Shown one piece after another: positions 1-64,000 of a stretch of 64,000 bases of DNA. A program made the translations under genes and the position numbers. The DNA is taken from assembly GCF_900119315.1 (NCBI RefSeq), contig NZ_LT827010.1, positions 7,496,001-7,560,000 on the forward strand, in the 5' to 3' direction. Under the pieces are notes generated by a model, which saw nothing but the letters and a program-made list of their open reading frames with translations, was not told the DNA's origin and made no database searches. The first letter of the stretch is position 1. Every line of letters begins with the position of its first letter. The DNA comes from Actinoplanes sp. SE50/110 (GTDB lineage Bacteria; Actinomycetota; Actinomycetes; Mycobacteriales; Micromonosporaceae).

Positions 1-513
1 CGCGTACTCGGTGCGGGCCACCACATCCGCGGCGGACAGCGTACGCGGGTCGTCCAGGTCGTCGGGGGCGTCCCGGTGCGGGATCGGGAAGGTGGCGGTG
101 GCGTCGGTGACGAACGTGACCTGATAGCCCAGATCCGAGGCGACCCGGGCGGTCGTCTCCACACACTGCTCGGTGCGCAGCCCGCAGACCGTCACCGCGC
201 GGACGCCGGCGCTGGTCAGCCGGAACTGCAGGTCCGTCGTGGTGAACGCGTTGTGCACGGTCTTGACCAGGATCGGCTCGCCGTCCGCCGGGGTCAGCTC
301 GGCCATCAGCCGGACGAAACCGCTCGCCGGGTCGAAGACGCCACCGGTGCCCGGCTCGGCGTGCAGCACCCAGACGACGAGGTGCCCGGCGGCCCGGGCC
401 CGGTCGACCAGGCGCTGCACGTTCGGGATCAGATCCGGGTTGTCGACGGCCGCCCAGAGCGGGCGGGCCCGGAACGACTCCTGCACGTCGATGACGATCA
501 AGGCTTCGGTCAT
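1..513 (-). CDS. Isochorismatase-family cysteine hydrolase (C-terminus outside window)
   Basis: The reading frame starts at an ATG at 513 and runs off the left edge, so about 171 codons are visible. The N-terminus MTEALIVIDVQESF carries the family Asp (D9), a Lys sits in ILVKTVHN (K84), and the nucleophile Cys is in GLRTEQCVETT (C117). These three residues form the triad of isochorismatase-like hydrolases, which act on amides or enol ethers such as nicotinamide, isochorismate or N-carbamoyl compounds. The substrate cannot be named from sequence. It lies 68 bp downstream of the DUF6194 gene on the same strand, with no clear functional link. Confidence 0.88.
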   Translation of the reverse strand, partial: MTEALIVIDVQESFRARPLWAAVDNPDLIPNVQRLVDRARAAGHLVVWVLHAEPGTGGVFDPASGFVRLMAELTPADGEPILVKTVHNAFTTTDLQFRLTSAGVRAVTVCGLRTEQCVETTARVASDLGYQVTFVTDATATFPIPHRDAPDDLDDPRTLSAADVVARTEYA

Positions 514-581
514 GCCTCCATCCCACCCGGACCGACGCCGCGGCGGCAGACACCATCCGGGCCGGAGGCGGAACGATCCGG

Positions 582-1007
582 TCAGCGCCGCCGGCCGCGG
601 GCGTGCCCGATCAGGGAGTCCACGTCGACGGTCACCGGGTTGACCACCGAGGCCCAGCTCTGCACCGCGTACACCGGATGCGGGAACCAGCGGTCCGGGG
701 TGGCGAAGTCGATCCCGGACCGGCGCGCCGCGAACTCCTCCGGGCCGAAACCGAACAGGTCGCCGAAACGGGACCGGCCCAGCTCCAGGTTCAGCCGGAA
801 GACGCCCGGCCGGTCCAGGCCGGAACACTCGTCGAAGCCGGGCACGTCCCGGACGACGATCGTGGCGAACGGGCGCATCCGGTCCTCCCCTACGAAGAAG
901 AACCGGTCACCCCAGCTCAGCTCCGGGGCGCCGGTGCCGGGCCCGGCGATCAGCTGGACCACCTCGGGAAGCCGGCAGATGCGCGCGGCGAGTTCGTCAA
1001 GCTCCAT
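582..1007 (-). CDS. DUF6194 family protein
   Basis: A 141-residue soluble protein. The pattern of a central FATIVVRDVPGFDE segment, then DRPGVFRLNLELGR and a late PHPVYAVQSW matches actinobacterial DUF6194 proteins, whose function is unknown. The ATG at 1007 is chosen because the protein then begins MELDELAARI, as the family does, with a purine-rich AGAGG just upstream. An alternative start at 1070 would add 21 unrelated residues and overlap the divergent MerR gene. With the 1007 start the two genes share a 61-bp divergent promoter region, so the MerR protein may control it (inference). Confidence 0.8.
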   Translation of the reverse strand: MELDELAARICRLPEVVQLIAGPGTGAPELSWGDRFFFVGEDRMRPFATIVVRDVPGFDECSGLDRPGVFRLNLELGRSRFGDLFGFGPEEFAARRSGIDFATPDRWFPHPVYAVQSWASVVNPVTVDVDSLIGHARGRRR

Positions 1008-1068
1008 GACCTCTACCGTATCGTTGAGACACCCTGTGAGGATTTCTCCGCGGAGTGGCAGGAGCTGC

Positions 1069-1800
1069 ATGGCAAAGTCTCAAAGGCGGGCACTGCGACC
1101 GGTGGACCTGGCGCGGCCACACGGGCTGTCCGCTCAGGCGATCCGCAACTACGAGCAGGACGGGGTGATCCCGCCGGCCCGCCGGACCGCGAGCGGCTAC
1201 CGGGCGTACGAGGAACGGCACCTGCTCGCGGTGACCGCGTTCCTCGCACTGGCCAAGGCGTACGGGCACGGCCCCGCCGGGGTGATCATGCGGGCGGTGC
1301 TGGCCGGCGACCTGGAGACCGCGTACGCCACGATCGACGCCGGGCATGCCGAACTCGCCCGGGACCGGGAGACGCTGACGGCGGTCGAGGCAACCGCCGA
1401 GGTGCTGACGGTGCCCACCCGACGCGGGGCGGCGCTGCCGGTCGGCGCGCTCGCGCACCGGCTCGGGGTGACCCCGGCGACGCTGCGGAAATGGGAGGAG
1501 GCGGGGATTCTCGTGCCGGTCCGGGACCGGGGGCAGCGGGCGTACTCGCCGGACGACGTGCGCGACGCCGACCTGGCCCACCTGCTGCGGCGCGGCGGAT
1601 ACGGGCTGCCGCACATCGCGACCGTCCTGCGCCAGGTGCGCGACGCGGGCGGGGCGGCGTCCCTGGCGGCATCGCTCAGCGACTGGCGGGCTCGGCTCAC
1701 CGATCGCGGCCGGGCGATGCTGACGGCCGCCGCCCGGCTCGCCGAACTGCTGTCCGTGGAGAGCCGGGCGGCGGTCGTCATCCGCGATCAGCGCGGATAA
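1069..1800 (+). CDS. Double-HTH MerR regulator, TioE-like
   Basis: A 243-residue regulator with two MerR-type winged-helix modules. The first is near residues 8-50 (DLARPHGLSAQAIRNYEQDG then SGYRAYEERH). The second is near 120-165 (ALAHRLGVTPATLRKWEEAG then QRAYSPDDVRDA). Ordinary MerR proteins have one N-terminal HTH plus a dimerising helix and effector domain; this double layout is that of TioE-family proteins first named in thiocoraline clusters. The ATG at 1069 is preceded by GGAG at good spacing. It is divergent from the DUF6194 gene. Its 3' end overlaps the convergent PRC-barrel gene by 13 bp. Confidence 0.85.
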   Translation: MAKSQRRALRPVDLARPHGLSAQAIRNYEQDGVIPPARRTASGYRAYEERHLLAVTAFLALAKAYGHGPAGVIMRAVLAGDLETAYATIDAGHAELARDRETLTAVEATAEVLTVPTRRGAALPVGALAHRLGVTPATLRKWEEAGILVPVRDRGQRAYSPDDVRDADLAHLLRRGGYGLPHIATVLRQVRDAGGAASLAASLSDWRARLTDRGRAMLTAAARLAELLSVESRAAVVIRDQRG

Positions 1801-2204
1801 TCGCGATAGCTGCCGGTGTAGTAGTCACCGACCTGGTCCCGGTACGCGGACGTCTCGAAGGTGTCCTTGTCGTACTCCGGGGACGCCTTGATCTGATCCT
1901 TCGTCCGGTCCACATAGACCTTGCGGTCCGCCTGGTCGACGTTCTGCACCGTACCCGCCGGCAGCAGCACCTTCCGGCCGAAGATCCACGGCCCGGTGTC
2001 CACCACCAGGAAGGCGCCGCCGACGTCGTAACTGGCCTGGTCGACCGAACCGATGTGCCCATCGGTCGCCTCGACCTGGTAACCGACCAGGTCCACGCCG
2101 ATCCGGCCGGTCTCGTCGACGACGTCGGCCTCGGTCGGCTGGTAGCCACCGGACAGCGCCTCGGGATCCCGGAACGACCACGGGGTGAACGGGGTGGGTT
2201 GCAT
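1788..2204 (-). CDS. PRC-barrel domain protein
   Basis: A 138-residue protein with no signal peptide or membrane segment. Residues about 33-110 form a PRC-barrel: GYQVEATDGHIGSVDQ, then a strand-rich stretch ending in WIFGRKVLLPAGTV and a VYVDRTKDQIKASPEYD segment. Actinobacterial proteins of this type are often stress- or spore-related and bind partners through the small beta-barrel, but the partner is unknown. The start ATG at 2204 has a strong GAGGAGG ribosome-binding site. The C-terminus is Tyr/Asp-rich. The stop codon lies inside the end of the convergent MerR gene. Confidence 0.87.
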   Translation of the reverse strand: MQPTPFTPWSFRDPEALSGGYQPTEADVVDETGRIGVDLVGYQVEATDGHIGSVDQASYDVGGAFLVVDTGPWIFGRKVLLPAGTVQNVDQADRKVYVDRTKDQIKASPEYDKDTFETSAYRDQVGDYYTGSYRDYPR

Positions 2205-2346
2205 GACGGCCTCCTCGAAATCGATGAAATTGCCGCTGCCTATTGCCTACCCGGTCGGAATACGGTCAATCACATGTGGCACATCGGCACCATGAGCAGG
2301 GGGTGGGCGGTTTCCGCGCCGGTTTGCGGCTCCCCGGGGCGGCTTG

Positions 2347-2580
2347 CCAGGCGGCGTCCGCGCCGGGCACGGTGACAACCGCCCCGCACTACCCGCACCA
2401 CTCCGGACCGCTCGCCAGGCGGTGTCCGCGCCGGGCACGGTGACAGCCGCCGCGCACCACCCGCACCACCCACCAGGCGGCGTCCGCGCTGAGCACGGTG
2501 ACAACCGCCCCGCACCACACGCACCGCTCCGGACCGCCCACCAGGCGGCGTCCGTGCTGGTTGGGGTCGCGGCGCCGGGG
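2347..2580. repeat. 68-bp tandem repeat (minisatellite), intergenic
   Basis: In the 424-bp gap between the PRC-barrel gene and the KDG kinase gene, the element beginning CCAGGCGGCGTCCGCGC recurs at 2347, 2415, 2473 and 2541. Spacings are 68, 58 and 68 bp, so one copy has lost 10 bp. Copies share GCACGGTGACA and CCCGCACCAC blocks and differ by scattered substitutions. A short plus-strand open frame passes through it, but its protein is only the repeat translated. The rest of the gap (2205-2346, 2581-2628) shows nothing else recognisable. Confidence 0.85.
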
Positions 2581-2628
2581 GCGGTCCGCGGGGCTTGAGA
2601 GGCGATTGCGGCGGTACGGGGGATCGGC

Positions 2629-3732
2629 TCAGCGGTGGATGTCGGCGCCGGAGAGGGCGGTGAGGTCGGCGCGGGTGGGCGCGCTGTCGCAGTCGCCGGG
2701 GACCGTGACCGCGAAGGCGCCGGCGGTGATGGCGGTGGTGAGGCGCTGCGCCGGAGTGGCGCCGGCCAGGCGGTCGGCCAGATAGCCGGCCACGAACGCG
2801 TCGCCGGCGCCGACCGGGTCGACGGCGGTGACCGGGAGGGCGGGGACGGTGAAGTGGTCGCCGTCGATCAGTGCGGTGCAGCCGTGCGGCCCGTCCTTGA
2901 CGATGACCTCGGTGGGGCCGAGCTTGGTCAGACCGTCCAGGGGGTCGTCCGTGTTCAGGAAGATGGCCGCCTCGTCGGGGCCGGCGAAGACGATGTCGGA
3001 TCGGGAGACCAGGTCCCGCAGGACCGGGGCGGCGTCGAACCGGGACCAGAGTTTGCCGCGGTAGTTGACGTCCAGACAGACCGGGACACCGGCGGCACGG
3101 GCGGCCTCGACGGCGGCGAAGACGGTGGCCCGGGCGGTGTCGCCGAGGGCCGGGGTGATGCCGGTGATGTGCAGGATGCCGGCTTGCTGCAGCTCGGTCA
3201 GCGGCAGGTCGGCCGGGGTCAGGCGGGAGCCCGCGCTGCCGGCGCGGTGATAGTCGGCGTGGATGAACTGGGCGGATCGCCGATAGCGGACCATCAGGCC
3301 GGTGGGGGCGGGATCGCGGACGGCCAGGACGCGTACGCCGGCGAAGCGCAACCGGCCCTCGATCAGCGACCCGGTCGAGTCCGGGCCGAGACGGCCGAGC
3401 CAGGTGGCGGCGCCGCCGAGGCGGGCGACGCCGACCGCGACGTTGGTTTCCGCGCCGCCGACCGCCAGGGTGAACGCCCGCGCGTGCTCGAAGGCGCCGA
3501 TCCCGTCGGCGACGAAGATGCCCATCGCCTCACCGAAGGTGAACAATCCGCCGCTGGAACCGGGCAGCGGGCCGGCGGCGGGCAGCGGGGTGGCGGCTGG
3601 CGGCGGGGTGGCGGCTGGCGGCGGGCCGGCGGCGGACGGCAGGGTGGCGGCGGACAGCAGGGTGGCGGCGGGCAGCGGGCCGACGGCGGACAGCGGGGTG
3701 GGGGCGGGCAGCGGGGTGGGGGCGGCGGTCAT
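2629..3732 (-). CDS. kdgK: 2-dehydro-3-deoxygluconokinase (PfkB family)
   Basis: A 367-residue PfkB/ribokinase-fold sugar kinase expected to phosphorylate 2-keto-3-deoxygluconate to KDPG. The body starts LFTFGEAMGIF at residue 63, has the GG-motif AVGGAETNVAVGVARLGG, and ends with the catalytic DPVGAGDAFVAGY motif. The first 60 residues are an Ala/Pro/Thr hexapeptide array encoded by 18-bp repeats that even include the start codon. The ATG at 3732 overlaps the aldolase stop (ATGA), which supports that start. A TTG at 3546 just before the kinase body is an alternative. With the upstream aldolase it completes lower Entner-Doudoroff-type steps. Confidence 0.9.
   Translation of the reverse strand: MTAAPTPLPAPTPLSAVGPLPAATLLSAATLPSAAGPPPAATPPPAATPLPAAGPLPGSSGGLFTFGEAMGIFVADGIGAFEHARAFTLAVGGAETNVAVGVARLGGAATWLGRLGPDSTGSLIEGRLRFAGVRVLAVRDPAPTGLMVRYRRSAQFIHADYHRAGSAGSRLTPADLPLTELQQAGILHITGITPALGDTARATVFAAVEAARAAGVPVCLDVNYRGKLWSRFDAAPVLRDLVSRSDIVFAGPDEAAIFLNTDDPLDGLTKLGPTEVIVKDGPHGCTALIDGDHFTVPALPVTAVDPVGAGDAFVAGYLADRLAGATPAQRLTTAITAGAFAVTVPGDCDSAPTRADLTALSGADIHR
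3571..3732 (-). repeat. 18-bp coding minisatellite at the 5' end of kdgK
   Basis: Nine consecutive 18-bp units run from 3571 to 3732 without a break. On the plus strand they alternate ggtggcggcNggcRgcgg and gccggcggcggRcRgcNg forms; the last unit carries the kdgK start codon. Because 18 is a multiple of three, gain or loss of units would keep the kinase in frame and only change the length of its Ala/Pro-rich tail. Confidence 0.85.
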
Positions 3733-4370
3733 GACCGGGCGAAGGTGACGGCGTCGACGGCGTGCTTGGCGCGGGCGGCCAGGGCGGTGAGGCTGCCGCC
3801 GGTGGCGGCGTCGCCGATCAGTGGGCCGCCGAGGCCGACGGCGGCGGCGCCGGCGGTGAGCCAGTCGGCGATGTCGTCGAGGTCGATGCCGCCGGTCGGC
3901 ATGATGCGGACGTTGGGCAGGGGGCCGCGGAGGTCTTTCAGGTAGCCGGGTTTGAGGCCGCCGGCCGGGAAGAGTTTGACGATCGGGGCGCCGGCCCGGT
4001 GGGCGGTGTAGACCTCGGTGGGGGTGTAGGCGCCCGGGTAGCACGGGACCGGCTGGTCGGTGAGGGTGTCCAGGACCGGGGAGACCAGGAAGGTGGCGCC
4101 GGCGTCGATGGCGGCCTTGGCGTCGTCCGGGGTGAGGACGGTGCCGGCGCCGATGACCGTGCCCTGCGGCAGGCGGCGGCGCAGGCCGGAGATGGCGTCG
4201 AGGGCGCCCCGGGAGGTGAGGGTGACCTCCAGGGCGGTGATGCCGGCCGCGACGAGGACGTCGGCGACCGGTGCGAAAGCGCCGGCGGTGGGAGCGCGCA
4301 GGACGGCGACGACGCCGCTGTCGACGATGGCCGCGGAGACGGGGTCGAGGGGGGCACGGTGATCGGTCAC
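3729..4370 (-). CDS. eda: KDPG/KHG aldolase
   Basis: A 213-residue class I aldolase that splits 2-keto-3-deoxy-6-phosphogluconate into pyruvate and glyceraldehyde 3-phosphate. It shows the catalytic Glu region ITALEVTLTS, GTVIGAGTVLT, the Schiff-base Lys in IVKLFPAGGLKP, and NVRIMPTGGIDLDD near the phosphate site. The length is typical. A GTG at 4370 is chosen because the protein then starts just before the conserved SAAIVDSGVVAVLRA; the open frame extends upstream, but that part is not conserved-looking. It is translationally coupled to kdgK by an ATGA overlap. Confidence 0.92.
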   Translation of the reverse strand: MTDHRAPLDPVSAAIVDSGVVAVLRAPTAGAFAPVADVLVAAGITALEVTLTSRGALDAISGLRRRLPQGTVIGAGTVLTPDDAKAAIDAGATFLVSPVLDTLTDQPVPCYPGAYTPTEVYTAHRAGAPIVKLFPAGGLKPGYLKDLRGPLPNVRIMPTGGIDLDDIADWLTAGAAAVGLGGPLIGDAATGGSLTALAARAKHAVDAVTFARS

Positions 4371-4501
4371 GCCTTCGATCCTGCCCGAGGCGAGGGGCCG
4401 GATGCCATAGCCGGCGGGAGGTTTCCCGCGCTGCAGGAAAGCGCATTCCCGCGGCTGTCGGGAGTCAGCCGGCGAAGGGCCCGGCGGAGGCGCCGGCCGG
4501 G

Positions 4502-5086
4502 TCAGTGGGTGTCGCGCTCCGGCCGGGTGGCCACCGAGTCCGCAGCCCGCAGGGTCGCCCACCGTTTCGGCAGGCGGGCCTTGCCGTTGGCGGTGTGGGC
4601 CGGCGGGTTCGGTGGACTCGCCTCGATCCCGAGCTCCTCGCGGACCGCCGCCTCGAACTGCTGCATGATCAGCGGCACCTGGGCGAGGAGTTCCCGGAAG
4701 TGGGTCTCCGGCCGCACCCCGCTGACCCCGGCCGGGTTCATCGGCCCGTGCAGGCGTTCCATCTGCAGGTGGACGGCGAGCGCGGCGCTGCGGACCGGGC
4801 CGGAGGCGAGCAGCCGGACCGGCATCAGCGCCGGGCCGATCTCGTCGACGTACTGCAGCAGGGCCGGCGGTTTCTCACCGGCGTCGAAGCCGGCGCGCAG
4901 GCGCACGTAGGAGCGTTCGAAGCCGGCCAGCAGCTGCACATAGGCGGTCTTCCGTTCCTCGTACCACCGGCGGGTGCGCCGCCGTCGGCTCAGCAGATTG
5001 TTGTTCCGGGCGGCGGCGAACTGGACGGCCAGGGCGCCGGCCAGCGCGAACACGGCGGCGACGAGGGGCAGTCCCCACCACGGCAT
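4502..5086 (-). CDS. Membrane-anchored protein of unknown function
   Basis: A 194-residue protein with one N-terminal membrane segment (MPWWGLPLVAAVFALAGALA), then an Arg-rich stop-transfer stretch (LSRRRRTRRWYEERK) and a mainly helical cytoplasmic domain. No family is recognised. The layout resembles small actinobacterial proteins annotated only as hypothetical membrane proteins. The start may be ATG 5086 or the in-frame GTG at 5095. It follows the GntR-TetR regulator on the same strand by 47 bp, so co-transcription is possible. Confidence 0.7.
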   Translation of the reverse strand: MPWWGLPLVAAVFALAGALAVQFAAARNNNLLSRRRRTRRWYEERKTAYVQLLAGFERSYVRLRAGFDAGEKPPALLQYVDEIGPALMPVRLLASGPVRSAALAVHLQMERLHGPMNPAGVSGVRPETHFRELLAQVPLIMQQFEAAVREELGIEASPPNPPAHTANGKARLPKRWATLRAADSVATRPERDTH

Positions 5087-5133
5087 CTGAGACACCCGCT
5101 TACCGTATCGACCCGGCGCCGCCGGGGGCACGC

Positions 5134-6018
5134 TCACCCGATCCAGACGGCGATCCCGTCGAGGAAGCGGGCCAGGCCGAACTCGAACAACACGTCGAGG
5201 TCGAAGACGAAGTCGGGCGTACGCAGGAACAGCTCCTCGTACGCCGGCATCGGGTTCGCCTCGACGAAGCGCTGGAACTCCTTCTCCTGGGCCTCCATCC
5301 ACTCGTCGCCGGTGAGCCCGGTGTCGCGCATCGCCTCGGCTTCCGGTTGCAGCGCGCTGGCCACCCCGCGGATGAAGCTGAACAGCAGCACCTGGACCAT
5401 CATCCGGTCGGTGGCGACGAGCCGGGTCCGCCCCAGCGTCCCCATGATCCACTCGCCGAGCCGCATCGCGTTCGGGGAGACCTGCGGCCGGGTCAGCGAC
5501 ATGGTCAGGCCGAGCCACGGGTGCCGCTGGAACAGCTCCCACAGGGCGCGGGCGCAGCCGTCCAGGTCGGCCCGCCAGTCCCCGGAGTATCGCGGCGGCA
5601 CCCGCAGCTCGCCCAGCGCCGCGTCGATCATGGCGAGTTCCAGTTCCTCCCGCCCGGGCACGTGGCGGTAGAGCGACATGGTGGCCACGCCCAGTTCGGT
5701 GGCGATCCGGCGCATCGACGCCTCGGCCATCCCGTCCCGGTCGGCGACCGCGATCGCCACCTCGACGATCCGGTCCCGGCTGAGGTCGGGGTCGCGGCGC
5801 GGGGCCGGCCCGGCCACCACGGTGCCGACCCCGGGCCGGGAGACGGTCAGGCCGGCGTCGCGCAGTACAGCGTGCGCCCGGGTGGCGGTCGCGATGGCGA
5901 CTCCCCAGTCGCGGGTGATCGCTCGCGCGGACGGCACCCGGTCGCCGGGGCGCAGCTCACCGCTGTCGATCCGGCGTCTGAGTTCGGCCACGATCCGTGT
6001 GTACGCCGCCTCGGCCAC
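5134..6018 (-). CDS. GntR-TetR fusion transcriptional regulator
   Basis: A 294-residue regulator with two different DNA-binding modules. Residues about 4-72 are a GntR winged helix (YTRIVAELRRRIDSGELRPG ... GVAIATATRAHAVLRDAG). Residues about 82-130 are a TetR HTH (IATELGVATMSLYRHVPGRE), followed by a TetR ligand-binding C-terminal domain. It starts with GTG at 6018 after an AGGCAGGTG ribosome-binding site. It is divergent from the FAD monooxygenase, and the 102-bp gap is full of CTAGTAC/GTAC repeats that look like its operator. Control of the monooxygenase, as in antibiotic or aromatic detoxification pairs, is inferred. Confidence 0.88.
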   Translation of the reverse strand: MAEAAYTRIVAELRRRIDSGELRPGDRVPSARAITRDWGVAIATATRAHAVLRDAGLTVSRPGVGTVVAGPAPRRDPDLSRDRIVEVAIAVADRDGMAEASMRRIATELGVATMSLYRHVPGREELELAMIDAALGELRVPPRYSGDWRADLDGCARALWELFQRHPWLGLTMSLTRPQVSPNAMRLGEWIMGTLGRTRLVATDRMMVQVLLFSFIRGVASALQPEAEAMRDTGLTGDEWMEAQEKEFQRFVEANPMPAYEELFLRTPDFVFDLDVLFEFGLARFLDGIAVWIG

Positions 6019-6104
6019 CTAGTACACCTGCCTTTCCGTACTAGTGCGGTTCGCCTTTTTCCTCAGCCCACCCTAGCGTTCCTAGTACATCGAGTACATC
6101 GTAC
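6019..6104. promoter_or_regulatory. Divergent operator region, CTAGTAC repeats
   Basis: Between the GntR-TetR gene and the FAD monooxygenase, CTAGTAC at 6019-6025 and GTACTAG at 6038-6044 form a perfect 7-bp inverted repeat with a 12-bp spacer. CTAGTAC recurs at 6082-6088, where it runs into two direct copies of AGTACATCG (6084-6092 and 6093-6101) and ends in GTAC at 6101-6104. The clusters lie next to each gene's start, as expected for a regulator that controls both directions. Confidence 0.65.
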
Positions 6105-6120
6105 GCAGAGGAGCGGGGAG

Positions 6121-7326
6121 ATGCGGGTTCTGATTTCCGGGAGCAGTGTGGCGGGGCCGGCCAGCGCATTCTGGCTGCACCGGGCGGGCGCCGAGGTGAC
6201 CGTGGTGGAGAAGTCGCGGGGCCCGCGCCCGGGCGGGCACGCGGTGGACGTCCGGGGCGTGGCCCGGCAGGTGATCGAGTGGATGGGCATCCGCGAGGCG
6301 ATCCGGGCCCGGCAGGTCGACGAGCGCGGCTTGAAGCTGGTGGATAGGCACAACCGGTCGATGGGCCGGATGCCGGCCGAGGCGTTCGGCGGCGAGGGGA
6401 TCGTCGCGGAGATCGAGATCGCCCGGGGTGATCTGGCGCAGATCCTGCGGGACGTCACCGCGGGCTTCACCGACTACCGGTACGGCGACCGGATCACCGC
6501 CCTGGCTCAGGACGCCGCCGGGGTGGACGTCACCTTCGCCAGCGGCCTGCGGGAACGCTACGACCTGGTGCTCGGGGCCGACGGTGTGCATTCGGGGGTG
6601 CGCTCGCTGGCGTTCGGCCCGGACCAGGAGTACGTCCGGTATCTGGGCCTCTACTCGGCGTATTTCACGGTGGCCGATCCGGGCGACATGGACAACTGGT
6701 ACCTGATGTACAACGAGCCGGGCGGCCTGGTCGCCGGCCTGCGCCCGGAGCGGGGCGGCACGGCGAAGGCGCACCTGGGGTTCCGCGAGCCGCGGATGCG
6801 CTACGAGCGGCTCTCCCGGGACGAGGAGAAGCGGGTGGTCACCGAGCGGATGGCCGGCGCCGGGTGGAAGGTGCCGAGCCTGCTCGCGCAGATGGCGGAC
6901 GCGCCCGACTTCTTCTTCGACTCGATCAATCAGGTGCACGTGGACCGCTGGTGGCGGGGCCGGATCGGGCTGGTCGGCGACGCCGGTTACTGCGGGTCGC
7001 CGATCGTCGGGCTGGGCACCAGCATGAGCCTGGTGGGCGCGTACGTGCTGGCCGGTGAGCTGAGCCGGCACGGGGATCCGGAGCGGGCGTTCGCCGCCTA
7101 CCAGAGCGAGATGGCCGGGTACGTGGCGACCGGCACGAAGCTGCCGCCGGGTGGCGCGGCCGGGATGGCCCCGAAGTCCGCCCTGTGGATCAAGACCCGG
7201 GCGAAGACGATGGGCATGATGACCCGCTGGCCGATCCGGGACCTGATGGCGAGCCAGTTCGCCAAGGCCGACGCGATCGTCCTGAAGGACTACGGGCTGA
7301 CCCCGGCGGGCGCTCAGCGCAGATAG
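6121..7326 (+). CDS. FAD-dependent monooxygenase (PHBH/TetX-like group A)
   Basis: A 401-residue flavoprotein hydroxylase. The N-terminal Rossmann motif (VLISGSSVAGPASAFWLHRAG) binds FAD; the DG motif is DLVLGADGVHSGVRS; the GD motif is RIGLVGDAGYCGSPIVGLG. This is the order seen in aromatic hydroxylases and antibiotic-modifying monooxygenases such as the Tet(X)-like group. The substrate is unknown. The ATG at 6121 follows GAGGAGCGGGGAG. It is divergent from a GntR-TetR regulator, which suggests induction by a small lipophilic substrate. The last 13 bp overlap the convergent amidase gene. Confidence 0.92.
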   Translation: MRVLISGSSVAGPASAFWLHRAGAEVTVVEKSRGPRPGGHAVDVRGVARQVIEWMGIREAIRARQVDERGLKLVDRHNRSMGRMPAEAFGGEGIVAEIEIARGDLAQILRDVTAGFTDYRYGDRITALAQDAAGVDVTFASGLRERYDLVLGADGVHSGVRSLAFGPDQEYVRYLGLYSAYFTVADPGDMDNWYLMYNEPGGLVAGLRPERGGTAKAHLGFREPRMRYERLSRDEEKRVVTERMAGAGWKVPSLLAQMADAPDFFFDSINQVHVDRWWRGRIGLVGDAGYCGSPIVGLGTSMSLVGAYVLAGELSRHGDPERAFAAYQSEMAGYVATGTKLPPGGAAGMAPKSALWIKTRAKTMGMMTRWPIRDLMASQFAKADAIVLKDYGLTPAGAQRR

Positions 7327-9368
7327 GCGAGCCCGTCCACGGTCACCGTCGGGCGCCCGGCGGTGGCTTCCGGGACGACCTTCACGGTGTGCTCGTTCGC
7401 GGTGCTCCACGCCTGGGTCCAGACCAGGCGGCGGTATTGCGGCGCGGCGGAGCGGAGATCGACGTACCCCAGGAAATCGCCGTCGAGATAGATCTTGAGC
7501 CGGCCCGCCGCCGGGTTGCGGGCCGCCACGACGGCCGCGGAGCGGCCGGTGAAGGTCCAGCTCAACGCCGCGCTGTCGCTGGCGGCGGCGGACGCCGCAC
7601 CACCGAGATGATGGCTGTCCGATACCGTCCGCCAGCTTCCGGTCCGGGTCGCGTCGCTGTCCGCGACGATTGCCGGGGTACGACTGATCGACGCCGTCCG
7701 TTCGTTGCCGGCATGGTCGGTGACCGCCACCGTCCAGCTGGACGCGGCGCCCACCGGTGCGGTGCCGGTGAGGCTGCGGATCGCCCCGTCGAGGGTGGCC
7801 CGGCTGGCCCCGCTGATCGCGGCGGCGCGGATCCCGGCCGGGTCGTCGGCCGACCAGTCCAGTCGGACCGGGGTGCTGGTCCCGATCGTCCCGGAGCTCA
7901 GCGAGGCCTGCGGCAGCGTGGTGAAGGCGGGCGGCTCGACGTCGGCGATCACCTTGACGGTGGCGGTGGCGCTGCGCCCGGACAGGTGCAGGGCCTTGAC
8001 CGTGACGGTGTGCGGGCCGGGACTCAGCTGAAGCTGACCGAGACGTTCGGTGGACGCCCGGGAGAGGACGAGGTCGCCGTCGACGTACACGTCGAATCGG
8101 TTGAGCAGTTGCCCGGGGGTGCTCAGCGACCACAGCGGGGTGAGCGACCCCCGGGTCCAGTAGGCGCCGCCCCAGCGGGTCGAACCGGTCAGTTTGGCGA
8201 AGCGCAGCCCGGCCGGAGCACCACCGGCGAGCGCCCGGATCGCCGGCAGCCGGCGATACAGGCTGGTCCCCGGGCATTCGGTGAGTCCGGCGTCGCGGTG
8301 GCCGGAGATCCGGTACAGCCGGACCCGGGTGCCGGGCCGGTATTTCGGTCCACCACCGGAGGTGACCACCACCCGGCCGTCCGGCGCGTTCCCGGCCGCG
8401 CCCAGCTTGTACGCGGCGAGCTGGGCCACCGCGACCTCGGTGGCCGAACCGGCCGCGGTGCCGCGGTAGTCGCCGATCACCGCGACCGCGCTGGCGTCGG
8501 TGTTGAAGCCCAGGGTGTGCGCGCCGAGCACATTGCGGGTGATCCCGCCGCGCCGCCCCTCGAAGATGGTGCCGCACTTGTCGACCAGGAAGTTGTAGCC
8601 GATGTCGTTCCAGCCCTTGCTCTTCACCTGGTACGCCTGGATACCGCGGACCACGCTGGTCGACGACCCGCAGCTGTAGTCGTTGCCGGTCGCCGTGTGG
8701 TGCACGAAGAACACCTGGACCGGACCGGTGTACGCGGGCTTCTCCCGCACCATCCGCTCGTCGGCGCCCCAGGCGGCCCGGGTCAGCATCCGCGGCACCG
8801 GCCGGTCCGGGATCTCCACCCCGGCGATCCGGCGGAGCCGCTCGGCCGCCGCCGGCGCCATCGCGTCCGCCACCGGCGCCGGCCGGGCGTCCGGGTTGAT
8901 CAGGTCGACCCGCATCCCGGCCGGCAGCGCCCGGGCCGCGCCGGCGGCGATCACCCGGGCCTGCACACCGTCCGACGGGCCCACCCAGAGCGGGTCGCTG
9001 GCGCCCCGGACGGCCTGGCCGCCGGACTCGTCGGGCGCGTCGGTCTCCAGCTCGCGCCACGGCGTCCAGGTGCGGCGGCCGGCCGGGCGGGTGCGCACCT
9101 GGATGGTCCCGGCCGCCACCGCGCGCGGGTCGTCCCAGGTGACCCCGACCAGGCTGAACGGTTTGGTGTCGCGTTCCGGGAGGGACCGCTCGACGTCCGC
9201 GCCGGCGCCGTCCGCGGCCAGCCGCAGGCCGCCGGTGAGGGCGAAGGTCTGCAGCAGCGGGTCACCGCCGGCCGGCGCCGGGCCGAGACCGACCAGGGCC
9301 AGGGCGATCGCCGGGGTGACGGCGACCAGGGCGGTGACGAGACGGGCGGCGAGCCGGTTGCGGCGCAT
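7314..9368 (-). CDS. Secreted PGRP-type N-acetylmuramoyl-L-alanine amidase
   Basis: A 684-residue exported cell-wall enzyme. Residues 1-34 are a signal peptide (RRNRLAARLVTALVAVTPAI). After an N-terminal beta domain, residues about 190-375 are an amidase_2/PGRP fold, with zinc ligands His in VFFVHHTAT (H223/H224), H357 in ISGHRDAG and C365 in LTECPG. About 300 C-terminal residues hold Ig-like beta domains (VTVKALHLSGRSATATVKV; WTVAVTDHAGN) and a final WTFTGRSAAVVAARNP module seen in secreted actinobacterial hydrolases. It should cut between MurNAc and L-Ala in peptidoglycan. The ATG at 9368 has a GGGGAG site. Confidence 0.92.
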   Translation of the reverse strand: MRRNRLAARLVTALVAVTPAIALALVGLGPAPAGGDPLLQTFALTGGLRLAADGAGADVERSLPERDTKPFSLVGVTWDDPRAVAAGTIQVRTRPAGRRTWTPWRELETDAPDESGGQAVRGASDPLWVGPSDGVQARVIAAGAARALPAGMRVDLINPDARPAPVADAMAPAAAERLRRIAGVEIPDRPVPRMLTRAAWGADERMVREKPAYTGPVQVFFVHHTATGNDYSCGSSTSVVRGIQAYQVKSKGWNDIGYNFLVDKCGTIFEGRRGGITRNVLGAHTLGFNTDASAVAVIGDYRGTAAGSATEVAVAQLAAYKLGAAGNAPDGRVVVTSGGGPKYRPGTRVRLYRISGHRDAGLTECPGTSLYRRLPAIRALAGGAPAGLRFAKLTGSTRWGGAYWTRGSLTPLWSLSTPGQLLNRFDVYVDGDLVLSRASTERLGQLQLSPGPHTVTVKALHLSGRSATATVKVIADVEPPAFTTLPQASLSSGTIGTSTPVRLDWSADDPAGIRAAAISGASRATLDGAIRSLTGTAPVGAASSWTVAVTDHAGNERTASISRTPAIVADSDATRTGSWRTVSDSHHLGGAASAAASDSAALSWTFTGRSAAVVAARNPAAGRLKIYLDGDFLGYVDLRSAAPQYRRLVWTQAWSTANEHTVKVVPEATAGRPTVTVDGLAYLR

Positions 9369-9482
9369 GCGTTACTCCCCGGGCGCCGGCGGGAGGGGTC
9401 AGATCGGGTGTGTACCGGCGACCATGTGTCACCTTGCCGGGGACAGGAGTGGCTTGTGGCCATTTCTGTGAAAAAAGCTCGA

Positions 9483-9880
9483 TTACCGGTGTTCCGCCCG
9501 CTCGACCAGACCGGTGATCATCCAGTCCGCGATGCGCGGGAAGTCCAGCGGCGTCCCGCCCTCGCCGAGCGTCCGGGCCAGCAGCGGGAAGTCCCCGGTC
9601 GCCACCGCCGCCCCGATCTGCGCCACCGCGTCCGAGGCGTCGGCCAGTTCGCTGGTCACGTAGGACGCCACGAAGCCGGTGAGCAGGCCGAGCAGGGTCA
9701 TCCCGGCGACCCCGGGCAGCCCGGCCGGCTGCAGCGCGCGCAGCCCGTGCTCCAGGAAGCCGAGCAGATTGCGCCCGATCAGCCGGCGCCCGGCCAGCAC
9801 GCCGGGCAGCCACGGGTGGGCCAGCATCAGCGCGCGCTGCATGACGCAGAGCGCGAGTAGGTCGGCCCGCCAGTCACGCT
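9483..9880 (-). pseudogene. TetR-family regulator, C-terminal remnant
   Basis: The frame reads DWRADLLALCVMQRALMLAHPWLPG and then a helical TetR ligand-domain end (FPRIADWMITGLVERAEHR, stop at 9483). The DNA-binding half is missing: upstream of about 9880 the same frame continues only as antisense of a different gene fragment, with no HTH and no plausible start. This is best read as the 3' half of a TetR gene left after a deletion. Its broken end abuts the broken end of the CocE-like fragment on the other strand. Confidence 0.6.
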
Positions 9881-9884
9881 CTAT

Positions 9885-10174
9885 CGGCGACGCCGGGACG
9901 CCGGCCTGGAGACCGACCTGCTGATCGGGCCGTGGACCCACACCAGCACGCTCAGCGCGGGATGGACCGAGGTCTTCGGGCAGGCGTTGCGGCGGCTGCG
10001 GGGCGGCGCGCCGGAGCGGCGGGTCCGGGTCCACGTCGGCGGCGTCGACGAGTGGCGCGACCTGCCGGACTGGCCGCCACCGCCACCCGGCTGGTGCCCA
10101 CCCGCACGACGGTCCGGCACAGCTCCACGCTGCACCTGACCGTCGGCGGCGCGGATCAGACCGTGCGTTTGTAG
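9885..10174 (+). pseudogene. CocE/NonD-family hydrolase remnant, frameshifted
   Basis: From about 9897 the plus strand encodes DAGLETDLLIGPWTHTSTLS and then VRVHVGGVDEWRDLPDWPPP, which matches the core of X-Pro dipeptidyl-peptidase/CocE-type esterases (GPWTH and WRD.PDWPP motifs). There is no start. Around 10080, in a CCGCCACCGCCACC run, the frame breaks, and the continuing frame gives TRLVPTRTTVRHSSTLHLTV to a stop at 10174, which resembles the family's extreme C-terminus. The usual roughly 200-residue jelly-roll part between is absent. The end overlaps the GH13 gene by 19 bp. Confidence 0.55.
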
Positions 10175-11856
10175 ACGACGGCCTGCCAGGGGGCCAGGGT
10201 CAGGTTCCGCGGGGTGGCGCCGGGGACGTTGGTGATCAGCACGTCGGCGTGCGCCCAGGACGCGGCGTCCGCGATCTCCGCCTGGACGGTCTCGCCGGTG
10301 AAGTTGCCGATCACCAGGAGCTCGGTGGCGTCCAGGCGGCGGGTGAAGGCGTACAACCGCTCGTCGTGCGGCAGCAGCATGGTGAAGTCGCCCAGGGCGA
10401 CGGCCGGCTCGGTGTGCCGCAGCTCGATCAGTCTGCGGTAGTAGTGGAAGACCGAGTCCGGGTCGGCCCGCTGCGCCGCCGCGTTGATCTGCGGATAGTT
10501 CGGGTTGACCGCCAGCCACGGCGTGCCGGTGGTGAACCCGGCCTGCGGCGAGTCGTCCCACTGCATCGGGGTGCGCGCGTTGTCCCGGCCGCGGGCGCGC
10601 AGCACGGTCAGCACCGCCTCGGCGCTGCGCCCCTCCAACTCCAGGGCCTGCTTGTACTGCCCGAGCGCCTCGATGTCGCGGAAGTCCTCGATGCCGCGGA
10701 ACGGGTAGTTCGTCATCCCGAGCTCCTCGCCCTGGTAGACGTAGGGCGTGCCGCGGTGCAGGTGCAGCACGGTGCCGAGCATCTTGGCCGAGGCGACCCG
10801 GTGCTCCGGTGAGTCGTCGCCGTAGCGGGAGACGATCCGCGGCTGGTCGTGGTTGTTCCAGTACAGGCTGTTCCAGCCCACCTCGGCGAGCCCGGCCTGC
10901 CACCGGCCGAGGATCGCCTTGAGGTTGGTCAGCTGAAGTTTCTGCAGCAGCCACGGGTCAGGACCGCGGTCGGCCCAGACGTGGTCGAACTGGAACACCA
11001 TGTCGATCTCGTGCTCGGCCGGGTCGGTGTGCACCCGGGCCTCGTCGACCGTGACGCCGGGCATCTCGCCGACGGTGAGCAGCTCACCGCGGCCGTCGAA
11101 GACCTCGCGGTACATCTCCTTGAGGAACTCGTGCAGGCGCGGGCCACCGACGAAGCCGGCCGAGCCGTCCGCGTATGCGGCGCCGGCCGACAGCCGCCCG
11201 TCCGGCAGCGGCGTGACCTTGGAGATCATGTTGATCACGTCCATCCGGAAGCCGTCCACGCCCCGGTCCAGCCACCACCGCATCATCGCGTAGACGGCCT
11301 GGCGCACCTCCGGGTTCTCCCAGTTGAGGTCGGGCTGCTTACGGGAGAACAGGTGCAGGTAGTACTCGCCGGTCTTCTCGTCGAACTCCCAGGCCGGGCC
11401 GCCGAACACCGAACCCCAGTTGGTCGGCTCGGCGCCCGGCGTGCCCGGCTCCATGCCCTCGCGGGCCGGCCGCCACCAGTACCAGTCCCGTTTCGGGGTG
11501 TCCCGCGACGACCGGCTCTCGGCGAACCACGGGTGCTCGTCCGAGCTGTGGTTGACCACCAGGTCCATCACGATTTTCATGCCCCGGGCGTGCGCACCGG
11601 CGAGCAGCTCGTCGAAGATCTCCAGGGTGCCGAACATCGGCTCGATGTTCTGATAGTCGCTGATGTCGTAACCGTTGTCGTCCTGCGGCGAGGGATAGAC
11701 CGGCGACAACCAGAGCACGTCCACGCCGAGTTCGGCGAGATGGTCGAGGTGGCCGATGATCCCGCGCAGGTCGCCCATGCCGTCACCGTCCGAGTCCGCG
11801 AAGCTCCGCGGATAGATCTGGTAGACGACCGCCTTCTTCCACCACGAATCCGTCAT
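10156..11856 (-). CDS. GH13 alpha-glucosidase / oligo-1,6-glucosidase
   Basis: A 566-residue cytoplasmic glycoside hydrolase with a (beta/alpha)8 barrel. Landmarks are the QIYPRSF start, MDLVVNHSSDEHPW, the nucleophile D206 in DGFRMDVINM, the acid/base E264 in LTVGEMPG, and D337 in YWNNHDQPRIVSR. QIYPRSFADSDGDGMGDLRG is typical of the oligo-1,6-glucosidase/trehalose-6-phosphate hydrolase branch, so the likely substrates are isomalto- or malto-oligosaccharides or sucrose-like disaccharides. There is no signal peptide. It is divergent from the GT4/GH130 operon across an about 90-bp gap. Confidence 0.93.
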   Translation of the reverse strand: MTDSWWKKAVVYQIYPRSFADSDGDGMGDLRGIIGHLDHLAELGVDVLWLSPVYPSPQDDNGYDISDYQNIEPMFGTLEIFDELLAGAHARGMKIVMDLVVNHSSDEHPWFAESRSSRDTPKRDWYWWRPAREGMEPGTPGAEPTNWGSVFGGPAWEFDEKTGEYYLHLFSRKQPDLNWENPEVRQAVYAMMRWWLDRGVDGFRMDVINMISKVTPLPDGRLSAGAAYADGSAGFVGGPRLHEFLKEMYREVFDGRGELLTVGEMPGVTVDEARVHTDPAEHEIDMVFQFDHVWADRGPDPWLLQKLQLTNLKAILGRWQAGLAEVGWNSLYWNNHDQPRIVSRYGDDSPEHRVASAKMLGTVLHLHRGTPYVYQGEELGMTNYPFRGIEDFRDIEALGQYKQALELEGRSAEAVLTVLRARGRDNARTPMQWDDSPQAGFTTGTPWLAVNPNYPQINAAAQRADPDSVFHYYRRLIELRHTEPAVALGDFTMLLPHDERLYAFTRRLDATELLVIGNFTGETVQAEIADAASWAHADVLITNVPGATPRNLTLAPWQAVVYKRTV

Positions 11857-11946
11857 TGGTCTTCTCTAACACGAGAACGGGCGGTTCCGCGCGGTGACGG
11901 AGAGGCATACTGATCACGTGCTTATTACCGAAAAGTGTGTTTTGTC

Positions 11947-12948
11947 GTGAAGATCGCGCTGCTCGGGCCGATCGCCTGGCGCACTCCCCCGGTGCACTAC
12001 GGCCCGTGGGAACTGATCACCAGCCTGCTCGCCGAGGGGCTGACCGCGCGCGGCGTGGACGTCACCCTGTTCGCCACCCTGGACTCGGTCACCAAGGCCA
12101 CCCTGGACGGCGTCGTGCCGACCGGGTACGAGGAGAGCGACAGCCTCGACGGCCGGGTCTGGGAGGCGATCCACGTCAGCCACGCGCTGGCCCGCTCCGG
12201 CGAGTTCGACCTGATCCACAACCACCTGGACTGGCTACCACTGGCGTTCTCCGCACACTGCGCCGCGCCGATGCTGACCACGGTGCACGGGTTCTCCGGG
12301 GCGAACATCCTCCCGGCGTACCGGAGAGCGAAGTCCCGGTTCGTCTCGATCTCGGACAGCGACCGGTCGCCGGAACTGGACTACGTGGCCACCGTGCACC
12401 ACGGCGTCGACCTGGACGGACTGCCGCTGCACACCACCGGCGGCGACGATCTGATCCTGTTCGGCCGGATCCACCCGGACAAGGGCACCGATCTGGCCGT
12501 CGAGATCGCCCGACGGGCCGGCCGGCGGCTGGTGATCTGCGGGATCGTCCAGGACCGGCGATTCTTCCGGGAGAAGGTCGAGCCGCTGATCGACGGCGAC
12601 CGAGTGGTCTATCTCGGCTCGGTCGGCCCCGAGGAGCGCGGTGCGATCCTCGGCTCCGGGGCGGCGCTGCTGCACCCGATCCGGTTCGCCGAGCCGTTCG
12701 GGCTCTCCGTCGTGGAATCGATGATCTGCGGTACGCCGGTGATCGCGTACCGGAAGGGCTCCATGCCCGAGGTGGTGGACGAGGGCGTCACCGGACGCCT
12801 GGTCGGCTCGGTCGACGAGGCGGTGGCCGCGGTCGACGAGGTCGCCGCCCTGGATCGCCGGGTTTGTTCGGCCCGGGCGCGGGAACGCTTCGGCGCGGAT
12901 CGGATGGTCGACGCGTACCTGGCGATTTACCGAAAAATCGTCTGCTGA
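11947..12948 (+). CDS. GT4 glycosyltransferase
   Basis: A 333-residue GT-B glycosyltransferase. The N-terminus MKIALLGPIAWRTPP and the following HYGPWE are typical of a GT4 subgroup; the nucleotide-sugar site carries the EX7E motif in EPFGLSVVESMICGTPVIAY. The GTG at 11947 is preferred because it gives that N-terminus; a GTG at 11935 adds only four residues. Neither has a good ribosome-binding site. It is the first gene of a plus-strand set with a second GT4, a toroid protein and a GH130 protein, a combination found around mannoside metabolism. Donor and acceptor are unknown. Confidence 0.88.
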   Translation: MKIALLGPIAWRTPPVHYGPWELITSLLAEGLTARGVDVTLFATLDSVTKATLDGVVPTGYEESDSLDGRVWEAIHVSHALARSGEFDLIHNHLDWLPLAFSAHCAAPMLTTVHGFSGANILPAYRRAKSRFVSISDSDRSPELDYVATVHHGVDLDGLPLHTTGGDDLILFGRIHPDKGTDLAVEIARRAGRRLVICGIVQDRRFFREKVEPLIDGDRVVYLGSVGPEERGAILGSGAALLHPIRFAEPFGLSVVESMICGTPVIAYRKGSMPEVVDEGVTGRLVGSVDEAVAAVDEVAALDRRVCSARARERFGADRMVDAYLAIYRKIVC

Positions 12949-13106
12949 AAAGCTTGATCTTGTTACGGTCCCCATGTGAATTGCGCGTTAAACGGGACAT
13001 TTCCCGAAACGCCTCTACGCCGTTCACGCGCGGTGCCCGTAGTCATGCCCGCGCGCGGTGTCCGCGCTGCGCCGGAGGCAGCCGGCCGAGGAGAGAAAGG
13101 CCAGTC

Positions 13107-14273
13107 ATGCCCGCGACATACGGGTTTTTGAGTACTTATCCGCCCACACAATGCGGTTTGGCGACGTTCAATGCGGCACTCGCCATGCATCTGGCCGCCG
13201 GAACGCCCGGCGCAACCGCCGGATCCGGGGTGGTGCGGCTGCTCGCCCGGGACAACACCAGCGGCGGCATCGCACTCGACCGGGCCGCGCCCCGGGTGGT
13301 GCACACCTGGCACACCGATCTGCCCGGCGGCTGGGCGGGGGCCGCCGCCGCGCTCAACCGGTTCGACGTCGCGGTGATCCAGCACGAGTACGGCATCTAC
13401 CCGGGTGACGCCGGCGCCGAGGTGCTGCCGCTGCTGCACGCGCTCAAGGTGCCCTCCATCGTGGTGCTGCACACCGTCCTCACCCAACCCGACACCCTGC
13501 AGCGCGCGGTGCTGGAGCAGATCGCCGAGGTCGCCGATGCCGTGGTGACCATGACCGACACCGCCCGGCAGCGACTGACCACGAACTACGCGGTGAACCC
13601 TCGCAAGATCACGGTGATCCCGCACGGCGCCGGCAGCCACGCCGGGGTGCCCCGCGAGGACCACGACCGGCCGCACCTGCTCACCTGGGGCCTGCTCGGC
13701 CCGGGCAAGGGCATCGAATGGGCGCTGCGGGCCCTCGCGCTGCTCGACGACCTGAGCCCGGCCCCGATCTACACCGTCGCCGGCCGCACCCACCCGAAGG
13801 TGCTCGAACAGCAGGGCGACGTGTACCGGGACGGGCTCAAGTCGCTCGCCGACGACCTCGACGTGACCGCATCGGTCCGCTGGCTCGATGCCTACCTGGA
13901 CGCCGGTGAACTGTCCCGGCTGATCCGGTCGGCGGACGCGGTGGTGCTCCCCTACGACTCGACCGAGCAGGTCACCTCCGGGGTGCTGATCGAGGCGGTG
14001 GGCGCCGGGGTGCCGGTGGTCGCCACCGAGTTCCCGCACGCCGTCGAGTTGCTGGCCAGCGGCCCCGGGCTGCTCGTGCCGCACCAGGACCCGGAGGCGA
14101 TGGCCTGCGCGATCCGGCACGTGCTGGCCGAGCCCGGACTGCCCGGGCGCCTCGCCGGGCTCGCCGGCGGGCCGACCCTGCGCTGGCCGGCGGTCGCCGC
14201 CCGGTACCAGTCGCTGGCCGCCCGCCTGCTCGCCGACCGCGTGCCGCTGCCGGCCGCGACCCTCACGGCATGA
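13107..14273 (+). CDS. GT4 glycosyltransferase
   Basis: A 388-residue GT-B fold protein: MPATYGFLSTYPPTQCGLAT at the N-terminus (substrate loop), DVAVIQHEYGIYPG mid N-domain, and a C-domain with HLLTWGLLGPGKGIEWAL and LIEAVGAGVPVVATEFP. The sequence is unlike the preceding GT4 except for the fold, so the pair probably performs successive or different transfers. The ATG at 13107 has a GAGGAGAGAAAGG site. A 158-bp non-coding gap separates it from the first GT4. Its stop overlaps the next start (ATGA), indicating translational coupling. Confidence 0.88.
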   Translation: MPATYGFLSTYPPTQCGLATFNAALAMHLAAGTPGATAGSGVVRLLARDNTSGGIALDRAAPRVVHTWHTDLPGGWAGAAAALNRFDVAVIQHEYGIYPGDAGAEVLPLLHALKVPSIVVLHTVLTQPDTLQRAVLEQIAEVADAVVTMTDTARQRLTTNYAVNPRKITVIPHGAGSHAGVPREDHDRPHLLTWGLLGPGKGIEWALRALALLDDLSPAPIYTVAGRTHPKVLEQQGDVYRDGLKSLADDLDVTASVRWLDAYLDAGELSRLIRSADAVVLPYDSTEQVTSGVLIEAVGAGVPVVATEFPHAVELLASGPGLLVPHQDPEAMACAIRHVLAEPGLPGRLAGLAGGPTLRWPAVAARYQSLAARLLADRVPLPAATLTA

Positions 14274-15352
14274 GCCAGGGGCTGCGGCTGATTCCGCCGC
14301 CGGTCCGGCTCACCGACGTACCGGAGCCGCGCTTCGATCACGTGCTCCGGCTCTCCGACGACACCGGGCTGCTGGAACACGCGCGCACCGCGATCGTCCG
14401 GCGCGAGCACGGCTACTGCGTCGACGACGTGTCCCGGGGCCTGCTGGTGGTCAGCCGGGAGCCCCGGCCGGCCCCCGAGGTGCTCCGGGCCGGTGAACGC
14501 TACCTGGCCTTCCTGACCCACGCCCAGGACGCCGACGGCGCGTTCCGCAACCGGATGGGCTATGACCGGCGCTGGCAGGACGAGCCGTCGCTGGGCGACT
14601 GGTGGGGCCGCGCCCTGTGGGGGCTGGGCACCGCGGCCGCGCGCAGCACCGCCGGCTGGATCCGGCGTGAGGCGCGGTACGCCTTCCACCTCGGAGCCAC
14701 CCGCCGCTCCACCTGGCCGCGGGCGATGGCCTTCGCCGGACTGGGCGCGGCCGAGGTGCTCCGCGCCGACCCGCGCGACCGGCTCGCCGCCGACCTGCTC
14801 GGCGACGCGGCCACGGTGATCGGCCTGCCCGGGTCCGACCCGGACTGGTGCTGGCCGGAACGCGAGCTCACCTACGCCAACCCGGCCCTGGCCGAGGTGG
14901 TGATCGCGGCCGGCGACCTGCTCGGCGACGAGGCGCTGCTCGCCGACGGGCTGCGGATGCTCGCCTGGCTGTGCCGGACCCAGGAGCACCGGGGCCACCT
15001 GTCCACCGTCCCGGTCGGCGGCTGGCGGCCCGGCTCCGCCCGGCACCGGCACGACCAGCAGCCGATCGAGGCGGCCGCCACCGCGGACGCCTGCGCCACG
15101 GCCGCCGCGGTGACCGGCGACGAGCGCTGGGACGCCCCGCTCTTCCAGGCGATCGCGTGGTTCCTGGGCGACAACGACACCGGAACGGTGATGTACGACA
15201 GCGAGACTCATGGTTGTTATGACGGATTGACGGCTGATGGTCCTAATCTGAACCAAGGAGCCGAATCCACTCTCGCGCTCGTCTCCACGCTGCAGCATGC
15301 CCGCACGCTGGCGATCCGGAGCGCGACCCGACCGCAAGGCGGTTTGGCGTGA
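14270..15352 (+). CDS. Alpha/alpha-toroid glycosidase-like protein in the GH130 operon
   Basis: A 360-residue protein with repeated helical hairpins (GYCVDDVSRGLLVV, LGDWWGRALWGLG, AMAFAGLGAAEVL, WCWPERELTYANPALAEVVI, ADACATAAAV, ESTLALVSTLQHA), the pattern of (alpha/alpha)6-toroid carbohydrate enzymes. Homologues next to GH130 are often loosely annotated as glycosyltransferase or glycosidase; no catalytic assignment can be made from sequence alone. It overlaps the upstream GT4 (ATGA) and the downstream GH130 gene (GTGA), so all three are coupled. It probably acts on the same beta-mannoside or related oligosaccharide. Confidence 0.75.
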   Translation: MSQGLRLIPPPVRLTDVPEPRFDHVLRLSDDTGLLEHARTAIVRREHGYCVDDVSRGLLVVSREPRPAPEVLRAGERYLAFLTHAQDADGAFRNRMGYDRRWQDEPSLGDWWGRALWGLGTAAARSTAGWIRREARYAFHLGATRRSTWPRAMAFAGLGAAEVLRADPRDRLAADLLGDAATVIGLPGSDPDWCWPERELTYANPALAEVVIAAGDLLGDEALLADGLRMLAWLCRTQEHRGHLSTVPVGGWRPGSARHRHDQQPIEAAATADACATAAAVTGDERWDAPLFQAIAWFLGDNDTGTVMYDSETHGCYDGLTADGPNLNQGAESTLALVSTLQHARTLAIRSATRPQGGLA

Positions 15353-16836
15353 CAGCGACTGTGAACACCACCGACATCACCCGTCACAACATCACCATGC
15401 AGCCCGACGGGCGCCGCGTGGTGATCAAGCTGTTCGTGCCCGGCGAGGACGCGCACGCCACGCACAACCGGACCGCCTGCATGATCGAGCGGATGCTGCA
15501 GCTCGACGAGAACGACATCGGCACGCTGCTCGAGGACGTGCTGAACCGCTTCTCCGGGCGGCACCACGACATCCTGTCGGTCTTCCAGCACCACTACGAG
15601 GTGGTCCAGCACCGGGTGCCGCCGGAGATCGAGCTGTCGCCGCAGGCCCGGACGCTGATCGGGGCGTACTTCAGCCACGAGTTCTCGGTCGAGGCGGCGG
15701 CGCTGTGCAACCCGTCGATGGTGCCGCACCCGGACCAGAGCGACCTGGCCCCCGGCGAGCTGCGCGGGGCGCTGAGCCTGCGGCAGATCGGCGAGGGGCA
15801 CATCTCCTCTATCGGGTTCTGCAGCGTGATCATCGGGCCGGGCGCGGCGATCCGTCTGGAGGACCGCGACGGTCCGCTCGCGATCGGCACCCGGGTCGGC
15901 GCCAAGCACATGAAGCACCAGCTGTTCGCGGCGCTCGGCGACGAGGACATCGACAACGAGTGCTCGGCCTACATCCTCAACTCGCTGCCTGAACGCTACG
16001 ACGACGCGGAATTCGAGGACATCCTCAGCCACCTGCCGCCCGAACTGCAGGCCCGGCCCACCACGCCGATGACGATGGACCTGATCCGGCGGATCGTGCT
16101 GGACGACTACGCGGTGACCTTCCCGGCCACCATGCCGCTGCACCAGCGGGTCCTCTGGCCGGCCACCCCGAGCGAGAGCCGGGGCATGGAGGACGCGCGG
16201 TTCGTCCAGGTGATCGACCCGGACGGTCGCCCGGCCTACCAGGCGACCTATACGGCGTACGACGGATTCAACATTTCCGGACGCGTCATCTACAGCCGTG
16301 ACCTGCGGCATTTCGAGGTGACCGCGCTGCACGGGCCGGCCGCGCGCAACAAGGGCATGGCGCTGTTCCCGCGGTACATCAAGGGCCGGAAGATGGCCCT
16401 GTGCCGCTCCGACGGCGAAACCCTCGGCCTGGCCGTCCGCGACGACCAGCACCGCTGGCAGCCGGCCGGGCCGCTGCTCGTCCCGCACCGCGGCTGGGAC
16501 CTGATCCAGGTCGGCAACTGCGGATCACCGATCGAGACCGAGGCCGGCTGGCTGGTGCTCACCCACGGGGTCGGGCCGATGCGGCGGTACGCGATCGGCG
16601 CCATGCTGCTCGACCTGGACGACCCGGCCAAGGTGATCGCCGACCTGCCGCAGGGCCTGATCGACCCGGACGAGATCGAGCGGGAAGGGTACGTGCCGAA
16701 CGTGCTCTACTCCTGCGGCGGGCTGGTCCACGACGGGCGGTTCTGGCTGCCGTACGCCTCCAGCGACGTCCGGATCAGCTTCGCCAGCATGCCGCTGGAC
16801 CGCCTCCTGCACCGGATGGTCCCCGTGGAACGATAG
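15349..16836 (+). CDS. GH130 family glycoside phosphorylase
   Basis: A 495-residue five-bladed propeller protein of the GH130 type. The C-terminal two thirds show SESRGMEDARFVQVIDPDGR (with the family Glu-Asp-Ala-Arg block that supplies the proton donor), YTAYDGFNISG, NKGMALFPRYIKGRKM, HRGWDLIQVGNCGSPIET and VPNVLYSCGGLVHDGRFWLP. GH130 members phosphorolyse or hydrolyse beta-mannosides such as beta-1,2-mannobiose or mannosyl-glucose. About 200 N-terminal residues precede the propeller. It starts with GTG overlapping the previous stop. Its 3' end overlaps the opposing methyltransferase gene by 62 bp, which is unusual. Confidence 0.88.
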   Translation: MTATVNTTDITRHNITMQPDGRRVVIKLFVPGEDAHATHNRTACMIERMLQLDENDIGTLLEDVLNRFSGRHHDILSVFQHHYEVVQHRVPPEIELSPQARTLIGAYFSHEFSVEAAALCNPSMVPHPDQSDLAPGELRGALSLRQIGEGHISSIGFCSVIIGPGAAIRLEDRDGPLAIGTRVGAKHMKHQLFAALGDEDIDNECSAYILNSLPERYDDAEFEDILSHLPPELQARPTTPMTMDLIRRIVLDDYAVTFPATMPLHQRVLWPATPSESRGMEDARFVQVIDPDGRPAYQATYTAYDGFNISGRVIYSRDLRHFEVTALHGPAARNKGMALFPRYIKGRKMALCRSDGETLGLAVRDDQHRWQPAGPLLVPHRGWDLIQVGNCGSPIETEAGWLVLTHGVGPMRRYAIGAMLLDLDDPAKVIADLPQGLIDPDEIEREGYVPNVLYSCGGLVHDGRFWLPYASSDVRISFASMPLDRLLHRMVPVER

Positions 16837-17698
16837 TCGGCGACGGCTCTGCCCGCCCGGTGGCAGCGGTCGACCGCTGGACGGTGCCGGTGACCACCCA
16901 GATGGTCAGGACGGCGAGGAAGTCGCCGCGGGCGCCGGCCGCCTCGACGCAGGACAGCCACTCCTCGCGCAGGCCGGGCGGGGTCTGCCAGGTCTCGGCC
17001 GGCACCCGCGGATTGACCATCGGCAGCACCACCGCCGCCGACTCGGGACTGCCGAACAGACACGTCACCGGGGTCGCGGTCAGGCCGGACAGGCCGGCCG
17101 CGACCAGGCGGCGGCGCAACGTACGCCCCATGTCCCGCTGCGGCGGGGTGAAATGCCGGGCGGCGTACGCGGACAGCTCCGCCCACAGCCGCGCCGGCAT
17201 CCCGTCGAAGGCCAGCGAGTCCCAGTCCGTGTCGATCAGCACGAGCCGCCCGCCCGGCCGGGTCACCCGGCGCAGCTCGGCGACCGCCGCGTCCGGATCG
17301 GCCACGTGCTGCAGCACCCGCTCGCACCACACCCCGTCGACACAGTCGTCCGGCAGCTCCAGGGCGCCGACGTCACCGGTGACATAGCGCACGTTGCCGC
17401 CGTCGTGCCGGGCGATCGCGGCCGCGGTGATCGCCGCCGAGTAGTCCAGTGCGATCACCTCGCCGCGCGGGCCGGTCTCGGCGGCCAGCGACCGGGCCAC
17501 CTCGCCACTGCCGGAACCCGCGTCCAGCAGCCGCATCCCCGGTGCCGGGCGCAACGCGTCGAACCCGGCCCGGCGCACCCGGCGGATCTCCGGATGCCGG
17601 CCCATCTCGGTCAGCGCGGTCAGCACCAGGTCCGTCATCGGTGCGGTCAGACCGTCGATGTCGGCGAACGGTGTGCGTTCCTGCTGCGCCGGCTCCAT
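16775..17698 (-). CDS. Class I SAM-dependent methyltransferase
   Basis: A 307-residue UbiE-like methyltransferase. Motif I is RLLDAGSGSGEVARSLA, an acidic residue follows in EVIALDYSAA, and post-motif I is GALELPDDCVDGVWCERVLQHVADPDAAV. The substrate is unknown. The enzyme fold appears complete by about residue 280; the last 26 residues (RAEPSPTIVPRGPSGAGGGP...) are low-complexity and are encoded antisense to the end of the GH130 gene, so the tail may have arisen by stop-codon loss. The ATG at 17698 is an ordinary start. No operon partner. Confidence 0.88.
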   Translation of the reverse strand: MEPAQQERTPFADIDGLTAPMTDLVLTALTEMGRHPEIRRVRRAGFDALRPAPGMRLLDAGSGSGEVARSLAAETGPRGEVIALDYSAAITAAAIARHDGGNVRYVTGDVGALELPDDCVDGVWCERVLQHVADPDAAVAELRRVTRPGGRLVLIDTDWDSLAFDGMPARLWAELSAYAARHFTPPQRDMGRTLRRRLVAAGLSGLTATPVTCLFGSPESAAVVLPMVNPRVPAETWQTPPGLREEWLSCVEAAGARGDFLAVLTIWVVTGTVQRSTAATGRAEPSPTIVPRGPSGAGGGPAACWRS

Positions 17699-17851
17699 CC
17701 CGCGATTGTTCTCCGCGGCGGACCCCGGATCCCGGTCCCGTCACCCATCTGACAGGGGGCGCCACCTGCCCATCCGCCGGATCCGCTCCACTGCGGTCCG
17801 GCTGGATGCACTCCAGTACCGTGGAACGGCTTGAGCAACGAGGAGCCCGTG

Positions 17852-18643
17852 ATGACCACCCCCCTGCCGCGGCCCGCGCCCGCGGCGCCCGCCTGGCTCA
17901 CCTGGCCGATCCGGGCCGTCGCGCTGATCGTCGTCTTCCCGTTCCGGCTGCTCTGGGAGCTCGGGGTGCTCGTCCAGCGGTTCGTGGTGCGGCCGGTCGG
18001 CCGGGCCCTGGGCTGGCTGCTGCGCACGCTCCTGGTCGCGCCGCTGCTCCGGCTGGTCCGCCAGCTGCTGCAGTGGGTGCTGCTGCCGGTCTGGCACGCG
18101 CTGCGCTGGCTGGTCGCGGCGCTGGTCACCGGGGTCGCCTGGGTGCTGCGCCAGCTGGTCCGATTCCTGCTGCGGCCGCTGCTGGTGTTCCTCGGGCGGT
18201 TCGTGCTGTTCCCGCTCGGGCGGGCGCTGGCCTGGACCTGGCACGTGCTGATCGCGCCGGCCGGGCAGGCGGTCTACAACTGGGTGCTGGCGCCGATCGG
18301 GCACGGGATGGCGTGGGTGCTGATCACGTTCTACCGCCGGGTGCTCACCCCGCTCGGGCAGGCGCTGGTGTGGGCCGCGGACGCGTCGTACCGCTGGATC
18401 CTCCGCCCGATCGGCCGCGGCATCGCCGGGACCGCCGCCCTGATCGGCCGCAGTCTCGCCGCGGCCGCCCGGATGGTCTACCGGTTCCTGCTGCGCCCCG
18501 CCGGGATCGCGATCGCGTTCGTCGGGCGGCACGCCGTCGGACCGGCCTTCCGGGCGGTCGGTGCCGTCGGGCGCCGGCTGCGCGACGAGATCGTCCGGCC
18601 GGCCGGAAATGTGGTGCGCACCGCACGGGGACTGCGCCGCTGA
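17852..18643 (+). CDS. Amphipathic/tryptophan-rich repeat protein of unknown function
   Basis: A 263-residue, strongly basic protein made almost entirely of amphipathic or hydrophobic helices broken by Pro-X-Gly turns: RPVGRALGW (48), FPLGRALAW (121), APAGQAVYNW (136), APIGHGMAW (148), TPLGQALVW (167), RPIGRGIAG (186), RPAGIAIAF (216), RPAGNVVRT (250). Turns fall every 12-19 residues. No catalytic motif or known family is recognised. It is likely membrane-associated, perhaps lying along the bilayer. ATG 17852 is chosen because GAGGAG lies 8 bp upstream; a TTG at 17831 is possible. Confidence 0.7.
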   Translation: MTTPLPRPAPAAPAWLTWPIRAVALIVVFPFRLLWELGVLVQRFVVRPVGRALGWLLRTLLVAPLLRLVRQLLQWVLLPVWHALRWLVAALVTGVAWVLRQLVRFLLRPLLVFLGRFVLFPLGRALAWTWHVLIAPAGQAVYNWVLAPIGHGMAWVLITFYRRVLTPLGQALVWAADASYRWILRPIGRGIAGTAALIGRSLAAAARMVYRFLLRPAGIAIAFVGRHAVGPAFRAVGAVGRRLRDEIVRPAGNVVRTARGLRR

Positions 18644-18653
18644 TACCACATTT

Positions 18654-18665
18654 CGTGACGTCACG
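18654..18665. promoter_or_regulatory. 12-bp perfect palindrome upstream of the oxidoreductase
   Basis: CGTGACGTCACG is a perfect palindrome in the 97-bp gap before the Gfo/Idh/MocA gene, 75 bp upstream of its ATG and just after the stop of the amphipathic-repeat gene. It could be an operator for a dimeric regulator. No local regulator gene identifies it. Confidence 0.4.
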
Positions 18666-18740
18666 TCATGCGGCCGTTATCACAAGTAACTGCCGGGAGC
18701 ACCCGCAACAGCCCGGCAACTGATGTGAAAAACTTCCGGC

Positions 18741-19763
18741 ATGATCGAGCGGGTGCGAGTCGGGCTGGTGGGGTATGGCAGCGGCGGGCGGATCTTCCAC
18801 GCCCCGCTGATCGCCGCGGCGGAGAACATCGAGTTCGTCGGTGTGGTCACCACCTCCGAGGAACGCCGCAAGCAGATCGCCGAGCAACTCCCCGGCGTCG
18901 AGGCGTACGACTCGATCGAGGCCCTGGCCGCCGCCGGCGTCCGGGCCGTGGCCATCTCGACCCCCGCCTCCACCCACGCCGACCTGGCCCGTGAGGCCGT
19001 CCGCCTGGGCCTGGCCGTGGTCGTCGACAAACCCTTCGCGCTGGACGCGCCGACCGCCCGTGAGCTGGTCAAGTCCGCCGAGGCGGCCGGCGTCCCGCTG
19101 ACCGTCTATCAGAACCGGCGCTGGGACTCCGATTACCTCACCGTGCGCAAACTGATCGAGAAGGGGTCGCTCGGCACGATCCGGCGCTTCGAGTCCCGGA
19201 TGGAACGCTGGGCGCCCGACCGGCTGCCGCCCGCGGCCGGCGGCGGCACCCTGCTGGACTTCGGCTCGCACCTGGTCGACCAGGCACTCAAACTGCACGG
19301 CCCGGCCCAGCGGGTGTACGCCGAGGTGCGCGGCGAGGGCGAGCTCGACGACGACTTCTTCCTGGCCATGCACCACCTCAGCGGCGTCGAGTCGCACCTG
19401 TGGGGCAGCTGGCGGCAGGCCGGCCCGGGCCCGCGCTTCCGGGTCACCGGCACCGCCGGGACGTACATCTCCGCCGAGCTCGACTGCCAGGAGGAGATGC
19501 TGAAAGCCGGCAAGACCCCGGCCAAGCTCGGCGACCGCTGGGGTGTCGAACACGAGCACCGGTGGGGCCACCTGTGGCGCGGTACGACCGGGGCGCCGGT
19601 GGAGAGCTGCCGCGGTCGGTGGGACTCGTTCTATCCGGCGTTCGCCGACGCGGTGCTGGGCAACGGGCCGCTGCCGGTGGACCCGTGGGACACCGTGCGC
19701 GCCATGGAGGTCCTCGACGCGGCCCGCGTCTCCGCCTCCACCGGCCGCTCCGTCGCCCTCTGA
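18741..19763 (+). CDS. Gfo/Idh/MocA family oxidoreductase
   Basis: A 340-residue NAD(P)-dependent sugar or polyol dehydrogenase-like enzyme. The Rossmann motif is VRVGLVGYGSGGRIFHAPLI; the conserved EKP-type motif appears as VVVDKPFAL (Asp for Glu), with the catalytic Lys retained; the substrate domain includes YQNRRWDSDYLTV and GGGTLLDFGSHLVDQAL with the family His. The YGSGGRIFHAP N-terminus resembles the YvaA/YdgJ scyllo-inositol dehydrogenase subgroup. It is a single-gene unit with a downstream gap of 238 bp in which nothing is recognisable. Confidence 0.9.
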   Translation: MIERVRVGLVGYGSGGRIFHAPLIAAAENIEFVGVVTTSEERRKQIAEQLPGVEAYDSIEALAAAGVRAVAISTPASTHADLAREAVRLGLAVVVDKPFALDAPTARELVKSAEAAGVPLTVYQNRRWDSDYLTVRKLIEKGSLGTIRRFESRMERWAPDRLPPAAGGGTLLDFGSHLVDQALKLHGPAQRVYAEVRGEGELDDDFFLAMHHLSGVESHLWGSWRQAGPGPRFRVTGTAGTYISAELDCQEEMLKAGKTPAKLGDRWGVEHEHRWGHLWRGTTGAPVESCRGRWDSFYPAFADAVLGNGPLPVDPWDTVRAMEVLDAARVSASTGRSVAL

Positions 19764-20001
19764 CGCCCGGCCGCTGCCGGTCGGCCTGAGGGCCGGAAGC
19801 CGTCGGCGAGGTACTGCCCGGCGGCACCCACCACTGCTTTCCGGCCACCGCCTTCCGCCCACGCGCGACCTGCCCGCTCCACCCACGGGAGGCGGTCGGG
19901 CCGGATGCGGCGGGGCGGAACCGTCCCGGCGGACCTGTTCGACGCCGGCCTCCGGCCGGGTCGAATCGCCCAGGGAACCGACCGACCCGCCGACGCCGGC
20001 G

Positions 20002-21288
20002 TCAGGCCGGGCGCGGCCGGGTGCTGTCGTCCAGGACCCGGGCGGTGGCCAGGGAGTCGGCGAAGGTGTCCGGGGCCAGCGTGAGGCCGGCGGGCAGCCA
20101 GGTCACGCCGGGAGTGCCGGGTTCGGTCATCGCGATCAGGATCTCGTCCGGCGTGAGGCCGGCCGAGCGCAGGGCCCGCAGCTCCCGCGGGTTGACGCCC
20201 GGGATCAGCGGGCCGTTGCCCAGGTCGGTGCCGTAACGCACCTTGCCGCCCGCGTCGATGAACCGGCGCAGGTTGTCCACGGCGATCCCCTGCGCCGCGT
20301 CCGGGCTGCCCCAGCCGTGGATGTCCAAGGTGCTGACCCAGGTCATCCGGTCGGCACAGGCCCGGATCAGCGCGTCCGGCAGCGGCTCGGTCCACGGGGT
20401 GTGCGCCAGCAGGTCGGCGCCGGCTTCGACGGCGGCGGCGACCGTTCCCGGGCCCTCGGCGTGCACCACGACCGGCAGGGTGGCGGCGTGCGCGGCGTCG
20501 ACCAGAGCCCGCAGGGTGGGCTGCGGCAGGGTCGGGCCACCGGTGTGCGCGGTCACCTTGATCAGGGTGGCGCCGGCCGACCACGCGTCGGCCACCGCGG
20601 CGCCCGCGTCGGCGGCCGAGGTGATCTCCCGCCAACTGCCCGGCGGGGCCCAGGTCCGGTCGCTGGGATAGCCGCCGGGGGCGGTCAGGAACGGGCCGGC
20701 GTAGCGGACATGGGGCAGGCCGGTGCCCGGCTCGGCGGACCGGGCCGCCAGCTCCCGGAGCGTGTCCGGGACACCGCCGAGGTCCCAGACGGCGGCGATG
20801 CCACCGGACCGGACCGTGCCGAGATCGACCAGGGCGGCGTGCACGTGGGCGTCGACCAGGCCGGGCAGCAGCGTGCCGGGGAAACGGCGGACGGCGTCCG
20901 GCGGGGCCATCTCGGCCGGGACCGGCTTCGCCTGACCGTCGGCGGCGACCCGGAGGGCCACACCCCGGCGCAGCCGGCCGCCCCACCAGACCGAGTCGGC
21001 GATCAACCAGTCGATCCGGTCGTCGACACGCGGGTCGGGAACCCGGGTGACGGTGGGCCGCGACTGGCCGGAGCGGGAGTGCCGCGGCGGACCGTCGGAC
21101 GGCGACTCGCCGGGGCGGGCGGGCCTCGGCGTACCGCCGGCATCGGATTCGCCGGGACGAGCGGACCTCGACGTACGGCTGAAGCAGCCGGCACCGCCGC
21201 AGCCCGCACCACCGCACGGGCTCGACGCCGAAGCCGCAGGCGAGGCCGGGTCGCAGACCTCGGACGGCGGCGTCTCGGAAGCGGTCAC
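20002..21288 (-). CDS. Amidohydrolase-family protein in the kynurenine operon
   Basis: A 428-residue metal-dependent amidohydrolase. After a low-complexity N-terminus (about residues 10-80, rich in Ser/Pro/Gly/Cys, with two SARPGES/PARPGES copies), the TIM-barrel shows LPGLVDAHVHAALVDLG (H148, H150), ATLIKVTAHTG (possible carbamylated Lys, K244), PVVVHAEGP (H276), LLAHTPW and VRYGTDLGNG (Asp). It resembles imidazolonepropionase-like enzymes. The GTG start overlaps the kynureninase stop (GTGA), so it is the third gene of the tryptophan-degradation operon. It might open N-formylkynurenine, but that is only inferred from position. Confidence 0.85.
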   Translation of the reverse strand: MTASETPPSEVCDPASPAASASSPCGGAGCGGAGCFSRTSRSARPGESDAGGTPRPARPGESPSDGPPRHSRSGQSRPTVTRVPDPRVDDRIDWLIADSVWWGGRLRRGVALRVAADGQAKPVPAEMAPPDAVRRFPGTLLPGLVDAHVHAALVDLGTVRSGGIAAVWDLGGVPDTLRELAARSAEPGTGLPHVRYAGPFLTAPGGYPSDRTWAPPGSWREITSAADAGAAVADAWSAGATLIKVTAHTGGPTLPQPTLRALVDAAHAATLPVVVHAEGPGTVAAAVEAGADLLAHTPWTEPLPDALIRACADRMTWVSTLDIHGWGSPDAAQGIAVDNLRRFIDAGGKVRYGTDLGNGPLIPGVNPRELRALRSAGLTPDEILIAMTEPGTPGVTWLPAGLTLAPDTFADSLATARVLDDSTRPRPA

Positions 21289-22502
21289 CGGTGCTTCCCG
21301 GCCAGGTCGCGCAGCGTGGCGAGGCCCTGGTGGACCTCGGTGAAGCTGGTGCTCAGCGGTGCCGGGCCGATCCGCAGCCCGTCCGGACGGCGATAGTCCG
21401 GGATCACCCCACCGGCCCAGAGGGGTTCGAGCAGCTGCTCGAACCCGGCGCGGCGCAGCGTGATGTGACCACCGCGGCGGGCCGGGTCGCGCGGGCTGAC
21501 CACCTCGACGCCGAGCGGGGTCAGCCACTCGTCGGCGAGCTCCAGCACATAGCCGGTGAGCAGCAGCGACTTGGCCCGGACCGCGTCGATCCCGGCCTCG
21601 GCGAGCATGTCCAGGTTGGCGTGCATCGGCACCATCGCCAGGATCGGCGGGGTGCCGCTGAGCAGCGCGCGGATGCCGGGCGCCGGCTCATAGCCGTGCC
21701 CCATCTCGAACGCCGCCCGGTGCCCCATCCAGCCGTGGATCGGCTGGCGCACCTCGTCCTGCAATTCGCGCCGCAGGTAGGCGAAGGCGGGCGCGCCCGG
21801 GCCGCCGTTCAGATACTTGTACGAGCAGCCGACCGCGATGTCGACACCCCACTCGTCGAGCCGGATCGGCACCGAACCGGCCGAGTGGCACAGGTCCCAC
21901 AGGGTCAGCGCGCCCGCCTCGTGCGCGATCCGGTTGATCTCCGGGATGTCGGCGAGCCAGCCGGAGCGGTACGCCACGTGCGAGAACAGCACCAGGGCGG
22001 TGTCCTCGTCGACCACCTCGGCCACCTGCTCCGGGTGGATGCCGGTGACCGGGTCGGTGGTGATCCAGACCAGGGTGAGGTCACGCTCCGCGGCGATGCC
22101 CTCCAGCACGTACCGGTCGGTCGGGAAGTTGTCGGTGTCGAGCACCACCCTACGGCGACCCGGCCGGGCGTCGACCGCGGCCCGGGCCAGCTTGTACAGC
22201 AGCACGGTGGTCGAATCGGCGACCACCGTCTGCCCGGCCGCGGCGCCCAGCGCGACCGCGCCGAGCCGGTCACCGAGGGTCAGCGGCCACTCCAGCCAGC
22301 CGTCGGTCCAGCCCTGGATCAGCCGGCCGCCCCACTGGTCGCGGACGAACTCGTCGATCAGCTGGGCGGTCGCGATCAGCGGGCGGCCCAGCGAGTTGCC
22401 GTCCAGGTACGACGCGACCGCCGGCGCCGGCACGAACCGCTCCCGGAACTTCGCCAGCGGGTCGGCCGCGTCCAGGTCGGCGGCGCGGGCGAGAAGGCTC
22501 AA
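21285..22502 (-). CDS. kynU: Kynureninase
   Basis: A 405-residue PLP enzyme that cleaves kynurenine or 3-hydroxykynurenine to (hydroxy)anthranilate and alanine. It shows YLDGNSLGRPL near the N-terminus, VVLDTDNFPTDRYV, TLWDLCHSAGSVPI (D203 for the pyridine nitrogen), and GCSYKYLNGGPGAPAF with the Schiff-base K229. The start is inferred as TTG 22502, which overlaps the TDO stop (TTGA) and has GGAG seven bases upstream; a long upstream extension in the same frame is antisense noise. It is coupled to TDO upstream and to the amidohydrolase downstream. Confidence 0.95.
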   Translation of the reverse strand: MSLLARAADLDAADPLAKFRERFVPAPAVASYLDGNSLGRPLIATAQLIDEFVRDQWGGRLIQGWTDGWLEWPLTLGDRLGAVALGAAAGQTVVADSTTVLLYKLARAAVDARPGRRRVVLDTDNFPTDRYVLEGIAAERDLTLVWITTDPVTGIHPEQVAEVVDEDTALVLFSHVAYRSGWLADIPEINRIAHEAGALTLWDLCHSAGSVPIRLDEWGVDIAVGCSYKYLNGGPGAPAFAYLRRELQDEVRQPIHGWMGHRAAFEMGHGYEPAPGIRALLSGTPPILAMVPMHANLDMLAEAGIDAVRAKSLLLTGYVLELADEWLTPLGVEVVSPRDPARRGGHITLRRAGFEQLLEPLWAGGVIPDYRRPDGLRIGPAPLSTSFTEVHQGLATLRDLAGKHR

Positions 22503-23350
22503 CGGGGCACTCCGATCTCGGTGCGGACGGCGTACAGCTCGGGGAAGAATGTCAGATCGAGAGCCGCCTTCAGGAAGCCGACCCCGCTGGAGCCGCCCGT
22601 CCCCCGTTTGAAACCGATCGTGCGTTCCACCGTCTTCAGGTGCCGGAACCGCCAGAGCTGGAAGTTCTCCTCCAGGTCGACGAGTTCCTCGCAGGCCTCG
22701 TACGCCTCCCAGTACTGCTCGGCCTTCTCGTAGATGTGCTGGAAGACCGGCACCAGGTCGGGCTGGTACTCGTACGCCTCGGTCACGTCGCGGGCCAGGA
22801 TCGCCTCCGGCACCGGATGCCCGTGCCGGGCCAGGTAGTGCAGGAACTCGTCGTACACACTCGGGGTGCCGAGCAGCTCCGCCAGCAGTTCCCGGGCGGC
22901 CGGCTGATCGTCGAAGATCGGCAGCATGCCGCGGTCCTTGTTGCCGAGCAGGAACTCGACCGCGCGGTACTGGTACGACTGGAAACCCGACGACGTGCCC
23001 AGGAAACTGCGGAACTGGGCGTACTCGGTGGGCGTGAGGGTGGCCAGCACCGACCACTGCTCGGTCAGCGTCCGCTGGATGTGCTTGACCCGGGCCAGGC
23101 CTTTCAGCGCGGGCTTCAGGTCGTCCTTGGCCAGGTTGCGCAGCACCGCGCGCAGCTCGTGGATGATCAGCTTCAGCCACAGCTCGGATGTCTGGTGCTG
23201 CAGGATGAACAGCAGCTCGTCGTGGTGCTCGGGCACGCTCACCGGGTGCTGCGCGCCCAGGATCTCATCGAGGTGCAGATACTCCCCGTACGAGAGATTG
23301 ACCTTGAAGTCGCGGACGATCCCGTCCTCGATCGGCCTCGTTGCCGACAT
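22499..23350 (-). CDS. kynA: Tryptophan 2,3-dioxygenase
   Basis: A 283-residue haem dioxygenase that converts L-tryptophan to N-formylkynurenine. Typical blocks are LSYGEYLHLDEILGAQHP, HHDELLFILQHQTSELWLKL (substrate-binding region), SSGFQSYQYRAVEFLLGNK and the late LWRFRHLKTVERTIGFKRGT containing the proximal His, then GGSSGVGFLK. ATG 23350 is preferred over GTG 23359 because AGGTG lies six bases before it. It is the first gene of the minus-strand operon TDO-kynureninase-amidohydrolase; no separate formamidase gene is in the operon. Confidence 0.96.
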   Translation of the reverse strand: MSATRPIEDGIVRDFKVNLSYGEYLHLDEILGAQHPVSVPEHHDELLFILQHQTSELWLKLIIHELRAVLRNLAKDDLKPALKGLARVKHIQRTLTEQWSVLATLTPTEYAQFRSFLGTSSGFQSYQYRAVEFLLGNKDRGMLPIFDDQPAARELLAELLGTPSVYDEFLHYLARHGHPVPEAILARDVTEAYEYQPDLVPVFQHIYEKAEQYWEAYEACEELVDLEENFQLWRFRHLKTVERTIGFKRGTGGSSGVGFLKAALDLTFFPELYAVRTEIGVPR

Positions 23351-23383
23351 GGTGATCACCTACCTCTTTCAGGTTTCAGGAGA

Positions 23384-23773
23384 TCACACCGGGCTGTGAT
23401 AGACCCATCGGGCGTTGTGCCGAACGAAGCGGCTCTTCTCGTCCAGCACCCCGGGCGTCCCGTTGTCCCGGAAATGCGCCCGGAACGTGACGGTGCCCTC
23501 GGCGTCGAACAGGGTGCCGCCGGTCGTCTCCCGTACCTCGAGGCGTACCCAGCGCAGGCCGGGATCACTCTCCAGCGTCGCGGGGCGGGTGTCCGGATGC
23601 CAGGTGGCCTGGACGTAATCGGACAGATCCAGGGCGAACGCGCTGAAGCGCGACCGCATCAGCGCCTCCGGGCTCTCCGCCGGCTTGCCCTCATGGAGCG
23701 GTCCGCAACACCGGGCGTACGCCGGTGACCCGCACGGGCAGGCCCGAGCCCTCGGCGGTCTCCTACTAGCCAT
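23384..23773 (-). CDS. YchJ-family (UPF0225) SEC-C motif protein
   Basis: A 129-residue protein with an N-terminal zinc-binding Cys cluster (CPCGSPAYARCCGPLH, SEC-C type) followed by the YchJ alpha/beta domain: ALMRSRFSAFALDLSDYVQATWHP, and a C-terminal VTFRAHFR...LDEKSRFVRHNARWVYH. The molecular role is unknown; the family is widespread in bacteria. It is just upstream of the TDO gene on a parallel strand arrangement (gap 33 bp to the TDO start), but transcription direction makes it separate from that operon. Confidence 0.9.
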   Translation of the reverse strand: MASRRPPRARACPCGSPAYARCCGPLHEGKPAESPEALMRSRFSAFALDLSDYVQATWHPDTRPATLESDPGLRWVRLEVRETTGGTLFDAEGTVTFRAHFRDNGTPGVLDEKSRFVRHNARWVYHSPV

Positions 23774-23788
23774 GCCGGACAGTGTGCC

Positions 23789-24298
23789 TCAGCCGGCCTG
23801 CTGCTCCACCACGATCCCGCTGATCACCTTCTGGCAGCGATCCAGCTCCTCGATCAGGCCCTGCATCTCCTGGATCGCCTCGACCGCGTTCTGCGTGTCG
23901 GTCCGGATCCCGCCGACCTGCGTGCCGATCTCGTTCGTCGCGGTCGCGGTCTCGTTCGCCAGGTCCTTGACCTCGCTGGCCACCACGGCGAACCCGCGCC
24001 CCGCCTCACCGGCCCGGGCCGCCTCGATCGTCGCGTTCAGCGCCAGCAGGTTCGTCTGCTTCGCGATCGTCGCGATCAGCTGCACCACCTTGCCGATCTC
24101 GGTGCTGCTCGCCTCCAGCCGCTGGATCACCTGCACCGCGGTCTCCGCCGCGTGCACCGCGGCCTGCGTGGCGGTCGCCATGTCATTGCTGACGTTGGCC
24201 AACCGGTTCGCCGAGTCGCGTTGCCGGTCCTGCGCCGACCAGTCCTCTTGGCCCGCACTGCTCGACGACCAGCTGTCGCCCTGATCCCAGTCGGTCAT
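23789..24298 (-). CDS. Soluble methyl-accepting chemotaxis-like signalling protein
   Basis: A 169-residue protein that is essentially only the tip of an MCP cytoplasmic hairpin. [20 protein letters not shown], then [20 protein letters not shown] and [19 protein letters not shown] form the highly conserved turn that binds CheA and CheW. There is no transmembrane helix, sensor or HAMP domain; the N-terminus is a polar Ser/Gln/Asp-rich stretch. ATG 24298 gives [10 protein letters not shown]; an upstream ATG at 24334 adds 12 residues. It may serve as a soluble adaptor or use its short N-terminus to dock elsewhere. No che genes are in the window. Confidence 0.85.
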
Positions 24299-24385
24299 TT
24301 CGTGGTGATCCCTTTCTACCGATACGTAGAACATCCCACCCGACCGGCCCGCCGCGGAGCGTTTCCGCCGGAAAACCCACGATCT

Positions 24386-24898
24386 TTACGATCGATCCCG
24401 CTCAGCGGGGGCCGCCGACCCCGCCGCCAGCAGCTCGGCCAGGAACCCGGCCAGCACCGCGTCCTGTTCCGCGGTCAGCGGCTCTCGCGGAATGTCCCAG
24501 GTCCTGCCGGCGATGGTGCGCAGCAGGTAGGCGTCGTCCTCCTGCCGCAACCAGGTGAACGCCGACCACGCAAGCTTGGCCGATGTCTTCGCGGTCCAGG
24601 ACGTGAAGCTCTCGTCGGTCAGCACGTAGGTGCGTGGCTCTCGCCAGTCGGCCGGCACGACGACCTCTTGCCGCCACCGCAGGAACGCGACACCGGCGAG
24701 CGCGGCTGCCACCGCGATCAGCACCCCGCCGGCCGCCAGCTCGCTACGCACCGACCCGGCGGCGCAGCAGACGAGCCAGCCCAGCACTCCGAGGATGGCC
24801 GCGGGAATCGCGAACGGCCTGGCGACCTTGGACCCGGCTCCGGCGAATCTGCGGTGAAAGTACTCCTGCGACCGCGCATGGGTGAATTCGATGTGCAC
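24386..24898 (-). CDS. YcxB-like membrane protein
   Basis: A 170-residue protein with two central membrane helices (PFAIPAAILGVLGWLVCCAA and AAGGVLIAVAAALAGVAFL) and a C-terminal PH-like domain (YVLTDESFTSWTAKTSAKLAWSAF...YLLRTIAGRTWDIPREPLT), the pattern of YcxB-type proteins. Function is unknown. The GTG at 24898 (VHIEFTHARSQEYF) is preferred because AGGG lies six bases before it; an ATG at 24925 is possible. It lies downstream of the GH87 gene, from which a strong hairpin terminator separates it. Confidence 0.78.
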   Translation of the reverse strand: MHIEFTHARSQEYFHRRFAGAGSKVARPFAIPAAILGVLGWLVCCAAGSVRSELAAGGVLIAVAAALAGVAFLRWRQEVVVPADWREPRTYVLTDESFTSWTAKTSAKLAWSAFTWLRQEDDAYLLRTIAGRTWDIPREPLTAEQDAVLAGFLAELLAAGSAAPAERDRS

Positions 24899-24929
24899 GA
24901 CAGACCCTACAAAAGGATCTTCCAAATGG

Positions 24930-24964
24930 GCGTGCCCGCGTCCGGACGACGGACGCGGGCACGC
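24930..24964 (-). terminator. Hairpin terminator after the long GH87 gene
   Basis: A perfect 15-bp inverted repeat: GCGTGCCCGCGTCCG at 24930-24944, a 5-base loop, and its complement at 24950-24964. It begins 18 bases past the stop of the 1272-residue glucanase gene in the minus direction. There is no long U-tract, as is common for actinobacterial terminators. It would close the alpha-glucan operon. Confidence 0.75.
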
Positions 24965-24981
24965 TGCCTCTCACCCGGTGA

Positions 24982-27900
24982 TCAGTTCCGGATGATGGTG
25001 AAGGTCGTCGTCGGGTTCTCGATGTCCCTGTAGTTGTTGCTCAGCGTCAGGTTGGTGAAGGTCGCCGACCCCACCGCCGGCCCCTGTCCCGCTTCGGGCA
25101 GCGGGTTCGCCCAGATCCCGTAACCGCTCTTCGCGTCGAAGGCGTCCCCGCTGCGCTGCGCCCCGCTGATCGTCACGTTGGTGAAGACCGTGTCGGTGAT
25201 CGGGTTGACCGGGTTGCCGCCGATGTACTGGGTCTGGAACATGATGCCGGAGTAGGTCGGGTCGAGGATGTCGACGTTGCTGATCCGGATGCCCTGGAAG
25301 ACCTTGGAGGCGCTGAACATCCAGATGGCCGGGAAGACCTGCTGGCCCCAGAAGTGGCCGCCGGCCCGGACCACCGAGATGTTGTCGAGCACGGTGGGCG
25401 GGTTGGCGCCGAAGCCGTTCATCGGGTAGCCGAAGTCCAGCGAGCTGACCGTGATCCCGGAGTAGCACAGCGTGTCCGCGATGGAGATGTTCTTGAACGT
25501 GTTCGCGTAGCCGCCGTAGACCGCGATGCCGGCCGCACGCCAGGTGAGCAGGCTGGTGAGGTTGGAGAAGGTGTTGTTGATCTCGTCGGAGCCGCCGGCG
25601 TCGATGGCGGAGAACAGCGCGAAGCTGTCGTCGCCGGTGGCGCGGGACTCGTTGTTGTCGACCAGGTTGCCGGTGCTGCCGTTGGTCATGTTGATGCCGT
25701 CGGCGAAGGTGTCCCGGATCCGGGAATTCCTGATCACCATGTTGTCGGTGTTGGCGCCCCAGTACAGGCAGACCACGTGCTCGGCCCAGATGTCGTCGAT
25801 GGTGATCCCGGAGACGTTCGCGAAGTCGAACACCTTGCCGGGGCCGTCGATCCGGATCGTGTAGTTGCCCCAGAACGAGAAGTCGGCGAACGTGGAGCCG
25901 TTCGCGGTGGCGTCGGCCCGGAAGCCGGCGTCGGTCTCGGTCTGCGTGTCCGGCGTGTGGAAGCGGGTGTACCACGGGCCCGCGCCGATGATCTTCAAGG
26001 AGCGCCCGTACACCTGGAACTTGTTGGACGTCTGGTAGTCACCCGCCGGCAGGTAGACACCGAGCTTGGTGCTGTCCTGACGAGCCGTGTCCAGGGCCGC
26101 CTGCACCGACTGCTGGTCGAAACCGGTCGGTACCACGTACTTCGAGGGATCCGGGTCGGCGACCGGAGCGACCTGCTCCAGCTGGATGAAGTCGATCGCG
26201 ATGCTGCCGCTGTTCGCCGCGTCCTTCTGCAGCCTGATCGTGCTGCCGGCCGGGAACGACCCGGTCAGCAGGGTGTTCGCCTCGTCGTAGATGTGCCGCG
26301 GGCCGGTGCCGGAGTTCTGCGGCGCCGTCTCGCTGCCGTACAGCCAGGCGTACTTCGAGGTGAGCGCCAGCGTCCTGTTCAGCGTGCCGTTGACGTACAC
26401 GTTGATCGAACTGGTGGTGCCGTCCGGGATGGAGAACCGGGCGACGACCGTGTTGGTCGCGTTCCGGGTGGTCCACTGGACGGACGCGCCGGTCTGGTTG
26501 AGGGTGACCGCCCGGCGGCCGGACGCCTCGCCGGCCAGGTCGCCGATGGTGCGGTTCGGGCCGACGACGGCCGCGCCGCCACCGACCGTGCCGTCCTCGG
26601 CCTCGTACATGTCGTACGGCATGGTGGCGCCGCGACCGACGAAGAACGCCTTGTCGCTGGTGTTGTTGCCCTGCTTGACGGGCAGCTCGGCGGTGTCCGC
26701 GGCGACCACCGTGTGCACCGTGTACCTCCCGTTGACGGCGGTCCAGGTGCCCAGGTTGATCGACGGGGACGCGGCGCCGGCGGCGAGCGTGCCGGTGTAC
26801 GACCCGGTGAACGTCTTGACCGTCGTCGACCCGTTGAGGACGGTGACCGTGACGGTGTGGGCGCCGCTGCCGGTGGGCGCGGTGCCCTGGTTCCTCAGGG
26901 TCACCGAGAAGGTGACGGTCTGGCCGGCCGACGGGTTGCCCGGCGACCAGGAGACCGCCGAGGCGACCAGGTCGGAGCTGCTGACCGGGGCGACGACCAG
27001 GCTGGTCGGGCTGTTGTAGGAGTTGTTGGCGTCGTTGGTCTCGATCACCGTGTCGGCCTCGTCGACGACCGCGGAGACGGCGTAGGTGCCGGCATCACGC
27101 GCCCCGATCGACGCGGTGACCGTGGTGGCGGCGCCGGCCGCGAGTGCGCTGACCGAGGCGGTGCCCACCTTCGTCGTACCCAGGTAGAAGTTGACCGAGG
27201 AGGCGGCCGAGGCCGCCGTGCCCGCGTTGCGGACCGTGGCCGACAGCGTGATCGCGTCGGTCTCGACCGGCGAGGCCGGCGCGGTGGTGATGCCGGTGAC
27301 GGTGAGGTCGGGGTTCGGCGCCGGCGTGCCGATCACCTGCAGTTCGGCGACCTGGCCGCTGGGCGCGCCGGTGTTGGCGGTGAAGGACAACCGCAGGTCC
27401 GCCGTGGTCGCGGTGACCGGGATGGTCACCGTGTTGCCGGTCGCGGGATTGAAGGTGTACGTCGTGGAACCGACCAGGGTGGTGTACGCGGACGACGACT
27501 GTTCCCGGCCGAGCACCGCGAACGTCTGCTGCCGGGTGCCCCAGTCGCTGGACGGGTTGAGCTTGACCACCACCGAGGTGACACCGGCGTTCGCGCCGAG
27601 CTTCACGGTCAGGTTCGCCGGGTACGCGCTGCCCTCCCAGTAGGTGGCGGTGTCGTTGTCGTCGGCATTGGTGGCGACGAACGTGAAGACCGTCGAGGAT
27701 GCCTCGATCGGCTTGCCGACCGCCAGGTTGGTGCCGGTCTGTGGGGCGCCGGTCCGGGTCACCGTGTTGCTGGCCGCCGACTCGTTGCCGGCCGCGTCGC
27801 GCGCCTTCACGTAGTAGGCGACGGTCGCGGTGTCGGGCTGGCTGTCGGTGTACGTGGTGCCGGTGACCGTCGTCTTCAGCGTCCCGTTGACGTACACGTG

Positions 27901-28800
27901 GTAGCCGGTCACGCCCACGTTGTCGGTGGACGCGCCCCAGCTGAGCCGGATCTGCCCGCTCGCCGGGGTGGTGTAGGACAGGGTGCCGGGCGTGGTCGGC
28001 GCCTGGGTGTCCCCGGTCGCGCCGGTGCGGGTCACCGCGTTGCTGTTGCCGGACACGTTGCCGGCCGCGTCCCGGGCCCGGACGTAGTAGGCCACGGTCG
28101 CCGAGTCGGGCTGGCTGTCGGTGTAGGTCAGGACGTTCCCGGCCACCGAGGTGCGGAGCTGGCCGTTGGCGTAGATGTCGTAGCCGGTCACGCCGACGTT
28201 GTCGGTCGACGCGTTCCAGTTCAGCCGGATCTGCCCGCTGGCCGGCTGGGTCCAGGTCAGGTTCGACGGCGCGCTGGGCGCCTGGCTGTCGCCGCTGACC
28301 GGTCCGTACACCTCGAGCTCGGAGAGCTGACCGGCCGGCCACGCGGTGTTCGCGGTGAAGTTCAGCCGCAGGAACCGGGTGCTGACCGTGGTGAGGTCGA
28401 CGGTCACCGTGTTGCCCGAGGACGGGTTGAAGGTGTAGCCGGCGCTCGCCTTGAGCGTGCTGAACGCATTGCCGTCGGTGCTGCCGGTGATCGACAGCGT
28501 TTCGGTGCGGGTGTTCCAGGCGGTGGCCGGCGGCAGCTTGAGCACCGCCTGGTTGACCGGGGTGGCACTGCCGAGGTCGACCTGCAGCCACTGCGGGAAG
28601 GCGTTGTTGCTGCTCTCCCAGTAGGTGTCGGCGTTGCCGTCCCCGGCGTTGCCGGCCGGGTAGACGTCGGTGTAGCTGCTGGCGCTGAAGGTCTTGCCGG
28701 CGGCCAGGTTGGGGCCGGCGGCCAGCGCCGCGGGGGCGTGGACGAGTGCCGCGACCACGCTCGCGGCCGCCGCTGCGGCTATGAGCCTGAATCTGGACAT
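24982..28800 (-). CDS. Secreted multidomain GH87-type alpha-1,3-glucanase
   Basis: A 1272-residue exported enzyme. Order: signal peptide (to about residue 28, ending in ALAA); F5/8-type discoidin domain (30-170); two near-identical fibronectin III domains (175-350) each with ASTDNVGVTGY and AYYV(R/K)ARDAAGN; a second discoidin domain (355-495); two CARDB domains (500-720); a CBM6/35-type domain (730-875); and a C-terminal right-handed beta-helix. The helix carries DGIN near 1031 and TGDDS near 1055; the 23/24-residue spacing of these Asp residues fits the catalytic trio reported for GH87. Substrate is probably alpha-1,3-glucan (mutan, fungal wall). ATG 28800 is used; GTG 28812 is possible. 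Confidence 0.85.
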   Translation of the reverse strand: MSRFRLIAAAAAASVVAALVHAPAALAAGPNLAAGKTFSASSYTDVYPAGNAGDGNADTYWESSNNAFPQWLQVDLGSATPVNQAVLKLPPATAWNTRTETLSITGSTDGNAFSTLKASAGYTFNPSSGNTVTVDLTTVSTRFLRLNFTANTAWPAGQLSELEVYGPVSGDSQAPSAPSNLTWTQPASGQIRLNWNASTDNVGVTGYDIYANGQLRTSVAGNVLTYTDSQPDSATVAYYVRARDAAGNVSGNSNAVTRTGATGDTQAPTTPGTLSYTTPASGQIRLSWGASTDNVGVTGYHVYVNGTLKTTVTGTTYTDSQPDTATVAYYVKARDAAGNESAASNTVTRTGAPQTGTNLAVGKPIEASSTVFTFVATNADDNDTATYWEGSAYPANLTVKLGANAGVTSVVVKLNPSSDWGTRQQTFAVLGREQSSSAYTTLVGSTTYTFNPATGNTVTIPVTATTADLRLSFTANTGAPSGQVAELQVIGTPAPNPDLTVTGITTAPASPVETDAITLSATVRNAGTAASAASSVNFYLGTTKVGTASVSALAAGAATTVTASIGARDAGTYAVSAVVDEADTVIETNDANNSYNSPTSLVVAPVSSSDLVASAVSWSPGNPSAGQTVTFSVTLRNQGTAPTGSGAHTVTVTVLNGSTTVKTFTGSYTGTLAAGAASPSINLGTWTAVNGRYTVHTVVAADTAELPVKQGNNTSDKAFFVGRGATMPYDMYEAEDGTVGGGAAVVGPNRTIGDLAGEASGRRAVTLNQTGASVQWTTRNATNTVVARFSIPDGTTSSINVYVNGTLNRTLALTSKYAWLYGSETAPQNSGTGPRHIYDEANTLLTGSFPAGSTIRLQKDAANSGSIAIDFIQLEQVAPVADPDPSKYVVPTGFDQQSVQAALDTARQDSTKLGVYLPAGDYQTSNKFQVYGRSLKIIGAGPWYTRFHTPDTQTETDAGFRADATANGSTFADFSFWGNYTIRIDGPGKVFDFANVSGITIDDIWAEHVVCLYWGANTDNMVIRNSRIRDTFADGINMTNGSTGNLVDNNESRATGDDSFALFSAIDAGGSDEINNTFSNLTSLLTWRAAGIAVYGGYANTFKNISIADTLCYSGITVSSLDFGYPMNGFGANPPTVLDNISVVRAGGHFWGQQVFPAIWMFSASKVFQGIRISNVDILDPTYSGIMFQTQYIGGNPVNPITDTVFTNVTISGAQRSGDAFDAKSGYGIWANPLPEAGQGPAVGSATFTNLTLSNNYRDIENPTTTFTIIRN

Positions 28801-28829
28801 GCGGGAGCGCACCTTTCCATCAGAGGGGA

Positions 28830-28866
28830 CCCGGCGGGCGAACCTGGTGGATGGCCGCCCGCCGGG
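28830..28866 (-). terminator. Hairpin between the two GH87-type genes
   Basis: CCCGGCGGGCG at 28830-28840 and its complement CGCCCGCCGGG at 28856-28866 form an 11-bp perfect stem with a 15-base loop in the 73-bp gap. In the minus direction it starts 8 bases after the shorter glucanase stop and precedes the ribosome-binding site of the longer one. It could attenuate read-through or protect the upstream mRNA. Confidence 0.55.
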
Positions 28867-28873
28867 GTTCTTT

Positions 28874-31141
28874 TCAGGAGGCGTAGGCCTCGAGTTCGGA
28901 CAGCTGACCCGCGGGCCAGCCGGTGTTCCCCGTGAAGGTGAGTCGCAGGTAGCGCGAGGTCGCGGTCACCGGAATCGTGACGGTGTTGCCGCCGGCCGGG
29001 TCGAACGTGTACCCGGCGCTCGCCTTGACCGTGCTGAAGGTGGAGCCGTCGGTGCTGCCCAGGACGGACAGCGTCTCGGTCCGGGTGGCCCAGGCCGTCG
29101 CGGGCGGCAGCGTGAGCACGACGCGGGCGAGCGTGCGGTTCTGGCCCAGGTCGACGGTGATCGACTGCGGGAACGCGCCGTTGGCGCTCTCCCAGTACGT
29201 GGCGGCGTTGCCGTCGACCGCGTTCGCCGCGACGTACGGCCCGTTGGCCGACGTGGCGGTCACCGCCCTGCCCTGCGCCAGGTTGCCGTTCGCCGGGGGC
29301 GAAGGTGTGGGAGAAGAGGTCGGCGGGGGCCTGGTGCTGTTGCCCCACCGCGGCGCCGGCCACGGCCCGCAGTACGGCGCCGGCGTCTGCCAGCCGGAGT
29401 TGCCGCCGCCGTCGGTGATCGCGAGCCCGGAGCCGGTGCAGTTGTATGTCGGCGGGTTCTGCGCGATCCCGGTCGCCGTCACGTTGGTGAACGTGGCGGT
29501 GGCCGGCGCCTGTACCTGCAGCGCGAACGTGCCGGCCCCGGCGATGGTCACGTTGGTCAGGGTGAGCCCGCTGGTGCCGTTGCCGATCCACTGGATCCCG
29601 GCGTACGAGCTGTCCAGGATGTCGGTGTCGGTGACGTTCAGGGTCGCACCGGTGATCGCCCCGGAGTCGGGCCAGAACCAGAGCGCGCCGATCCCGAAGT
29701 TCCAGTTGTAGTCGGAGTTGCCGGTCCGGATCAGGGTGTTGCGGGCCAGCGTCCAGGTGCCGGCGACCGCGGTGGGGCCCTGCACGCCCGGGTACCGGTT
29801 GGCGACGTGCAGGCCGCCGCCGTTGGTGACGGTCTCGGCCATCACGTTGTCGCTGATCGTGATGTCCCGGCCGCCGTAGCTGACGATGTTGTTCGCCAGG
29901 ATCGGGGCCACCACGGTGTCGTGGGTGAACGAGTTGCCCACGTTCGGGGTGCTCTCCGCCCACATGGCCAGGCCGTCGTCACCGGTGTTGCGGACGAAGG
30001 TGTCGGTCACCGTGGAGTTGGTGACGCCCATGTGGAAGTTCACGCCGTCCGCGGTCTGGTCCAGGATCCGGCTGTTCCGGATGGTGAACCGGTCCATCGG
30101 GCCGTCCATCCAGGCGCCGACCTTGGTGTGCTGCATCCACACGTCGTCCAGCGTCGAATGGGACAGGGCGCCGCCGAACGCGTTCACCTGGTCCTCGTCG
30201 ACCCGCTCCTGGATGTCGCCGATCACCGCGAGGTCCTTGACCGTCACGTTCCGGCTGGGCCCGCCCTGGTTGGCGTACCTGCCGTAGATGCCGGCCGCCA
30301 GGTTCCGCTGGGTGGGGTGCCGCCCGCCGAACACGGTGTACCAGGGACCCGCCCCGGCCAGCGTCACCCGGTCCACGATCACGTGGCTGTACAGCGTGTA
30401 GTTCCCCGGCGGGACGTAGACCACCCGCCCGGAGGCGCTGCCCGCGTCCACCGCGGCCTGGATCTTCGCGGTGGAGTCGGTGGCCCCGGTGGGGTCCGCG
30501 CCGTAGTCGGCGACCGCGTCGATGGCGCCGGCGGGCTTGCCGATCGGGTCCGGCACGTTCTCGAAGTCGGCCAGGTCGACGGTGAAGCTGGGCGACTGCG
30601 CGGTGGAGCCGACCTGGATCCGGATCTTGGTGCCGGCCGGATACGTGGTGCCGAACAGCGCCCGGGCCTCGTCGTAGAAGTGGTGCGGGCGGCCGTCACC
30701 GGGGTTGTTGGTGAACGGGTAGTACCCGTAGTACCAGCTGTACTTCGAGGTGACCGGGACCGTCCTGATCAGCGTCGAGCCGGTGCGCAGGTCCAGCGAC
30801 GCGTTTCTGCCGTCCGGGATGCTGTACCGGAAGGTGACCGCGTCGGCCGGCTCGGTCAGGGTGAACTCGACGTATTCACCCGCGGCGTCGAGGGTGACCG
30901 CCTCGCGACCGGAGGCCTCCGAGGACAGGGTGCCGTAGGTGCGGTCGGTGCCGGTGGAGGTCCCGTTGGTCGCGGCCTTCTCGGCCTCGATCTCGGTGAA
31001 CGGCACGGTGGCGCCCCGTCCGGCGACGTCGAACGGGGACAGTCCGGCGGCTTGCGCCGCGGGTGATTGCCACATCACCGTGGTGACCGCGGCCGCGAGG
31101 ACGACGGCTGCGGTGAGGAGTGGGGCGGTGCGGTTGGCCAT
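28874..31141 (-). CDS. Secreted GH87-type alpha-glucanase with CBM35 and discoidin domains
   Basis: A 755-residue exported protein: signal peptide (APLLTAAVVLAAAVTTVMW, cut near AQAA), a CBM6/35-type domain (about 40-205; EAEKAATNGTST, GRPHHFYDEARALF), a pectate-lyase-like beta-helix (about 215-575), a Pro/Ser linker (PPPTSSPTPSPP) and a C-terminal discoidin domain (about 610-755). The helix has DGVN near 365 and TGDDG near 388, the same spacing as in the neighbouring larger GH87-type enzyme. It is a rearranged paralogue of that gene: the discoidin and CBM6/35 domains are clearly related but placed in another order. ATG 31141 has AAGGAAGGGA before it. Confidence 0.83.
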   Translation of the reverse strand: MANRTAPLLTAAVVLAAAVTTVMWQSPAAQAAGLSPFDVAGRGATVPFTEIEAEKAATNGTSTGTDRTYGTLSSEASGREAVTLDAAGEYVEFTLTEPADAVTFRYSIPDGRNASLDLRTGSTLIRTVPVTSKYSWYYGYYPFTNNPGDGRPHHFYDEARALFGTTYPAGTKIRIQVGSTAQSPSFTVDLADFENVPDPIGKPAGAIDAVADYGADPTGATDSTAKIQAAVDAGSASGRVVYVPPGNYTLYSHVIVDRVTLAGAGPWYTVFGGRHPTQRNLAAGIYGRYANQGGPSRNVTVKDLAVIGDIQERVDEDQVNAFGGALSHSTLDDVWMQHTKVGAWMDGPMDRFTIRNSRILDQTADGVNFHMGVTNSTVTDTFVRNTGDDGLAMWAESTPNVGNSFTHDTVVAPILANNIVSYGGRDITISDNVMAETVTNGGGLHVANRYPGVQGPTAVAGTWTLARNTLIRTGNSDYNWNFGIGALWFWPDSGAITGATLNVTDTDILDSSYAGIQWIGNGTSGLTLTNVTIAGAGTFALQVQAPATATFTNVTATGIAQNPPTYNCTGSGLAITDGGGNSGWQTPAPYCGPWPAPRWGNSTRPPPTSSPTPSPPANGNLAQGRAVTATSANGPYVAANAVDGNAATYWESANGAFPQSITVDLGQNRTLARVVLTLPPATAWATRTETLSVLGSTDGSTFSTVKASAGYTFDPAGGNTVTIPVTATSRYLRLTFTGNTGWPAGQLSELEAYAS

Positions 31142-31166
31142 GGGTCCCTTCCTTGGTGTGGCCAGC

Positions 31167-31217
31167 CCCCGGTTTCCTTCGTCCTGCCGTGCGGCGCCCC
31201 CGGCGGTGGAACCGGGG
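31167..31217 (-). terminator. Possible hairpin between GH13 and the CBM35-GH87 gene
   Basis: CCCCGGTTTCC at 31167-31177 can pair with GGAACCGGGG at 31208-31217 (one bulged base), enclosing a 30-base loop, in the 91-bp gap. It starts 16 bases past the GH13 stop in the minus direction. A partial terminator or processing site is plausible; the loop is long. Confidence 0.35.
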
Positions 31218-31232
31218 ACGTCGCCCGCCGGG

Positions 31233-32792
31233 TTAGAGGCGCAGCCAGATCGCGGTGTCCCGGGGGAGGAGGTCACCGTCGAGCGGGCCGCTGGCGAGCA
31301 GGATGGTCTGGTGCTCCGGCAGCCGAACGGGTGCGCCGGAGAGGTTGAGCAGGCAGGCGAAATCGGCGCCGCGGTGGTACGCCAGCACGTCGTCGCCGTG
31401 GTCGAACCAGGTCATCGCGGGGTCGTCGAGATGCTCACCGCGGAGCCGGATGGCCGACCGGTAGAGCTCCAGCATCGAGTTCGGGTCGCCGGTCTGCGCC
31501 GCCACGGTGCGGTCCTTCCACTCGGCCGGCTGGGGCAGCCACGGGTCGGTGCTGCTGAACCCGAACGGCGGTTCGTCGCCCGACCAGGGCAGCGGCACCC
31601 GGCAGCCGTCCCGGGTGTGCCCGCGCCGCCCGTACATCGGATCCTGGATCTGTTCTTCCGGGATGTTCTCGTTCTCCCAGAGGCCCAGCTCCTCGCCCTG
31701 GTAGACGTAGGTGGCGCCGGGCAGCGACAGGGAGAGCAGCGCGGCCGCCCGCGCCCGTCGGGTGCCGAGCTCCAGGTCGACCGGGGTGCCGTCGAGGTTG
31801 TTCTCGAAGCTGAACGTGGTGTCGGTCCGGCCGTAGCGGGTGACGTGCCGGGTGACGTCATGGTTGGAGAGCACCCAGGTGGCCGGGGCGCCGACCTTGA
31901 CATGCGCGTCCAGGGTGCGGTCGATGCAGGAGCGCAGCAGGGCCGGGTCCCAGGCGCAGCCGAGGAAGTCGAAGTTGAACGCCGCGTGCAGCTCGTCCGG
32001 CCGCAGGTAGTTGGTGAACCGCTCGACGTCCGGCATCCAGACCTCGCCGATCAGCGCCCGGCCCTCGTAGTCGTCGGCGACCCGCCGCCAGGCCCGGTAG
32101 ACGTCGTGCACCGCGTCCAGGTCGTGGAACGGGTGCGGCCTGCCCTCCTCGACCTCGGGCAGCGTGGTGTCCTTGAACAGCAGCGCGGCCGAGTCGATCC
32201 GGATCCCGTCGGCGCCCCGGTCGAACCAGAACCGCAGGATGTCCTCGAACTCGGCCTGGACGTCCGGGTGCTCCCAGTTGAGGTCGGGCTGTTCCGGGGT
32301 GAACAGGTGCAGGTACCAGGAGCCGTCCGGCGCCTTCGTCCAGGTGGTCCCACCGAACTCCCCCGTCCAGCCGGTGGGCATCCGTTCGGACGGGGGCCGG
32401 AACCAGAAGTAGTCCCGCTCGGGCGCGTCCGGTGCGGCGATCGCCGCCCTGAACCACGGGTGCTCGGCGGAGATGTGGTTCGGAACGATGTCGACGATCA
32501 TCCGGATCCCGGCCGCGTGCGCCTCGGCGATCAGCGCCTCGGCGCCGGCCAGGGTGCCGAAGACCGGGTCGACGTCGCGGAAGTCGGCCACGTCGTATCC
32601 GGCGTCCGCCATCGGCGACGGGTACCACGGGCTCATCCAGATCGCGTCCACCCCGAGGTCGCGGAGGTGGCCCAGGCGGGCGCGGATGCCGTTGATGTCA
32701 CCGACGCCGTCGCCGTCGGAGTCGGCGAAACTCCGGGGATACACCTGGTAGATGACCGCGTCGCGCCACCACGCACTGTCTTTTGCGGACAC
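31233..32792 (-). CDS. GH13 alpha-glucosidase of the alpha-glucan locus
   Basis: A 519-residue intracellular GH13 enzyme. Residues: QVYPRSFADSDGDGVGDING at 16, IVDIVPNHISAEHPWF at 99, nucleophile D200 in DGIRIDSAALLF, acid/base E250 in ALIGEVWMP, and D312 in LSNHDVTRHVTRYG. The FENNLDGTPVDLELGTRRAR segment is typical of actinobacterial GH13_30-like alpha-glucosidases. There is no signal peptide, so it should hydrolyse imported oligosaccharides. It starts with GTG at 32792. It lies between the permease gene and the secreted glucanases on one strand, with operator-like sequence in the gap before it. Confidence 0.93.
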   Translation of the reverse strand: MSAKDSAWWRDAVIYQVYPRSFADSDGDGVGDINGIRARLGHLRDLGVDAIWMSPWYPSPMADAGYDVADFRDVDPVFGTLAGAEALIAEAHAAGIRMIVDIVPNHISAEHPWFRAAIAAPDAPERDYFWFRPPSERMPTGWTGEFGGTTWTKAPDGSWYLHLFTPEQPDLNWEHPDVQAEFEDILRFWFDRGADGIRIDSAALLFKDTTLPEVEEGRPHPFHDLDAVHDVYRAWRRVADDYEGRALIGEVWMPDVERFTNYLRPDELHAAFNFDFLGCAWDPALLRSCIDRTLDAHVKVGAPATWVLSNHDVTRHVTRYGRTDTTFSFENNLDGTPVDLELGTRRARAAALLSLSLPGATYVYQGEELGLWENENIPEEQIQDPMYGRRGHTRDGCRVPLPWSGDEPPFGFSSTDPWLPQPAEWKDRTVAAQTGDPNSMLELYRSAIRLRGEHLDDPAMTWFDHGDDVLAYHRGADFACLLNLSGAPVRLPEHQTILLASGPLDGDLLPRDTAIWLRL

Positions 32793-32869
32793 GAGAACTC
32801 ACTTTCTGCGTATTATTGCAGCATTTTTTGCGCTTTAAGAGGCGAGCGCCTCCCTTTTCCGGGTGATGC
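32793..32869 (-). promoter_or_regulatory. AT-rich promoter/operator region before GH13
   Basis: A 77-bp AT-richer gap between the permease stop and the GH13 start. It contains TGCGTATTATTGCA at 32807-32820 (TGC/GCA ends, imperfect dyad), followed by GCATTTTTTGCGC. The TGCA/TTTTGCG words resemble those upstream of the LacI gene. This suggests a second promoter within the locus under the same regulator (inference). Confidence 0.45.
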
Positions 32870-33757
32870 TCAGCCCTTGACGCTGCCCGCGGTCAGACCG
32901 GACATGATGTTGCGCTGGAAGATCAGGAAAATGATCACGGTCGGGACGGCGGCGATCACCGAGGCGGCGATCACCTCGTTGACCGACGAGCCACCGGAGA
33001 AGGCCACGATGCCCACGCTCACGGTCCGGGTCGACGGGTCCGGCATGACCAGCTTCGGCCAGAGGAAATCCTTCCAGACGTAGGTCACCGAGAAGATCGA
33101 GACGACGCCGAGGATCGGGCGGGAGATGGGCAGGATGATCGACCAGAGCGTGCGCAACGGGCCGGCGCCGTCCACCTGGGCGGCCGCCATCAGGTCCTCC
33201 GGGATGGAGTCGAAGAACCGCTTCAACAGGAAGATGTTGAACGCGTTGGCCACCAGCGGCAGCCAGATCGCCAGCGGCTGGTTGATCAGGCTGGTGTGCA
33301 CGAACGGCAGGTCGATCACGGTCACGTACTGCGGGACGATCAGCACGATCACCGGGATCATCAGGGTGGCCAGCATCGCGCCGAGCACCACGTTGCCCAG
33401 CACCGGGCGCAGTTTCGACAGCGAGTACGCCGCCGCGGTGTCGAAGACCAGCTGGAACAGCACCGCGCCGATCGCGTAGTAGAACGTGTTGAACAGCAGC
33501 TTGCCGAGGTTCAGGTTCTGCCACGCGTTGGTGTAGTTGCTGGCGTCCGGGTGCCGCGGCCAGAGGGTCGGCGGGGTCTGCGCGACCTCCTGACCGGTCT
33601 TGAGCGCGCCGGTCACCATCCAGTACAGCGGGCCGATGAAGACCAGGGTGAACGCCAGGACGACCAGGCCGAGCAGCGTCCAGTAGACGTACCTGCCCCT
33701 GCCCCGCCGCAGCTGCGCCTGCGAGACGAGCGTCCGGGTGCCGGAATCTTGAGACAT
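32870..33757 (-). CDS. Sugar ABC transporter permease (MalG-like)
   Basis: A 295-residue inner-membrane permease with six predicted helices, e.g. YWTLLGLVVLAFTLVFIGPL, GAMLATLMIPVIVLIVPQYV and VIAASVIAAVPTVIIFLIFQ. The cytoplasmic EAA loop that docks on the ATPase reads EDLMAAAQVDGAGPLRTLW, followed by IILPISRPIL. It pairs with the MalF-like permease 12 bp upstream on the same strand. The start ATG at 33757 has a GAGGACGG site. No ATPase gene is in the locus, so a shared MsiK-type ATPase encoded elsewhere is expected, as known for actinobacterial sugar importers. Confidence 0.93.
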   Translation of the reverse strand: MSQDSGTRTLVSQAQLRRGRGRYVYWTLLGLVVLAFTLVFIGPLYWMVTGALKTGQEVAQTPPTLWPRHPDASNYTNAWQNLNLGKLLFNTFYYAIGAVLFQLVFDTAAAYSLSKLRPVLGNVVLGAMLATLMIPVIVLIVPQYVTVIDLPFVHTSLINQPLAIWLPLVANAFNIFLLKRFFDSIPEDLMAAAQVDGAGPLRTLWSIILPISRPILGVVSIFSVTYVWKDFLWPKLVMPDPSTRTVSVGIVAFSGGSSVNEVIAASVIAAVPTVIIFLIFQRNIMSGLTAGSVKG

Positions 33758-33769
33758 GCTGGTCCGTCC

Positions 33770-34717
33770 TCAGTCGTTCTTCGTGGTGAGCCGCAGGTAC
33801 ACACCCGAGAAGGCGGCCAGCGCCAGCAGGATGATCACCCCGAGTGCGGCGGCGCCGTTGAGGTCGTTCTGGTAGAAGCCGTGCTGATAGATCAGGTACG
33901 CCACGGTGGTCGCCGAGTCCTGCGTGCCGGCCCCGTTGGCCAGGATCAGCGGCTCGATGAACACCTGCATGGTGGCGACGATCTGGATCATCGCGAGCAG
34001 CCCGAGGATCAGCCTGGTCTGCGGGATCGTCACGTTCCAGATCCGGCGCCAGAGCCCGGCGCCGTCCAGCTCGGCCGCCTCGTACAGCTCGCCCGGGATG
34101 TTCTGCAGCGACGCCAGGTAGATGAGCACCGCGCTGCCCATGTTCATCCAGGTCGAGGCGATCACCATGGCCGGCATCGTGGCGCTCGGTGACTGCATCC
34201 ACTGCGAGGTGGGCAGGTGCAGGAACTTGAGGATCGCGTTGAACAGGCCGGCGTCACCCGGGTCGTACGCGTAGAACTTGAACAGGAACAACGCCGAGGC
34301 CGGCGGCAGCATGACCGGCAGATACACCAGGACCCGCAGATAGCCCTTGGCGTGCCGGAGCTCGTTGAGCAGGATCGCCACGAAGAACGGGACCGCGTAC
34401 CCGATGACCAGGGCCAGCACGGTGAAGTAGACGGTGTTGCGCCAGGCGGGCCAGAAGCTCGGGTCGGCGATGATCCGGGTGTAGTTGTCGAAGCCCACCC
34501 AGGTGGTCACGCCGCGCCTGGTCTTCTGGAAGCTCATGATGATCCCGCGGATCATCGGATACCAGGTGAAGAGGGCGAAGCAGAGGATCGCGCCGATCAG
34601 GAAGACGTACCCGGTGAGGTTGTCGCGGATCTTGCGGCTGCGCCGCGCGCCGGTCCGGGCCTGGACGACGCGGGCGGCCGGCTTGCCGGTCGTGCCCGGG
34701 GCGGTGATGGTCGCCAA
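33770..34717 (-). CDS. Sugar ABC transporter permease (MalF-like)
   Basis: A 315-residue inner-membrane permease: a basic N-tail, then YVFLIGAILCFALFTWYPMI, and further helices including VLVYLPVMLPPASALFLFKF and ALGVIILLALAAFSGVYLRL. The EAA loop is GELYEAAELDGAGLWRRIW followed by VTIPQTRLIL. It starts with TTG at 34717, eight bases after AGGAG. It lies between the binding-protein gene (67-bp gap) and the MalG-like gene (12-bp gap) and forms the membrane channel with the latter. Confidence 0.93.
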   Translation of the reverse strand: MATITAPGTTGKPAARVVQARTGARRSRKIRDNLTGYVFLIGAILCFALFTWYPMIRGIIMSFQKTRRGVTTWVGFDNYTRIIADPSFWPAWRNTVYFTVLALVIGYAVPFFVAILLNELRHAKGYLRVLVYLPVMLPPASALFLFKFYAYDPGDAGLFNAILKFLHLPTSQWMQSPSATMPAMVIASTWMNMGSAVLIYLASLQNIPGELYEAAELDGAGLWRRIWNVTIPQTRLILGLLAMIQIVATMQVFIEPLILANGAGTQDSATTVAYLIYQHGFYQNDLNGAAALGVIILLALAAFSGVYLRLTTKND

Positions 34718-34784
34718 CGGAAAACTCCTGCGATGAGTCGGAAGGGTGCGGGCCGGCCGGGACCGGCCCGCACTCCTCGCGGGA

Positions 34785-36164
34785 TCAGCTACCGGCGGCG
34801 AGCAGCTGGTCGACCTTCTGCTCGGCGGTCTTGAGCAGCTCGCCGGGGTCGGCGTTCGGGTTGGTCAGCACTCCGGACATCGCCGAGTCGAGCACCGCGT
34901 AGATCGCCTGGGCGTTGGTCGGCTCGCCCTTGATCGGGAGCTGCTGCGCCTCGAAGAGCGAGTAGATCGCCGGGTCGACGTTGGCGTTCGCCTTGCGCAG
35001 GTCGAACTCGGCCTTCGCGGTCGCGCTGTCCCTGGTGAACAGCAGCGGCTGGGGCAGGCCCACCGGGTAGTTCTGCGGCTTGGCCCGCGGATAGTCGAAC
35101 TGGCCCTTGCCGACCGTCAGCTTCTCGTAGGCGACCCACTTGAGGCCGGCCTTGATCTGCGCGTCGGTCAGGCCCTTCTTGAAGAAGTAGCCGTCGCCGC
35201 CACCGAGGGTGGCCTTGGCCAGGCCGTCCTGGCCGGGGAGCGGAGCGACCGCCCAGTCCGAGTACCTGCCCTTGAACTGGGAGACGATCTGCTGGGTGGT
35301 GTCCGGCGCGCCGATGAACATGCCGACTTTGCCGGCCGCGGCGTTGGTCAGCAGGTCGCCCCACTGCAGCAGCTGGCGCGAGCCCATGCTGTTGTCGGCG
35401 TAGCGCATGTCCTTGAGGTTCTGCAGGACCTGCTTGCCCATCGCGTTGTTGAAGTCGGCCTTCTTGTGGTCGGCCGTCAGGATCTGGCCGCCCTGCGAGT
35501 ACAGCTCGGCGGTGAAGTGCCAGCCACCGGTGTTGCCGGCGCTGTAGTCGGCGTACCCGGCGACCGCCGGGTCGGCGGTGACGATCTTCTTGGCCGCGGC
35601 GCGGACCTCGGCCCAGGTCTTCGGCGGGTTCGCCGGGTCCAGTCCGGCCTTCTTGAACAGCACCGTGTTGTAGACCAGGCCCATCGAGTAGTTCTTGATC
35701 GGCAGCGCGTAGGTCTTGCCGCCGTCGGTGAACACCTGCTTGAGCGCCGGGTCGACGTCCTTCCAGGTGGGGACGTTCTCGTCGGTCAGGTACGGGGTGA
35801 TGTCCATCGCCTGGCCGGAGTCGAGCACCTGCTGCAGGTCGGTCATGTAGCCGTAGAAGACGTCGGTGGTGGTGCCACCGGCCAGCCGGGCGGTGAAGTC
35901 CGGCGGGTTGTTGCACTGGGTGCCGACGCTCACGCTCTTGATCGTGATGTTCGGGTTCGCCTTCTCGAAGGCGGCGACGTCGGCGTTCCAGTTGGCGACC
36001 AGCTCCTTCTCGGTGCCGACCGGCATGCAGTCCACCGTGATGGTCGTCTTGCCGTCGGCGCTGGTGCTCTCGTCGTCGCTCTTCGTGGAGCACGCCGCGA
36101 GGCTGAGTCCCAGGCCGGCCGCGAGCGCGAACGCCACGGCCTTCCGGTACTGCGGTGCGGACAT
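34785..36164 (-). CDS. Extracellular solute-binding lipoprotein (sugar)
   Basis: A 459-residue family-1 solute-binding protein. The N-terminus KAVAFALAAGLGLSLAACST is a lipoprotein signal with lipobox LAAC, so the mature protein is anchored outside the membrane. The body has ELVANWNADVAAFEKANPNI and YALPIKNYSMGLVYNTVLFKKAG, typical of oligosaccharide binders. ATG 36164 is chosen because it gives this signal peptide and has AAGGGA before it. It is the first gene of the minus-strand importer operon; an operator-like motif lies about 140 bp upstream. Likely ligand: alpha-linked gluco-oligosaccharides, by context. Confidence 0.93.
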   Translation of the reverse strand: MSAPQYRKAVAFALAAGLGLSLAACSTKSDDESTSADGKTTITVDCMPVGTEKELVANWNADVAAFEKANPNITIKSVSVGTQCNNPPDFTARLAGGTTTDVFYGYMTDLQQVLDSGQAMDITPYLTDENVPTWKDVDPALKQVFTDGGKTYALPIKNYSMGLVYNTVLFKKAGLDPANPPKTWAEVRAAAKKIVTADPAVAGYADYSAGNTGGWHFTAELYSQGGQILTADHKKADFNNAMGKQVLQNLKDMRYADNSMGSRQLLQWGDLLTNAAAGKVGMFIGAPDTTQQIVSQFKGRYSDWAVAPLPGQDGLAKATLGGGDGYFFKKGLTDAQIKAGLKWVAYEKLTVGKGQFDYPRAKPQNYPVGLPQPLLFTRDSATAKAEFDLRKANANVDPAIYSLFEAQQLPIKGEPTNAQAIYAVLDSAMSGVLTNPNADPGELLKTAEQKVDQLLAAGS

Positions 36165-36303
36165 CTGTCCATCCCTTCGGGAACGGTTATCCATGGCGTT
36201 CGCTGATCTGCGAGTGATCGATGCTGATGAGCCACAGGGCCGCAGCACTGTGAGTGGAGTCACCGTAGCGAGGCCAACTGATTTCCGCAAGGTTTCGATT
36301 TTG

Positions 36304-36314
36304 TCTTGCAAAGA
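36304..36314 (-). promoter_or_regulatory. Putative LacI operator upstream of the binding-protein gene
   Basis: TCTTGCAAAGA lies 140 bp before the start of the binding-protein gene, within the 313-bp gene-free stretch 36165-36477. Its TTGCAAA core recurs upstream of the LacI gene (37495-37502, TTTGCAAA, a perfect palindrome). LacI-family regulators commonly bind such CG- or GC-centred palindromes. The rest of the stretch holds the binding-protein leader and the LacI terminator. Confidence 0.5.
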
Positions 36315-36399
36315 CACGACTTTGGAACGACAGATATAGACAGCAGGCGGCCTGGGGCCGGTATGTCAGCTTTGCGGGCAACTATCGGGACAAAAAGAA

Positions 36400-36430
36400 G
36401 GCTGCCGATCGCAAGACGCGATCGGCAGCC
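36400..36430 (-). terminator. Rho-independent terminator of the LacI gene
   Basis: GGCTGCCGATCGC at 36400-36412, loop AAGAC, and GCGATCGGCAGCC at 36418-36430 form a perfect 13-bp stem. In the minus direction it is followed at once by CTTCTTTTTG, giving a U-rich tail. It begins 47 bases past the LacI stop, so it separates the regulator transcript from the importer operon. Confidence 0.88.
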
Positions 36431-36477
36431 GTTCCGGGGTTGCGTTCAGTTGTCGATTCCTGCAGCGCCCACCGGGC

Positions 36478-37473
36478 TCACCGCGGAGCCGGGCCGGTCG
36501 ACCCGCGCACCACCAGCTCCGGCTCGAAGAGCAGCTCGTCGCGCACCACCCGGGCCTCCTCGATCTGCGTGACCAGCAGGTCGACGGCGGACTGGCCCAT
36601 CGTCTCGATCGGCTGACGCACCGTGGTCAGCGGCGGATCGGTGCAGGTCATGAACGCCGAGTCGTCGAAGCCGACCACCGACACGTCAGCCGGCACGGCA
36701 TGCCCCAGCCGGCGCGCCGCCCGGATCGTGCCCAGCGCCATCACGTCGCTGGCGCAGATGATCCCGGTCGCGCCGCGCTCGATCAGCTTGGCCGCGGCGA
36801 CCCGGGCGCCCTCCATCGAGAAGCTGGAGCGCTCCACCCACTTGTCGTCGGTCCAGCCGGCCACCTGGATCATCGAGGTCAGCTTGCGGCGCGACGGGAT
36901 GTGCCCCTCGGGGCCGAGGACCATGCCGATCCGCTCGTGGCCCAGCGACCGCAGATGCCCGAAGGCCTGCTCGACCGCCACCGCGTCGTCCGTCGACACC
37001 CGGGGGAAGCCCAGCTCGTCGACGCCCGCGTTGACCAGCACCACCGGCAGGCCGCGGTCGGTCAGCCGGCGGTAGTGCTCGTGTGAGGCGTCGGCCAGCG
37101 CGTAGGAGCCGCCCGCGAAGATCACGCCGGAGACCTGATGGTCGAGCAGCATCTCGACATAGTCGGACTCGGGGACGCCGCCGATCGTGCGGGCGCACAG
37201 CGCCGGGGTGAAGCCGCGCTGGGCCAGCGAGGCGGTCACCACCTCGGCGAGCGCCGGGAAGATCGGGTTCTGCAGCTCGGGGAGGACCAGGCCGACCAGG
37301 CGGGCCCGCTCCCCCCGCAGCTTGGTGGGTCGCTCGTAGCCCAGCACATCGAGGGCGGTCAGGACCGACGCCCGGGTGGCCTCGGAGACGCCGTCGCGCC
37401 CGTTGAGCACCCGGCTGACGGTCGCCTCACTGACCCCGGCCTTCTTCGCCACCTCGGCAAGACGTTTGGTCAC
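36478..37473 (-). CDS. LacI-family transcriptional regulator
   Basis: A 331-residue repressor. The N-terminal HTH and hinge read RLAEVAKKAGVSEATVSRVL then NGRDGVSEATRASVLTALD; the periplasmic-binding-like effector domain follows (RLVGLVLPELQNPIFPALAE; GIICASDVMALGTIRAARRL; VSVVGFDDSAFMTCTDPPLT; VRQPIETMGQ). It starts with GTG at 37473. It is adjacent to the sugar importer and glucanase genes and presumably represses them until an alpha-gluco-oligosaccharide binds. A TTTGCAAA palindrome 22 bp before its start suggests autoregulation. Confidence 0.93.
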   Translation of the reverse strand: MTKRLAEVAKKAGVSEATVSRVLNGRDGVSEATRASVLTALDVLGYERPTKLRGERARLVGLVLPELQNPIFPALAEVVTASLAQRGFTPALCARTIGGVPESDYVEMLLDHQVSGVIFAGGSYALADASHEHYRRLTDRGLPVVLVNAGVDELGFPRVSTDDAVAVEQAFGHLRSLGHERIGMVLGPEGHIPSRRKLTSMIQVAGWTDDKWVERSSFSMEGARVAAAKLIERGATGIICASDVMALGTIRAARRLGHAVPADVSVVGFDDSAFMTCTDPPLTTVRQPIETMGQSAVDLLVTQIEEARVVRDELLFEPELVVRGSTGPAPR

Positions 37474-37494
37474 GACGGAATCCTACGTCAAACC

Positions 37495-37534
37495 TTTGCA
37501 AAAACTGAACCTACTTTTGCGGCCAGCGCAGAAA
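37495..37534 (-). promoter_or_regulatory. Putative autoregulatory operators of the LacI gene
   Basis: In the 88-bp gap upstream of the LacI gene, TTTGCAAA (37495-37502) is a perfect palindrome, and TTTTGCG at 37515-37521 pairs imperfectly with CGCAGAAA at 37527-37534. Both share the TTTGC word with the motif before the binding-protein gene. Confidence 0.5.
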
Positions 37535-37561
37535 TCGATGACAGTGCTTGCGGCTCGCTGA

Positions 37562-38758
37562 TCAGGATCCGACCGCCAGCCGTGACGCACGCCGCCACGC
37601 CACCGCGGTCAGCACCCCGAGCGCCACTCCGGTGAGCAGGTCGACGAGCACCACCCCGGACGCCGTCACCAGATACGCCGGCAGCTCCCGGTGCCGGGCG
37701 TGGGTGCGGATCTGCGCCGGATCGATCAGCCGGACCCCGACCACGATCAGTACCGCGGCCAGCACCGCCATCGGGATGGTCTCCAGCAGCGCCGCGCAGA
37801 ACAGCACGAAGACTGCGATCCACACCCCGTGCAGGATCGCCGACGCCCGGCTGCGCGCGCCCGCCGCCACGTTGGTCGAGCTGCGCACGATCACCCCGGT
37901 CACCGGCAGGCCGCCGAGCAGTCCGGAGAGCGTGTTCGCCGCACCCTGGGCGACGAGTTCCCGGTTGAGCCGGGCGCGCGGCCCGTCGTGCATCCGGTCG
38001 ACCGCGACCGCGGACAGCAGCGACTCGACGCTGGCGACCAGCGCGATGGTGAGCACCGCGACGGTGATCCGGCGCAGCGGCGCGTCCGGCCAGATCGGCG
38101 TGATCAGCTCGGCGAGCGGTTCCTCGGGCAGGTCGACCCGGACCACGCCGGCGCCCAGCACCCAGGCCAGCGCGGTCACCGCGGCGACCGCCACCAGCGC
38201 GGCGGGTAACACGGTGATCTTCACGAAGCGCGGCCAGAGCAGCAGCACCGCGATGGTGAGCAGACCCAGCAGGGTGGCCGGGGCGTGGTGGATGGCGACC
38301 TGGCCGGGGAGCTGCCGCAGGTTGTCCCAGGCGTTGCTGTGCGGCGCGCCGCCGAGCAGCACGTGGATCTGGCTGAGCGTGATGACCAGGCCGATGCCGG
38401 CCAGCATGCCGTGCACGACGGCGGGTGACAGGGCGAGGGCGGCACGGCCCAGCCGGGAGATCCCGAGCAGGATCTGGACCAGGCCGGCGGCCGCCACGAT
38501 CGCCGCGGTGCCGGCGAAGCCGAATTCGGCGACCGCGCCGGCCACGATCACGGTGAGGCCCGCGGCCGGGCCACTGACCTGGAGCGGGGCGCCGCCGAGG
38601 GCACCCGCGACGATGCCGCCGACGACCGCGGCGACCAGGCCCGCGAGCAGCGGGGCGCCGGACGCCGCGGCGATGCCGAGCGAGAGTGGGATGGCGATCA
38701 GGAAGACGACGACGGACGCCGGCAGGTCCCGGCGCAGCAACTGCGTCAGTACGGACAT
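37562..38758 (-). CDS. SulP-family anion transporter without STAS domain
   Basis: A 398-residue polytopic membrane protein. The SulP signature appears as LPASVVVFLIAIPLSLGIAA, then GGAPLQVSGPAAGLTVIVAG, and later ALVASVESLLSAVAVDRMHD and ANTLSGLLGGLPVTGVIVRS. The C-terminal STAS domain found in many sulfate or bicarbonate SulP carriers is absent; the protein ends shortly after the last membrane helix. Substrate may be sulfate, bicarbonate or another anion. The ATG at 38758 sits inside a perfect hairpin and has no ribosome-binding site at normal distance, so it may be leaderless or translationally controlled. Confidence 0.9.
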   Translation of the reverse strand: MSVLTQLLRRDLPASVVVFLIAIPLSLGIAAASGAPLLAGLVAAVVGGIVAGALGGAPLQVSGPAAGLTVIVAGAVAEFGFAGTAAIVAAAGLVQILLGISRLGRAALALSPAVVHGMLAGIGLVITLSQIHVLLGGAPHSNAWDNLRQLPGQVAIHHAPATLLGLLTIAVLLLWPRFVKITVLPAALVAVAAVTALAWVLGAGVVRVDLPEEPLAELITPIWPDAPLRRITVAVLTIALVASVESLLSAVAVDRMHDGPRARLNRELVAQGAANTLSGLLGGLPVTGVIVRSSTNVAAGARSRASAILHGVWIAVFVLFCAALLETIPMAVLAAVLIVVGVRLIDPAQIRTHARHRELPAYLVTASGVVLVDLLTGVALGVLTAVAWRRASRLAVGS

Positions 38759-38781
38759 TAGGTAAAAATACCTAATGTCCG
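38752..38781 (-). promoter_or_regulatory. Perfect 13-bp-arm palindrome over the SulP start codon
   Basis: CGGACATTAGGTA (38752-38764), AAAA, TACCTAATGTCCG (38769-38781): 26 of 26 arm bases pair. The SulP ATG lies in one arm. It could be an mRNA hairpin that hides the start, or a DNA operator. The core TTAGGT...ACCTAA resembles the half-sites of DtxR/IdeR/MntR-type metal regulators but is 18 rather than 19 bp. It also lies 13 bases past the stop of the upstream epimerase-like gene. Confidence 0.8.
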
Positions 38782-38793
38782 ATAAGTCGAGGG

Positions 38794-39864
38794 TCAGGCT
38801 TTCCAGACGTCCCGGTTCGACTCGTACATGTCCCGCAGGATCATCGGGACGTCGTACGTCACCTTCCAGTCCGGGTAGTGCTCCTCGAACCGTGCGGTGC
38901 TGCTGACCCACCACTGGTGGTCGCCGACCCGGTTCTCCGGCACGTACTCGGTGTCGGCCGGCAGCCCGGCGATCTCCGAGGCCAGCGCGAACGCCTCCAG
39001 CACGCTGCAGTTCGAGGTGCGCCCGCCGCCCATGTTGTAGATCTCGGCGACCCGCGGCGCCCGGTGGAACGCCTCGAACGCGGACACCAGGTCGTGCGAG
39101 TGGATCGCGTCGCGCACCTGCTTGCCCTTGTAGCCGAAGATCCGGTATTTCCGCTGCTCCATCACGCAGCGCATGACGAACGCGAGGAAGCCGTGCAGCT
39201 CGGCGGCCGAGTGGCCGGGCCCGGTCAGCGTGCCGCCCCGGAAGACCGCGGTCGGCATGTCGAAGTACCGCCCGTACTCCTGGACCATCACGTCGGCGGC
39301 CACCTTGCTGGCGCCGAAGATCGAGTGCAGGCTGTTGTCGATCGTCATCGTCTCGTCGATGCCCTGGAACCACTTGTGGTCCTCGGGCAGCTCCCACCGG
39401 GTGTCCAGCTCCACCAGCGGCAGCGAGTTGGGCGTGTCGCCGTACACCTTGTTGGTCGAGGTGAAGATGAATGGCGCGTCGATCGCGTGCCGGCGGGCCG
39501 CCTCCAGCATGTTGAGCGTGCCGACCGCGTTCACGTCGAAGTCGGTGAACGGCTCGCGGGCCGCCCAGTCGTGGCTCGGCTGGGCCGCGGCGTGGATCAC
39601 CAGGCCGATGCTCCGGCCGTACTCCGCGAAGATCTTACCGAGCCCCTCACGGTCGCGGATGTCCAGCGAGTAGTGGGTGTAGCGCGGGCCGATCTCGGTG
39701 GTCAGCCGCTCCAGGTTCCACTTGGTGGACCCGTCGGCGCCGAAGAAGTAACCGCGCATGTCGTTGTCGATGCCGACCACGTCCATGCCCAGACCGGCGA
39801 AGTGACGGACCGACTCGGAACCGATCAGACCGGCCGACCCGGTGATGACGACGACGTTGCCCAT
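38794..39864 (-). CDS. CDP-paratose 2-epimerase-like SDR protein
   Basis: A 356-residue extended short-chain dehydrogenase/epimerase. The NAD motif is [19 protein letters not shown]; substrate-side blocks include [20 protein letters not shown] and [13 protein letters not shown]. It is most like CDP-paratose/tyvelose 2-epimerases. The catalytic YxxxK is FGASK here (F183, K187), so the usual Tyr is missing. The ATG at 39864 has GGAGG before it. It is upstream of the SulP gene by 35 bp on the same strand and divergent from the ligase fusion. Confidence 0.85.
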
Positions 39865-40043
39865 CAGGACCTCCGCTGGGGTGTGGATGCCGACGCCCGA
39901 GGTTACCGGTAGCGACGAAACCCACTGCCCACCGGTCGGGGGAAGTGATCACGATGCTTGGCGACGACCGGAAATGGGCACGTGACACATCTGCCACACC
40001 CGATCGGAACGCTGAGCGGACTTCCGAACTGAAGGCGGTAGCA

Positions 40044-42584
40044 ATGGCGGAGTCCCTGACCCTGGGCGCGGAGGAGGAGCTGCACGTCGTCGATGTGACG
40101 ACGCGCGAGCTCACCCCGCGGGCCCCGGAGATCCTCGACCGACTCGACCCGGCGCACTTCTCGGCCGAGCTGCACCGCTCGGTCGTGGAGACCAACACGC
40201 CGGTCACCACCACCCTGGACGGTCTGCGCGAAGGCATCACGCAGCGTCGCCGGACCGCCGTGGCGGTCGCCGAGTCGCTCGGCCTCGGCCTGGTGGCGGC
40301 CGGCACCGTGCCGCTGGTCGACCTGGACGCGCTGCCGGTCACCGGGACCACCCGGTACCGCCGGATGCTGCACGAATACCAGATGCTGGTCCGTGAGCAG
40401 CTGATCTGCGGCGCCCAGGTGCACGTCGGGGTGCCGGACCGCGACGAGGCGGTCTCGGTGGCGCAGCGGGTCGCCCCGGCCCTGCCCGCCCTGCTGGCGC
40501 TCTCCGCCAGCTCGCCGTTCTGGATGGGCGAGGACTCCGGGTACGCCAGCGTCCGCTCGCTGGTCTGGATGCGCTGGCCGACCGCCGGCGACAGCGGCGT
40601 GCTGCACTCCGCGGCCGAGCACGAGCAGCTGGTCAGCGACCTGATCGCGTCCGAGACGATCAGCGACCCGAAGATGGTCTACTTCGACGTCCGGCCGTCC
40701 GCGCACGTGCCCACCGTGGAGCTGCGGGTCACCGACGCCTGCCCGGATGTGGACACCGTGGTGCTGCTGGCCGGGCTGTTCCGCGCCCTGGTCCGGCGCG
40801 CCCAGCACGAGCACCGCGCCGGCGTCCCGCTGCCGCCCGCCCGTCCCCCGCTGCACCGCGCCGCGATGTGGCGGGCGGCCCGCTCCGGCCTGGAGGGCGA
40901 CCTGCTCGACCTGCCCCGCACGCCGGCGCCGGTGCCGGCCACCGTCGCGATCGAGCACCTGGTCGGCGAGCTGCGACCGCACCTGGAGGAGCTGGGTGAC
41001 TGGGAGCAGGTCTGCGACCTGTCCGCCCGCGCGCTGAGCCGGGGCAGCGCGGCCGCCCGGCAGCGGCGCGCCCTGGCCCGGCGCGGCCGGATCGCCGACG
41101 TCGTCGATCTGCTGATCACCGATACCCGGGGCACGGCGGCGGCCTCCGTTGCCGGCGGCGGCCTGTCCGGGCCCGATCGATTGCTGCCGTACGACGTGGC
41201 CGGCGACGAGGCGTTCCCGGCGGAGTCGGTGGCCCCCGAGTACGCCGAGGTGCTGCCGGTGCTCACCGCGCTCGGCGCGACCGGGCTGCGCAAACGCGAG
41301 GACGCGCGGGACGAGGAGCAGCGCGCCAACGGGGTGACCTTCAGTGTGGCCGGCGAGGCGGCCACCCGGCTGTTCCCGTTCGACCTGGTCCCCCGGATCG
41401 TTCCGGCCGCCGACTGGGCCGAGCTGCGGGCCGGGCTGACCCAGCGGGTCCGCGCGCTCAACGCGTTCCTCTCCGACGTGTACGACGACCGGGCGATCGT
41501 CGCCGAGGGCATCGTCCCGGAGTGGGTGATCGACGGCTCACCCGAGCTGCGGGCCAGCGGCGCGCTGATCGGCGGCGGCGCGGTGCGCGCCCAGGTGGCC
41601 GGCGTCGACCTGGTCCGGGACGCGGACGGCGGCTGGTGCGTGCTGGAGGACAACCTGCGGGTGCCGTCCGGCATCGCGTACGCCATGCAGAACCGCCGGC
41701 TGACCGAGAGCATCCTGCCCGAGCTGCCCCGGCCGCGGAACCTGACCCCGGTCGAGGACACCCCGGCCCTGCTCAAGGATGCGCTGCTCGCCGCGGCCGG
41801 GCCGGCCGCCGGCGACGACCCGGCGCTGGTCGTGCTCAGCCAGGGCCCGGAGGACTCGGCCTGGTTCGAGCACCGGATGCTGGCCGAGGCGATGGACGTG
41901 CCGGTGGTGCGCACCACCGAGCTGTTCGTCGACGGGGGCCGGGTGCACCGGCTGCGCGACGGCAAGCGCTATCCGGTCGACGTGATCTACCTGCGGATGG
42001 GCGAGGACAGCCTGGTGCACGCGCCGGGCGCGGACGGGATGCCGCTGGGCCCCAGCCTGGTGGCGGCGCTGCACGCGCGGACCGTGACACTGGCCAACGC
42101 GCTGGGCAACGGGATCGGGGACGACAAGGCGGTCTACGCGTACGTCAGCCGGATGATCGAGTTCTATCTGGGTGAGAAACCGCTGCTCGCCGATGTGCCG
42201 ACCTACCTGTGCGGGGTCGCCGAGCAGCGCGCCGAGGTGCTGTCCCGGCTGGACGAGCTGGTCTGCAAGCCGGTCGACGGGTACGGCGGCGACCGGATCG
42301 TGATCGGCCCGCACGCCACCGCCGACGAGCTGGACGCGCTGCGCCGGCAGATCCGCGCCGCCCCGCACCGGTGGGTCGCGCAGGACCTGGTCCGGCTTTC
42401 CACCCACCCGGTCTTCGACGGGCAGCGGCTCGCACCCCGGCACGTCGACCTGCGCGCGTTCGTCTTCACCGGCCGACAGCCCGTGGTCGCCCCGGCGGCA
42501 CTGACCCGGGTCGCCCCGGCCGGCTCCATGATCGTCAATTCGTCCCGGGGCGGCGGCTCCAAGGACACCTGGTTGCTCAGTTGA
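40044..42584 (+). CDS. Carboxylate-amine ligase (GCS2) fused to circularly permuted ATP-grasp
   Basis: An 846-residue fusion. Residues 1 to about 365 are a YbdK/GCS2-type glutamate-cysteine-ligase-like domain: TLGAEEELHVVDV, AELHRSVVETNTPV, CGAQVHVGVPDRDEAV, SSPFWMGEDSGYASVRS. Residues about 370-846 are a type-2 circularly permuted ATP-grasp: VLEDNLRVPSGIAYAMQNRR, NALGNGIGDDKAVYAYV, LVCKPVDGYGGDRIVIGP. Both halves form amide or peptide bonds with ATP. ATG 40044 follows GAAGGCGG and gives the family N-terminus; a longer frame from 39945 is less likely. It is the first gene of an operon with an amidotransferase 12 bp downstream. Confidence 0.9.
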   Translation: MAESLTLGAEEELHVVDVTTRELTPRAPEILDRLDPAHFSAELHRSVVETNTPVTTTLDGLREGITQRRRTAVAVAESLGLGLVAAGTVPLVDLDALPVTGTTRYRRMLHEYQMLVREQLICGAQVHVGVPDRDEAVSVAQRVAPALPALLALSASSPFWMGEDSGYASVRSLVWMRWPTAGDSGVLHSAAEHEQLVSDLIASETISDPKMVYFDVRPSAHVPTVELRVTDACPDVDTVVLLAGLFRALVRRAQHEHRAGVPLPPARPPLHRAAMWRAARSGLEGDLLDLPRTPAPVPATVAIEHLVGELRPHLEELGDWEQVCDLSARALSRGSAAARQRRALARRGRIADVVDLLITDTRGTAAASVAGGGLSGPDRLLPYDVAGDEAFPAESVAPEYAEVLPVLTALGATGLRKREDARDEEQRANGVTFSVAGEAATRLFPFDLVPRIVPAADWAELRAGLTQRVRALNAFLSDVYDDRAIVAEGIVPEWVIDGSPELRASGALIGGGAVRAQVAGVDLVRDADGGWCVLEDNLRVPSGIAYAMQNRRLTESILPELPRPRNLTPVEDTPALLKDALLAAAGPAAGDDPALVVLSQGPEDSAWFEHRMLAEAMDVPVVRTTELFVDGGRVHRLRDGKRYPVDVIYLRMGEDSLVHAPGADGMPLGPSLVAALHARTVTLANALGNGIGDDKAVYAYVSRMIEFYLGEKPLLADVPTYLCGVAEQRAEVLSRLDELVCKPVDGYGGDRIVIGPHATADELDALRRQIRAAPHRWVAQDLVRLSTHPVFDGQRLAPRHVDLRAFVFTGRQPVVAPAALTRVAPAGSMIVNSSRGGGSKDTWLLS

Positions 42585-42596
42585 GGGGAAGGTCGT

Positions 42597-44369
42597 ATGT
42601 GCGGAATCGCCGGTGAGATCTGTTACGGGGAGCGCGTCGCGGACACCGACGCGGTCCGCCGGATGCTGCCCGTGCTGCAGTCGCGCGGGCCGGACGGCGA
42701 GGGCGTGTGGGAGCACGGGCGGATCGCGTTCGGGCACCGGCGGCTGCGGATCATCGACCTGAGCGACGCCGGGCGGCAGCCGATGACCGACGACGTGCTC
42801 GGGCTGACCGTGGTCTTCAACGGCTGCGTCTACAACTACCGGGAGCTGCGCGAGGAGTTGCGCGGGCACGGATACACGTTCGTCTCCGGCTCGGACACCG
42901 AGGTGATCCTCAAGGCGTACCACCGGTGGGGCGCCGACTGCGTCACGCACCTGCACGGCATGTTCGCCTTCGCGATCGCCGAACATGACACCGGCACCGT
43001 CACCCTGGCCCGGGACCGGCTCGGGATCAAGCCGCTCTACCTCGCCGAGACGCCCGGGCGGCTGCGCTTCGCCTCGACCCTGCCGGCGCTGCTGGCCGCC
43101 GGCGGGGTGGACACCACCATCGACCGGGTGGCGCTGCAGCACTACATGACGTTCCACTCGGTGGTGCCGGCGCCGCGGACCATCCTGTCCGGGATCCGCA
43201 AACTGCCCCCGGCCACGGTCCGGGTGATCAAGGCCGACGGTACGGGGTCGGAACGGACGTACTGGTCAGCCGCGTTCACCCGGACCGCTGACCGCTCTGC
43301 CGGCGAGTGGGCGGAAGCGGTCCGGGAGAGGCTGAACATCGCCGTGAAACGGCGCATGGTGGCCGACGTGCCGGTCGGCGTGCTGCTCTCCGGCGGTCTC
43401 GACTCCAGCCTGGTCGTCGCCCTGCTCGCCGAGCAGGGCCAGCGGGATCTCACCACGTTCAGCATCGGCTTCGAGGCGGCCGGCGGCGAGAGCGGCGACG
43501 AGTTCGCCTACTCGGACCTGATCGCCAAGCAGTTCGGGACCGAGCACCATCAGATCAGGATCGGGCACGACCGTTTCCTGCCGGCCGTCGACCGGACGGT
43601 GGCGGCGATGAGCGAGCCGATGGTCAGCCACGACTGCATCGCCTTCCACCTGCTCAGCGAAGACGTCGCGCAGCATGTCAAGGTCGTACAATCAGGGCAG
43701 GGCGCGGATGAGATCTTCGCCGGATACAGCTGGTATCCACCGCTCGCCGGGGTGCCGCGCGAGCAGGCCGCCGAGGCGTATGCGCGGGAGTTCTTCGACC
43801 GCCCGCACGCGGCGCTGCGCGGGCAGCTCAACCCGGCCTGGATGCTCGACCGCGACCACGCCGCCGCCTTCGTCGCGGAGAGCTTCGCCCGGCCCGGCGC
43901 GGACACCGCGGTCGACGCGGCGCTGCGGATCGACTCGCAGGTGATGCTCGTCGACGACCCGGTGAAACGGGTCGACAACATGACCATGGCATGGGGGCTG
44001 GAGGCGCGCGTCCCGTTCCTCGACCATGAGCTGGTCGAACTCGCGGCGGCCTGCCCGCCGGAGCACAAGCTGGCCGCGGACGGCAAGGGGGTGCTCAAGG
44101 ACGCGGCCCGCGGGCTGGTGCCCGACGAGGTGATCGACCGTCCGAAGGGATACTTCCCGGTCCCCGGCATCCGGCACCTGGAAGGCGCGATGCTGGACCG
44201 GGTCCGCGACGCCCTGCACGCCCCGGCCGCCCGGGCCCGGGCCCTGTTCCGCCCGGAGTACGTCGAGGCGCTGCTGGCCGACCCCAACACGCCGCGGACG
44301 ACACTGGGCGCGAACCAGCTGTGGCAGCTGGCGCTGCTGGAGATGTGGCTGCAGGACAAGAACATCTGA
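42597..44369 (+). CDS. Asparagine-synthase-type amidotransferase (N-acetylglutaminylglutamine amidotransferase-like)
   Basis: A 590-residue glutamine-dependent amidotransferase. C2 of MCGIAGEICYGE is the glutaminase nucleophile; RGPDGEGVWEH and NGCVYNYRELREEL bind glutamine. The synthetase domain has the PP-loop VLLSGGLDSSLVVALLAEQG, then MSEPMVSHDCIAFHLLSEDV and KVVQSGQGADEIFAGYSWYP. The last two blocks are characteristic of AsnO, which makes the terminal amide of N-acetylglutaminylglutamine amide. The SD is GGGGAAGG. It follows the ligase/ATP-grasp fusion, so it probably amidates the peptide product of that protein; the exact product is not known. Confidence 0.9.
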   Translation: MCGIAGEICYGERVADTDAVRRMLPVLQSRGPDGEGVWEHGRIAFGHRRLRIIDLSDAGRQPMTDDVLGLTVVFNGCVYNYRELREELRGHGYTFVSGSDTEVILKAYHRWGADCVTHLHGMFAFAIAEHDTGTVTLARDRLGIKPLYLAETPGRLRFASTLPALLAAGGVDTTIDRVALQHYMTFHSVVPAPRTILSGIRKLPPATVRVIKADGTGSERTYWSAAFTRTADRSAGEWAEAVRERLNIAVKRRMVADVPVGVLLSGGLDSSLVVALLAEQGQRDLTTFSIGFEAAGGESGDEFAYSDLIAKQFGTEHHQIRIGHDRFLPAVDRTVAAMSEPMVSHDCIAFHLLSEDVAQHVKVVQSGQGADEIFAGYSWYPPLAGVPREQAAEAYAREFFDRPHAALRGQLNPAWMLDRDHAAAFVAESFARPGADTAVDAALRIDSQVMLVDDPVKRVDNMTMAWGLEARVPFLDHELVELAAACPPEHKLAADGKGVLKDAARGLVPDEVIDRPKGYFPVPGIRHLEGAMLDRVRDALHAPAARARALFRPEYVEALLADPNTPRTTLGANQLWQLALLEMWLQDKNI

Positions 44370-44379
44370 AGGAGACCTT

Positions 44380-46206
44380 TTGCGTCAGCGTGACGACGTC
44401 GCCGTGCTGCCGGCCTTCACCGAGATCTCGTCGGAGATCGCCGGCAACTGGTCACCGGCCCTCTCCCCGGACGGGCGGCACGCCGCCTACGTCTCCGACC
44501 GCGGCGGCACCCCGGCCGTCCGGGTGCAGCCGGTCGGCAGCGACCGGGCCTTCGCGATCACCTTCCCGGAGCCGGTCGCCGCGGTCGCCTGGTCCTCCGG
44601 CGGGGGCTGGCTGGCCTGCCGGCTGACCCCCGGCGGCGCCCCGCGCCACGAGGTCTGGCTGGTCCGCCCGGACGGCTCCGACCCGCACCAGGTCGCCGGT
44701 TTCGGCACCGACACCGCGGAGAACATGCGCTGGCTGCCCGGCCGCCCGCTGCTGGCCGTCACCGAGAACCTCACCCACGCCCTGCTGGTCGACGCGGTCA
44801 CCGGCACCCGCACCGTCGTCGCCACCGGCGACCTGATCTCGCTCTGCGACATCGACCCGGCGGGCCGCTTCGCCCTGCTGCGGCAGGGGCCCCGCGGCGC
44901 CCGCCGGATCCTCTGCAAGAACCTTCTCGCCGGTACGTCGGAGACCATCGCCCCCGGTGAGCTGGCTCTGTTCAGCCCGGGCGGCGGGTGCGTCTACGCC
45001 CGCAGCGAGGCGGGCGAGTTCCCGGCCCTGATCCGCGCCACCGCCGGAACGGTGGAAACGCTGACCACCGAGCCGGTCGAACTCGAAACCTTCGCGATCA
45101 CGGCGGACGGCCGCACCGCCGCCCTGCTCTGGAACGTGCGCGGCGGCGAATCCGCCCTCGAACTGCGCACCCTCGACCACGTCGTCCCGCCGGCCTCCTC
45201 CCCCACGGGCCGCGCTTTCGAGCCCACCGTGGGAACGACGACGCGGTCGGTCACCGTGCCGCTGCCCGGGACGGTGATCTCCGAGCCGGTCTGGAGTTTC
45301 GACGGGTCGACGCTCGCCTTCACCGCGGAGAGCCCGGGACAGCCGCAGGGCGTCTGGGCCTGCGACCGCGACGGTGGCAACGTCCGCCCGATCTCCGCCG
45401 AGCCGGCCGCCCCCGACGCGGTCCGTCCCACGCTGGAGAAGGTCACCGCCCACGACGGCCTCACCCTGACCGGCTGGCTGTTCACGCCGCCGGGTGGCAC
45501 CGCTGCGCATCCCACGGTGATCTGGCTGCACGGCGGCCCGGAAGCGCAGGAACGCCCCGGGCACGGACCGCTCTTCCAATCCCTGGTCCGCCGCGGCATC
45601 GCGGTGTTCGCCGCCAACGTCCGCGGATCGTCCGGCTTCGGCCACACCTTCGTGAACGCGGACAACGGGGCGCTGCGGTACGACGCGATCGAGGACGTCC
45701 GGTCCTGCGCCCGCCATCTGCGCGACTCCGGGATCGCCGGGCGGCTCGGCGTGATGGGGCGCTCCTACGGCGGCTATCTGACCCTGGCCGCGCTGTGCGC
45801 CTACCCGGATCTGTTCGCGGTCGGCATCGACATCTGCGGCATGTCCGACTTTGCGACGTTCTATCGCTATACCGAGCCCTGGATCGCCGCCGCGGCCGTC
45901 AGCAAGTACGGCGACCCGGTGGCCGACGCCGACCTGCTGCGCGACCTCTCCCCCGTGCACCGCCTGGACCACCTGCGGGCGCCCCTGCTGATCATCCACG
46001 GCGAGAACGACACCAACGTGCCGCTGATCGAGGCCACCCAGGTGGCCGAGTCCCTCGCCGCCCGCGGCGCACCGCACCGCCTCGTCGTCTTCCCCGGCGA
46101 GGGCCACGACCTGCTGCACCGCTCGTCCCGCGCCGCCTTCCTGCAGGAGACCGTCACCTGGCTCACCACGCATCTGTCAGGTGATCAGCGGAGCCGGCAC
46201 GAATAG
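44380..46206 (+). CDS. S9-family prolyl-oligopeptidase-like peptidase
   Basis: A 608-residue serine peptidase. The N-terminal part is a beta-propeller with TolB-like repeats (WSPALSPDGRHAAYVSDRGG; EPVWSFDGSTLAFTAESPG). The C-terminal alpha/beta hydrolase carries VIWLHGGPEAQ (oxyanion), the nucleophile Ser in GVMGRSYGGYLTLAAL, the Asp in IIHGENDTNVP and the His in FPGEGHDLLH. It starts with TTG at 44380 after AAGGAG. It is 10 bp downstream of the amidotransferase, so it is co-transcribed and may hydrolyse or recycle the short peptide made by that pathway. Cytoplasmic: no signal peptide. Confidence 0.92.
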   Translation: MRQRDDVAVLPAFTEISSEIAGNWSPALSPDGRHAAYVSDRGGTPAVRVQPVGSDRAFAITFPEPVAAVAWSSGGGWLACRLTPGGAPRHEVWLVRPDGSDPHQVAGFGTDTAENMRWLPGRPLLAVTENLTHALLVDAVTGTRTVVATGDLISLCDIDPAGRFALLRQGPRGARRILCKNLLAGTSETIAPGELALFSPGGGCVYARSEAGEFPALIRATAGTVETLTTEPVELETFAITADGRTAALLWNVRGGESALELRTLDHVVPPASSPTGRAFEPTVGTTTRSVTVPLPGTVISEPVWSFDGSTLAFTAESPGQPQGVWACDRDGGNVRPISAEPAAPDAVRPTLEKVTAHDGLTLTGWLFTPPGGTAAHPTVIWLHGGPEAQERPGHGPLFQSLVRRGIAVFAANVRGSSGFGHTFVNADNGALRYDAIEDVRSCARHLRDSGIAGRLGVMGRSYGGYLTLAALCAYPDLFAVGIDICGMSDFATFYRYTEPWIAAAAVSKYGDPVADADLLRDLSPVHRLDHLRAPLLIIHGENDTNVPLIEATQVAESLAARGAPHRLVVFPGEGHDLLHRSSRAAFLQETVTWLTTHLSGDQRSRHE

Positions 46207-46264
46207 GACGGTGGCCGCCGCGAGGAGAACGCCGACCAGCCACCTCATCCCCGTCCCCGGGCCG

Positions 46265-46372
46265 AACGGCCGCCCCACCCCCACCGGAGCACGGAGCGGC
46301 CGCCCCATCCCCGACCGAGAGCCGAGCGGCCGCCCCGTCGTCGTCCTCGGGCTGAGGGGCCGCCTCGGCCCG
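46265..46372. repeat. 30-bp imperfect tandem repeat
   Basis: CGGCCGCCCC recurs at 46267, 46297 and 46327, with a decayed copy near 46357, so the period is 30 bp. It fills most of the 188-bp gap between the convergent S9 peptidase and Clp-N genes. A 73-codon minus-strand open frame crosses it (46177-46398) and ends in a hydrophobic stretch (MRWLVGVLLAAATVLFVPAP), but it lies partly inside the peptidase gene and I do not treat it as a gene. Confidence 0.7.
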
Positions 46373-46394
46373 GCGCGGCCGACGGGCGGCGGCT

Positions 46395-47393
46395 TCACTC
46401 CCCGCCCGCGGGCAGGCGCTGCTCCAGGCGCTCGATCCGGGCGATGAGCGGCTGCAGGGCGTCGGCGAGCAGCCGGCCCGGGTCCGCGGTGGCCGCCGGA
46501 GCCCCGCCGCTCCCCGCCTGCAGCTGCGAGTAGCCGGCGGCGGCCGCGGTGTTCGCCCGCAGGTGGACATAGCCGGCCAGCGCCGAGGCCACCGCCCGGC
46601 GGGTCAGCCGCGGCTCCGCGCCGGCCGCGCGCAGGATCCGGCCGGCCGCGCCGTCGGGTTCGCCGACCAGGCCGAGCAGCAGGTGCTCGCAGCCCACATA
46701 GTTGTGCCCGAGCCCGGTCGCCTCGGTGACCGAAAGCTCCAGCGCGCCGGCCGACGGAATGCTGAAGTGGACGCCGTCGCCGGGGCCGGGGGGCTCCGCC
46801 ACGCCGTCCCGGTCCAGCTCGCGCAGCAGCGCCGAGGGCTCGACCTCCAGGGCGCGCAGCACGTGCAGCGCCAGGTTGCCACCCTCCTGGATCATCGCGC
46901 CGAGCAGGTCACCGGTGCCGACCGCGATCGATGCCGACCCCGCGACCTTCGTGGCGTCCGCGACCAGCGTCGACGCGACGGAATCCGTGGCGTCGTCGAC
47001 GAAGGCTGACGCGACCGCATCCGTGGCGTCCTTGACGAAGGCTGACGCGACCGCATCCGTGGTGTCCGCGACCAGCGCCGACGTCGCGGACCCGATGACG
47101 TCCCCGGACGGCGCCGGCGACGCGGCGCCGGTGCCGGCCGCCGCGGCCCGGGCGGCCGAAGCCCGGGCGCGCTCGACCGCCAGGGCCAGCACGGTCCGGG
47201 TACGGCCGGTCATCAGCGGGAAGCGTTCCTCGAGGTCGCCGCTGGACAGCTCGCCCAGTGAGGTCTCCCGGATCGCGGTCACCCGGCGCACCGCCTGCTC
47301 CAGGGCCCGCTGGCAGATCGCCGATACCGGCAGCCCGGTCTCCCGGACCGCCTCGGCCAGCTCGTCGGGCAGATACACGTTGATCTTCGGCAT
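46395..47393 (-). CDS. Ribbon-helix-helix/Clp N-terminal domain protein
   Basis: A 332-residue protein. Residues 1-40 look like a ribbon-helix-helix DNA-binding fold (MPKINVYLPDELAEAVRETG then LPVSAICQRALEQAV). Residues about 100-150 hold four 12-residue repeats of the form DATDAVASAFV. The C-terminal part has a Clp-N module, including TGLGHNYVGCEHLLLGLVGE and AAGRILRAAGAEP, as in ClpA/ClpC N-domains that bind protease substrates or adaptors. There is no AAA+ ATPase. The ATG at 47393 has GGAGG. Likely an autoregulated regulator; the promoter contains direct repeats. Confidence 0.82.
   Translation of the reverse strand: MPKINVYLPDELAEAVRETGLPVSAICQRALEQAVRRVTAIRETSLGELSSGDLEERFPLMTGRTRTVLALAVERARASAARAAAAGTGAASPAPSGDVIGSATSALVADTTDAVASAFVKDATDAVASAFVDDATDSVASTLVADATKVAGSASIAVGTGDLLGAMIQEGGNLALHVLRALEVEPSALLRELDRDGVAEPPGPGDGVHFSIPSAGALELSVTEATGLGHNYVGCEHLLLGLVGEPDGAAGRILRAAGAEPRLTRRAVASALAGYVHLRANTAAAAGYSQLQAGSGGAPAATADPGRLLADALQPLIARIERLEQRLPAGGE
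46951..47094 (-). repeat. 36-bp coding tandem repeat in the RHH/Clp-N gene
   Basis: Four exact-period units begin at 46951, 46987, 47023 and 47059, each starting GTGG(C/T)GTC on the plus strand. The two middle copies differ by only a few bases. The period is twelve codons, so the array encodes the DATDAVASAFV peptide repeat and copy number could vary without frameshift. Confidence 0.85.
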
Positions 47394-47413
47394 CGCACGC
47401 ACCTCCGCGGCAC

Positions 47414-47448
47414 TTGGGGTTACCACCATATACCCCCAATAGGGTTAC
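47414..47448 (-). promoter_or_regulatory. Promoter with operator-like repeats before the RHH/Clp-N gene
   Basis: TTGGGG (47414-47419) and CCCCAA (47434-47439) form an inverted repeat, and GGGTTAC occurs twice in direct orientation (47417-47423 and 47442-47448). Between them in the minus direction is TATATGG, a possible -10 box. RHH proteins typically bind paired short repeats around a promoter, so autoregulation is likely but unproven. Confidence 0.5.
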
Positions 47449-47544
47449 ACCGACAACCGGCAGTGGGGAAACGCACGTTGCAACCCGGCGACCTGCGGAG
47501 AAGGGTGGAAACATCCTGTAAATCGCGCGAGTGGAAGGCGCCAC

Positions 47545-48891
47545 ATGTCCCTGCGACCCGGAGCCCGGGCCTGGGCGGTGTGGGCCGCCGGCCTCGCCGC
47601 GTACGTCATCGCCGTCCTGCACCGCACCTCGCTGGGCGTGGCCGGGCTGGACGCGCAACACCGGTTCGGTGTCGGCGCCGGCACCCTGGCCAGCTTCGCC
47701 GTGCTGCAGCTGCTGGTCTACGCCGGCCTGCAGATCCCGGTCGGCCTGCTCCTCGACCGTTTCGGATCACTGCGCCTGGTGGTCTGCGGCGGCCTGGTGA
47801 TGGCCGCCGGCCAGGTCCTGATGGCGAACGCCCACGGGATCACCGGCGCGGTGCTGGCCCGCATCCTGGTCGGCGCCGGCGACGCGATGACCTTCATCAG
47901 CGTGCTGCGCCTGGTCCCGCACTGGTTCCCGCCCCGCCGGGTGCCGGTGCTGACCCAGCTCACCGGCCTGGTCGGGCAGGCCGGGCAGATCATCTCGGCG
48001 ATCCCGCTGGCCGCCCTGCTGGCCGGCCCGGGCTGGCGCACCGCGTTCCTCAGCGCCGCCGGCGCGGGCGTGTTCGTCGCGCTGGTCGCGCTGGCCGCCC
48101 TGCGCGACACCCCGGAGCGCCGGATGAGCAGCGGCAGCCCGGTCAGCATGCGGCAGCTCGGCGCCGACCTGAGCGGCGCCTGGCGGCACCCGGGCACCCG
48201 GCTCGGCCTCTGGACCCACTTCACCACCCAGTTCACCGGCACGGTGTTCGCCCTCATGTGGGGCATCCCGTTCCTGATCGCCGGTGAGGGGCTGACCCGC
48301 GGCGAGGCCGGATCGCTGCTCACCGTCTTCGTGATCACCGGCATGGCGGCCGGCCCGGTGCTCGGCACGCTGGTGCAGCGCTACCCGCTGCGCCGGTCGC
48401 TGCTGGTGCTCGGCATCATCGCGGTGAACCTGGGCGCCTGGGCGCTGGTCCTGCTCTGGCCCGGCCGGGCGCCGCTGCCGGTGCTGATCCTGCTGGTCGT
48501 CGCTCTCGGGTCGGGCGGTCCGGGCTCGATGATCGGCTTCGACTACGCGCGCACCTTCAACCCGCCGCACCGCCTGGGCACCGCGACCGGCGTGGTCAAC
48601 GTCGGCGGCTTCGTCGCGTCCCTGCTCACCATCGAGCTGATCGGGCTGATCCTGGACGCCCGCACCGGTGGGAGTGCCGACTATCACATCGCCGACTTCC
48701 GGGTCGCGATGTCGGTGCAGTTCCTGGTGGCCGCGGCCGGTCTGACCGGCATCCTGCGCACCCGGAAACTGGCCCGTCGCCGGCTGGAGCAGGAGGAAGG
48801 CATCGTGATCCGGCCGCTGCGCGTGGCCCTCGCCGAACGACGGGTTTTGGCCGCCTCCCGAGCGGTGAAGGAGGAGGGCTGGCGCGACTGA
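47545..48891 (+). CDS. MFS transporter
   Basis: A 448-residue major-facilitator protein with about 12 membrane helices. The loop 2-3 signature is LLLDRFGSLRLVVCGG; helix 4 is AVLARILVGAGDAMTFISVL; the second half begins LWTHFTTQFTGTVFALMWGI. FDYARTFNPPHRLGTATGVV is seen in actinobacterial members of unknown substrate. A charged C-terminal tail follows. It is divergent from the RHH/Clp-N gene across a 151-bp gap and is followed by a small membrane protein 10 bp downstream. Confidence 0.9.
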   Translation: MSLRPGARAWAVWAAGLAAYVIAVLHRTSLGVAGLDAQHRFGVGAGTLASFAVLQLLVYAGLQIPVGLLLDRFGSLRLVVCGGLVMAAGQVLMANAHGITGAVLARILVGAGDAMTFISVLRLVPHWFPPRRVPVLTQLTGLVGQAGQIISAIPLAALLAGPGWRTAFLSAAGAGVFVALVALAALRDTPERRMSSGSPVSMRQLGADLSGAWRHPGTRLGLWTHFTTQFTGTVFALMWGIPFLIAGEGLTRGEAGSLLTVFVITGMAAGPVLGTLVQRYPLRRSLLVLGIIAVNLGAWALVLLWPGRAPLPVLILLVVALGSGGPGSMIGFDYARTFNPPHRLGTATGVVNVGGFVASLLTIELIGLILDARTGGSADYHIADFRVAMSVQFLVAAAGLTGILRTRKLARRRLEQEEGIVIRPLRVALAERRVLAASRAVKEEGWRD

Positions 48892-48901
48892 GAGGGGGCA
48901 C

Positions 48902-49630
48902 ATGACCGAGCGCGCGCAAGCCCGGATCTGGGACGGCATCGACATCCCGAAGACCATCGCCGGCACCCTGGCCGCGGTCTCCGCCGCGGTGATCGGATCC
49001 TTCCTCGGTGTGGCCGGCACCCTGGCCGGCGCGGCCCTGGTCAGCCTGATCAGTTCGGTCGGCACCGAGATCTACCGGCATTTCGTGCACCACGGCACCC
49101 GGAAGCTGCAGGCCGCGTTCGTGACCGCGCCGGCCGCCATCGGCACCCCCGAGGTGGCCGCGGCCCCGGCCGCACCGGCCGACGCGCCGGCCGGCCCGTC
49201 CCGGCGGATCCACTGGAAGCGGATCCTGCTCGTGGCCGGTGCGCTGTTCCTGCTGGCGCTGGGCACGCTGACCACGGCCGAGCTGCTGGCCGGCCGCTCC
49301 GCGGCGGATGCCACGAGCGGGCGGGACAGCGGGGCGCCGACCGTGTTCCACTGGAGCGGTAGGCACACCACCGACAAAAAGCAGGCTCCGGCACCTTCGC
49401 CCTCCACCACTGCGACCGGTTCCGATCAGACGGCCAAGCCCGCCGGGACCACCGCCCCCGCGGATTCCGGCCCCGGCCCGACCGCGACGACGAAGGCACC
49501 GCAGCCGGAGCAGACCGGCGGCACCGGGAGCACCCCGGGGTCGGACACGGCGACCGCGGGCACCGGTGATGGTGCTGGTGCCGACACTCAGCAGAATTCC
49601 GAGCAGCACTCCGACCAGCAGGGAGACTGA
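48902..49630 (+). CDS. Membrane protein with a Thr/Pro-rich tail
   Basis: A 242-residue protein: an N-terminal segment with two hydrophobic stretches separated by Gly (TIAGTLAAVSAAVIGSFLGV then AGTLAGAALVSLISSV), a polar Ala/Pro linker, a single membrane helix (RILLVAGALFLLALGTLTTA) and a long disordered Thr/Ser/Pro/Gly tail ending in a Gln/Asp-rich stretch. The tail is probably outside the membrane. No family is recognised. It sits between the MFS transporter (10 bp) and the DinB protein (4 bp), so the three are probably co-transcribed. Confidence 0.75.
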   Translation: MTERAQARIWDGIDIPKTIAGTLAAVSAAVIGSFLGVAGTLAGAALVSLISSVGTEIYRHFVHHGTRKLQAAFVTAPAAIGTPEVAAAPAAPADAPAGPSRRIHWKRILLVAGALFLLALGTLTTAELLAGRSAADATSGRDSGAPTVFHWSGRHTTDKKQAPAPSPSTTATGSDQTAKPAGTTAPADSGPGPTATTKAPQPEQTGGTGSTPGSDTATAGTGDGAGADTQQNSEQHSDQQGD

Positions 49631-49634
49631 ACCG

Positions 49635-50138
49635 ATGGACGTCACAGGCCTGCTCGACGACGCGTACGGCCGGCTGCCCGCAATGGTGGAATCCGCGGTT
49701 CAGGGCCTCACCCCGGAGCAGCTGCGCTGGGCGCCGGCGCCGGGGGCCAACCCGATCGGCTGGCTGGTCTGGCACCTGACCCGGGTCCAGGACAGCCACC
49801 TCGCCGAGCTCCTGGACACCGAGCAGGTGTACGTCGAGGGTGACTGGGCGGGGCGCTTCGGCCGCAAGCCCGACCCGTCGGACACCGGTTACGGTCACAC
49901 CGCGGCGGAGGTGGCGGCCGTGGTTCCGGAGAGCGCGGCCGCGCTCATCGAGTACTACCATGCCGTACACAAGCGGACCGTGAACTTTGTGCGAGGCCTG
50001 ACCGAAGCGGACCTGGACCGGATCGTCGACCGCAGATGGGATCCGCCGGTGACCCTGGGGGTCCGGCTGGTCAGCGTGTACGACGATGACGCCCAGCATG
50101 CCGGACAGGCGGCATATGTGCGGGGGCTGCTGTCCTGA
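49635..50138 (+). CDS. DinB-family protein (mycothiol S-transferase-like)
   Basis: A 167-residue four-helix-bundle protein. Metal ligands fit His in IGWLVWHLTRVQDSHLAEL, with a second His in DDDAQHAGQAAYVRGLL and a central AALIEYYHAVH. This is the DinB/DUF664 type, many of which are mycothiol- or bacillithiol-dependent transferases in actinobacteria. ATG 49635 is chosen to follow the upstream gene by four bases; the same frame extends upstream without family features. The substrate is unknown. Confidence 0.85.
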   Translation: MDVTGLLDDAYGRLPAMVESAVQGLTPEQLRWAPAPGANPIGWLVWHLTRVQDSHLAELLDTEQVYVEGDWAGRFGRKPDPSDTGYGHTAAEVAAVVPESAAALIEYYHAVHKRTVNFVRGLTEADLDRIVDRRWDPPVTLGVRLVSVYDDDAQHAGQAAYVRGLLS

Positions 50139-50228
50139 CGTCACGCCCGAGCTGTCGCCGTGACGTCCCGCCGGAGGTGGTGGCCGTGCGGTCACGCGGG
50201 CTCCGGCTCCGACGTTCTTGGGGGGATC

Positions 50229-51095
50229 ATGGCGGAGTATCGGGCCAGTCAGACCGCGGTGCTGGTGTGCCAGGGCAGGGCCGCGGCACACGATCGGATC
50301 GCGCCCGGCCGGTTCGCCGACCCGACCGCGTGGGAACTGCTCCGCGACGACGAGCGGACCCAGGTCGACCTGGTGCGCGAGCAGCGGTTGCCGGCCGACT
50401 GGAACGGCCGGGTCGGCTACGAGATGGTGCTGCGCTGCGCCGAGATGATGGTGCCGCGCACGGTGGCGATCGACGAGGCGGTCCGGGAACACCGTACGCC
50501 GCAGGTGGTGATCCTCGGCGCCGGGCTCGACGGCCGTGCCTGGCGGATGCCCGAGCTCGCCGAGGTGGATGTCTTCGAGGTCGACCAGCCCGCGTCCCAG
50601 CAGGACAAACGCGACCGCGCGGGGAAGCTGCCGGGGCGGGCGCCGGTGTTCGTCCCGGTCGATTTCGGCCGGGACCGCCTGGGTGACGCGCTGGCCGCCG
50701 CCGGACATCGCGCCGCCATGCCGACCACGTGGGTGTGGGAGGGCGTGGTGCCGTACCTGACGCCGGAGGAGGTGACCACCACGGTGCGGGCGATCGCCTC
50801 GCTGTCCCCGTCCGGGAGCCGCCTGATCACCAATTACCAGACTAAATCAGCATCCGCCGCCTTCGGCCGTTTCGTGGTGCAGGGGATGGCCCGGCTCACC
50901 GGCCGCGCCAACCCGTGGGCCGCCGAACCGTGGCGGTCGACGTGGCGCCCGGAAAGCATGTCGCAGCTGCTCACCCGGCACGGATTCACCGTCGTCCGGG
51001 ACAACCACCTGCTCGACCTGGCCGCCGGCATGATGGCCGCCACACCGGACACGATCTCCTTCCGCACCAGCCGGGTCACGGTCGCCGACATCTGA
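50229..51095 (+). CDS. SAM-dependent methyltransferase, Ppm1/LCMT-like
   Basis: A 288-residue methyltransferase of the Ppm1/LCMT/TcmP family common in actinobacteria. It has an N-terminal SQTAVLVCQGRAAAHDRIAP, the SAM site QVVILGAGLDGRAWRMPELA, VDVFEVDQPASQQDKR, and WVWEGVVPYLTPEEVTTTVR. The substrate is unknown, possibly a carboxylate or small metabolite. The ATG at 50229 follows GGGGGGAT. It is 90 bp downstream of the DinB gene and followed by a repeat-filled gap. Confidence 0.9.
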   Translation: MAEYRASQTAVLVCQGRAAAHDRIAPGRFADPTAWELLRDDERTQVDLVREQRLPADWNGRVGYEMVLRCAEMMVPRTVAIDEAVREHRTPQVVILGAGLDGRAWRMPELAEVDVFEVDQPASQQDKRDRAGKLPGRAPVFVPVDFGRDRLGDALAAAGHRAAMPTTWVWEGVVPYLTPEEVTTTVRAIASLSPSGSRLITNYQTKSASAAFGRFVVQGMARLTGRANPWAAEPWRSTWRPESMSQLLTRHGFTVVRDNHLLDLAAGMMAATPDTISFRTSRVTVADI

Positions 51096-51119
51096 CCCCG
51101 CCCGACCCCACCTCCAGCC

Positions 51120-51300
51120 GCCACCCCGCGCGCGGCCTCGGTCACCTTGCCGCGCGCGGTTTCTCGGCCGCCGCGCCCCGCACGATTCTCAGCTCCCGCG
51201 CGACCTCGGTCACCGCGCCCCGTGGGATTCTCAGCTCCCGCGACTTCGGCCACCGCGCCCCGTGCGGGCTCGGCTCCCGTGCGGTCCTCGGCCGGCTTGG
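51120..51300. repeat. About 42-bp degenerate tandem repeat
   Basis: The gap between the methyltransferase and SRPBCC genes is made of diverged copies of a CTCGGTCACC...CCGCGCCCCGTG...GATTCTCAGCTCCCGCG unit. GATTCTC starts at 51184 and 51226 (period 42), and decayed copies lie on both sides. It is intergenic and near the 3' ends of two convergent genes. Confidence 0.65.
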
Positions 51301-51313
51301 CCCCAGGTCGGGC

Positions 51314-51715
51314 CTACGCTGCTTCCAGGACCGCTTTCATCTCCACGATGCCGCGTTCGACGCGGGCACGGACCGCTCCGGCCAGCGCGTCCGGCAGCAG
51401 ATCGGTCGTCCAGACGATCCTGGCCTGGTCCTCCACCTCGAAAACCTGAAAAGCGGCCTGGTGGTACGTCAACGGCAATCCCTGCCCCTCGACCACCGCA
51501 TAGGCGAACCGGCGCAGCTCATGATCGATCGCGATGAGCAGCTCGCGGATCCGCGCCCCGTTCGGCATCGTCAGGGTCCGGAAGCCCCCGTCGATCTCGG
51601 CGGCCACCACGCGCCCCGGCAGGAGCCGCTCGTGCACCGCCCCCACGTCGGCGATCGCCTCCCACACGCGCGCCGCCGGAAGGTCGACAATCGTCTCCAC
51701 CGCAACCGTGGCCAA
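51314..51715 (-). CDS. SRPBCC (START-like) family protein
   Basis: A 133-residue helix-grip protein of the polyketide cyclase/SRPBCC type, which binds lipids or polycyclic ligands in a hydrophobic cavity. VETIVDLPAARVWEAIADVG, FRTLTMPNGARIRELLIAID, and YHQAAFQVFEVEDQARIVWT are typical. It starts with a TTG at 51715, six bases after GGGAG. The broken open frame just upstream ends three bases earlier, so the two were once probably coupled. Ligand unknown. Confidence 0.82.
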   Translation of the reverse strand: MATVAVETIVDLPAARVWEAIADVGAVHERLLPGRVVAAEIDGGFRTLTMPNGARIRELLIAIDHELRRFAYAVVEGQGLPLTYHQAAFQVFEVEDQARIVWTTDLLPDALAGAVRARVERGIVEMKAVLEAA

Positions 51716-51718
51716 TCT

Positions 51719-52029
51719 CTACTCCCGGGTGAGGGCGCCGAGCATCTCGCCGGCGTCGGCAGGCTGCCACGGCTCCTCCGGGTGACCGGTAACGGTCAGC
51801 GCCACCGAGCCCGCGGCCGGCCGGGCACATACCCGGCCAGCGTATCGGCCTCGGTCACCGCGACCAGTACCCGCTGCCCCGTCGCATCGACCGACTCCAC
51901 GCCGATCCGTACTCCCCGACCCGCCCACGGCGACGGCAACGGCGGCGAGGGCAAGGCAACGGCAACGGCAGGCAACGGGCGTAAAGAGGCGACGCTGACT
52001 GTCGTCAGAGAAAGTGACGAATCAAGCAC
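51719..52029 (-). pseudogene. Possible frameshifted gene upstream of the SRPBCC gene
   Basis: One frame from 52029 encodes a low-complexity N-terminus and then VRIGVESVDATGQRVLVAVT and EADTLAGYVPGR before a quick stop. The next frame continues smoothly as AAGSVALTVTGHPEEPWQPA then DAGEMLGALTRE, with a TAG at 51719 placed three bases from the SRPBCC start. A single-base indel near 51825, in a GGCCGGCCGGGC run, would join them. No family is recognised. It may be a pseudogene, a sequencing error or chance. Confidence 0.35.
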
Positions 52030-52092
52030 CGCGGGGAGCCGCCCACCGCCGGCCCCGATACTGGGGACCGGCGACAGGCGCCTCCCGCCGAT

Positions 52093-53562
52093 CTACGCCG
52101 ACGCCGGCTCGCTCAGCGGCAGGCGCACCAGGAACCTGGTGTCGCCCGGCGCGGACTGCAGGGACAGGTCGCCGCCGTGGCCGTTGACCACGATCCGGTA
52201 GGAGATGTCCAGGCCCAGCCCGGTCCCCTCACCGACCGGTTTGGTGGTGAAGAACGGCTCGAAGACCCGTTTCTTGATCTCGTCGGGAATGCCCGGTCCG
52301 GTGTCGCCGACCGCGACGACGACCCGGTCGTCCTCCCGGTAGGTGCGGATGGTGAGGGTGCCCGCCCCGGACATCGCCTGTACCGCGTTGTCGATCAGGT
52401 TGGTCCACACCTGGTTGAGCTCAGCCGGGTGGACCGGCACCTGCGGCAGCGTCCGGTCGTAGTCTTTCACCACCCGGACCCCGTTGCCGATCTTGTGGGC
52501 GAGCATCACCAGGGTGCTGTCGATCCCGGTGTGCACGTCGATCCACTGGTGCGCCGAGCGGTCCACGTGCGAATACTGCTTGGCCGCGTTGACCAGTGAG
52601 GACACCCGGCCGGTGGCGTCCTCGATGTCGCTCATCAGCTGCTCGGTCTCCAACGCGTACCCGATCCAGTGGATCGCCTGGTCGAGCAGCTCGGGTGACT
52701 CGAGCCGGGCCAGGATCTCGGTGAGGCACTCGGCGTCGATGCCACCCTGCGCGAAGACCGGCGCGACGTCCCAGCCGCTGGTCACGCCGTGTTCGTCCAT
52801 CCAGTCGCCGAGCTCGTCCTCCAGGTCGGCGATCTGCATGGCGGTGCGCACGGGCGCCTTCGCGGCCCGCTCGATCACCTCCTCCTGGAGCTCCAGCAGC
52901 GCGGTCAGCCGGTCGGGCGCGACCTTGCCCTTGGCCAGTTTGCCGAGTTTCATCCGCATCGCCGCGACCCGTTCACGGAGCGCTCCGGTGGCCCGGGCGG
53001 CGGCCGCGGCCGGATTGTTCAGCTCGTGCATGAGGCCGGCCGAGAGCGCACCGAGCGCCTGCAGCCGCTGCCGCTCGCCGATCGCCGCCTGTGAGCTGCG
53101 CATCCCCAGCGCCAGGCCTTCCAGCAGGTGGATCGCCATCGGGAACCAGTCGCGCATGAGCCGGCCGAAGTCTCCGGCGGAGAGCACGAAGAACTCGGCG
53201 TCGGAAAGCGCCCGCATCGACGCCATGTACCGCTGGGGCACGCCGTCGTCGCGCAGGTACGCGTTGGTGGCGCCCATGTACACGCCGCGCTGCTCGGTGC
53301 GGCTGGTCTGCACATCGTCCTGCCCGACCCGGCGGGTCAGTGCGATCGTTCCGCTGAGCAGCACGAAGAACTGGTCGGCCGGATCACCCTCGCGCAGCAC
53401 CAGGCCGCCGCCGGCGACCCGCATGGTGCAGCCGTGCTCGGCGATCCAGGCGAGTTGCTCGTCGGTCAGCTTCTCGAACAGGAACAGCGATTTCAGCTCG
53501 GCCGGGGTGAGCCGCCCCGGTTCGCAGGGCTGGAGCTGGATCTCGTCCGCTTCGATGGTCAT
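52093..53562 (-). CDS. Histidine kinase with cyclic-nucleotide-binding sensor domain
   Basis: A 489-residue cytoplasmic kinase. Residues about 22-150 are a cNMP-binding/CRP-like barrel (FEKLTDEQLAWIAEHGCTMR, GGGLVLREGDPADQFFVLLS). The HisKA site is H179 in ALSAGLMHELNNPAAAAARA. A long coiled segment follows, then HATPase_c with NQVWTNLIDNAVQ, VGDTGPGIPDEIKKRVFEPF and GTGLGLDIS. No membrane helices. It lies two bases downstream of the receiver-flavoprotein gene, whose Asp is the obvious phosphate acceptor. Whether it binds cAMP or another ligand is unknown. Confidence 0.92.
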   Translation of the reverse strand: MTIEADEIQLQPCEPGRLTPAELKSLFLFEKLTDEQLAWIAEHGCTMRVAGGGLVLREGDPADQFFVLLSGTIALTRRVGQDDVQTSRTEQRGVYMGATNAYLRDDGVPQRYMASMRALSDAEFFVLSAGDFGRLMRDWFPMAIHLLEGLALGMRSSQAAIGERQRLQALGALSAGLMHELNNPAAAAARATGALRERVAAMRMKLGKLAKGKVAPDRLTALLELQEEVIERAAKAPVRTAMQIADLEDELGDWMDEHGVTSGWDVAPVFAQGGIDAECLTEILARLESPELLDQAIHWIGYALETEQLMSDIEDATGRVSSLVNAAKQYSHVDRSAHQWIDVHTGIDSTLVMLAHKIGNGVRVVKDYDRTLPQVPVHPAELNQVWTNLIDNAVQAMSGAGTLTIRTYREDDRVVVAVGDTGPGIPDEIKKRVFEPFFTTKPVGEGTGLGLDISYRIVVNGHGGDLSLQSAPGDTRFLVRLPLSEPASA

Positions 53563-53564
53563 GG

Positions 53565-55223
53565 CTACTGCGCCTCCAGGTAACGATGGACCAGCGCGAC
53601 GGCCATCGCGCCCTCACCGACCGCCGAGGCCACCCGTTTGATCGAGTTGGCCCGGACGTCGCCGGCGGCGAAGATGCCGGGAACACTGCTCTCCAGATAG
53701 AACGGATCGCGGTCGCGATCCCATCCCCGCGGACGCGTGCCGTTCGCCAGCAGATCCGAGCCGGTGCGCACGAAGCCTTTCCCGTCGCGTTCCACCGCGT
53801 CGCCGAGCCAGTCGGTGCGGGGCTCCGCCCCGATGAAGACGAACAGGTAGCCGCACTCGACGGTGGCTTTCGTCCCGCCCTTGCTGTCGCAGATGGTGAT
53901 CGCCTGCAGGTGCCCGTCGCCCTGCGCGCCGATCACCTCGCACCTGGTCCGCACCTCGATGTTGGACACCTGGGCCAGCTGCTGGATGAGGTAATACGAC
54001 ATCGACGATTCGAGGGAGTCACCGCGGACCAGCAGGGTGACCTTGCGCGCGTATCTCGCGAAGAAGAGCGCCGCCTGGCCGGCCGAATTGGCTCCGCCGA
54101 CGATGTAGACCTCGCTGCCCGCGCAGGCCGGCCCCTCGGTGGCGGCCGAGCCGTAGAAGACACCGGAGCCGGTCAGCCCGGCCACGCCCTCGGCGACCAG
54201 CGGACGGTAGGAGACACCGGTGGCCAGCAGGATCGCGTGTGCCGACACCTCGCCACCGTCGGCGAAGGTCAGCGTGCGGGCCGAGCCGTCGGTGCGCAAC
54301 CCCACCACCTCGCGGGTGTTGAGCGTCTCGGCGGCGAACTTGTCGGCCTGCCGCCGGGCCCGGTCGGTCAGTTGCGCGCCGGAGATCCCGTCCGGGAAGC
54401 CGAGGTAATTCTCGATCCGGGAGCTCTGGCCGGCCTGGCCGCCGACCGCCTGCCGCTCGATCAGCAGGGTCTTGAGGCCCTCCGACCCGCCGTAGACGGC
54501 GGCGCCCAGTCCGGCCGGCCCGCCGCCCACGATGATCAGGTCGTAGAAGTCGCGGCCCGGGTTGGTGGACAGGCCGGCCGCCTCGGCCACCTGCTGCACG
54601 CTCGGCCGGGGCAGGGCCCGCCCGTCGGCGGTCACCACCAGCGGGATCGACTCGGGGCCGGCGTCCGCGGCCTCCATCAGGCGGCGGCCCTCCGGCTCGT
54701 CGGCGCCGAAGTATTTGTACGGCACCAGGTTGCGGGCCAGGAAGTCGCGGATCTGGAAGGACGGCTCGCTCCACCGGTGCCCGACCAGCCGGATGTCCGG
54801 CATCTCCTGGTCGCCGGTGGCCTGCCAGGCGTCGAGCAGCGCGTCGAGGACCGGATAGAGCTTCTCCTCCGGCGGGTCCCACGGCTTGAGCAGGTAGTGG
54901 TCGACGTCGACCAGGTTGATCGCCTGGATCGCGGCGTCGGTGTCCGCGTACGCCGTGAGCAGGGCACGGCGCGCGTGCGGGAACAGGTCCATCGCCTGCT
55001 CCAGGAACTCGATGCCGTTCATCTGCGGCATCCGGTAGTCGGCGAGCATGACGGCGACCCGACCGCCGCGCAGTTTCAGCTCTTTCAGCACGTCGAGCGC
55101 CTCGGTGGCCGACCCGGCCCGGATCACCCGATACCGGTCGCCGTAGCGTCGGCGCAGGTCGCGGGCGATGGCTCGGGAGACCGAGGGGTCGTCGTCGACG
55201 GTCAGAATCGCGGCTTGGCCCAT
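53565..55223 (-). CDS. Response-regulator receiver fused to thioredoxin-reductase-like flavoprotein
   Basis: A 552-residue fusion. Residues 5-120 are a CheY-like receiver: D10-D12 in LTVDDDPSVSR, phospho-acceptor D62 in MLADYRMPQMNG, T90, K113 in YLLKPWD. Residues about 140-215 are a thioredoxin-fold spacer without CXXC. Residues 226-552 are a TrxR-type FAD/NADPH domain: LIIVGGGPAGLGAAVYGGSE, IVGGANSAGQAALFFARYAR, GIFAAGDVRANSIKRVASAV. The redox CXXC of TrxR is absent (GSAATEGPACAG in that place), so it cannot reduce thioredoxin in the usual way. It sits between NAD kinase-GNAT and the histidine kinase. Confidence 0.92.
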   Translation of the reverse strand: MGQAAILTVDDDPSVSRAIARDLRRRYGDRYRVIRAGSATEALDVLKELKLRGGRVAVMLADYRMPQMNGIEFLEQAMDLFPHARRALLTAYADTDAAIQAINLVDVDHYLLKPWDPPEEKLYPVLDALLDAWQATGDQEMPDIRLVGHRWSEPSFQIRDFLARNLVPYKYFGADEPEGRRLMEAADAGPESIPLVVTADGRALPRPSVQQVAEAAGLSTNPGRDFYDLIIVGGGPAGLGAAVYGGSEGLKTLLIERQAVGGQAGQSSRIENYLGFPDGISGAQLTDRARRQADKFAAETLNTREVVGLRTDGSARTLTFADGGEVSAHAILLATGVSYRPLVAEGVAGLTGSGVFYGSAATEGPACAGSEVYIVGGANSAGQAALFFARYARKVTLLVRGDSLESSMSYYLIQQLAQVSNIEVRTRCEVIGAQGDGHLQAITICDSKGGTKATVECGYLFVFIGAEPRTDWLGDAVERDGKGFVRTGSDLLANGTRPRGWDRDRDPFYLESSVPGIFAAGDVRANSIKRVASAVGEGAMAVALVHRYLEAQ

Positions 55224-55236
55224 TGTCTGATCTTCC

Positions 55237-56385
55237 TCAGCTCAGCTCGGTCAACTCAGGGTGACGTTCGACGTATCCGGCCACGAACGGGCAGGTGGCG
55301 GTGACCGGCACGGACCGGGACCGGGCGTCGGCGAGCGCCGCCGAGGCCAGCCGGCCGGCCAGCCCGCGACCGGAGAAGGCCTGGTCGACCTCGGTGTGCA
55401 GCAGCTCGACGCGGTCGCCGTGGCGGCGGTAGTGCAGCATGCCGGCCACCTCGCCGCCGACGAGCACCTCATACCGCTGGCGCTCGAAGCTGTCGACCAC
55501 CACCGCGTCACCGGTGTCCCAGTCGCCGGCCTGGGCGCTGCCCTCGACCCGGAGCTTGCGGCGCGCCCGCTCGTAGAACGAGGTCTCGCCGAACCGGATC
55601 ACCTGCGCGGCGCCCGGCACGGGTTCGATCTCCACGGCGGCGCCGGGCTCGGCGTACCCCTCGATGATCCCGTCGACCTCGATCGCCAGCCGGCCGCTGG
55701 TGGGCAGCACGTCGAGGCTGAGGTGTTCGGAGGTGTCCAGGACCAGCGAGCGGTTGAACGACGAGTGTGCGGCGGCGGCGCTGACGATCAGGCCCTCGAC
55801 GTTCGGTGAGACGATCGGGCCGCCGGCCGAGAAGCTGTACGCCGTCGAGCCGGTCGGGGTGGAGACCAGCACCGCGTCGGCCGCGTAGTTGACGAACCGC
55901 TTGCCCTCGACCCGGATGCCGACCGCGGCCAACCCGTGCCCGGGCACCCGGACCAGGGCGATGTCGTTGAACGCGGTGACCCGCCGCCCGTCGGGCAGCA
56001 CGGTGCGCACCGCGGTGCGGCTCTCCACCCGGAACGAGTGGTCGTCGATCGAGGAGAGCGCGTCCTTGAGGTCGGGCAGGTCGACCTCGGCGAGGAACCC
56101 GAGCCGTCCCACGTTCACCCCGAGCACCGGCGTCTTGCGGCCCTCGACCAGACGCATGCTGCGCAGCATGGTGCCGTCGCCGCCGAGGCTGACGAGCAGG
56201 CCGGCCCGCTCGACCATCTCCTCGGCGGAGACCGCGACCGCGCTGCAGTCGATCCGGTTGATCTCGTCGGGCAGGCCGAGCACGGTCACCCCGCGGGCGG
56301 CTGCCCAGCTCACGATGGTGTCGACCGCCGACCCGCAGTCCCGGCGCGGGTGCAGCACCAGGCCGACCACCTTGACCATGCCCAT
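55237..56385 (-). CDS. nadK: NAD kinase fused to a YjdJ-like GNAT domain
   Basis: A 382-residue fusion. Residues about 5-280 are a complete NAD kinase: LVSLGGDGTMLRSMRLV (G68-G71), GVNVGRLGFLAEV, FNDIALVRV, and NYAADAVLVSTPTGSTAYSF with SAGGPIVSPN. It should make NADP from NAD and ATP. Residues about 296-380 are a short GNAT of the COG2388/YjdJ type: YEVLVGGEVAGMLHYRRHGD, LLHTEVDQAFSGRGLAGRLA, CPFVAGYVERHPEL. The join (residues 280-296, Gly/Asp-rich) is in frame with no internal start. ATG 56385 follows GAGGGG. It leads the operon with the receiver-flavoprotein (13 bp) and kinase. Confidence 0.93.
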   Translation of the reverse strand: MGMVKVVGLVLHPRRDCGSAVDTIVSWAAARGVTVLGLPDEINRIDCSAVAVSAEEMVERAGLLVSLGGDGTMLRSMRLVEGRKTPVLGVNVGRLGFLAEVDLPDLKDALSSIDDHSFRVESRTAVRTVLPDGRRVTAFNDIALVRVPGHGLAAVGIRVEGKRFVNYAADAVLVSTPTGSTAYSFSAGGPIVSPNVEGLIVSAAAAHSSFNRSLVLDTSEHLSLDVLPTSGRLAIEVDGIIEGYAEPGAAVEIEPVPGAAQVIRFGETSFYERARRKLRVEGSAQAGDWDTGDAVVVDSFERQRYEVLVGGEVAGMLHYRRHGDRVELLHTEVDQAFSGRGLAGRLASAALADARSRSVPVTATCPFVAGYVERHPELTELS

Positions 56386-56574
56386 TCGTGGTCCCCTCTC
56401 CGCGGTTTCCGGTGACAGCCTTCCACGCCGGCAGCAAGATCGGCGACCGTCCGCACCGTGGCGCGGAGCACGGAGAAATCCGGTCGGCGAAGCAACCCGC
56501 GAAGCGGGCCGCTACGCCGGGCGTGGCGTGGGACGGGGCGGCAGGCGACCGGCCCATGATGTTGAATGCCGGAC

Positions 56575-57384
56575 ATGACGCAGTGGCAGGCGGTGGTCAC
56601 CGATCTGGACGGCACGGTCGTCCCCGCGGGCGGCGACCTGGTCAGCGCGGCCACCCTGAACGCGGCCGCCCAGCTGCGCCATCGCGGCATCCCGCTGCTG
56701 GCCGCCACCGCCCGCACCCGCAACGGGGTGACCCGGCTCGGTGCGTTCGCCGGGCACCTGACCGTCGCGGTCTGCCACGGCGGCGCGCTCGGCTGGACCC
56801 CGGAGGACGGCGGCCGCACCCTGTGGCAGCGCACCCTGCCCGCACCGGAGCTGCGTGACCTGGCCGACTTCAGCCGCACGCTGCCGGGCGCGGCGCTCAG
56901 CGTGTTCGGCGTGGCCTCCTGGGACCTCACGCCGGAATACCTGGCGCTGCGCGGCAGCCCGCCACCCGAGCCGTGGCGGTCCGTGCCGCTCACCGACATC
57001 ACCGACCAGCCGGCGTACGCAGCGGCGATCCGGCACGCCTCGCTCAGCTCGGACGAGCTGGTCGCCCGGCTCACCGAGGCCGGGTTCGCCGAGCGGGCCA
57101 CGCTGACCTACGCGGCGCCGCACCTGGTCGAGATCGGTCCGCCGGGCGTCGACAAGGCGGCCGGGGTGGCCCGCGCCCTGGACTGGCTGGGGATCGCGCC
57201 CGAGCACACCGTCGCCTTCGGCGACATGCCCAACGACCTGAGCATGCTGGCCCTGGCCGGGCACTCGGTGGCGATCGGCGCGGCCCACCCGGCCGTGCTC
57301 GCCGCGGCCACCGCCCGGGCGCCCGGCGTCGACGACGACGGCTTCGCGGCCCACCTCGCCGAGCTGGGTCTGATCAGCGCCTGA
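56575..57384 (+). CDS. HAD-superfamily phosphatase (Cof type)
   Basis: A 269-residue HAD hydrolase of the IIB/Cof class. Motif I is VVTDLDGTVV (nucleophile and acid Asp), motif II lies in LLAATARTRNGV, the Lys is in GPPGVDKAAGVARAL, and motif IV is VAFGDMPNDLSMLALAGHSV. It should dephosphorylate a sugar phosphate or similar small metabolite. ATG 56575 puts motif I at the usual distance; ATG 56566 adds three residues. It is divergent from the NAD kinase fusion by 189 bp. Confidence 0.9.
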   Translation: MTQWQAVVTDLDGTVVPAGGDLVSAATLNAAAQLRHRGIPLLAATARTRNGVTRLGAFAGHLTVAVCHGGALGWTPEDGGRTLWQRTLPAPELRDLADFSRTLPGAALSVFGVASWDLTPEYLALRGSPPPEPWRSVPLTDITDQPAYAAAIRHASLSSDELVARLTEAGFAERATLTYAAPHLVEIGPPGVDKAAGVARALDWLGIAPEHTVAFGDMPNDLSMLALAGHSVAIGAAHPAVLAAATARAPGVDDDGFAAHLAELGLISA

Positions 57385-57396
57385 ACGCCGAGCGGT

Positions 57397-58377
57397 TCAG
57401 AGCCGGGTCGCCAGGGCCAAGAAACGATCTTCACCGTCCTCGTACGACGTGAGCACCCACCCCGCCCCGGCCAGCAGCGGCGCCAGCCGTGCCGCGCCGA
57501 GCGGCTCGTCCGGCCGCAGCGTGCGTCCGTGCCGGGTGGCCAACGCCGCCCGCCCCACCGGGTGGAACATCGCGATCGTCCCGCCCGGCCGGGTCACCCG
57601 GGCCAGTTCGGCCAGCCCGGCCACCGGATCCGGCAGGTGGTTGATCAGCCCGGCCGCGAAGATCACGTCCGCCGCACCGGTCGCGATCGGCAACCGTCGC
57701 GCGTCCGCCACCAGCAGCGTGGCGGACGCGTCCCGGCCGGCCCGGGCCGCCTCGGCCAGCATGTCCGGGGTGAAGTCGAGCCCGATCACCCGCCCGCCCG
57801 GCGCGGCCGCGGCGGCCAGCGCCGGCAGCGCCCGCCCGGTGCCGCAGCCCACGTCCAGCACCACGTCGCCGGGCCGCACCCCGGCCTCGCGCACCGCCCG
57901 GGCGTAGGCCGGCAGATCGTCACCGAACTTGACGTCCCAGTTCGCCGCGCGAGCCGCGAAGAAGGCCCGGCTCTCGGACAGATACCACCGATCGGGATCG
58001 GCCAGCGACGGGTGCACGTGCCGGATCACCGGCCAGTCCGGATCGCGGTGGTCGATCACCACCTGGGCCCGGCGCTCCCCGTCTCCGGCCGCGAACCTGT
58101 TCCGCGGCCCGCCGCGCAGATACACCAGCACCTGATCGGTGGCCGGTTCCAGCACGTTCAGCGCCGAATCGAAACCGCCGCCCCGGCCGGGCCCGGTCAG
58201 CCCGAGCACCGCGTCGATGCTCCAGGCCCGCGCGCTCGCCGGGAAGGCCGCGGCCAGCCGCGAGGCGAAATCCGCCGCCGCGCCCGGATCGCCCCCGTCG
58301 ACGATCACGGTGAGCGGCGCCCGCGGCGCGAGCACCTCAGCCAGCAGGGCGGTGACTTCGCTAATCCGTTCCGGCAC
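57397..58377 (-). CDS. SAM methyltransferase with degenerate P-loop kinase-like N-domain
   Basis: A 326-residue two-part protein. Residues about 20-110 resemble a uridine-kinase-like P-loop domain, but the Walker A is lost: PLTVIVDGGDPGAAADFASR has no GKS/T. Then YLSESRAFFAARAANWDVKF and GDDLPAYARAVREAG lead into a class I methyltransferase with DVVLDVGCGTGRALPALAAA, VIGLDFTPDMLAEAARAG and AADVIFAAGLINHLPDPVAG. The GTG at 58377 (VPERISEV) follows GGGGA; an ATG at 58413 is possible. It converges on the HAD gene. Substrate unknown. Confidence 0.85.
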   Translation of the reverse strand: MPERISEVTALLAEVLAPRAPLTVIVDGGDPGAAADFASRLAAAFPASARAWSIDAVLGLTGPGRGGGFDSALNVLEPATDQVLVYLRGGPRNRFAAGDGERRAQVVIDHRDPDWPVIRHVHPSLADPDRWYLSESRAFFAARAANWDVKFGDDLPAYARAVREAGVRPGDVVLDVGCGTGRALPALAAAAAPGGRVIGLDFTPDMLAEAARAGRDASATLLVADARRLPIATGAADVIFAAGLINHLPDPVAGLAELARVTRPGGTIAMFHPVGRAALATRHGRTLRPDEPLGAARLAPLLAGAGWVLTSYEDGEDRFLALATRL

Positions 58378-58452
58378 GTCCCCAAGAATGCAGCGGCGAT
58401 GTGACGCGCGCAACGAGATGGCTGGGCTTATGGCCTCGCCTTCGGCTCGGCG

Positions 58453-58546
58453 GCATTTCGCCCCGGATCGTCGATGACGAGAGCGCCGAAAACGGCTTCG
58501 CTTCGCTGGCTGTTTTCGGAGCTCTCGTCATCGACGGGCGAAATGC
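58453..58546. repeat. Long imperfect inverted repeat (hairpin) in a divergent gap
   Basis: GCATTTCGCCC at 58453-58463 begins a left arm that pairs with the right arm ending at 58546. After a 6-base bulge (58464-58469) the arms continue GTCGATGACGAGAGC, one mismatch, CCGAAAAC, one mismatch, GC. In all 36 of 38 right-arm bases pair across a roughly 12-base loop (TTCGCTTCGCTG region). It lies in the 222-bp gap between divergent genes, so it is not an ordinary 3' terminator. It resembles a solitary palindromic element or MITE-like insertion. Confidence 0.8.
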
Positions 58547-58599
58547 GGGAGTGGGATGCTGACCCGAGGGTGTCGGGGGTGGGGGGTTAGCGTCGGGGC

Positions 58600-59184
58600 A
58601 TGGAAGCACTGGAGCTGGCGGATTTCCGGGCGGCGGTGGCCCGGATGTATCTGGAGCCGGGCGGTCTGTCGGATTTCCGCAGGCGGCGGGACGAGTTGTT
58701 CGCCGGCCACCCGCAGTCGCCGATCCCGGCGGACGAGCGGGCCGGCTTCGCGGGCCTGTCGTACTTTCCGCCGAACGACGACCTGATCGTCGAGGTCCCG
58801 GTGCGGGAAGCGGACGGGGAGCTGACCATCGACACCGGCGGGCCGGACGGCGCCGTGCGCTACCGTCGCGCCGGCATCCTGGAGACGCCGTTCGGTGAGC
58901 TGACCCTGTGGTGGATCGCCGCCTACGGCGGCGGGCTGTTCCTTCCGGTCCGCGACACCACCTGCGGCACGCAGTCGTACGGTGGCGGCCGCTACCTGAC
59001 CGACACCGTCAAGGGCACCCACGGCCGCGGCCTGCAGTGGCTGCGCCCCGGCCGGGTCCGCCTCGACTTCAACTACCTCTACAACCCGAGTTGCGCGTAC
59101 GACCCACGCTGGGCCTGCCCGCTCGCCCCACCGGAGAACCGCCTCGCCCACCCCTTGGCGGCCGGCGAGCATTCCTACCACTGA
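58600..59184 (+). CDS. DUF1684 family protein
   Basis: A 194-residue soluble protein. Family blocks are clear: RRRRDELFAGHPQSPI, the central LTLWWIAAYGGGLFLPVRD with TTCGTQSYGGGRYL, and the C-terminal signature DFNYLYNPSCAYDPRW then CPLAPPENRL. DUF1684 has no settled function; the conserved Asn-Pro-Ser-Cys/CPLAPPEN end suggests an active or metal site. The ATG at 58600 gives the expected N-terminus. It stands alone downstream of the inverted repeat and converges on cbiZ. Confidence 0.9.
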   Translation: MEALELADFRAAVARMYLEPGGLSDFRRRRDELFAGHPQSPIPADERAGFAGLSYFPPNDDLIVEVPVREADGELTIDTGGPDGAVRYRRAGILETPFGELTLWWIAAYGGGLFLPVRDTTCGTQSYGGGRYLTDTVKGTHGRGLQWLRPGRVRLDFNYLYNPSCAYDPRWACPLAPPENRLAHPLAAGEHSYH

Positions 59185-59220
59185 CCTTTCGGCGGCGGCT
59201 CGACCTCGTCCCGGGTGCGG

Positions 59221-59913
59221 TCACGGCCGCCGATCCGCCGGTGGGCCGGCGGCGCGGCTGGACCAGGAGCGGCCGGTGGTCAGGTTGGTGTGGCCGCCGG
59301 TGTGGACGGCTTCGTAGACGGCGCGGGACATCGGGGCGCCCCAGCGGGAGCGCGGGCCGCCGTAGGCCGCGGTGGGGCCGGCGGCCGGGCAGAGGACGGC
59401 GATCGCGTCGGTGGCGGTGCCCGTGGCGTGCAGGCCCAACGCGTACAACGCCTGGGTCTTGGCCTCGGTCGCCGTGGCGACGATGTTGAGCAGAGCGCCG
59501 GGGGCGAGGTGCTGCGGGATCCAGATGACGATGTTGATGGTGCCGGGGTGATGGGCGAAACCGGTCACGCCCGGCTCGGCGGCCCGGATCGGGGCGCCCA
59601 GGCCGACGGTGGCGCAGACCTCGACGCCGTCCTCCGTGGTGGCCACCATGTCGTGCACGTCGACGCCGGTGAGCAGGCCGATGCCGGGGCCGGTGAGGTG
59701 CAGGGCGGCGGCCAGCTCGGCGAGGTGGTTCGCCGGGTCCGGGCGGGCGTAGGACATCGGGACGCTGGCGTTGATCACCCACTCGCACCGGCCGACGCCG
59801 CCGCCGAGGACCGCCGTGGAGGCCGCCAGCACGGGCTCGGGAAAACGCCAGAGCAGCAGCGGCGCGGAGTGGCCGTCCTCCGGGCGGTGGGTCAGCGACG
59901 GTTCGGCGAGCAC
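59221..59913 (-). CDS. cbiZ: Adenosylcobinamide amidohydrolase
   Basis: A 230-residue CbiZ-type enzyme that removes the aminopropanol arm from adenosylcobinamide to give adenosylcobyric acid for cobamide salvage or remodelling. It shows CEWVINASVPMSYARPDPAN, GLLTGVDVHDMVATTEDGVE, ATVGLGAPIRAAEPG, GTINIVIWIPQHLAPGALLN and the late SRWGAPMSRAVYEAVHTG. The GTG at 59913 is chosen to precede the first conserved block; it lacks a good ribosome-binding site. No other cobalamin gene is in the window. Confidence 0.85.
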   Translation of the reverse strand: MLAEPSLTHRPEDGHSAPLLLWRFPEPVLAASTAVLGGGVGRCEWVINASVPMSYARPDPANHLAELAAALHLTGPGIGLLTGVDVHDMVATTEDGVEVCATVGLGAPIRAAEPGVTGFAHHPGTINIVIWIPQHLAPGALLNIVATATEAKTQALYALGLHATGTATDAIAVLCPAAGPTAAYGGPRSRWGAPMSRAVYEAVHTGGHTNLTTGRSWSSRAAGPPADRRP

Positions 59914-59989
59914 CGCACGAGCGTACGGCCGGCCGGCTGCGCCGAGGGCACAGCCGGCCGGCTTCCTACCGGGCGGATGAGGAAAGCCT

Positions 59990-61693
59990 CTAGTGCGGAT
60001 CGCCTTCGGGCCCGAAGGCCTGCAGGAAACGGTCACGGAAGGTGTTCATCGGCCAGACCGGCGCGGTCGGGGCCGGCTTGACGCTGCCGGTCCAGCCCCA
60101 CGAGGCGATCCGGTCGAGGACCTTCGGGTCCTTGGCGACGATCGCGATCGGCACGTCGTGGCTGGCGTTCTGGCCGACCACGACGGAGGCCGGCTGGTGG
60201 TCGCCGAGGAAGACCATCACCAGGTTGTCGTCGCCGTATGTGGCGGCCCACCCGATCAGGCTGTCCACCGAGTAGGCGATGGACCGGGCGTACTCCGTCT
60301 TGATCCTGCTGTCGTCCGACCAGACGTCCTTCGGGTTGGTGCTACGCGCCATCGGGCCGTAGACGCTGCCGTCGCCGAGCTGGTCCCAGTCCAGCATGCC
60401 GGGGACCGGGGCCCACGGGGTGTGGCTGGAGGTGAGGGTGATCTCGGCGAGCAGCGGGCCGCGGTTCGGGCGGCTGTACTCGGCCTTCTGGAACTGGGCC
60501 AGCGCGTACTGGTCGGGCATCGGCGACCAGCTGAACTGCGGGCCGTGATAGTTCAGCGCGGCCTTGTCGTACACCTGGTCGTAGCCGTAGAAGTCACCCT
60601 CCGGCCACGCGTAGATGACACCCGGCTCGACGCCGACCGTGCGGTATCCGGCGTTCTTGAACGTGCGGGTCAGGGTGAGCCGGTCGGTGGCCATCAGGCT
60701 CCGGTAGCGGGACTCGTTGTTGACCCACATGCCGGACAGGAACGTCGAGTGCGCCAGCCAGCTGCCGCCACCGGCGGTGGACGAGGTGAGGAAGCCGCTG
60801 CGGGCGGCGAACCCGGCCGCGGCCAGTTTCTTGTCGCCGTCGGCGAGCGCGGTCAGCACCGAGCCGTCGAAGGCCGGGTTCTCCACCGCGTCACGCCCGT
60901 AGCTCTCGATGAACGAGACCACCACGTCCTTGCCGCGCAACGCGGTGAGCAACTGGTCGGCGGGGCGGTCCCGGTACGCGTCGTCGCCGGCCTCGGCGAC
61001 GAACGCGCGCTTGTCGGCGAGGTCCTTGGGCAGCGCGAGGGCGGTCTCCTGGGCCAGGTCGGCGGCGGCGTGCGCGGCCACCGGCAGGCCGCCGATCAGC
61101 TGGGTGCCGAGCAGTGCCAGGACGGTCCAGGCCGCGGTGGCCGCCCCGAGCCCGCTCCAGGCGAGCCGGCGGTGCCCCAGCGCCACCTGGGTGAGCCGCA
61201 GCATCGCCCAGATCATCCCGGCGATCAGGAGGACGGCGAGCAGCACCACGCCGGACGCCACGCCGAGCGCCCCGCCCCTGCCCATCGAGTCGACCAGGAA
61301 GTTGTAGCCGTCGTCGAACAGCGTCCAGTCCAGCACCGGGTCGAACCGGCGGGCCAGGATCGCGAAGAATCCGATGTCGACCAGTTTGACCACGGTCAGC
61401 GCGCCGAGCAGCAGGCCCAGCGCGGCGGCCAGCCGGCGGCGCCACCGGGCGGCCGGGACGACCAGCAGGGCGGCGCCGGCGATCAGCGCCTCCAGCGGGA
61501 TCCGCAGCAGCGCGGTGTACCAGTGGTTGCCCGGTGGGAGCCGGGTGATCTGGTCCGGCAGGATCAGCGCCAGGAATACGAGGATCGCGGCGAAACCCGT
61601 GGTCACCTGGCGGATGACCCGGCGGTACGACTTCTGTTGACTCACATCTCCTTGATACGCCACCGTGCCGTTTCCGGTTCGACGCGGGTCCAT
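59990..61693 (-). CDS. LTA-synthase-like membrane sulfatase/phosphatase-fold protein
   Basis: A 567-residue membrane protein with four or five N-terminal helices (e.g. GFAAILVFLALILPDQITRL, LGLLLGALTVVKLVDIGFFA, GVASGVVLLAVLLIAGMIWA) and an outward-facing alkaline-phosphatase-superfamily domain. Conserved parts are VVVSFIESYGRDAVE, SSTAGGGSWLAHSTFLSG and MVFLGDHQPASVVVG. Such proteins transfer or cleave phosphoglycerol or related groups at the cell surface. ATG 61693 has no ribosome-binding site; GTG 61645 (VSQQKSYRR) is preceded by AAGGAG but only two bases away. Divergent from the TetR gene across an operator. Confidence 0.83.
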   Translation of the reverse strand: MDPRRTGNGTVAYQGDVSQQKSYRRVIRQVTTGFAAILVFLALILPDQITRLPPGNHWYTALLRIPLEALIAGAALLVVPAARWRRRLAAALGLLLGALTVVKLVDIGFFAILARRFDPVLDWTLFDDGYNFLVDSMGRGGALGVASGVVLLAVLLIAGMIWAMLRLTQVALGHRRLAWSGLGAATAAWTVLALLGTQLIGGLPVAAHAAADLAQETALALPKDLADKRAFVAEAGDDAYRDRPADQLLTALRGKDVVVSFIESYGRDAVENPAFDGSVLTALADGDKKLAAAGFAARSGFLTSSTAGGGSWLAHSTFLSGMWVNNESRYRSLMATDRLTLTRTFKNAGYRTVGVEPGVIYAWPEGDFYGYDQVYDKAALNYHGPQFSWSPMPDQYALAQFQKAEYSRPNRGPLLAEITLTSSHTPWAPVPGMLDWDQLGDGSVYGPMARSTNPKDVWSDDSRIKTEYARSIAYSVDSLIGWAATYGDDNLVMVFLGDHQPASVVVGQNASHDVPIAIVAKDPKVLDRIASWGWTGSVKPAPTAPVWPMNTFRDRFLQAFGPEGDPH

Positions 61694-61708
61694 GACAAAA
61701 GTCAGTGG

Positions 61709-61728
61709 CTGAGTGAGTGCTCGCTCAG
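61709..61728. promoter_or_regulatory. Putative TetR operator
   Basis: CTGAGTGAG at 61709-61717 and CTCGCTCAG at 61720-61728 form a dyad (8 of 9 positions match) with a 2-bp spacer. It lies in the 48-bp gap between the divergent LTA-synthase-like and TetR genes, 13 bp from the TetR start. TetR proteins usually bind such 15-20 bp palindromes and repress their own gene and the neighbour. Confidence 0.7.
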
Positions 61729-61741
61729 TAGGCTGTGCCGC

Positions 61742-62359
61742 GTGGAGAACCGACGGAGACGACAACCGGCCCTGGCGCCGGGTGAGCGGCGGGCCGCGTT
61801 GATCGCGGCGACCATCCCGCTGTTGCGCGAGCACGGTGTCGACCTGAGCACCCGGATGATCGCGCACGCCGCCGGGGTGGCCGAGGGCACCATCTTCGGC
61901 GTCTTCAGCAACAAGAACGAGCTCGTGGTCTGCTCGGTGGTGAAAGCGCTCGACCCGCAGCCGGTGCTGGACGCGCTGGCCGCCATCGACCGCTCGGCCG
62001 ACCTGCGGGTCCGGCTGCGCGAGGCGGCCGAGATCGTGCACACCCGTTTCCAGTCGAACGCGCACCTGATGCACGCCGCCCGCCGGCTGTTCATCGCCGG
62101 CGAGACCGATCCGCACGCTCAGGAGCAGATGACCTCGACCCGCGGGAAGCTGCTGTCCGCGGTCACCGCGGTGCTGGAGCCGGACGCCGACCGGCTGCGC
62201 GTCACGCCGGGTGAGGCGGCCCGGCTGCTGCTGCTCTACTGCGGCGCCAACACGTTCGGCCCGTTCGCCGACGGCGAGGCGTTCAGCGGCGCCGAGCTGG
62301 CGTCGCTGCTGCTCGACGGCATTCTGTCCGCCACATCTGGGGAGCCAGCGAAGTGCTGA
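61742..62359 (+). CDS. TetR-family transcriptional regulator
   Basis: A 205-residue regulator starting with GTG at 61742. The HTH is RRAALIAATIPLLREHGVDL then STRMIAHAAGVAEGTIFGVF and SNKNELV; a helical ligand domain follows. The stop TGA at 62357-62359 overlaps the ATG of the ABC exporter gene by one base, so regulator and exporter are translationally coupled. This suggests it senses a substrate of the exporter. The palindrome just upstream is its probable operator. Confidence 0.9.
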   Translation: MENRRRRQPALAPGERRAALIAATIPLLREHGVDLSTRMIAHAAGVAEGTIFGVFSNKNELVVCSVVKALDPQPVLDALAAIDRSADLRVRLREAAEIVHTRFQSNAHLMHAARRLFIAGETDPHAQEQMTSTRGKLLSAVTAVLEPDADRLRVTPGEAARLLLLYCGANTFGPFADGEAFSGAELASLLLDGILSATSGEPAKC

Positions 62360-64000
62360 TGAAACTGCTTCGCGTCCACCTGCGGCCGTACTGGAACACG
62401 ATCGGCCTGATCGTGCTCTTCCAGTTCCTGCAGACGCTCGCGACGCTCTACCTACCGACGTTGAACGCCGACATCATCGACAACGGCGTGATCAAGGGCG
62501 ACACCGGCTACGTGATGCGGATCGGCGGCGGGATGCTCGGCATCACCGTGCTGCAGATCGCCGCCCAGATCGTCGCCGTCTACTTCGGGGCGCGCACCGC
62601 GATGGCGGTCGGCCGCGACCTGCGCGAGTCGATCTTCACCCGGGTGCAGACCTTCTCGGCCCGCGAGGTCGGCCAGTTCGGCGCGCCGTCGCTGATCACC
62701 CGCACCACCAACGACGTGCAGCAGATCCAGATGCTGGTGCTGCTCACCTTCACGCTGATGGTCTCGGCGCCGATCATGTGCGTCGGCGGCATCGTGCTCG
62801 CGCTGCGCCAGGACGTGCCGCTCTCCGGGCTGCTGCTGGTGATCATCCCGGTCCTGATCGGCGTGGTCGGCCTGATCATCAGCCGGATGCGGCCGCTGTT
62901 CCGCAGCCTGCAGGTCAAGATCGACCGGGTGAACCAGGTGATGCGCGAGCAGATCACCGGCATCCGGGTGATCCGGGCGTTCGTCCGCGACGAGCGCGAG
63001 CAGGCACGGTACGAGGTGGCCAACAACGACGTCACCCAGGTCTCGCTGAGAGCCGGCAAGATCATGGCGTTGATGTTCCCGACCGTCATGCTGATCGTGA
63101 ACCTGTCCAGCGTGGCCGTGCTCTGGTTCGGCGGGCACCGGATCGACAGCGGCGCGATGCAGGTCGGCGCGCTCACCGCGTTCCTCAGCTACCTCATGCA
63201 GATCCTGATGTCGATCATGATGGCCACCTTCATGTTCATCATGATCCCGCGAGCCGAGGTCTGCGCCGAGCGGATCCAGGAGGTGACCGCCACCGAGACG
63301 TCGGTGACGCCGCCCGCGGCGCCGGTCACCGAGGTGACCCGGCACGGCGAGTTGGAGCTGCGGGCGGTCAGTTTCCACTATCCCGGGGCCGAGGCCCCGG
63401 TCCTCTCCGACGTACGGCTCATCGCCCGACCGCGGGAAGTTACCGCGATCATCGGGTCCACCGGCAGCGGCAAGACGACCCTGCTCAACCTGATCCCGCG
63501 GCTGTTCGACGCGACCGAGGGCGCCGTGCTGGTCGACGGCGTCGACGTCCGCGAGCTCGACCCCGACCTGCTGTCCCGGCTGGTCGGCATCGTGCCGCAG
63601 CGGCCCTACCTGTTCACCGGCACGATCGCGACCAACCTGCGGTACGGCAACCCGGACGCCACCGACGACGAGCTCTGGGCGGCGCTGGAGATCGCCCAGG
63701 CCAGGAGCTTCGTGGAGAAGATGGACGGCCGGCTGGACGCGCCCATCGCCCAGGGTGGCACCAACGTGTCCGGCGGGCAGCGGCAGCGGCTGGCGATCGC
63801 CCGCGCGCTGGTGCACCGGCCGGAGATCTACCTGTTCGACGACTCCTTCTCGGCTCTCGACTACGCGACCGACGCAGCGTTGCGGGCCGCGCTGACCGAC
63901 CACATCGCCGACGCCACCGTGGTGATCGTGGCGCAGCGGGTCAGCACCATCCGCGACGCCGACCGGATCGTGGTGCTCGACGACGGCAGGGTCGTCGGGA
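62359..64000 (+). CDS. ABC exporter half-transporter, degenerate nucleotide site (3' end outside window)
   Basis: 547 codons are visible before the window ends. Residues 1-300 form a six-helix exporter membrane domain (e.g. TIGLIVLFQFLQTLATLYLP, GLLLVIIPVLIGVVGLIISR). The ATPase domain has Walker A GSTGSGKTT (366-374), signature VSGGQRQR (470-477) and Walker B IYLFDDSFSALD (490-501). The catalytic Glu after Walker B is Asp, and the H-loop His is Gln (VAQRVSTI). This is the pattern of the non-canonical half of heterodimeric exporters, so a partner gene should follow. It is the MdlB/YfiC-like type, coupled to TetR. Confidence 0.93.
   Translation, partial: MKLLRVHLRPYWNTIGLIVLFQFLQTLATLYLPTLNADIIDNGVIKGDTGYVMRIGGGMLGITVLQIAAQIVAVYFGARTAMAVGRDLRESIFTRVQTFSAREVGQFGAPSLITRTTNDVQQIQMLVLLTFTLMVSAPIMCVGGIVLALRQDVPLSGLLLVIIPVLIGVVGLIISRMRPLFRSLQVKIDRVNQVMREQITGIRVIRAFVRDEREQARYEVANNDVTQVSLRAGKIMALMFPTVMLIVNLSSVAVLWFGGHRIDSGAMQVGALTAFLSYLMQILMSIMMATFMFIMIPRAEVCAERIQEVTATETSVTPPAAPVTEVTRHGELELRAVSFHYPGAEAPVLSDVRLIARPREVTAIIGSTGSGKTTLLNLIPRLFDATEGAVLVDGVDVRELDPDLLSRLVGIVPQRPYLFTGTIATNLRYGNPDATDDELWAALEIAQARSFVEKMDGRLDAPIAQGGTNVSGGQRQRLAIARALVHRPEIYLFDDSFSALDYATDAALRAALTDHIADATVVIVAQRVSTIRDADRIVVLDDGRVVG

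Follow-up and report, generated by a model that had tools for sequence, protein, structure and literature searches.

The histidine kinase and the receiver-flavoprotein encoded side by side in the window (the whole analysed stretch of Actinoplanes sp. SE50/110 DNA, 64,000 nucleotides long) are almost certainly cognate. They probably form a cytosolic two-component phosphorelay that gates a flavoprotein of non-disulfide type, the NAD kinase-GNAT gene of the same locus being a lineage add-on. All three genes lie on the minus strand of a genome that consists of a single contig of 9.24 Mb. In the order of reading they are the NAD kinase-GNAT fusion gene (55237..56385, 382 aa), the gene for a receiver/thioredoxin-fold/TrxR-like flavoprotein (53565..55223, 552 aa; identified from its ORF, Pfam and predicted fold), and the gene for a soluble histidine kinase with an N-terminal cNMP-fold domain (52093..53562, 489 aa; identified from its ORF, Pfam and a model). 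The earlier note on this DNA had described three same-strand genes separated by 13 and 2 bp; ORF coordinates and Pfam domains bore this out, the first gap occupying 55224..55236. A GAGG-like sequence precedes the start of the second gene and a GGAGG-like sequence that of the third. The full-length receiver-flavoprotein and the full-length histidine kinase are each present as a single copy in the source genome, and the closest named protein to the former is from Actinoplanes cyaneus (96% identity).

When the middle protein was analysed with Pfam, Response_reg and Pyr_redox_2 were found. The receiver domain (54870..55211, minus strand, residues 5-118) has the complete residue set D/D, D, T, K in the form of D10, D11, D62, T90, and K113. 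The presumed phosphoryl acceptor D62 (codon at 55038..55040, minus strand) was kept in 24/24 and 32/33 aligned sequences, with the window's protein counted each time. In the third protein, the Pfam matches were cNMP_binding (PF00027, E 9.3e-10; 53152..53418, minus strand, residues 49-137) and HATPase_c (52111..52428, minus strand, residues 379-484). H179 (codon at 53026..53028, minus strand), which lies in the motif HELNNP and is the presumed autophosphorylation site, was kept in 21/21 and 30/30 aligned kinases, again with the window's protein included; N392 and the G-box residues were invariant, and the H-box, N-box, and G-boxes were all present. The kinase model (pLDDT 85.4) showed a cNMP barrel, a helix at residues 140-213 carrying H179, an insertion at 216-287, a helix at 290-335, and the ATPase domain, and HK853 complexes headed its Foldseek list. 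The insertion (52702..52917, minus strand), predicted to be helical and to lie between two dimerisation helices, is probably the reason why no HisKA model matched in the Pfam search. The canonical phosphate-binding cassette of cyclic-nucleotide domains is GE...R.AS/T. A self-made and strict pattern for this cassette did not match the window's kinase and was present in 4/97 kinases, suggesting that the kinase ligand is probably other than an ordinary cyclic nucleotide. The label 'cNMP-domain' given to this kinase in the earlier note thus holds for the fold but not for the canonical cassette.

We queried a phylum set of 246 genomes with the two proteins of the window. At E <= 1e-60, and counting forms that lack the receiver, the flavoprotein occurred in 62/246 genomes; the kinase, at E <= 1e-40, occurred in 34/246. 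In 34/34 of the kinase genomes, the kinase gene lay on the same strand within 52 bp of a receiver-flavoprotein gene, a count from which receiver-less rows were excluded and five full-length flavoprotein rows (G036, G094:C23, G082, G206:963277, and G198) were also omitted. These five had no kinase match on their contigs; three of them were later scored as broken receivers (L174-L176), and G036 and G094:C23 were outside that scoring. Altogether, 50 kinase matches were obtained in the phylum, 36 directly adjacent, 10 as further tandem copies in the cluster, and four elsewhere. In the family set of 130 genomes, the kinase was adjacent downstream of the receiver-flavoprotein in 87/88 kinase genomes, with gaps of -19 to 147 bp, and in the one exception (G341) the receiver gene is broken into two frames and directly followed by the kinase gene. 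These counts led us to reject chance adjacency. Among the named-genome loci, which are the best 80 of 132 confirmed relatives, the pair was found in eight phyla; the pair-bearing loci belonged to Actinomycetota, Cyanobacteria, Caballeronia, Bacteroidota, and Acidobacteria, and to Gemmatimonadetes, Verrucomicrobia, and Sphaerobacter MAGs, and the kinase gene was upstream of the receiver gene in the Bacteroidota and Gemmatimonadetes loci of this set. The proposal that H179 and D62 make a natural pair is supported: both residues are as stated and near-invariant, and their genes are nearly always adjacent. An all-against-all BLAST for further conserved neighbours gave no clear fourth partner, the output being swamped by shadow reading frames.

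We also compared the integrity of the receiver with the presence of the kinase. An intact receiver was defined by D10/D11/D62/T90/K113 and scored in 163 proteins, with overlapping genes allowed. The kinase was adjacent in 74/77 cases with an intact receiver, in 1/41 with a broken receiver (truncated where its contig ends), and in 0/45 receiver-less proteins, in a sample that is non-random in that some of the genome-search loci were fetched for the presence or absence of a kinase beside the gene. In 79 named loci (from the best 80 of 132), which were chosen irrespective of gene context, the corresponding figures were 37/39, 0/6, and 0/34. The intact receivers without a kinase within 300 bp were L207, L209 (kinase 2.6 kb away), and L271, whose contig ends 542 bp away. 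T90 entered the definition after a first version, in which the phylum set contained 34 intact receivers with a kinase and seven without, and 0/17 broken receivers with one; six of the seven kinase-less receivers that were intact under the first definition had V or I at the T90 position. The first version had also scored the family loci L109 and L111 as kinase-less, since overlapping genes were skipped, and the kinase is present there. In a FastTree phylogeny built from the core of the flavoprotein, changes of receiver state are few, leaving three supported independent pairs (six on all branches). About two of the three were in the expected direction, none was opposite, and about one showed no difference (sign test, p 0.5). 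The receiver-kinase association is thus consistent with expectation and is not significant after allowing for descent.

The NAD kinase-GNAT gene showed a different distribution. Its product matched NAD_kinase, NAD_kinase_C, and Acetyltransf_CG in Pfam, the last being the GNAT domain (55246..55476, minus strand, residues 304-380). The closest solved relative is NAD kinase 1u0r, and GGDGT and TPTGSTAY are kept; the protein scores below every NCBIfam equivalog cut-off. It is the second NAD kinase of the genome, the other being at C1:6982991. A relative (E <= 1e-45) was found in 70/130 family genomes, counting one match per genome; the second matches of seven genomes were omitted from this count, and none of these is near a listed receiver gene. 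In 17/66 family genomes having both genes, the NAD kinase lay within 3 kb of the receiver-flavoprotein, always upstream and on the same strand. Matches extended into the GNAT part in the window's genus, in G270, and in two g192 genomes. Outside the family, no NAD kinase near a receiver-flavoprotein was seen among the matches listed, the lists being compared by eye. The adjacency is thus real but restricted to part of the family. The earlier note had presented the three genes as one set and proposed a search for their co-occurrence as a check; when this was done, the kinase and receiver pair proved conserved, but the NAD kinase turned out to be usually scattered by the note's own test, and we rejected the three-gene set as a conserved unit.

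There is, in our view, a somewhat less than even chance that the NAD kinase-GNAT gene owes its place beside the pair to inherited synteny and not to shared function; such a bystander role is compatible with the explanation that we prefer. Consistent with this, 49/66 family genomes with both genes keep the NAD kinase away from the pair, the named loci (best 80 of 132) contain it in a single case of 80 (Paractinoplanes), and in three g190 genomes and G304 (L079-L081, L089) it stands by a zf-UBP gene with no receiver gene nearby. The opposite is suggested by the constant same-strand order of NAD kinase and then receiver gene in all 17 linked genomes (10/10 of the window's genus, G270, and six g210 genomes) and by the finding that zf-UBP, itself a gene linked to the pair, occurs in 13/29 NAD kinase loci. 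The pattern suggests a lineage-specific recruitment of the gene, perhaps by way of zf-UBP.

zf-UBP is the commonest third gene of the pair, though it is near only part of the pairs. It flanked 19/40 fetched pair loci and 25/80 named loci (best 80 of 132) and was missing from the flanks of 21/40 and 55/80, respectively, the 40 fetched loci having been chosen after zf-UBP was seen in some of their genomes. Depending on the lineage, it stands before or after the pair, and it also occurs beside receiver-less relatives. With our own profile, a zf-UBP gene was detected between the NAD kinase-GNAT and flavoprotein genes of five genus genomes (G349, G356, G298, G367, and G340), where the window has its 13-bp gap and these genomes have a space of 320-355 bp; two of the five intergenic zinc-finger genes (97 and 98 aa) were run through Pfam and were assigned to zf-UBP. 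In the g210 genomes, it again lies between the NAD kinase and flavoprotein genes, on the opposite strand in the two that were checked (L141, L142). No zf-UBP gene was found near the locus in the window's clade, including G271, G363, G316, G329, and G270, and the two zf-UBP genes of the 9.24-Mb source genome are elsewhere than at the window's locus. Because zf-UBP also stands between these genes in the g210 genomes, its absence from the locus in the window's clade is probably due to loss, and the window's three genes would then be the remainder of a four-gene cluster. No fusion of zf-UBP and flavoprotein in one open frame was found in L131-L270.

The domain content of the middle protein supports the claim that the output of the receiver is a flavoprotein, and not a DNA-binding domain. 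A glutaredoxin/thioredoxin-fold-like middle domain (54564..54797, minus strand, approximately residues 143-220) has SxxS at the place of CxxC. Residues 144-215 had no Pfam match and were predicted as a thioredoxin-type fold from the order of strands and helices and from the alignment to the Grx domain of L181; the Foldseek/VIA matches fall in the TrxR part. The TrxR/AhpF-like FAD-NAD(P)H domain (53568..54551, minus strand, residues 225-552) has the two-domain FAD/NAD(P)H fold with its FAD motif. CxxC was found in 0/33 and 0/24 aligned sequences of this part, and G358...T362 stands in its place. The earlier note mentions neither the predicted thioredoxin-type fold nor the absence of CxxC. Codons 362-367 (54123..54140, minus strand), at or beside the lost CxxC-Asp, include T362, E363, and C367. 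The residue that takes the position of the catalytic acid, E363, was Glu in 68/77, 33/41, and 40/45 proteins; C367 is a lone cysteine, and T362 and C367 differ in a minority of sequences. Thiol chemistry through C367 may have survived the loss of CxxC. HRRxxxR is the motif for the NADPH 2'-phosphate in low-Mr thioredoxin reductase. The corresponding position reads VRGDSLE, in which R400 is kept in 32/33 sequences and the other basic residues are mostly lost, and the earlier statement that the enzyme needs NADPH finds no support here.

In the mechanism that we favour, the cNMP-fold domain of the kinase would sense a small molecule, which is unlikely to be a standard cyclic nucleotide. Depending on its ligand state, the kinase would autophosphorylate at H179 and then phosphorylate the receiver at D62, and this would most likely alter how the flavin, the thioredoxin-like domain, and NAD(P)H gain access to one another. 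The flavoprotein would be a relative of a Grx-TrxR fusion that has lost both disulfide centres and kept FAD and the pyridine-nucleotide site, which suggests that electrons from NAD(P)H would go to a non-dithiol acceptor other than thioredoxin. The best candidates for its chemistry are E363 and the lone C367, and the best candidate partner is the zf-UBP protein often encoded alongside. The NAD kinase-GNAT gene, apparently added at the level of Micromonosporaceae, may increase the supply of NADP. A more specific version, in which a one-cysteine flavoprotein under the phosphorelay draws on NAD(P)H to adjust the thiol or zinc state of zf-UBP (or, in genomes whose locus has lost this gene, of another carrier) and the Actinoplanes NAD kinase-GNAT couples this to NADP supply, seems to us rather improbable as a whole; it would amount to a redox switch assembled from disulfide-reductase parts that works with no disulfide chemistry.

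The main rival, which we consider unlikely, reverses the flow of information: the flavoprotein would be a non-turnover sensor of redox state or NAD(P)H, and the state of its flavin would control the kinase or drain its phosphoryl groups. The loss of both disulfide centres with retention of the FAD motif and nucleotide site fits such a role, the single C367 would suit a sensor thiol, and in four genomes (L153-L156) three kinases lie behind one receiver protein. However, the flavoprotein core persists in receiver-less relatives, for the most part fused to a cNMP domain and with no kinase beside it, indicating that this core has a function independent of the kinase, and the persistence of Glu at position 363 in the proportions given above also argues against a mere sensor.

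The form given in the earlier note, a phospho-controlled thioredoxin or disulfide reductase supplied with NADPH by the operon's own NAD kinase, is very improbable. Although TrxR and AhpF are the highest-scoring families for the flavoprotein part, and the NAD kinase is adjacent throughout the window's genus, the lack of CxxC in 33/33 and 24/24 aligned sequences, the SxxS of the thioredoxin-fold domain, and the altered HRRxxxR position contradict it, and we rejected the identity of the protein as a disulfide reductase. In addition, no more than 17/66 family genomes that have both place the NAD kinase close to the pair, and the source genome encodes a thioredoxin reductase elsewhere, in which CATC and HRRDSFR are present. 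That the kinase and receiver are adjacent without being partners, the kinase serving another response regulator, is scarcely credible in view of their near-complete adjacency and the tracking of receiver integrity, even if 68 other stretches with kinase homology in the source genome make cross-talk possible.

The core of the system has probably been predicted already, and the earlier suggestion of novelty has to be withdrawn to that extent: Burroughs, Iyer and Aravind (2011, Mol BioSyst 7:2261) reportedly placed bacterial ZF-UBP domains in a novel cyclic nucleotide-dependent redox signalling system. Those of the present loci that combine zf-UBP and cNMP domains with a TrxR-like protein fit such a system; the window has the cNMP domain and the TrxR-like protein but no zf-UBP gene. 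In the literature searched, we found no mention that both disulfide centres are lost, that a single cysteine remains, that receiver and kinase track each other, or that a NAD kinase-GNAT gene has been added. A search of literature titles gave no experimental study of the kinase/receiver-flavoprotein system, and since the search left out most subscription papers, absence is unproven. The accessible part of PMC11354881 contains nothing on zf-UBP, and that of PMC5847659 mentions a Mycobacterium-like combination of REC and thioredoxin reductase. In the part of PMC9953108 that was available, a TrxB-type response-regulator output is given for 1/17 thermophilic cyanobacteria, and the sole cNMP-binding kinase stands in the same table column.

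As a two-component system, the pair is unusual in that it probably has a redox-metabolic enzyme as its output. The Actinoplanes form offers a testable link to NADP supply, and the bacterial zf-UBP protein would gain a role if it is a partner here. Several of the nearest proteins are named 'fused response regulator/thioredoxin-disulfide reductase' by NCBI. This name, like that of response regulators with a TrxB output, implies disulfide reduction, whereas the window's protein is without CxxC; since the conserved residues contradict a thioredoxin reductase, the common annotation is misleading. AhpF has CxxC in both its thioredoxin-fold and TrxR parts. In the window's protein, the predicted secondary structure of residues 144-215 would fit a thioredoxin-fold domain ahead of the TrxR domain, as in AhpF. 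AhpF has no receiver, and the window's protein has CxxC in neither part. The two-domain Grx-TrxR reductase L181 (G302) has the same core (38% identity over residues 141-550) and possesses both redox centres, CPDC and CATC, of which the window's protein has neither. The fusions of a cNMP domain with a TrxR-like protein have the core in common with the window's protein and, in most cases, its E..(3)..C motif as well, and some lie beside zf-UBP; in these, unlike in the window's protein, a cNMP domain replaces the receiver and there is no adjacent kinase. With a receiver in some proteins and a cNMP domain in others, a single core seems to be regulated in two ways.

The Pfam domain search gave no HisKA match in the window kinase. 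The structure model predicts a helical insertion between the kinase's two dimerisation helices (window 52702–52917). A tandem of three cNMP-fold kinases was observed downstream of a single receiver-flavoprotein at L153–L156 (genomes G174, G216, G125, and G200).

The flavoproteins of loci L185–L189 and most of those of L274–L291 have degenerate receivers and no kinase neighbour, and the position of C367, the lone Cys near the lost CxxC of the window protein, is mostly occupied by Met or Leu in them. These proteins are perhaps a constitutive form.

At loci L079–L081 and L089, the NAD kinase adjoins a gene for the zinc-finger protein zf-UBP, and the receiver-flavoprotein is not close by. In the window's genome, two further zf-UBP genes lie away from the three-gene locus, at contig positions 2697949 and 7275706 (G000:C1; L129 and L130). 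In a distant actinobacterial genome, a stretch at L164:4841–5098 matches the GNAT portion of the window's NAD kinase-GNAT and stands alone, adjoining the kinase on the opposite strand. This lone stretch suggests that GNAT may be part of the system independently of NAD kinase.

A two-domain relative encoded at L181:3081–4418, which joins a Grx with CPDC to a TrxR with CATC, perhaps gives a picture of the active ancestor.
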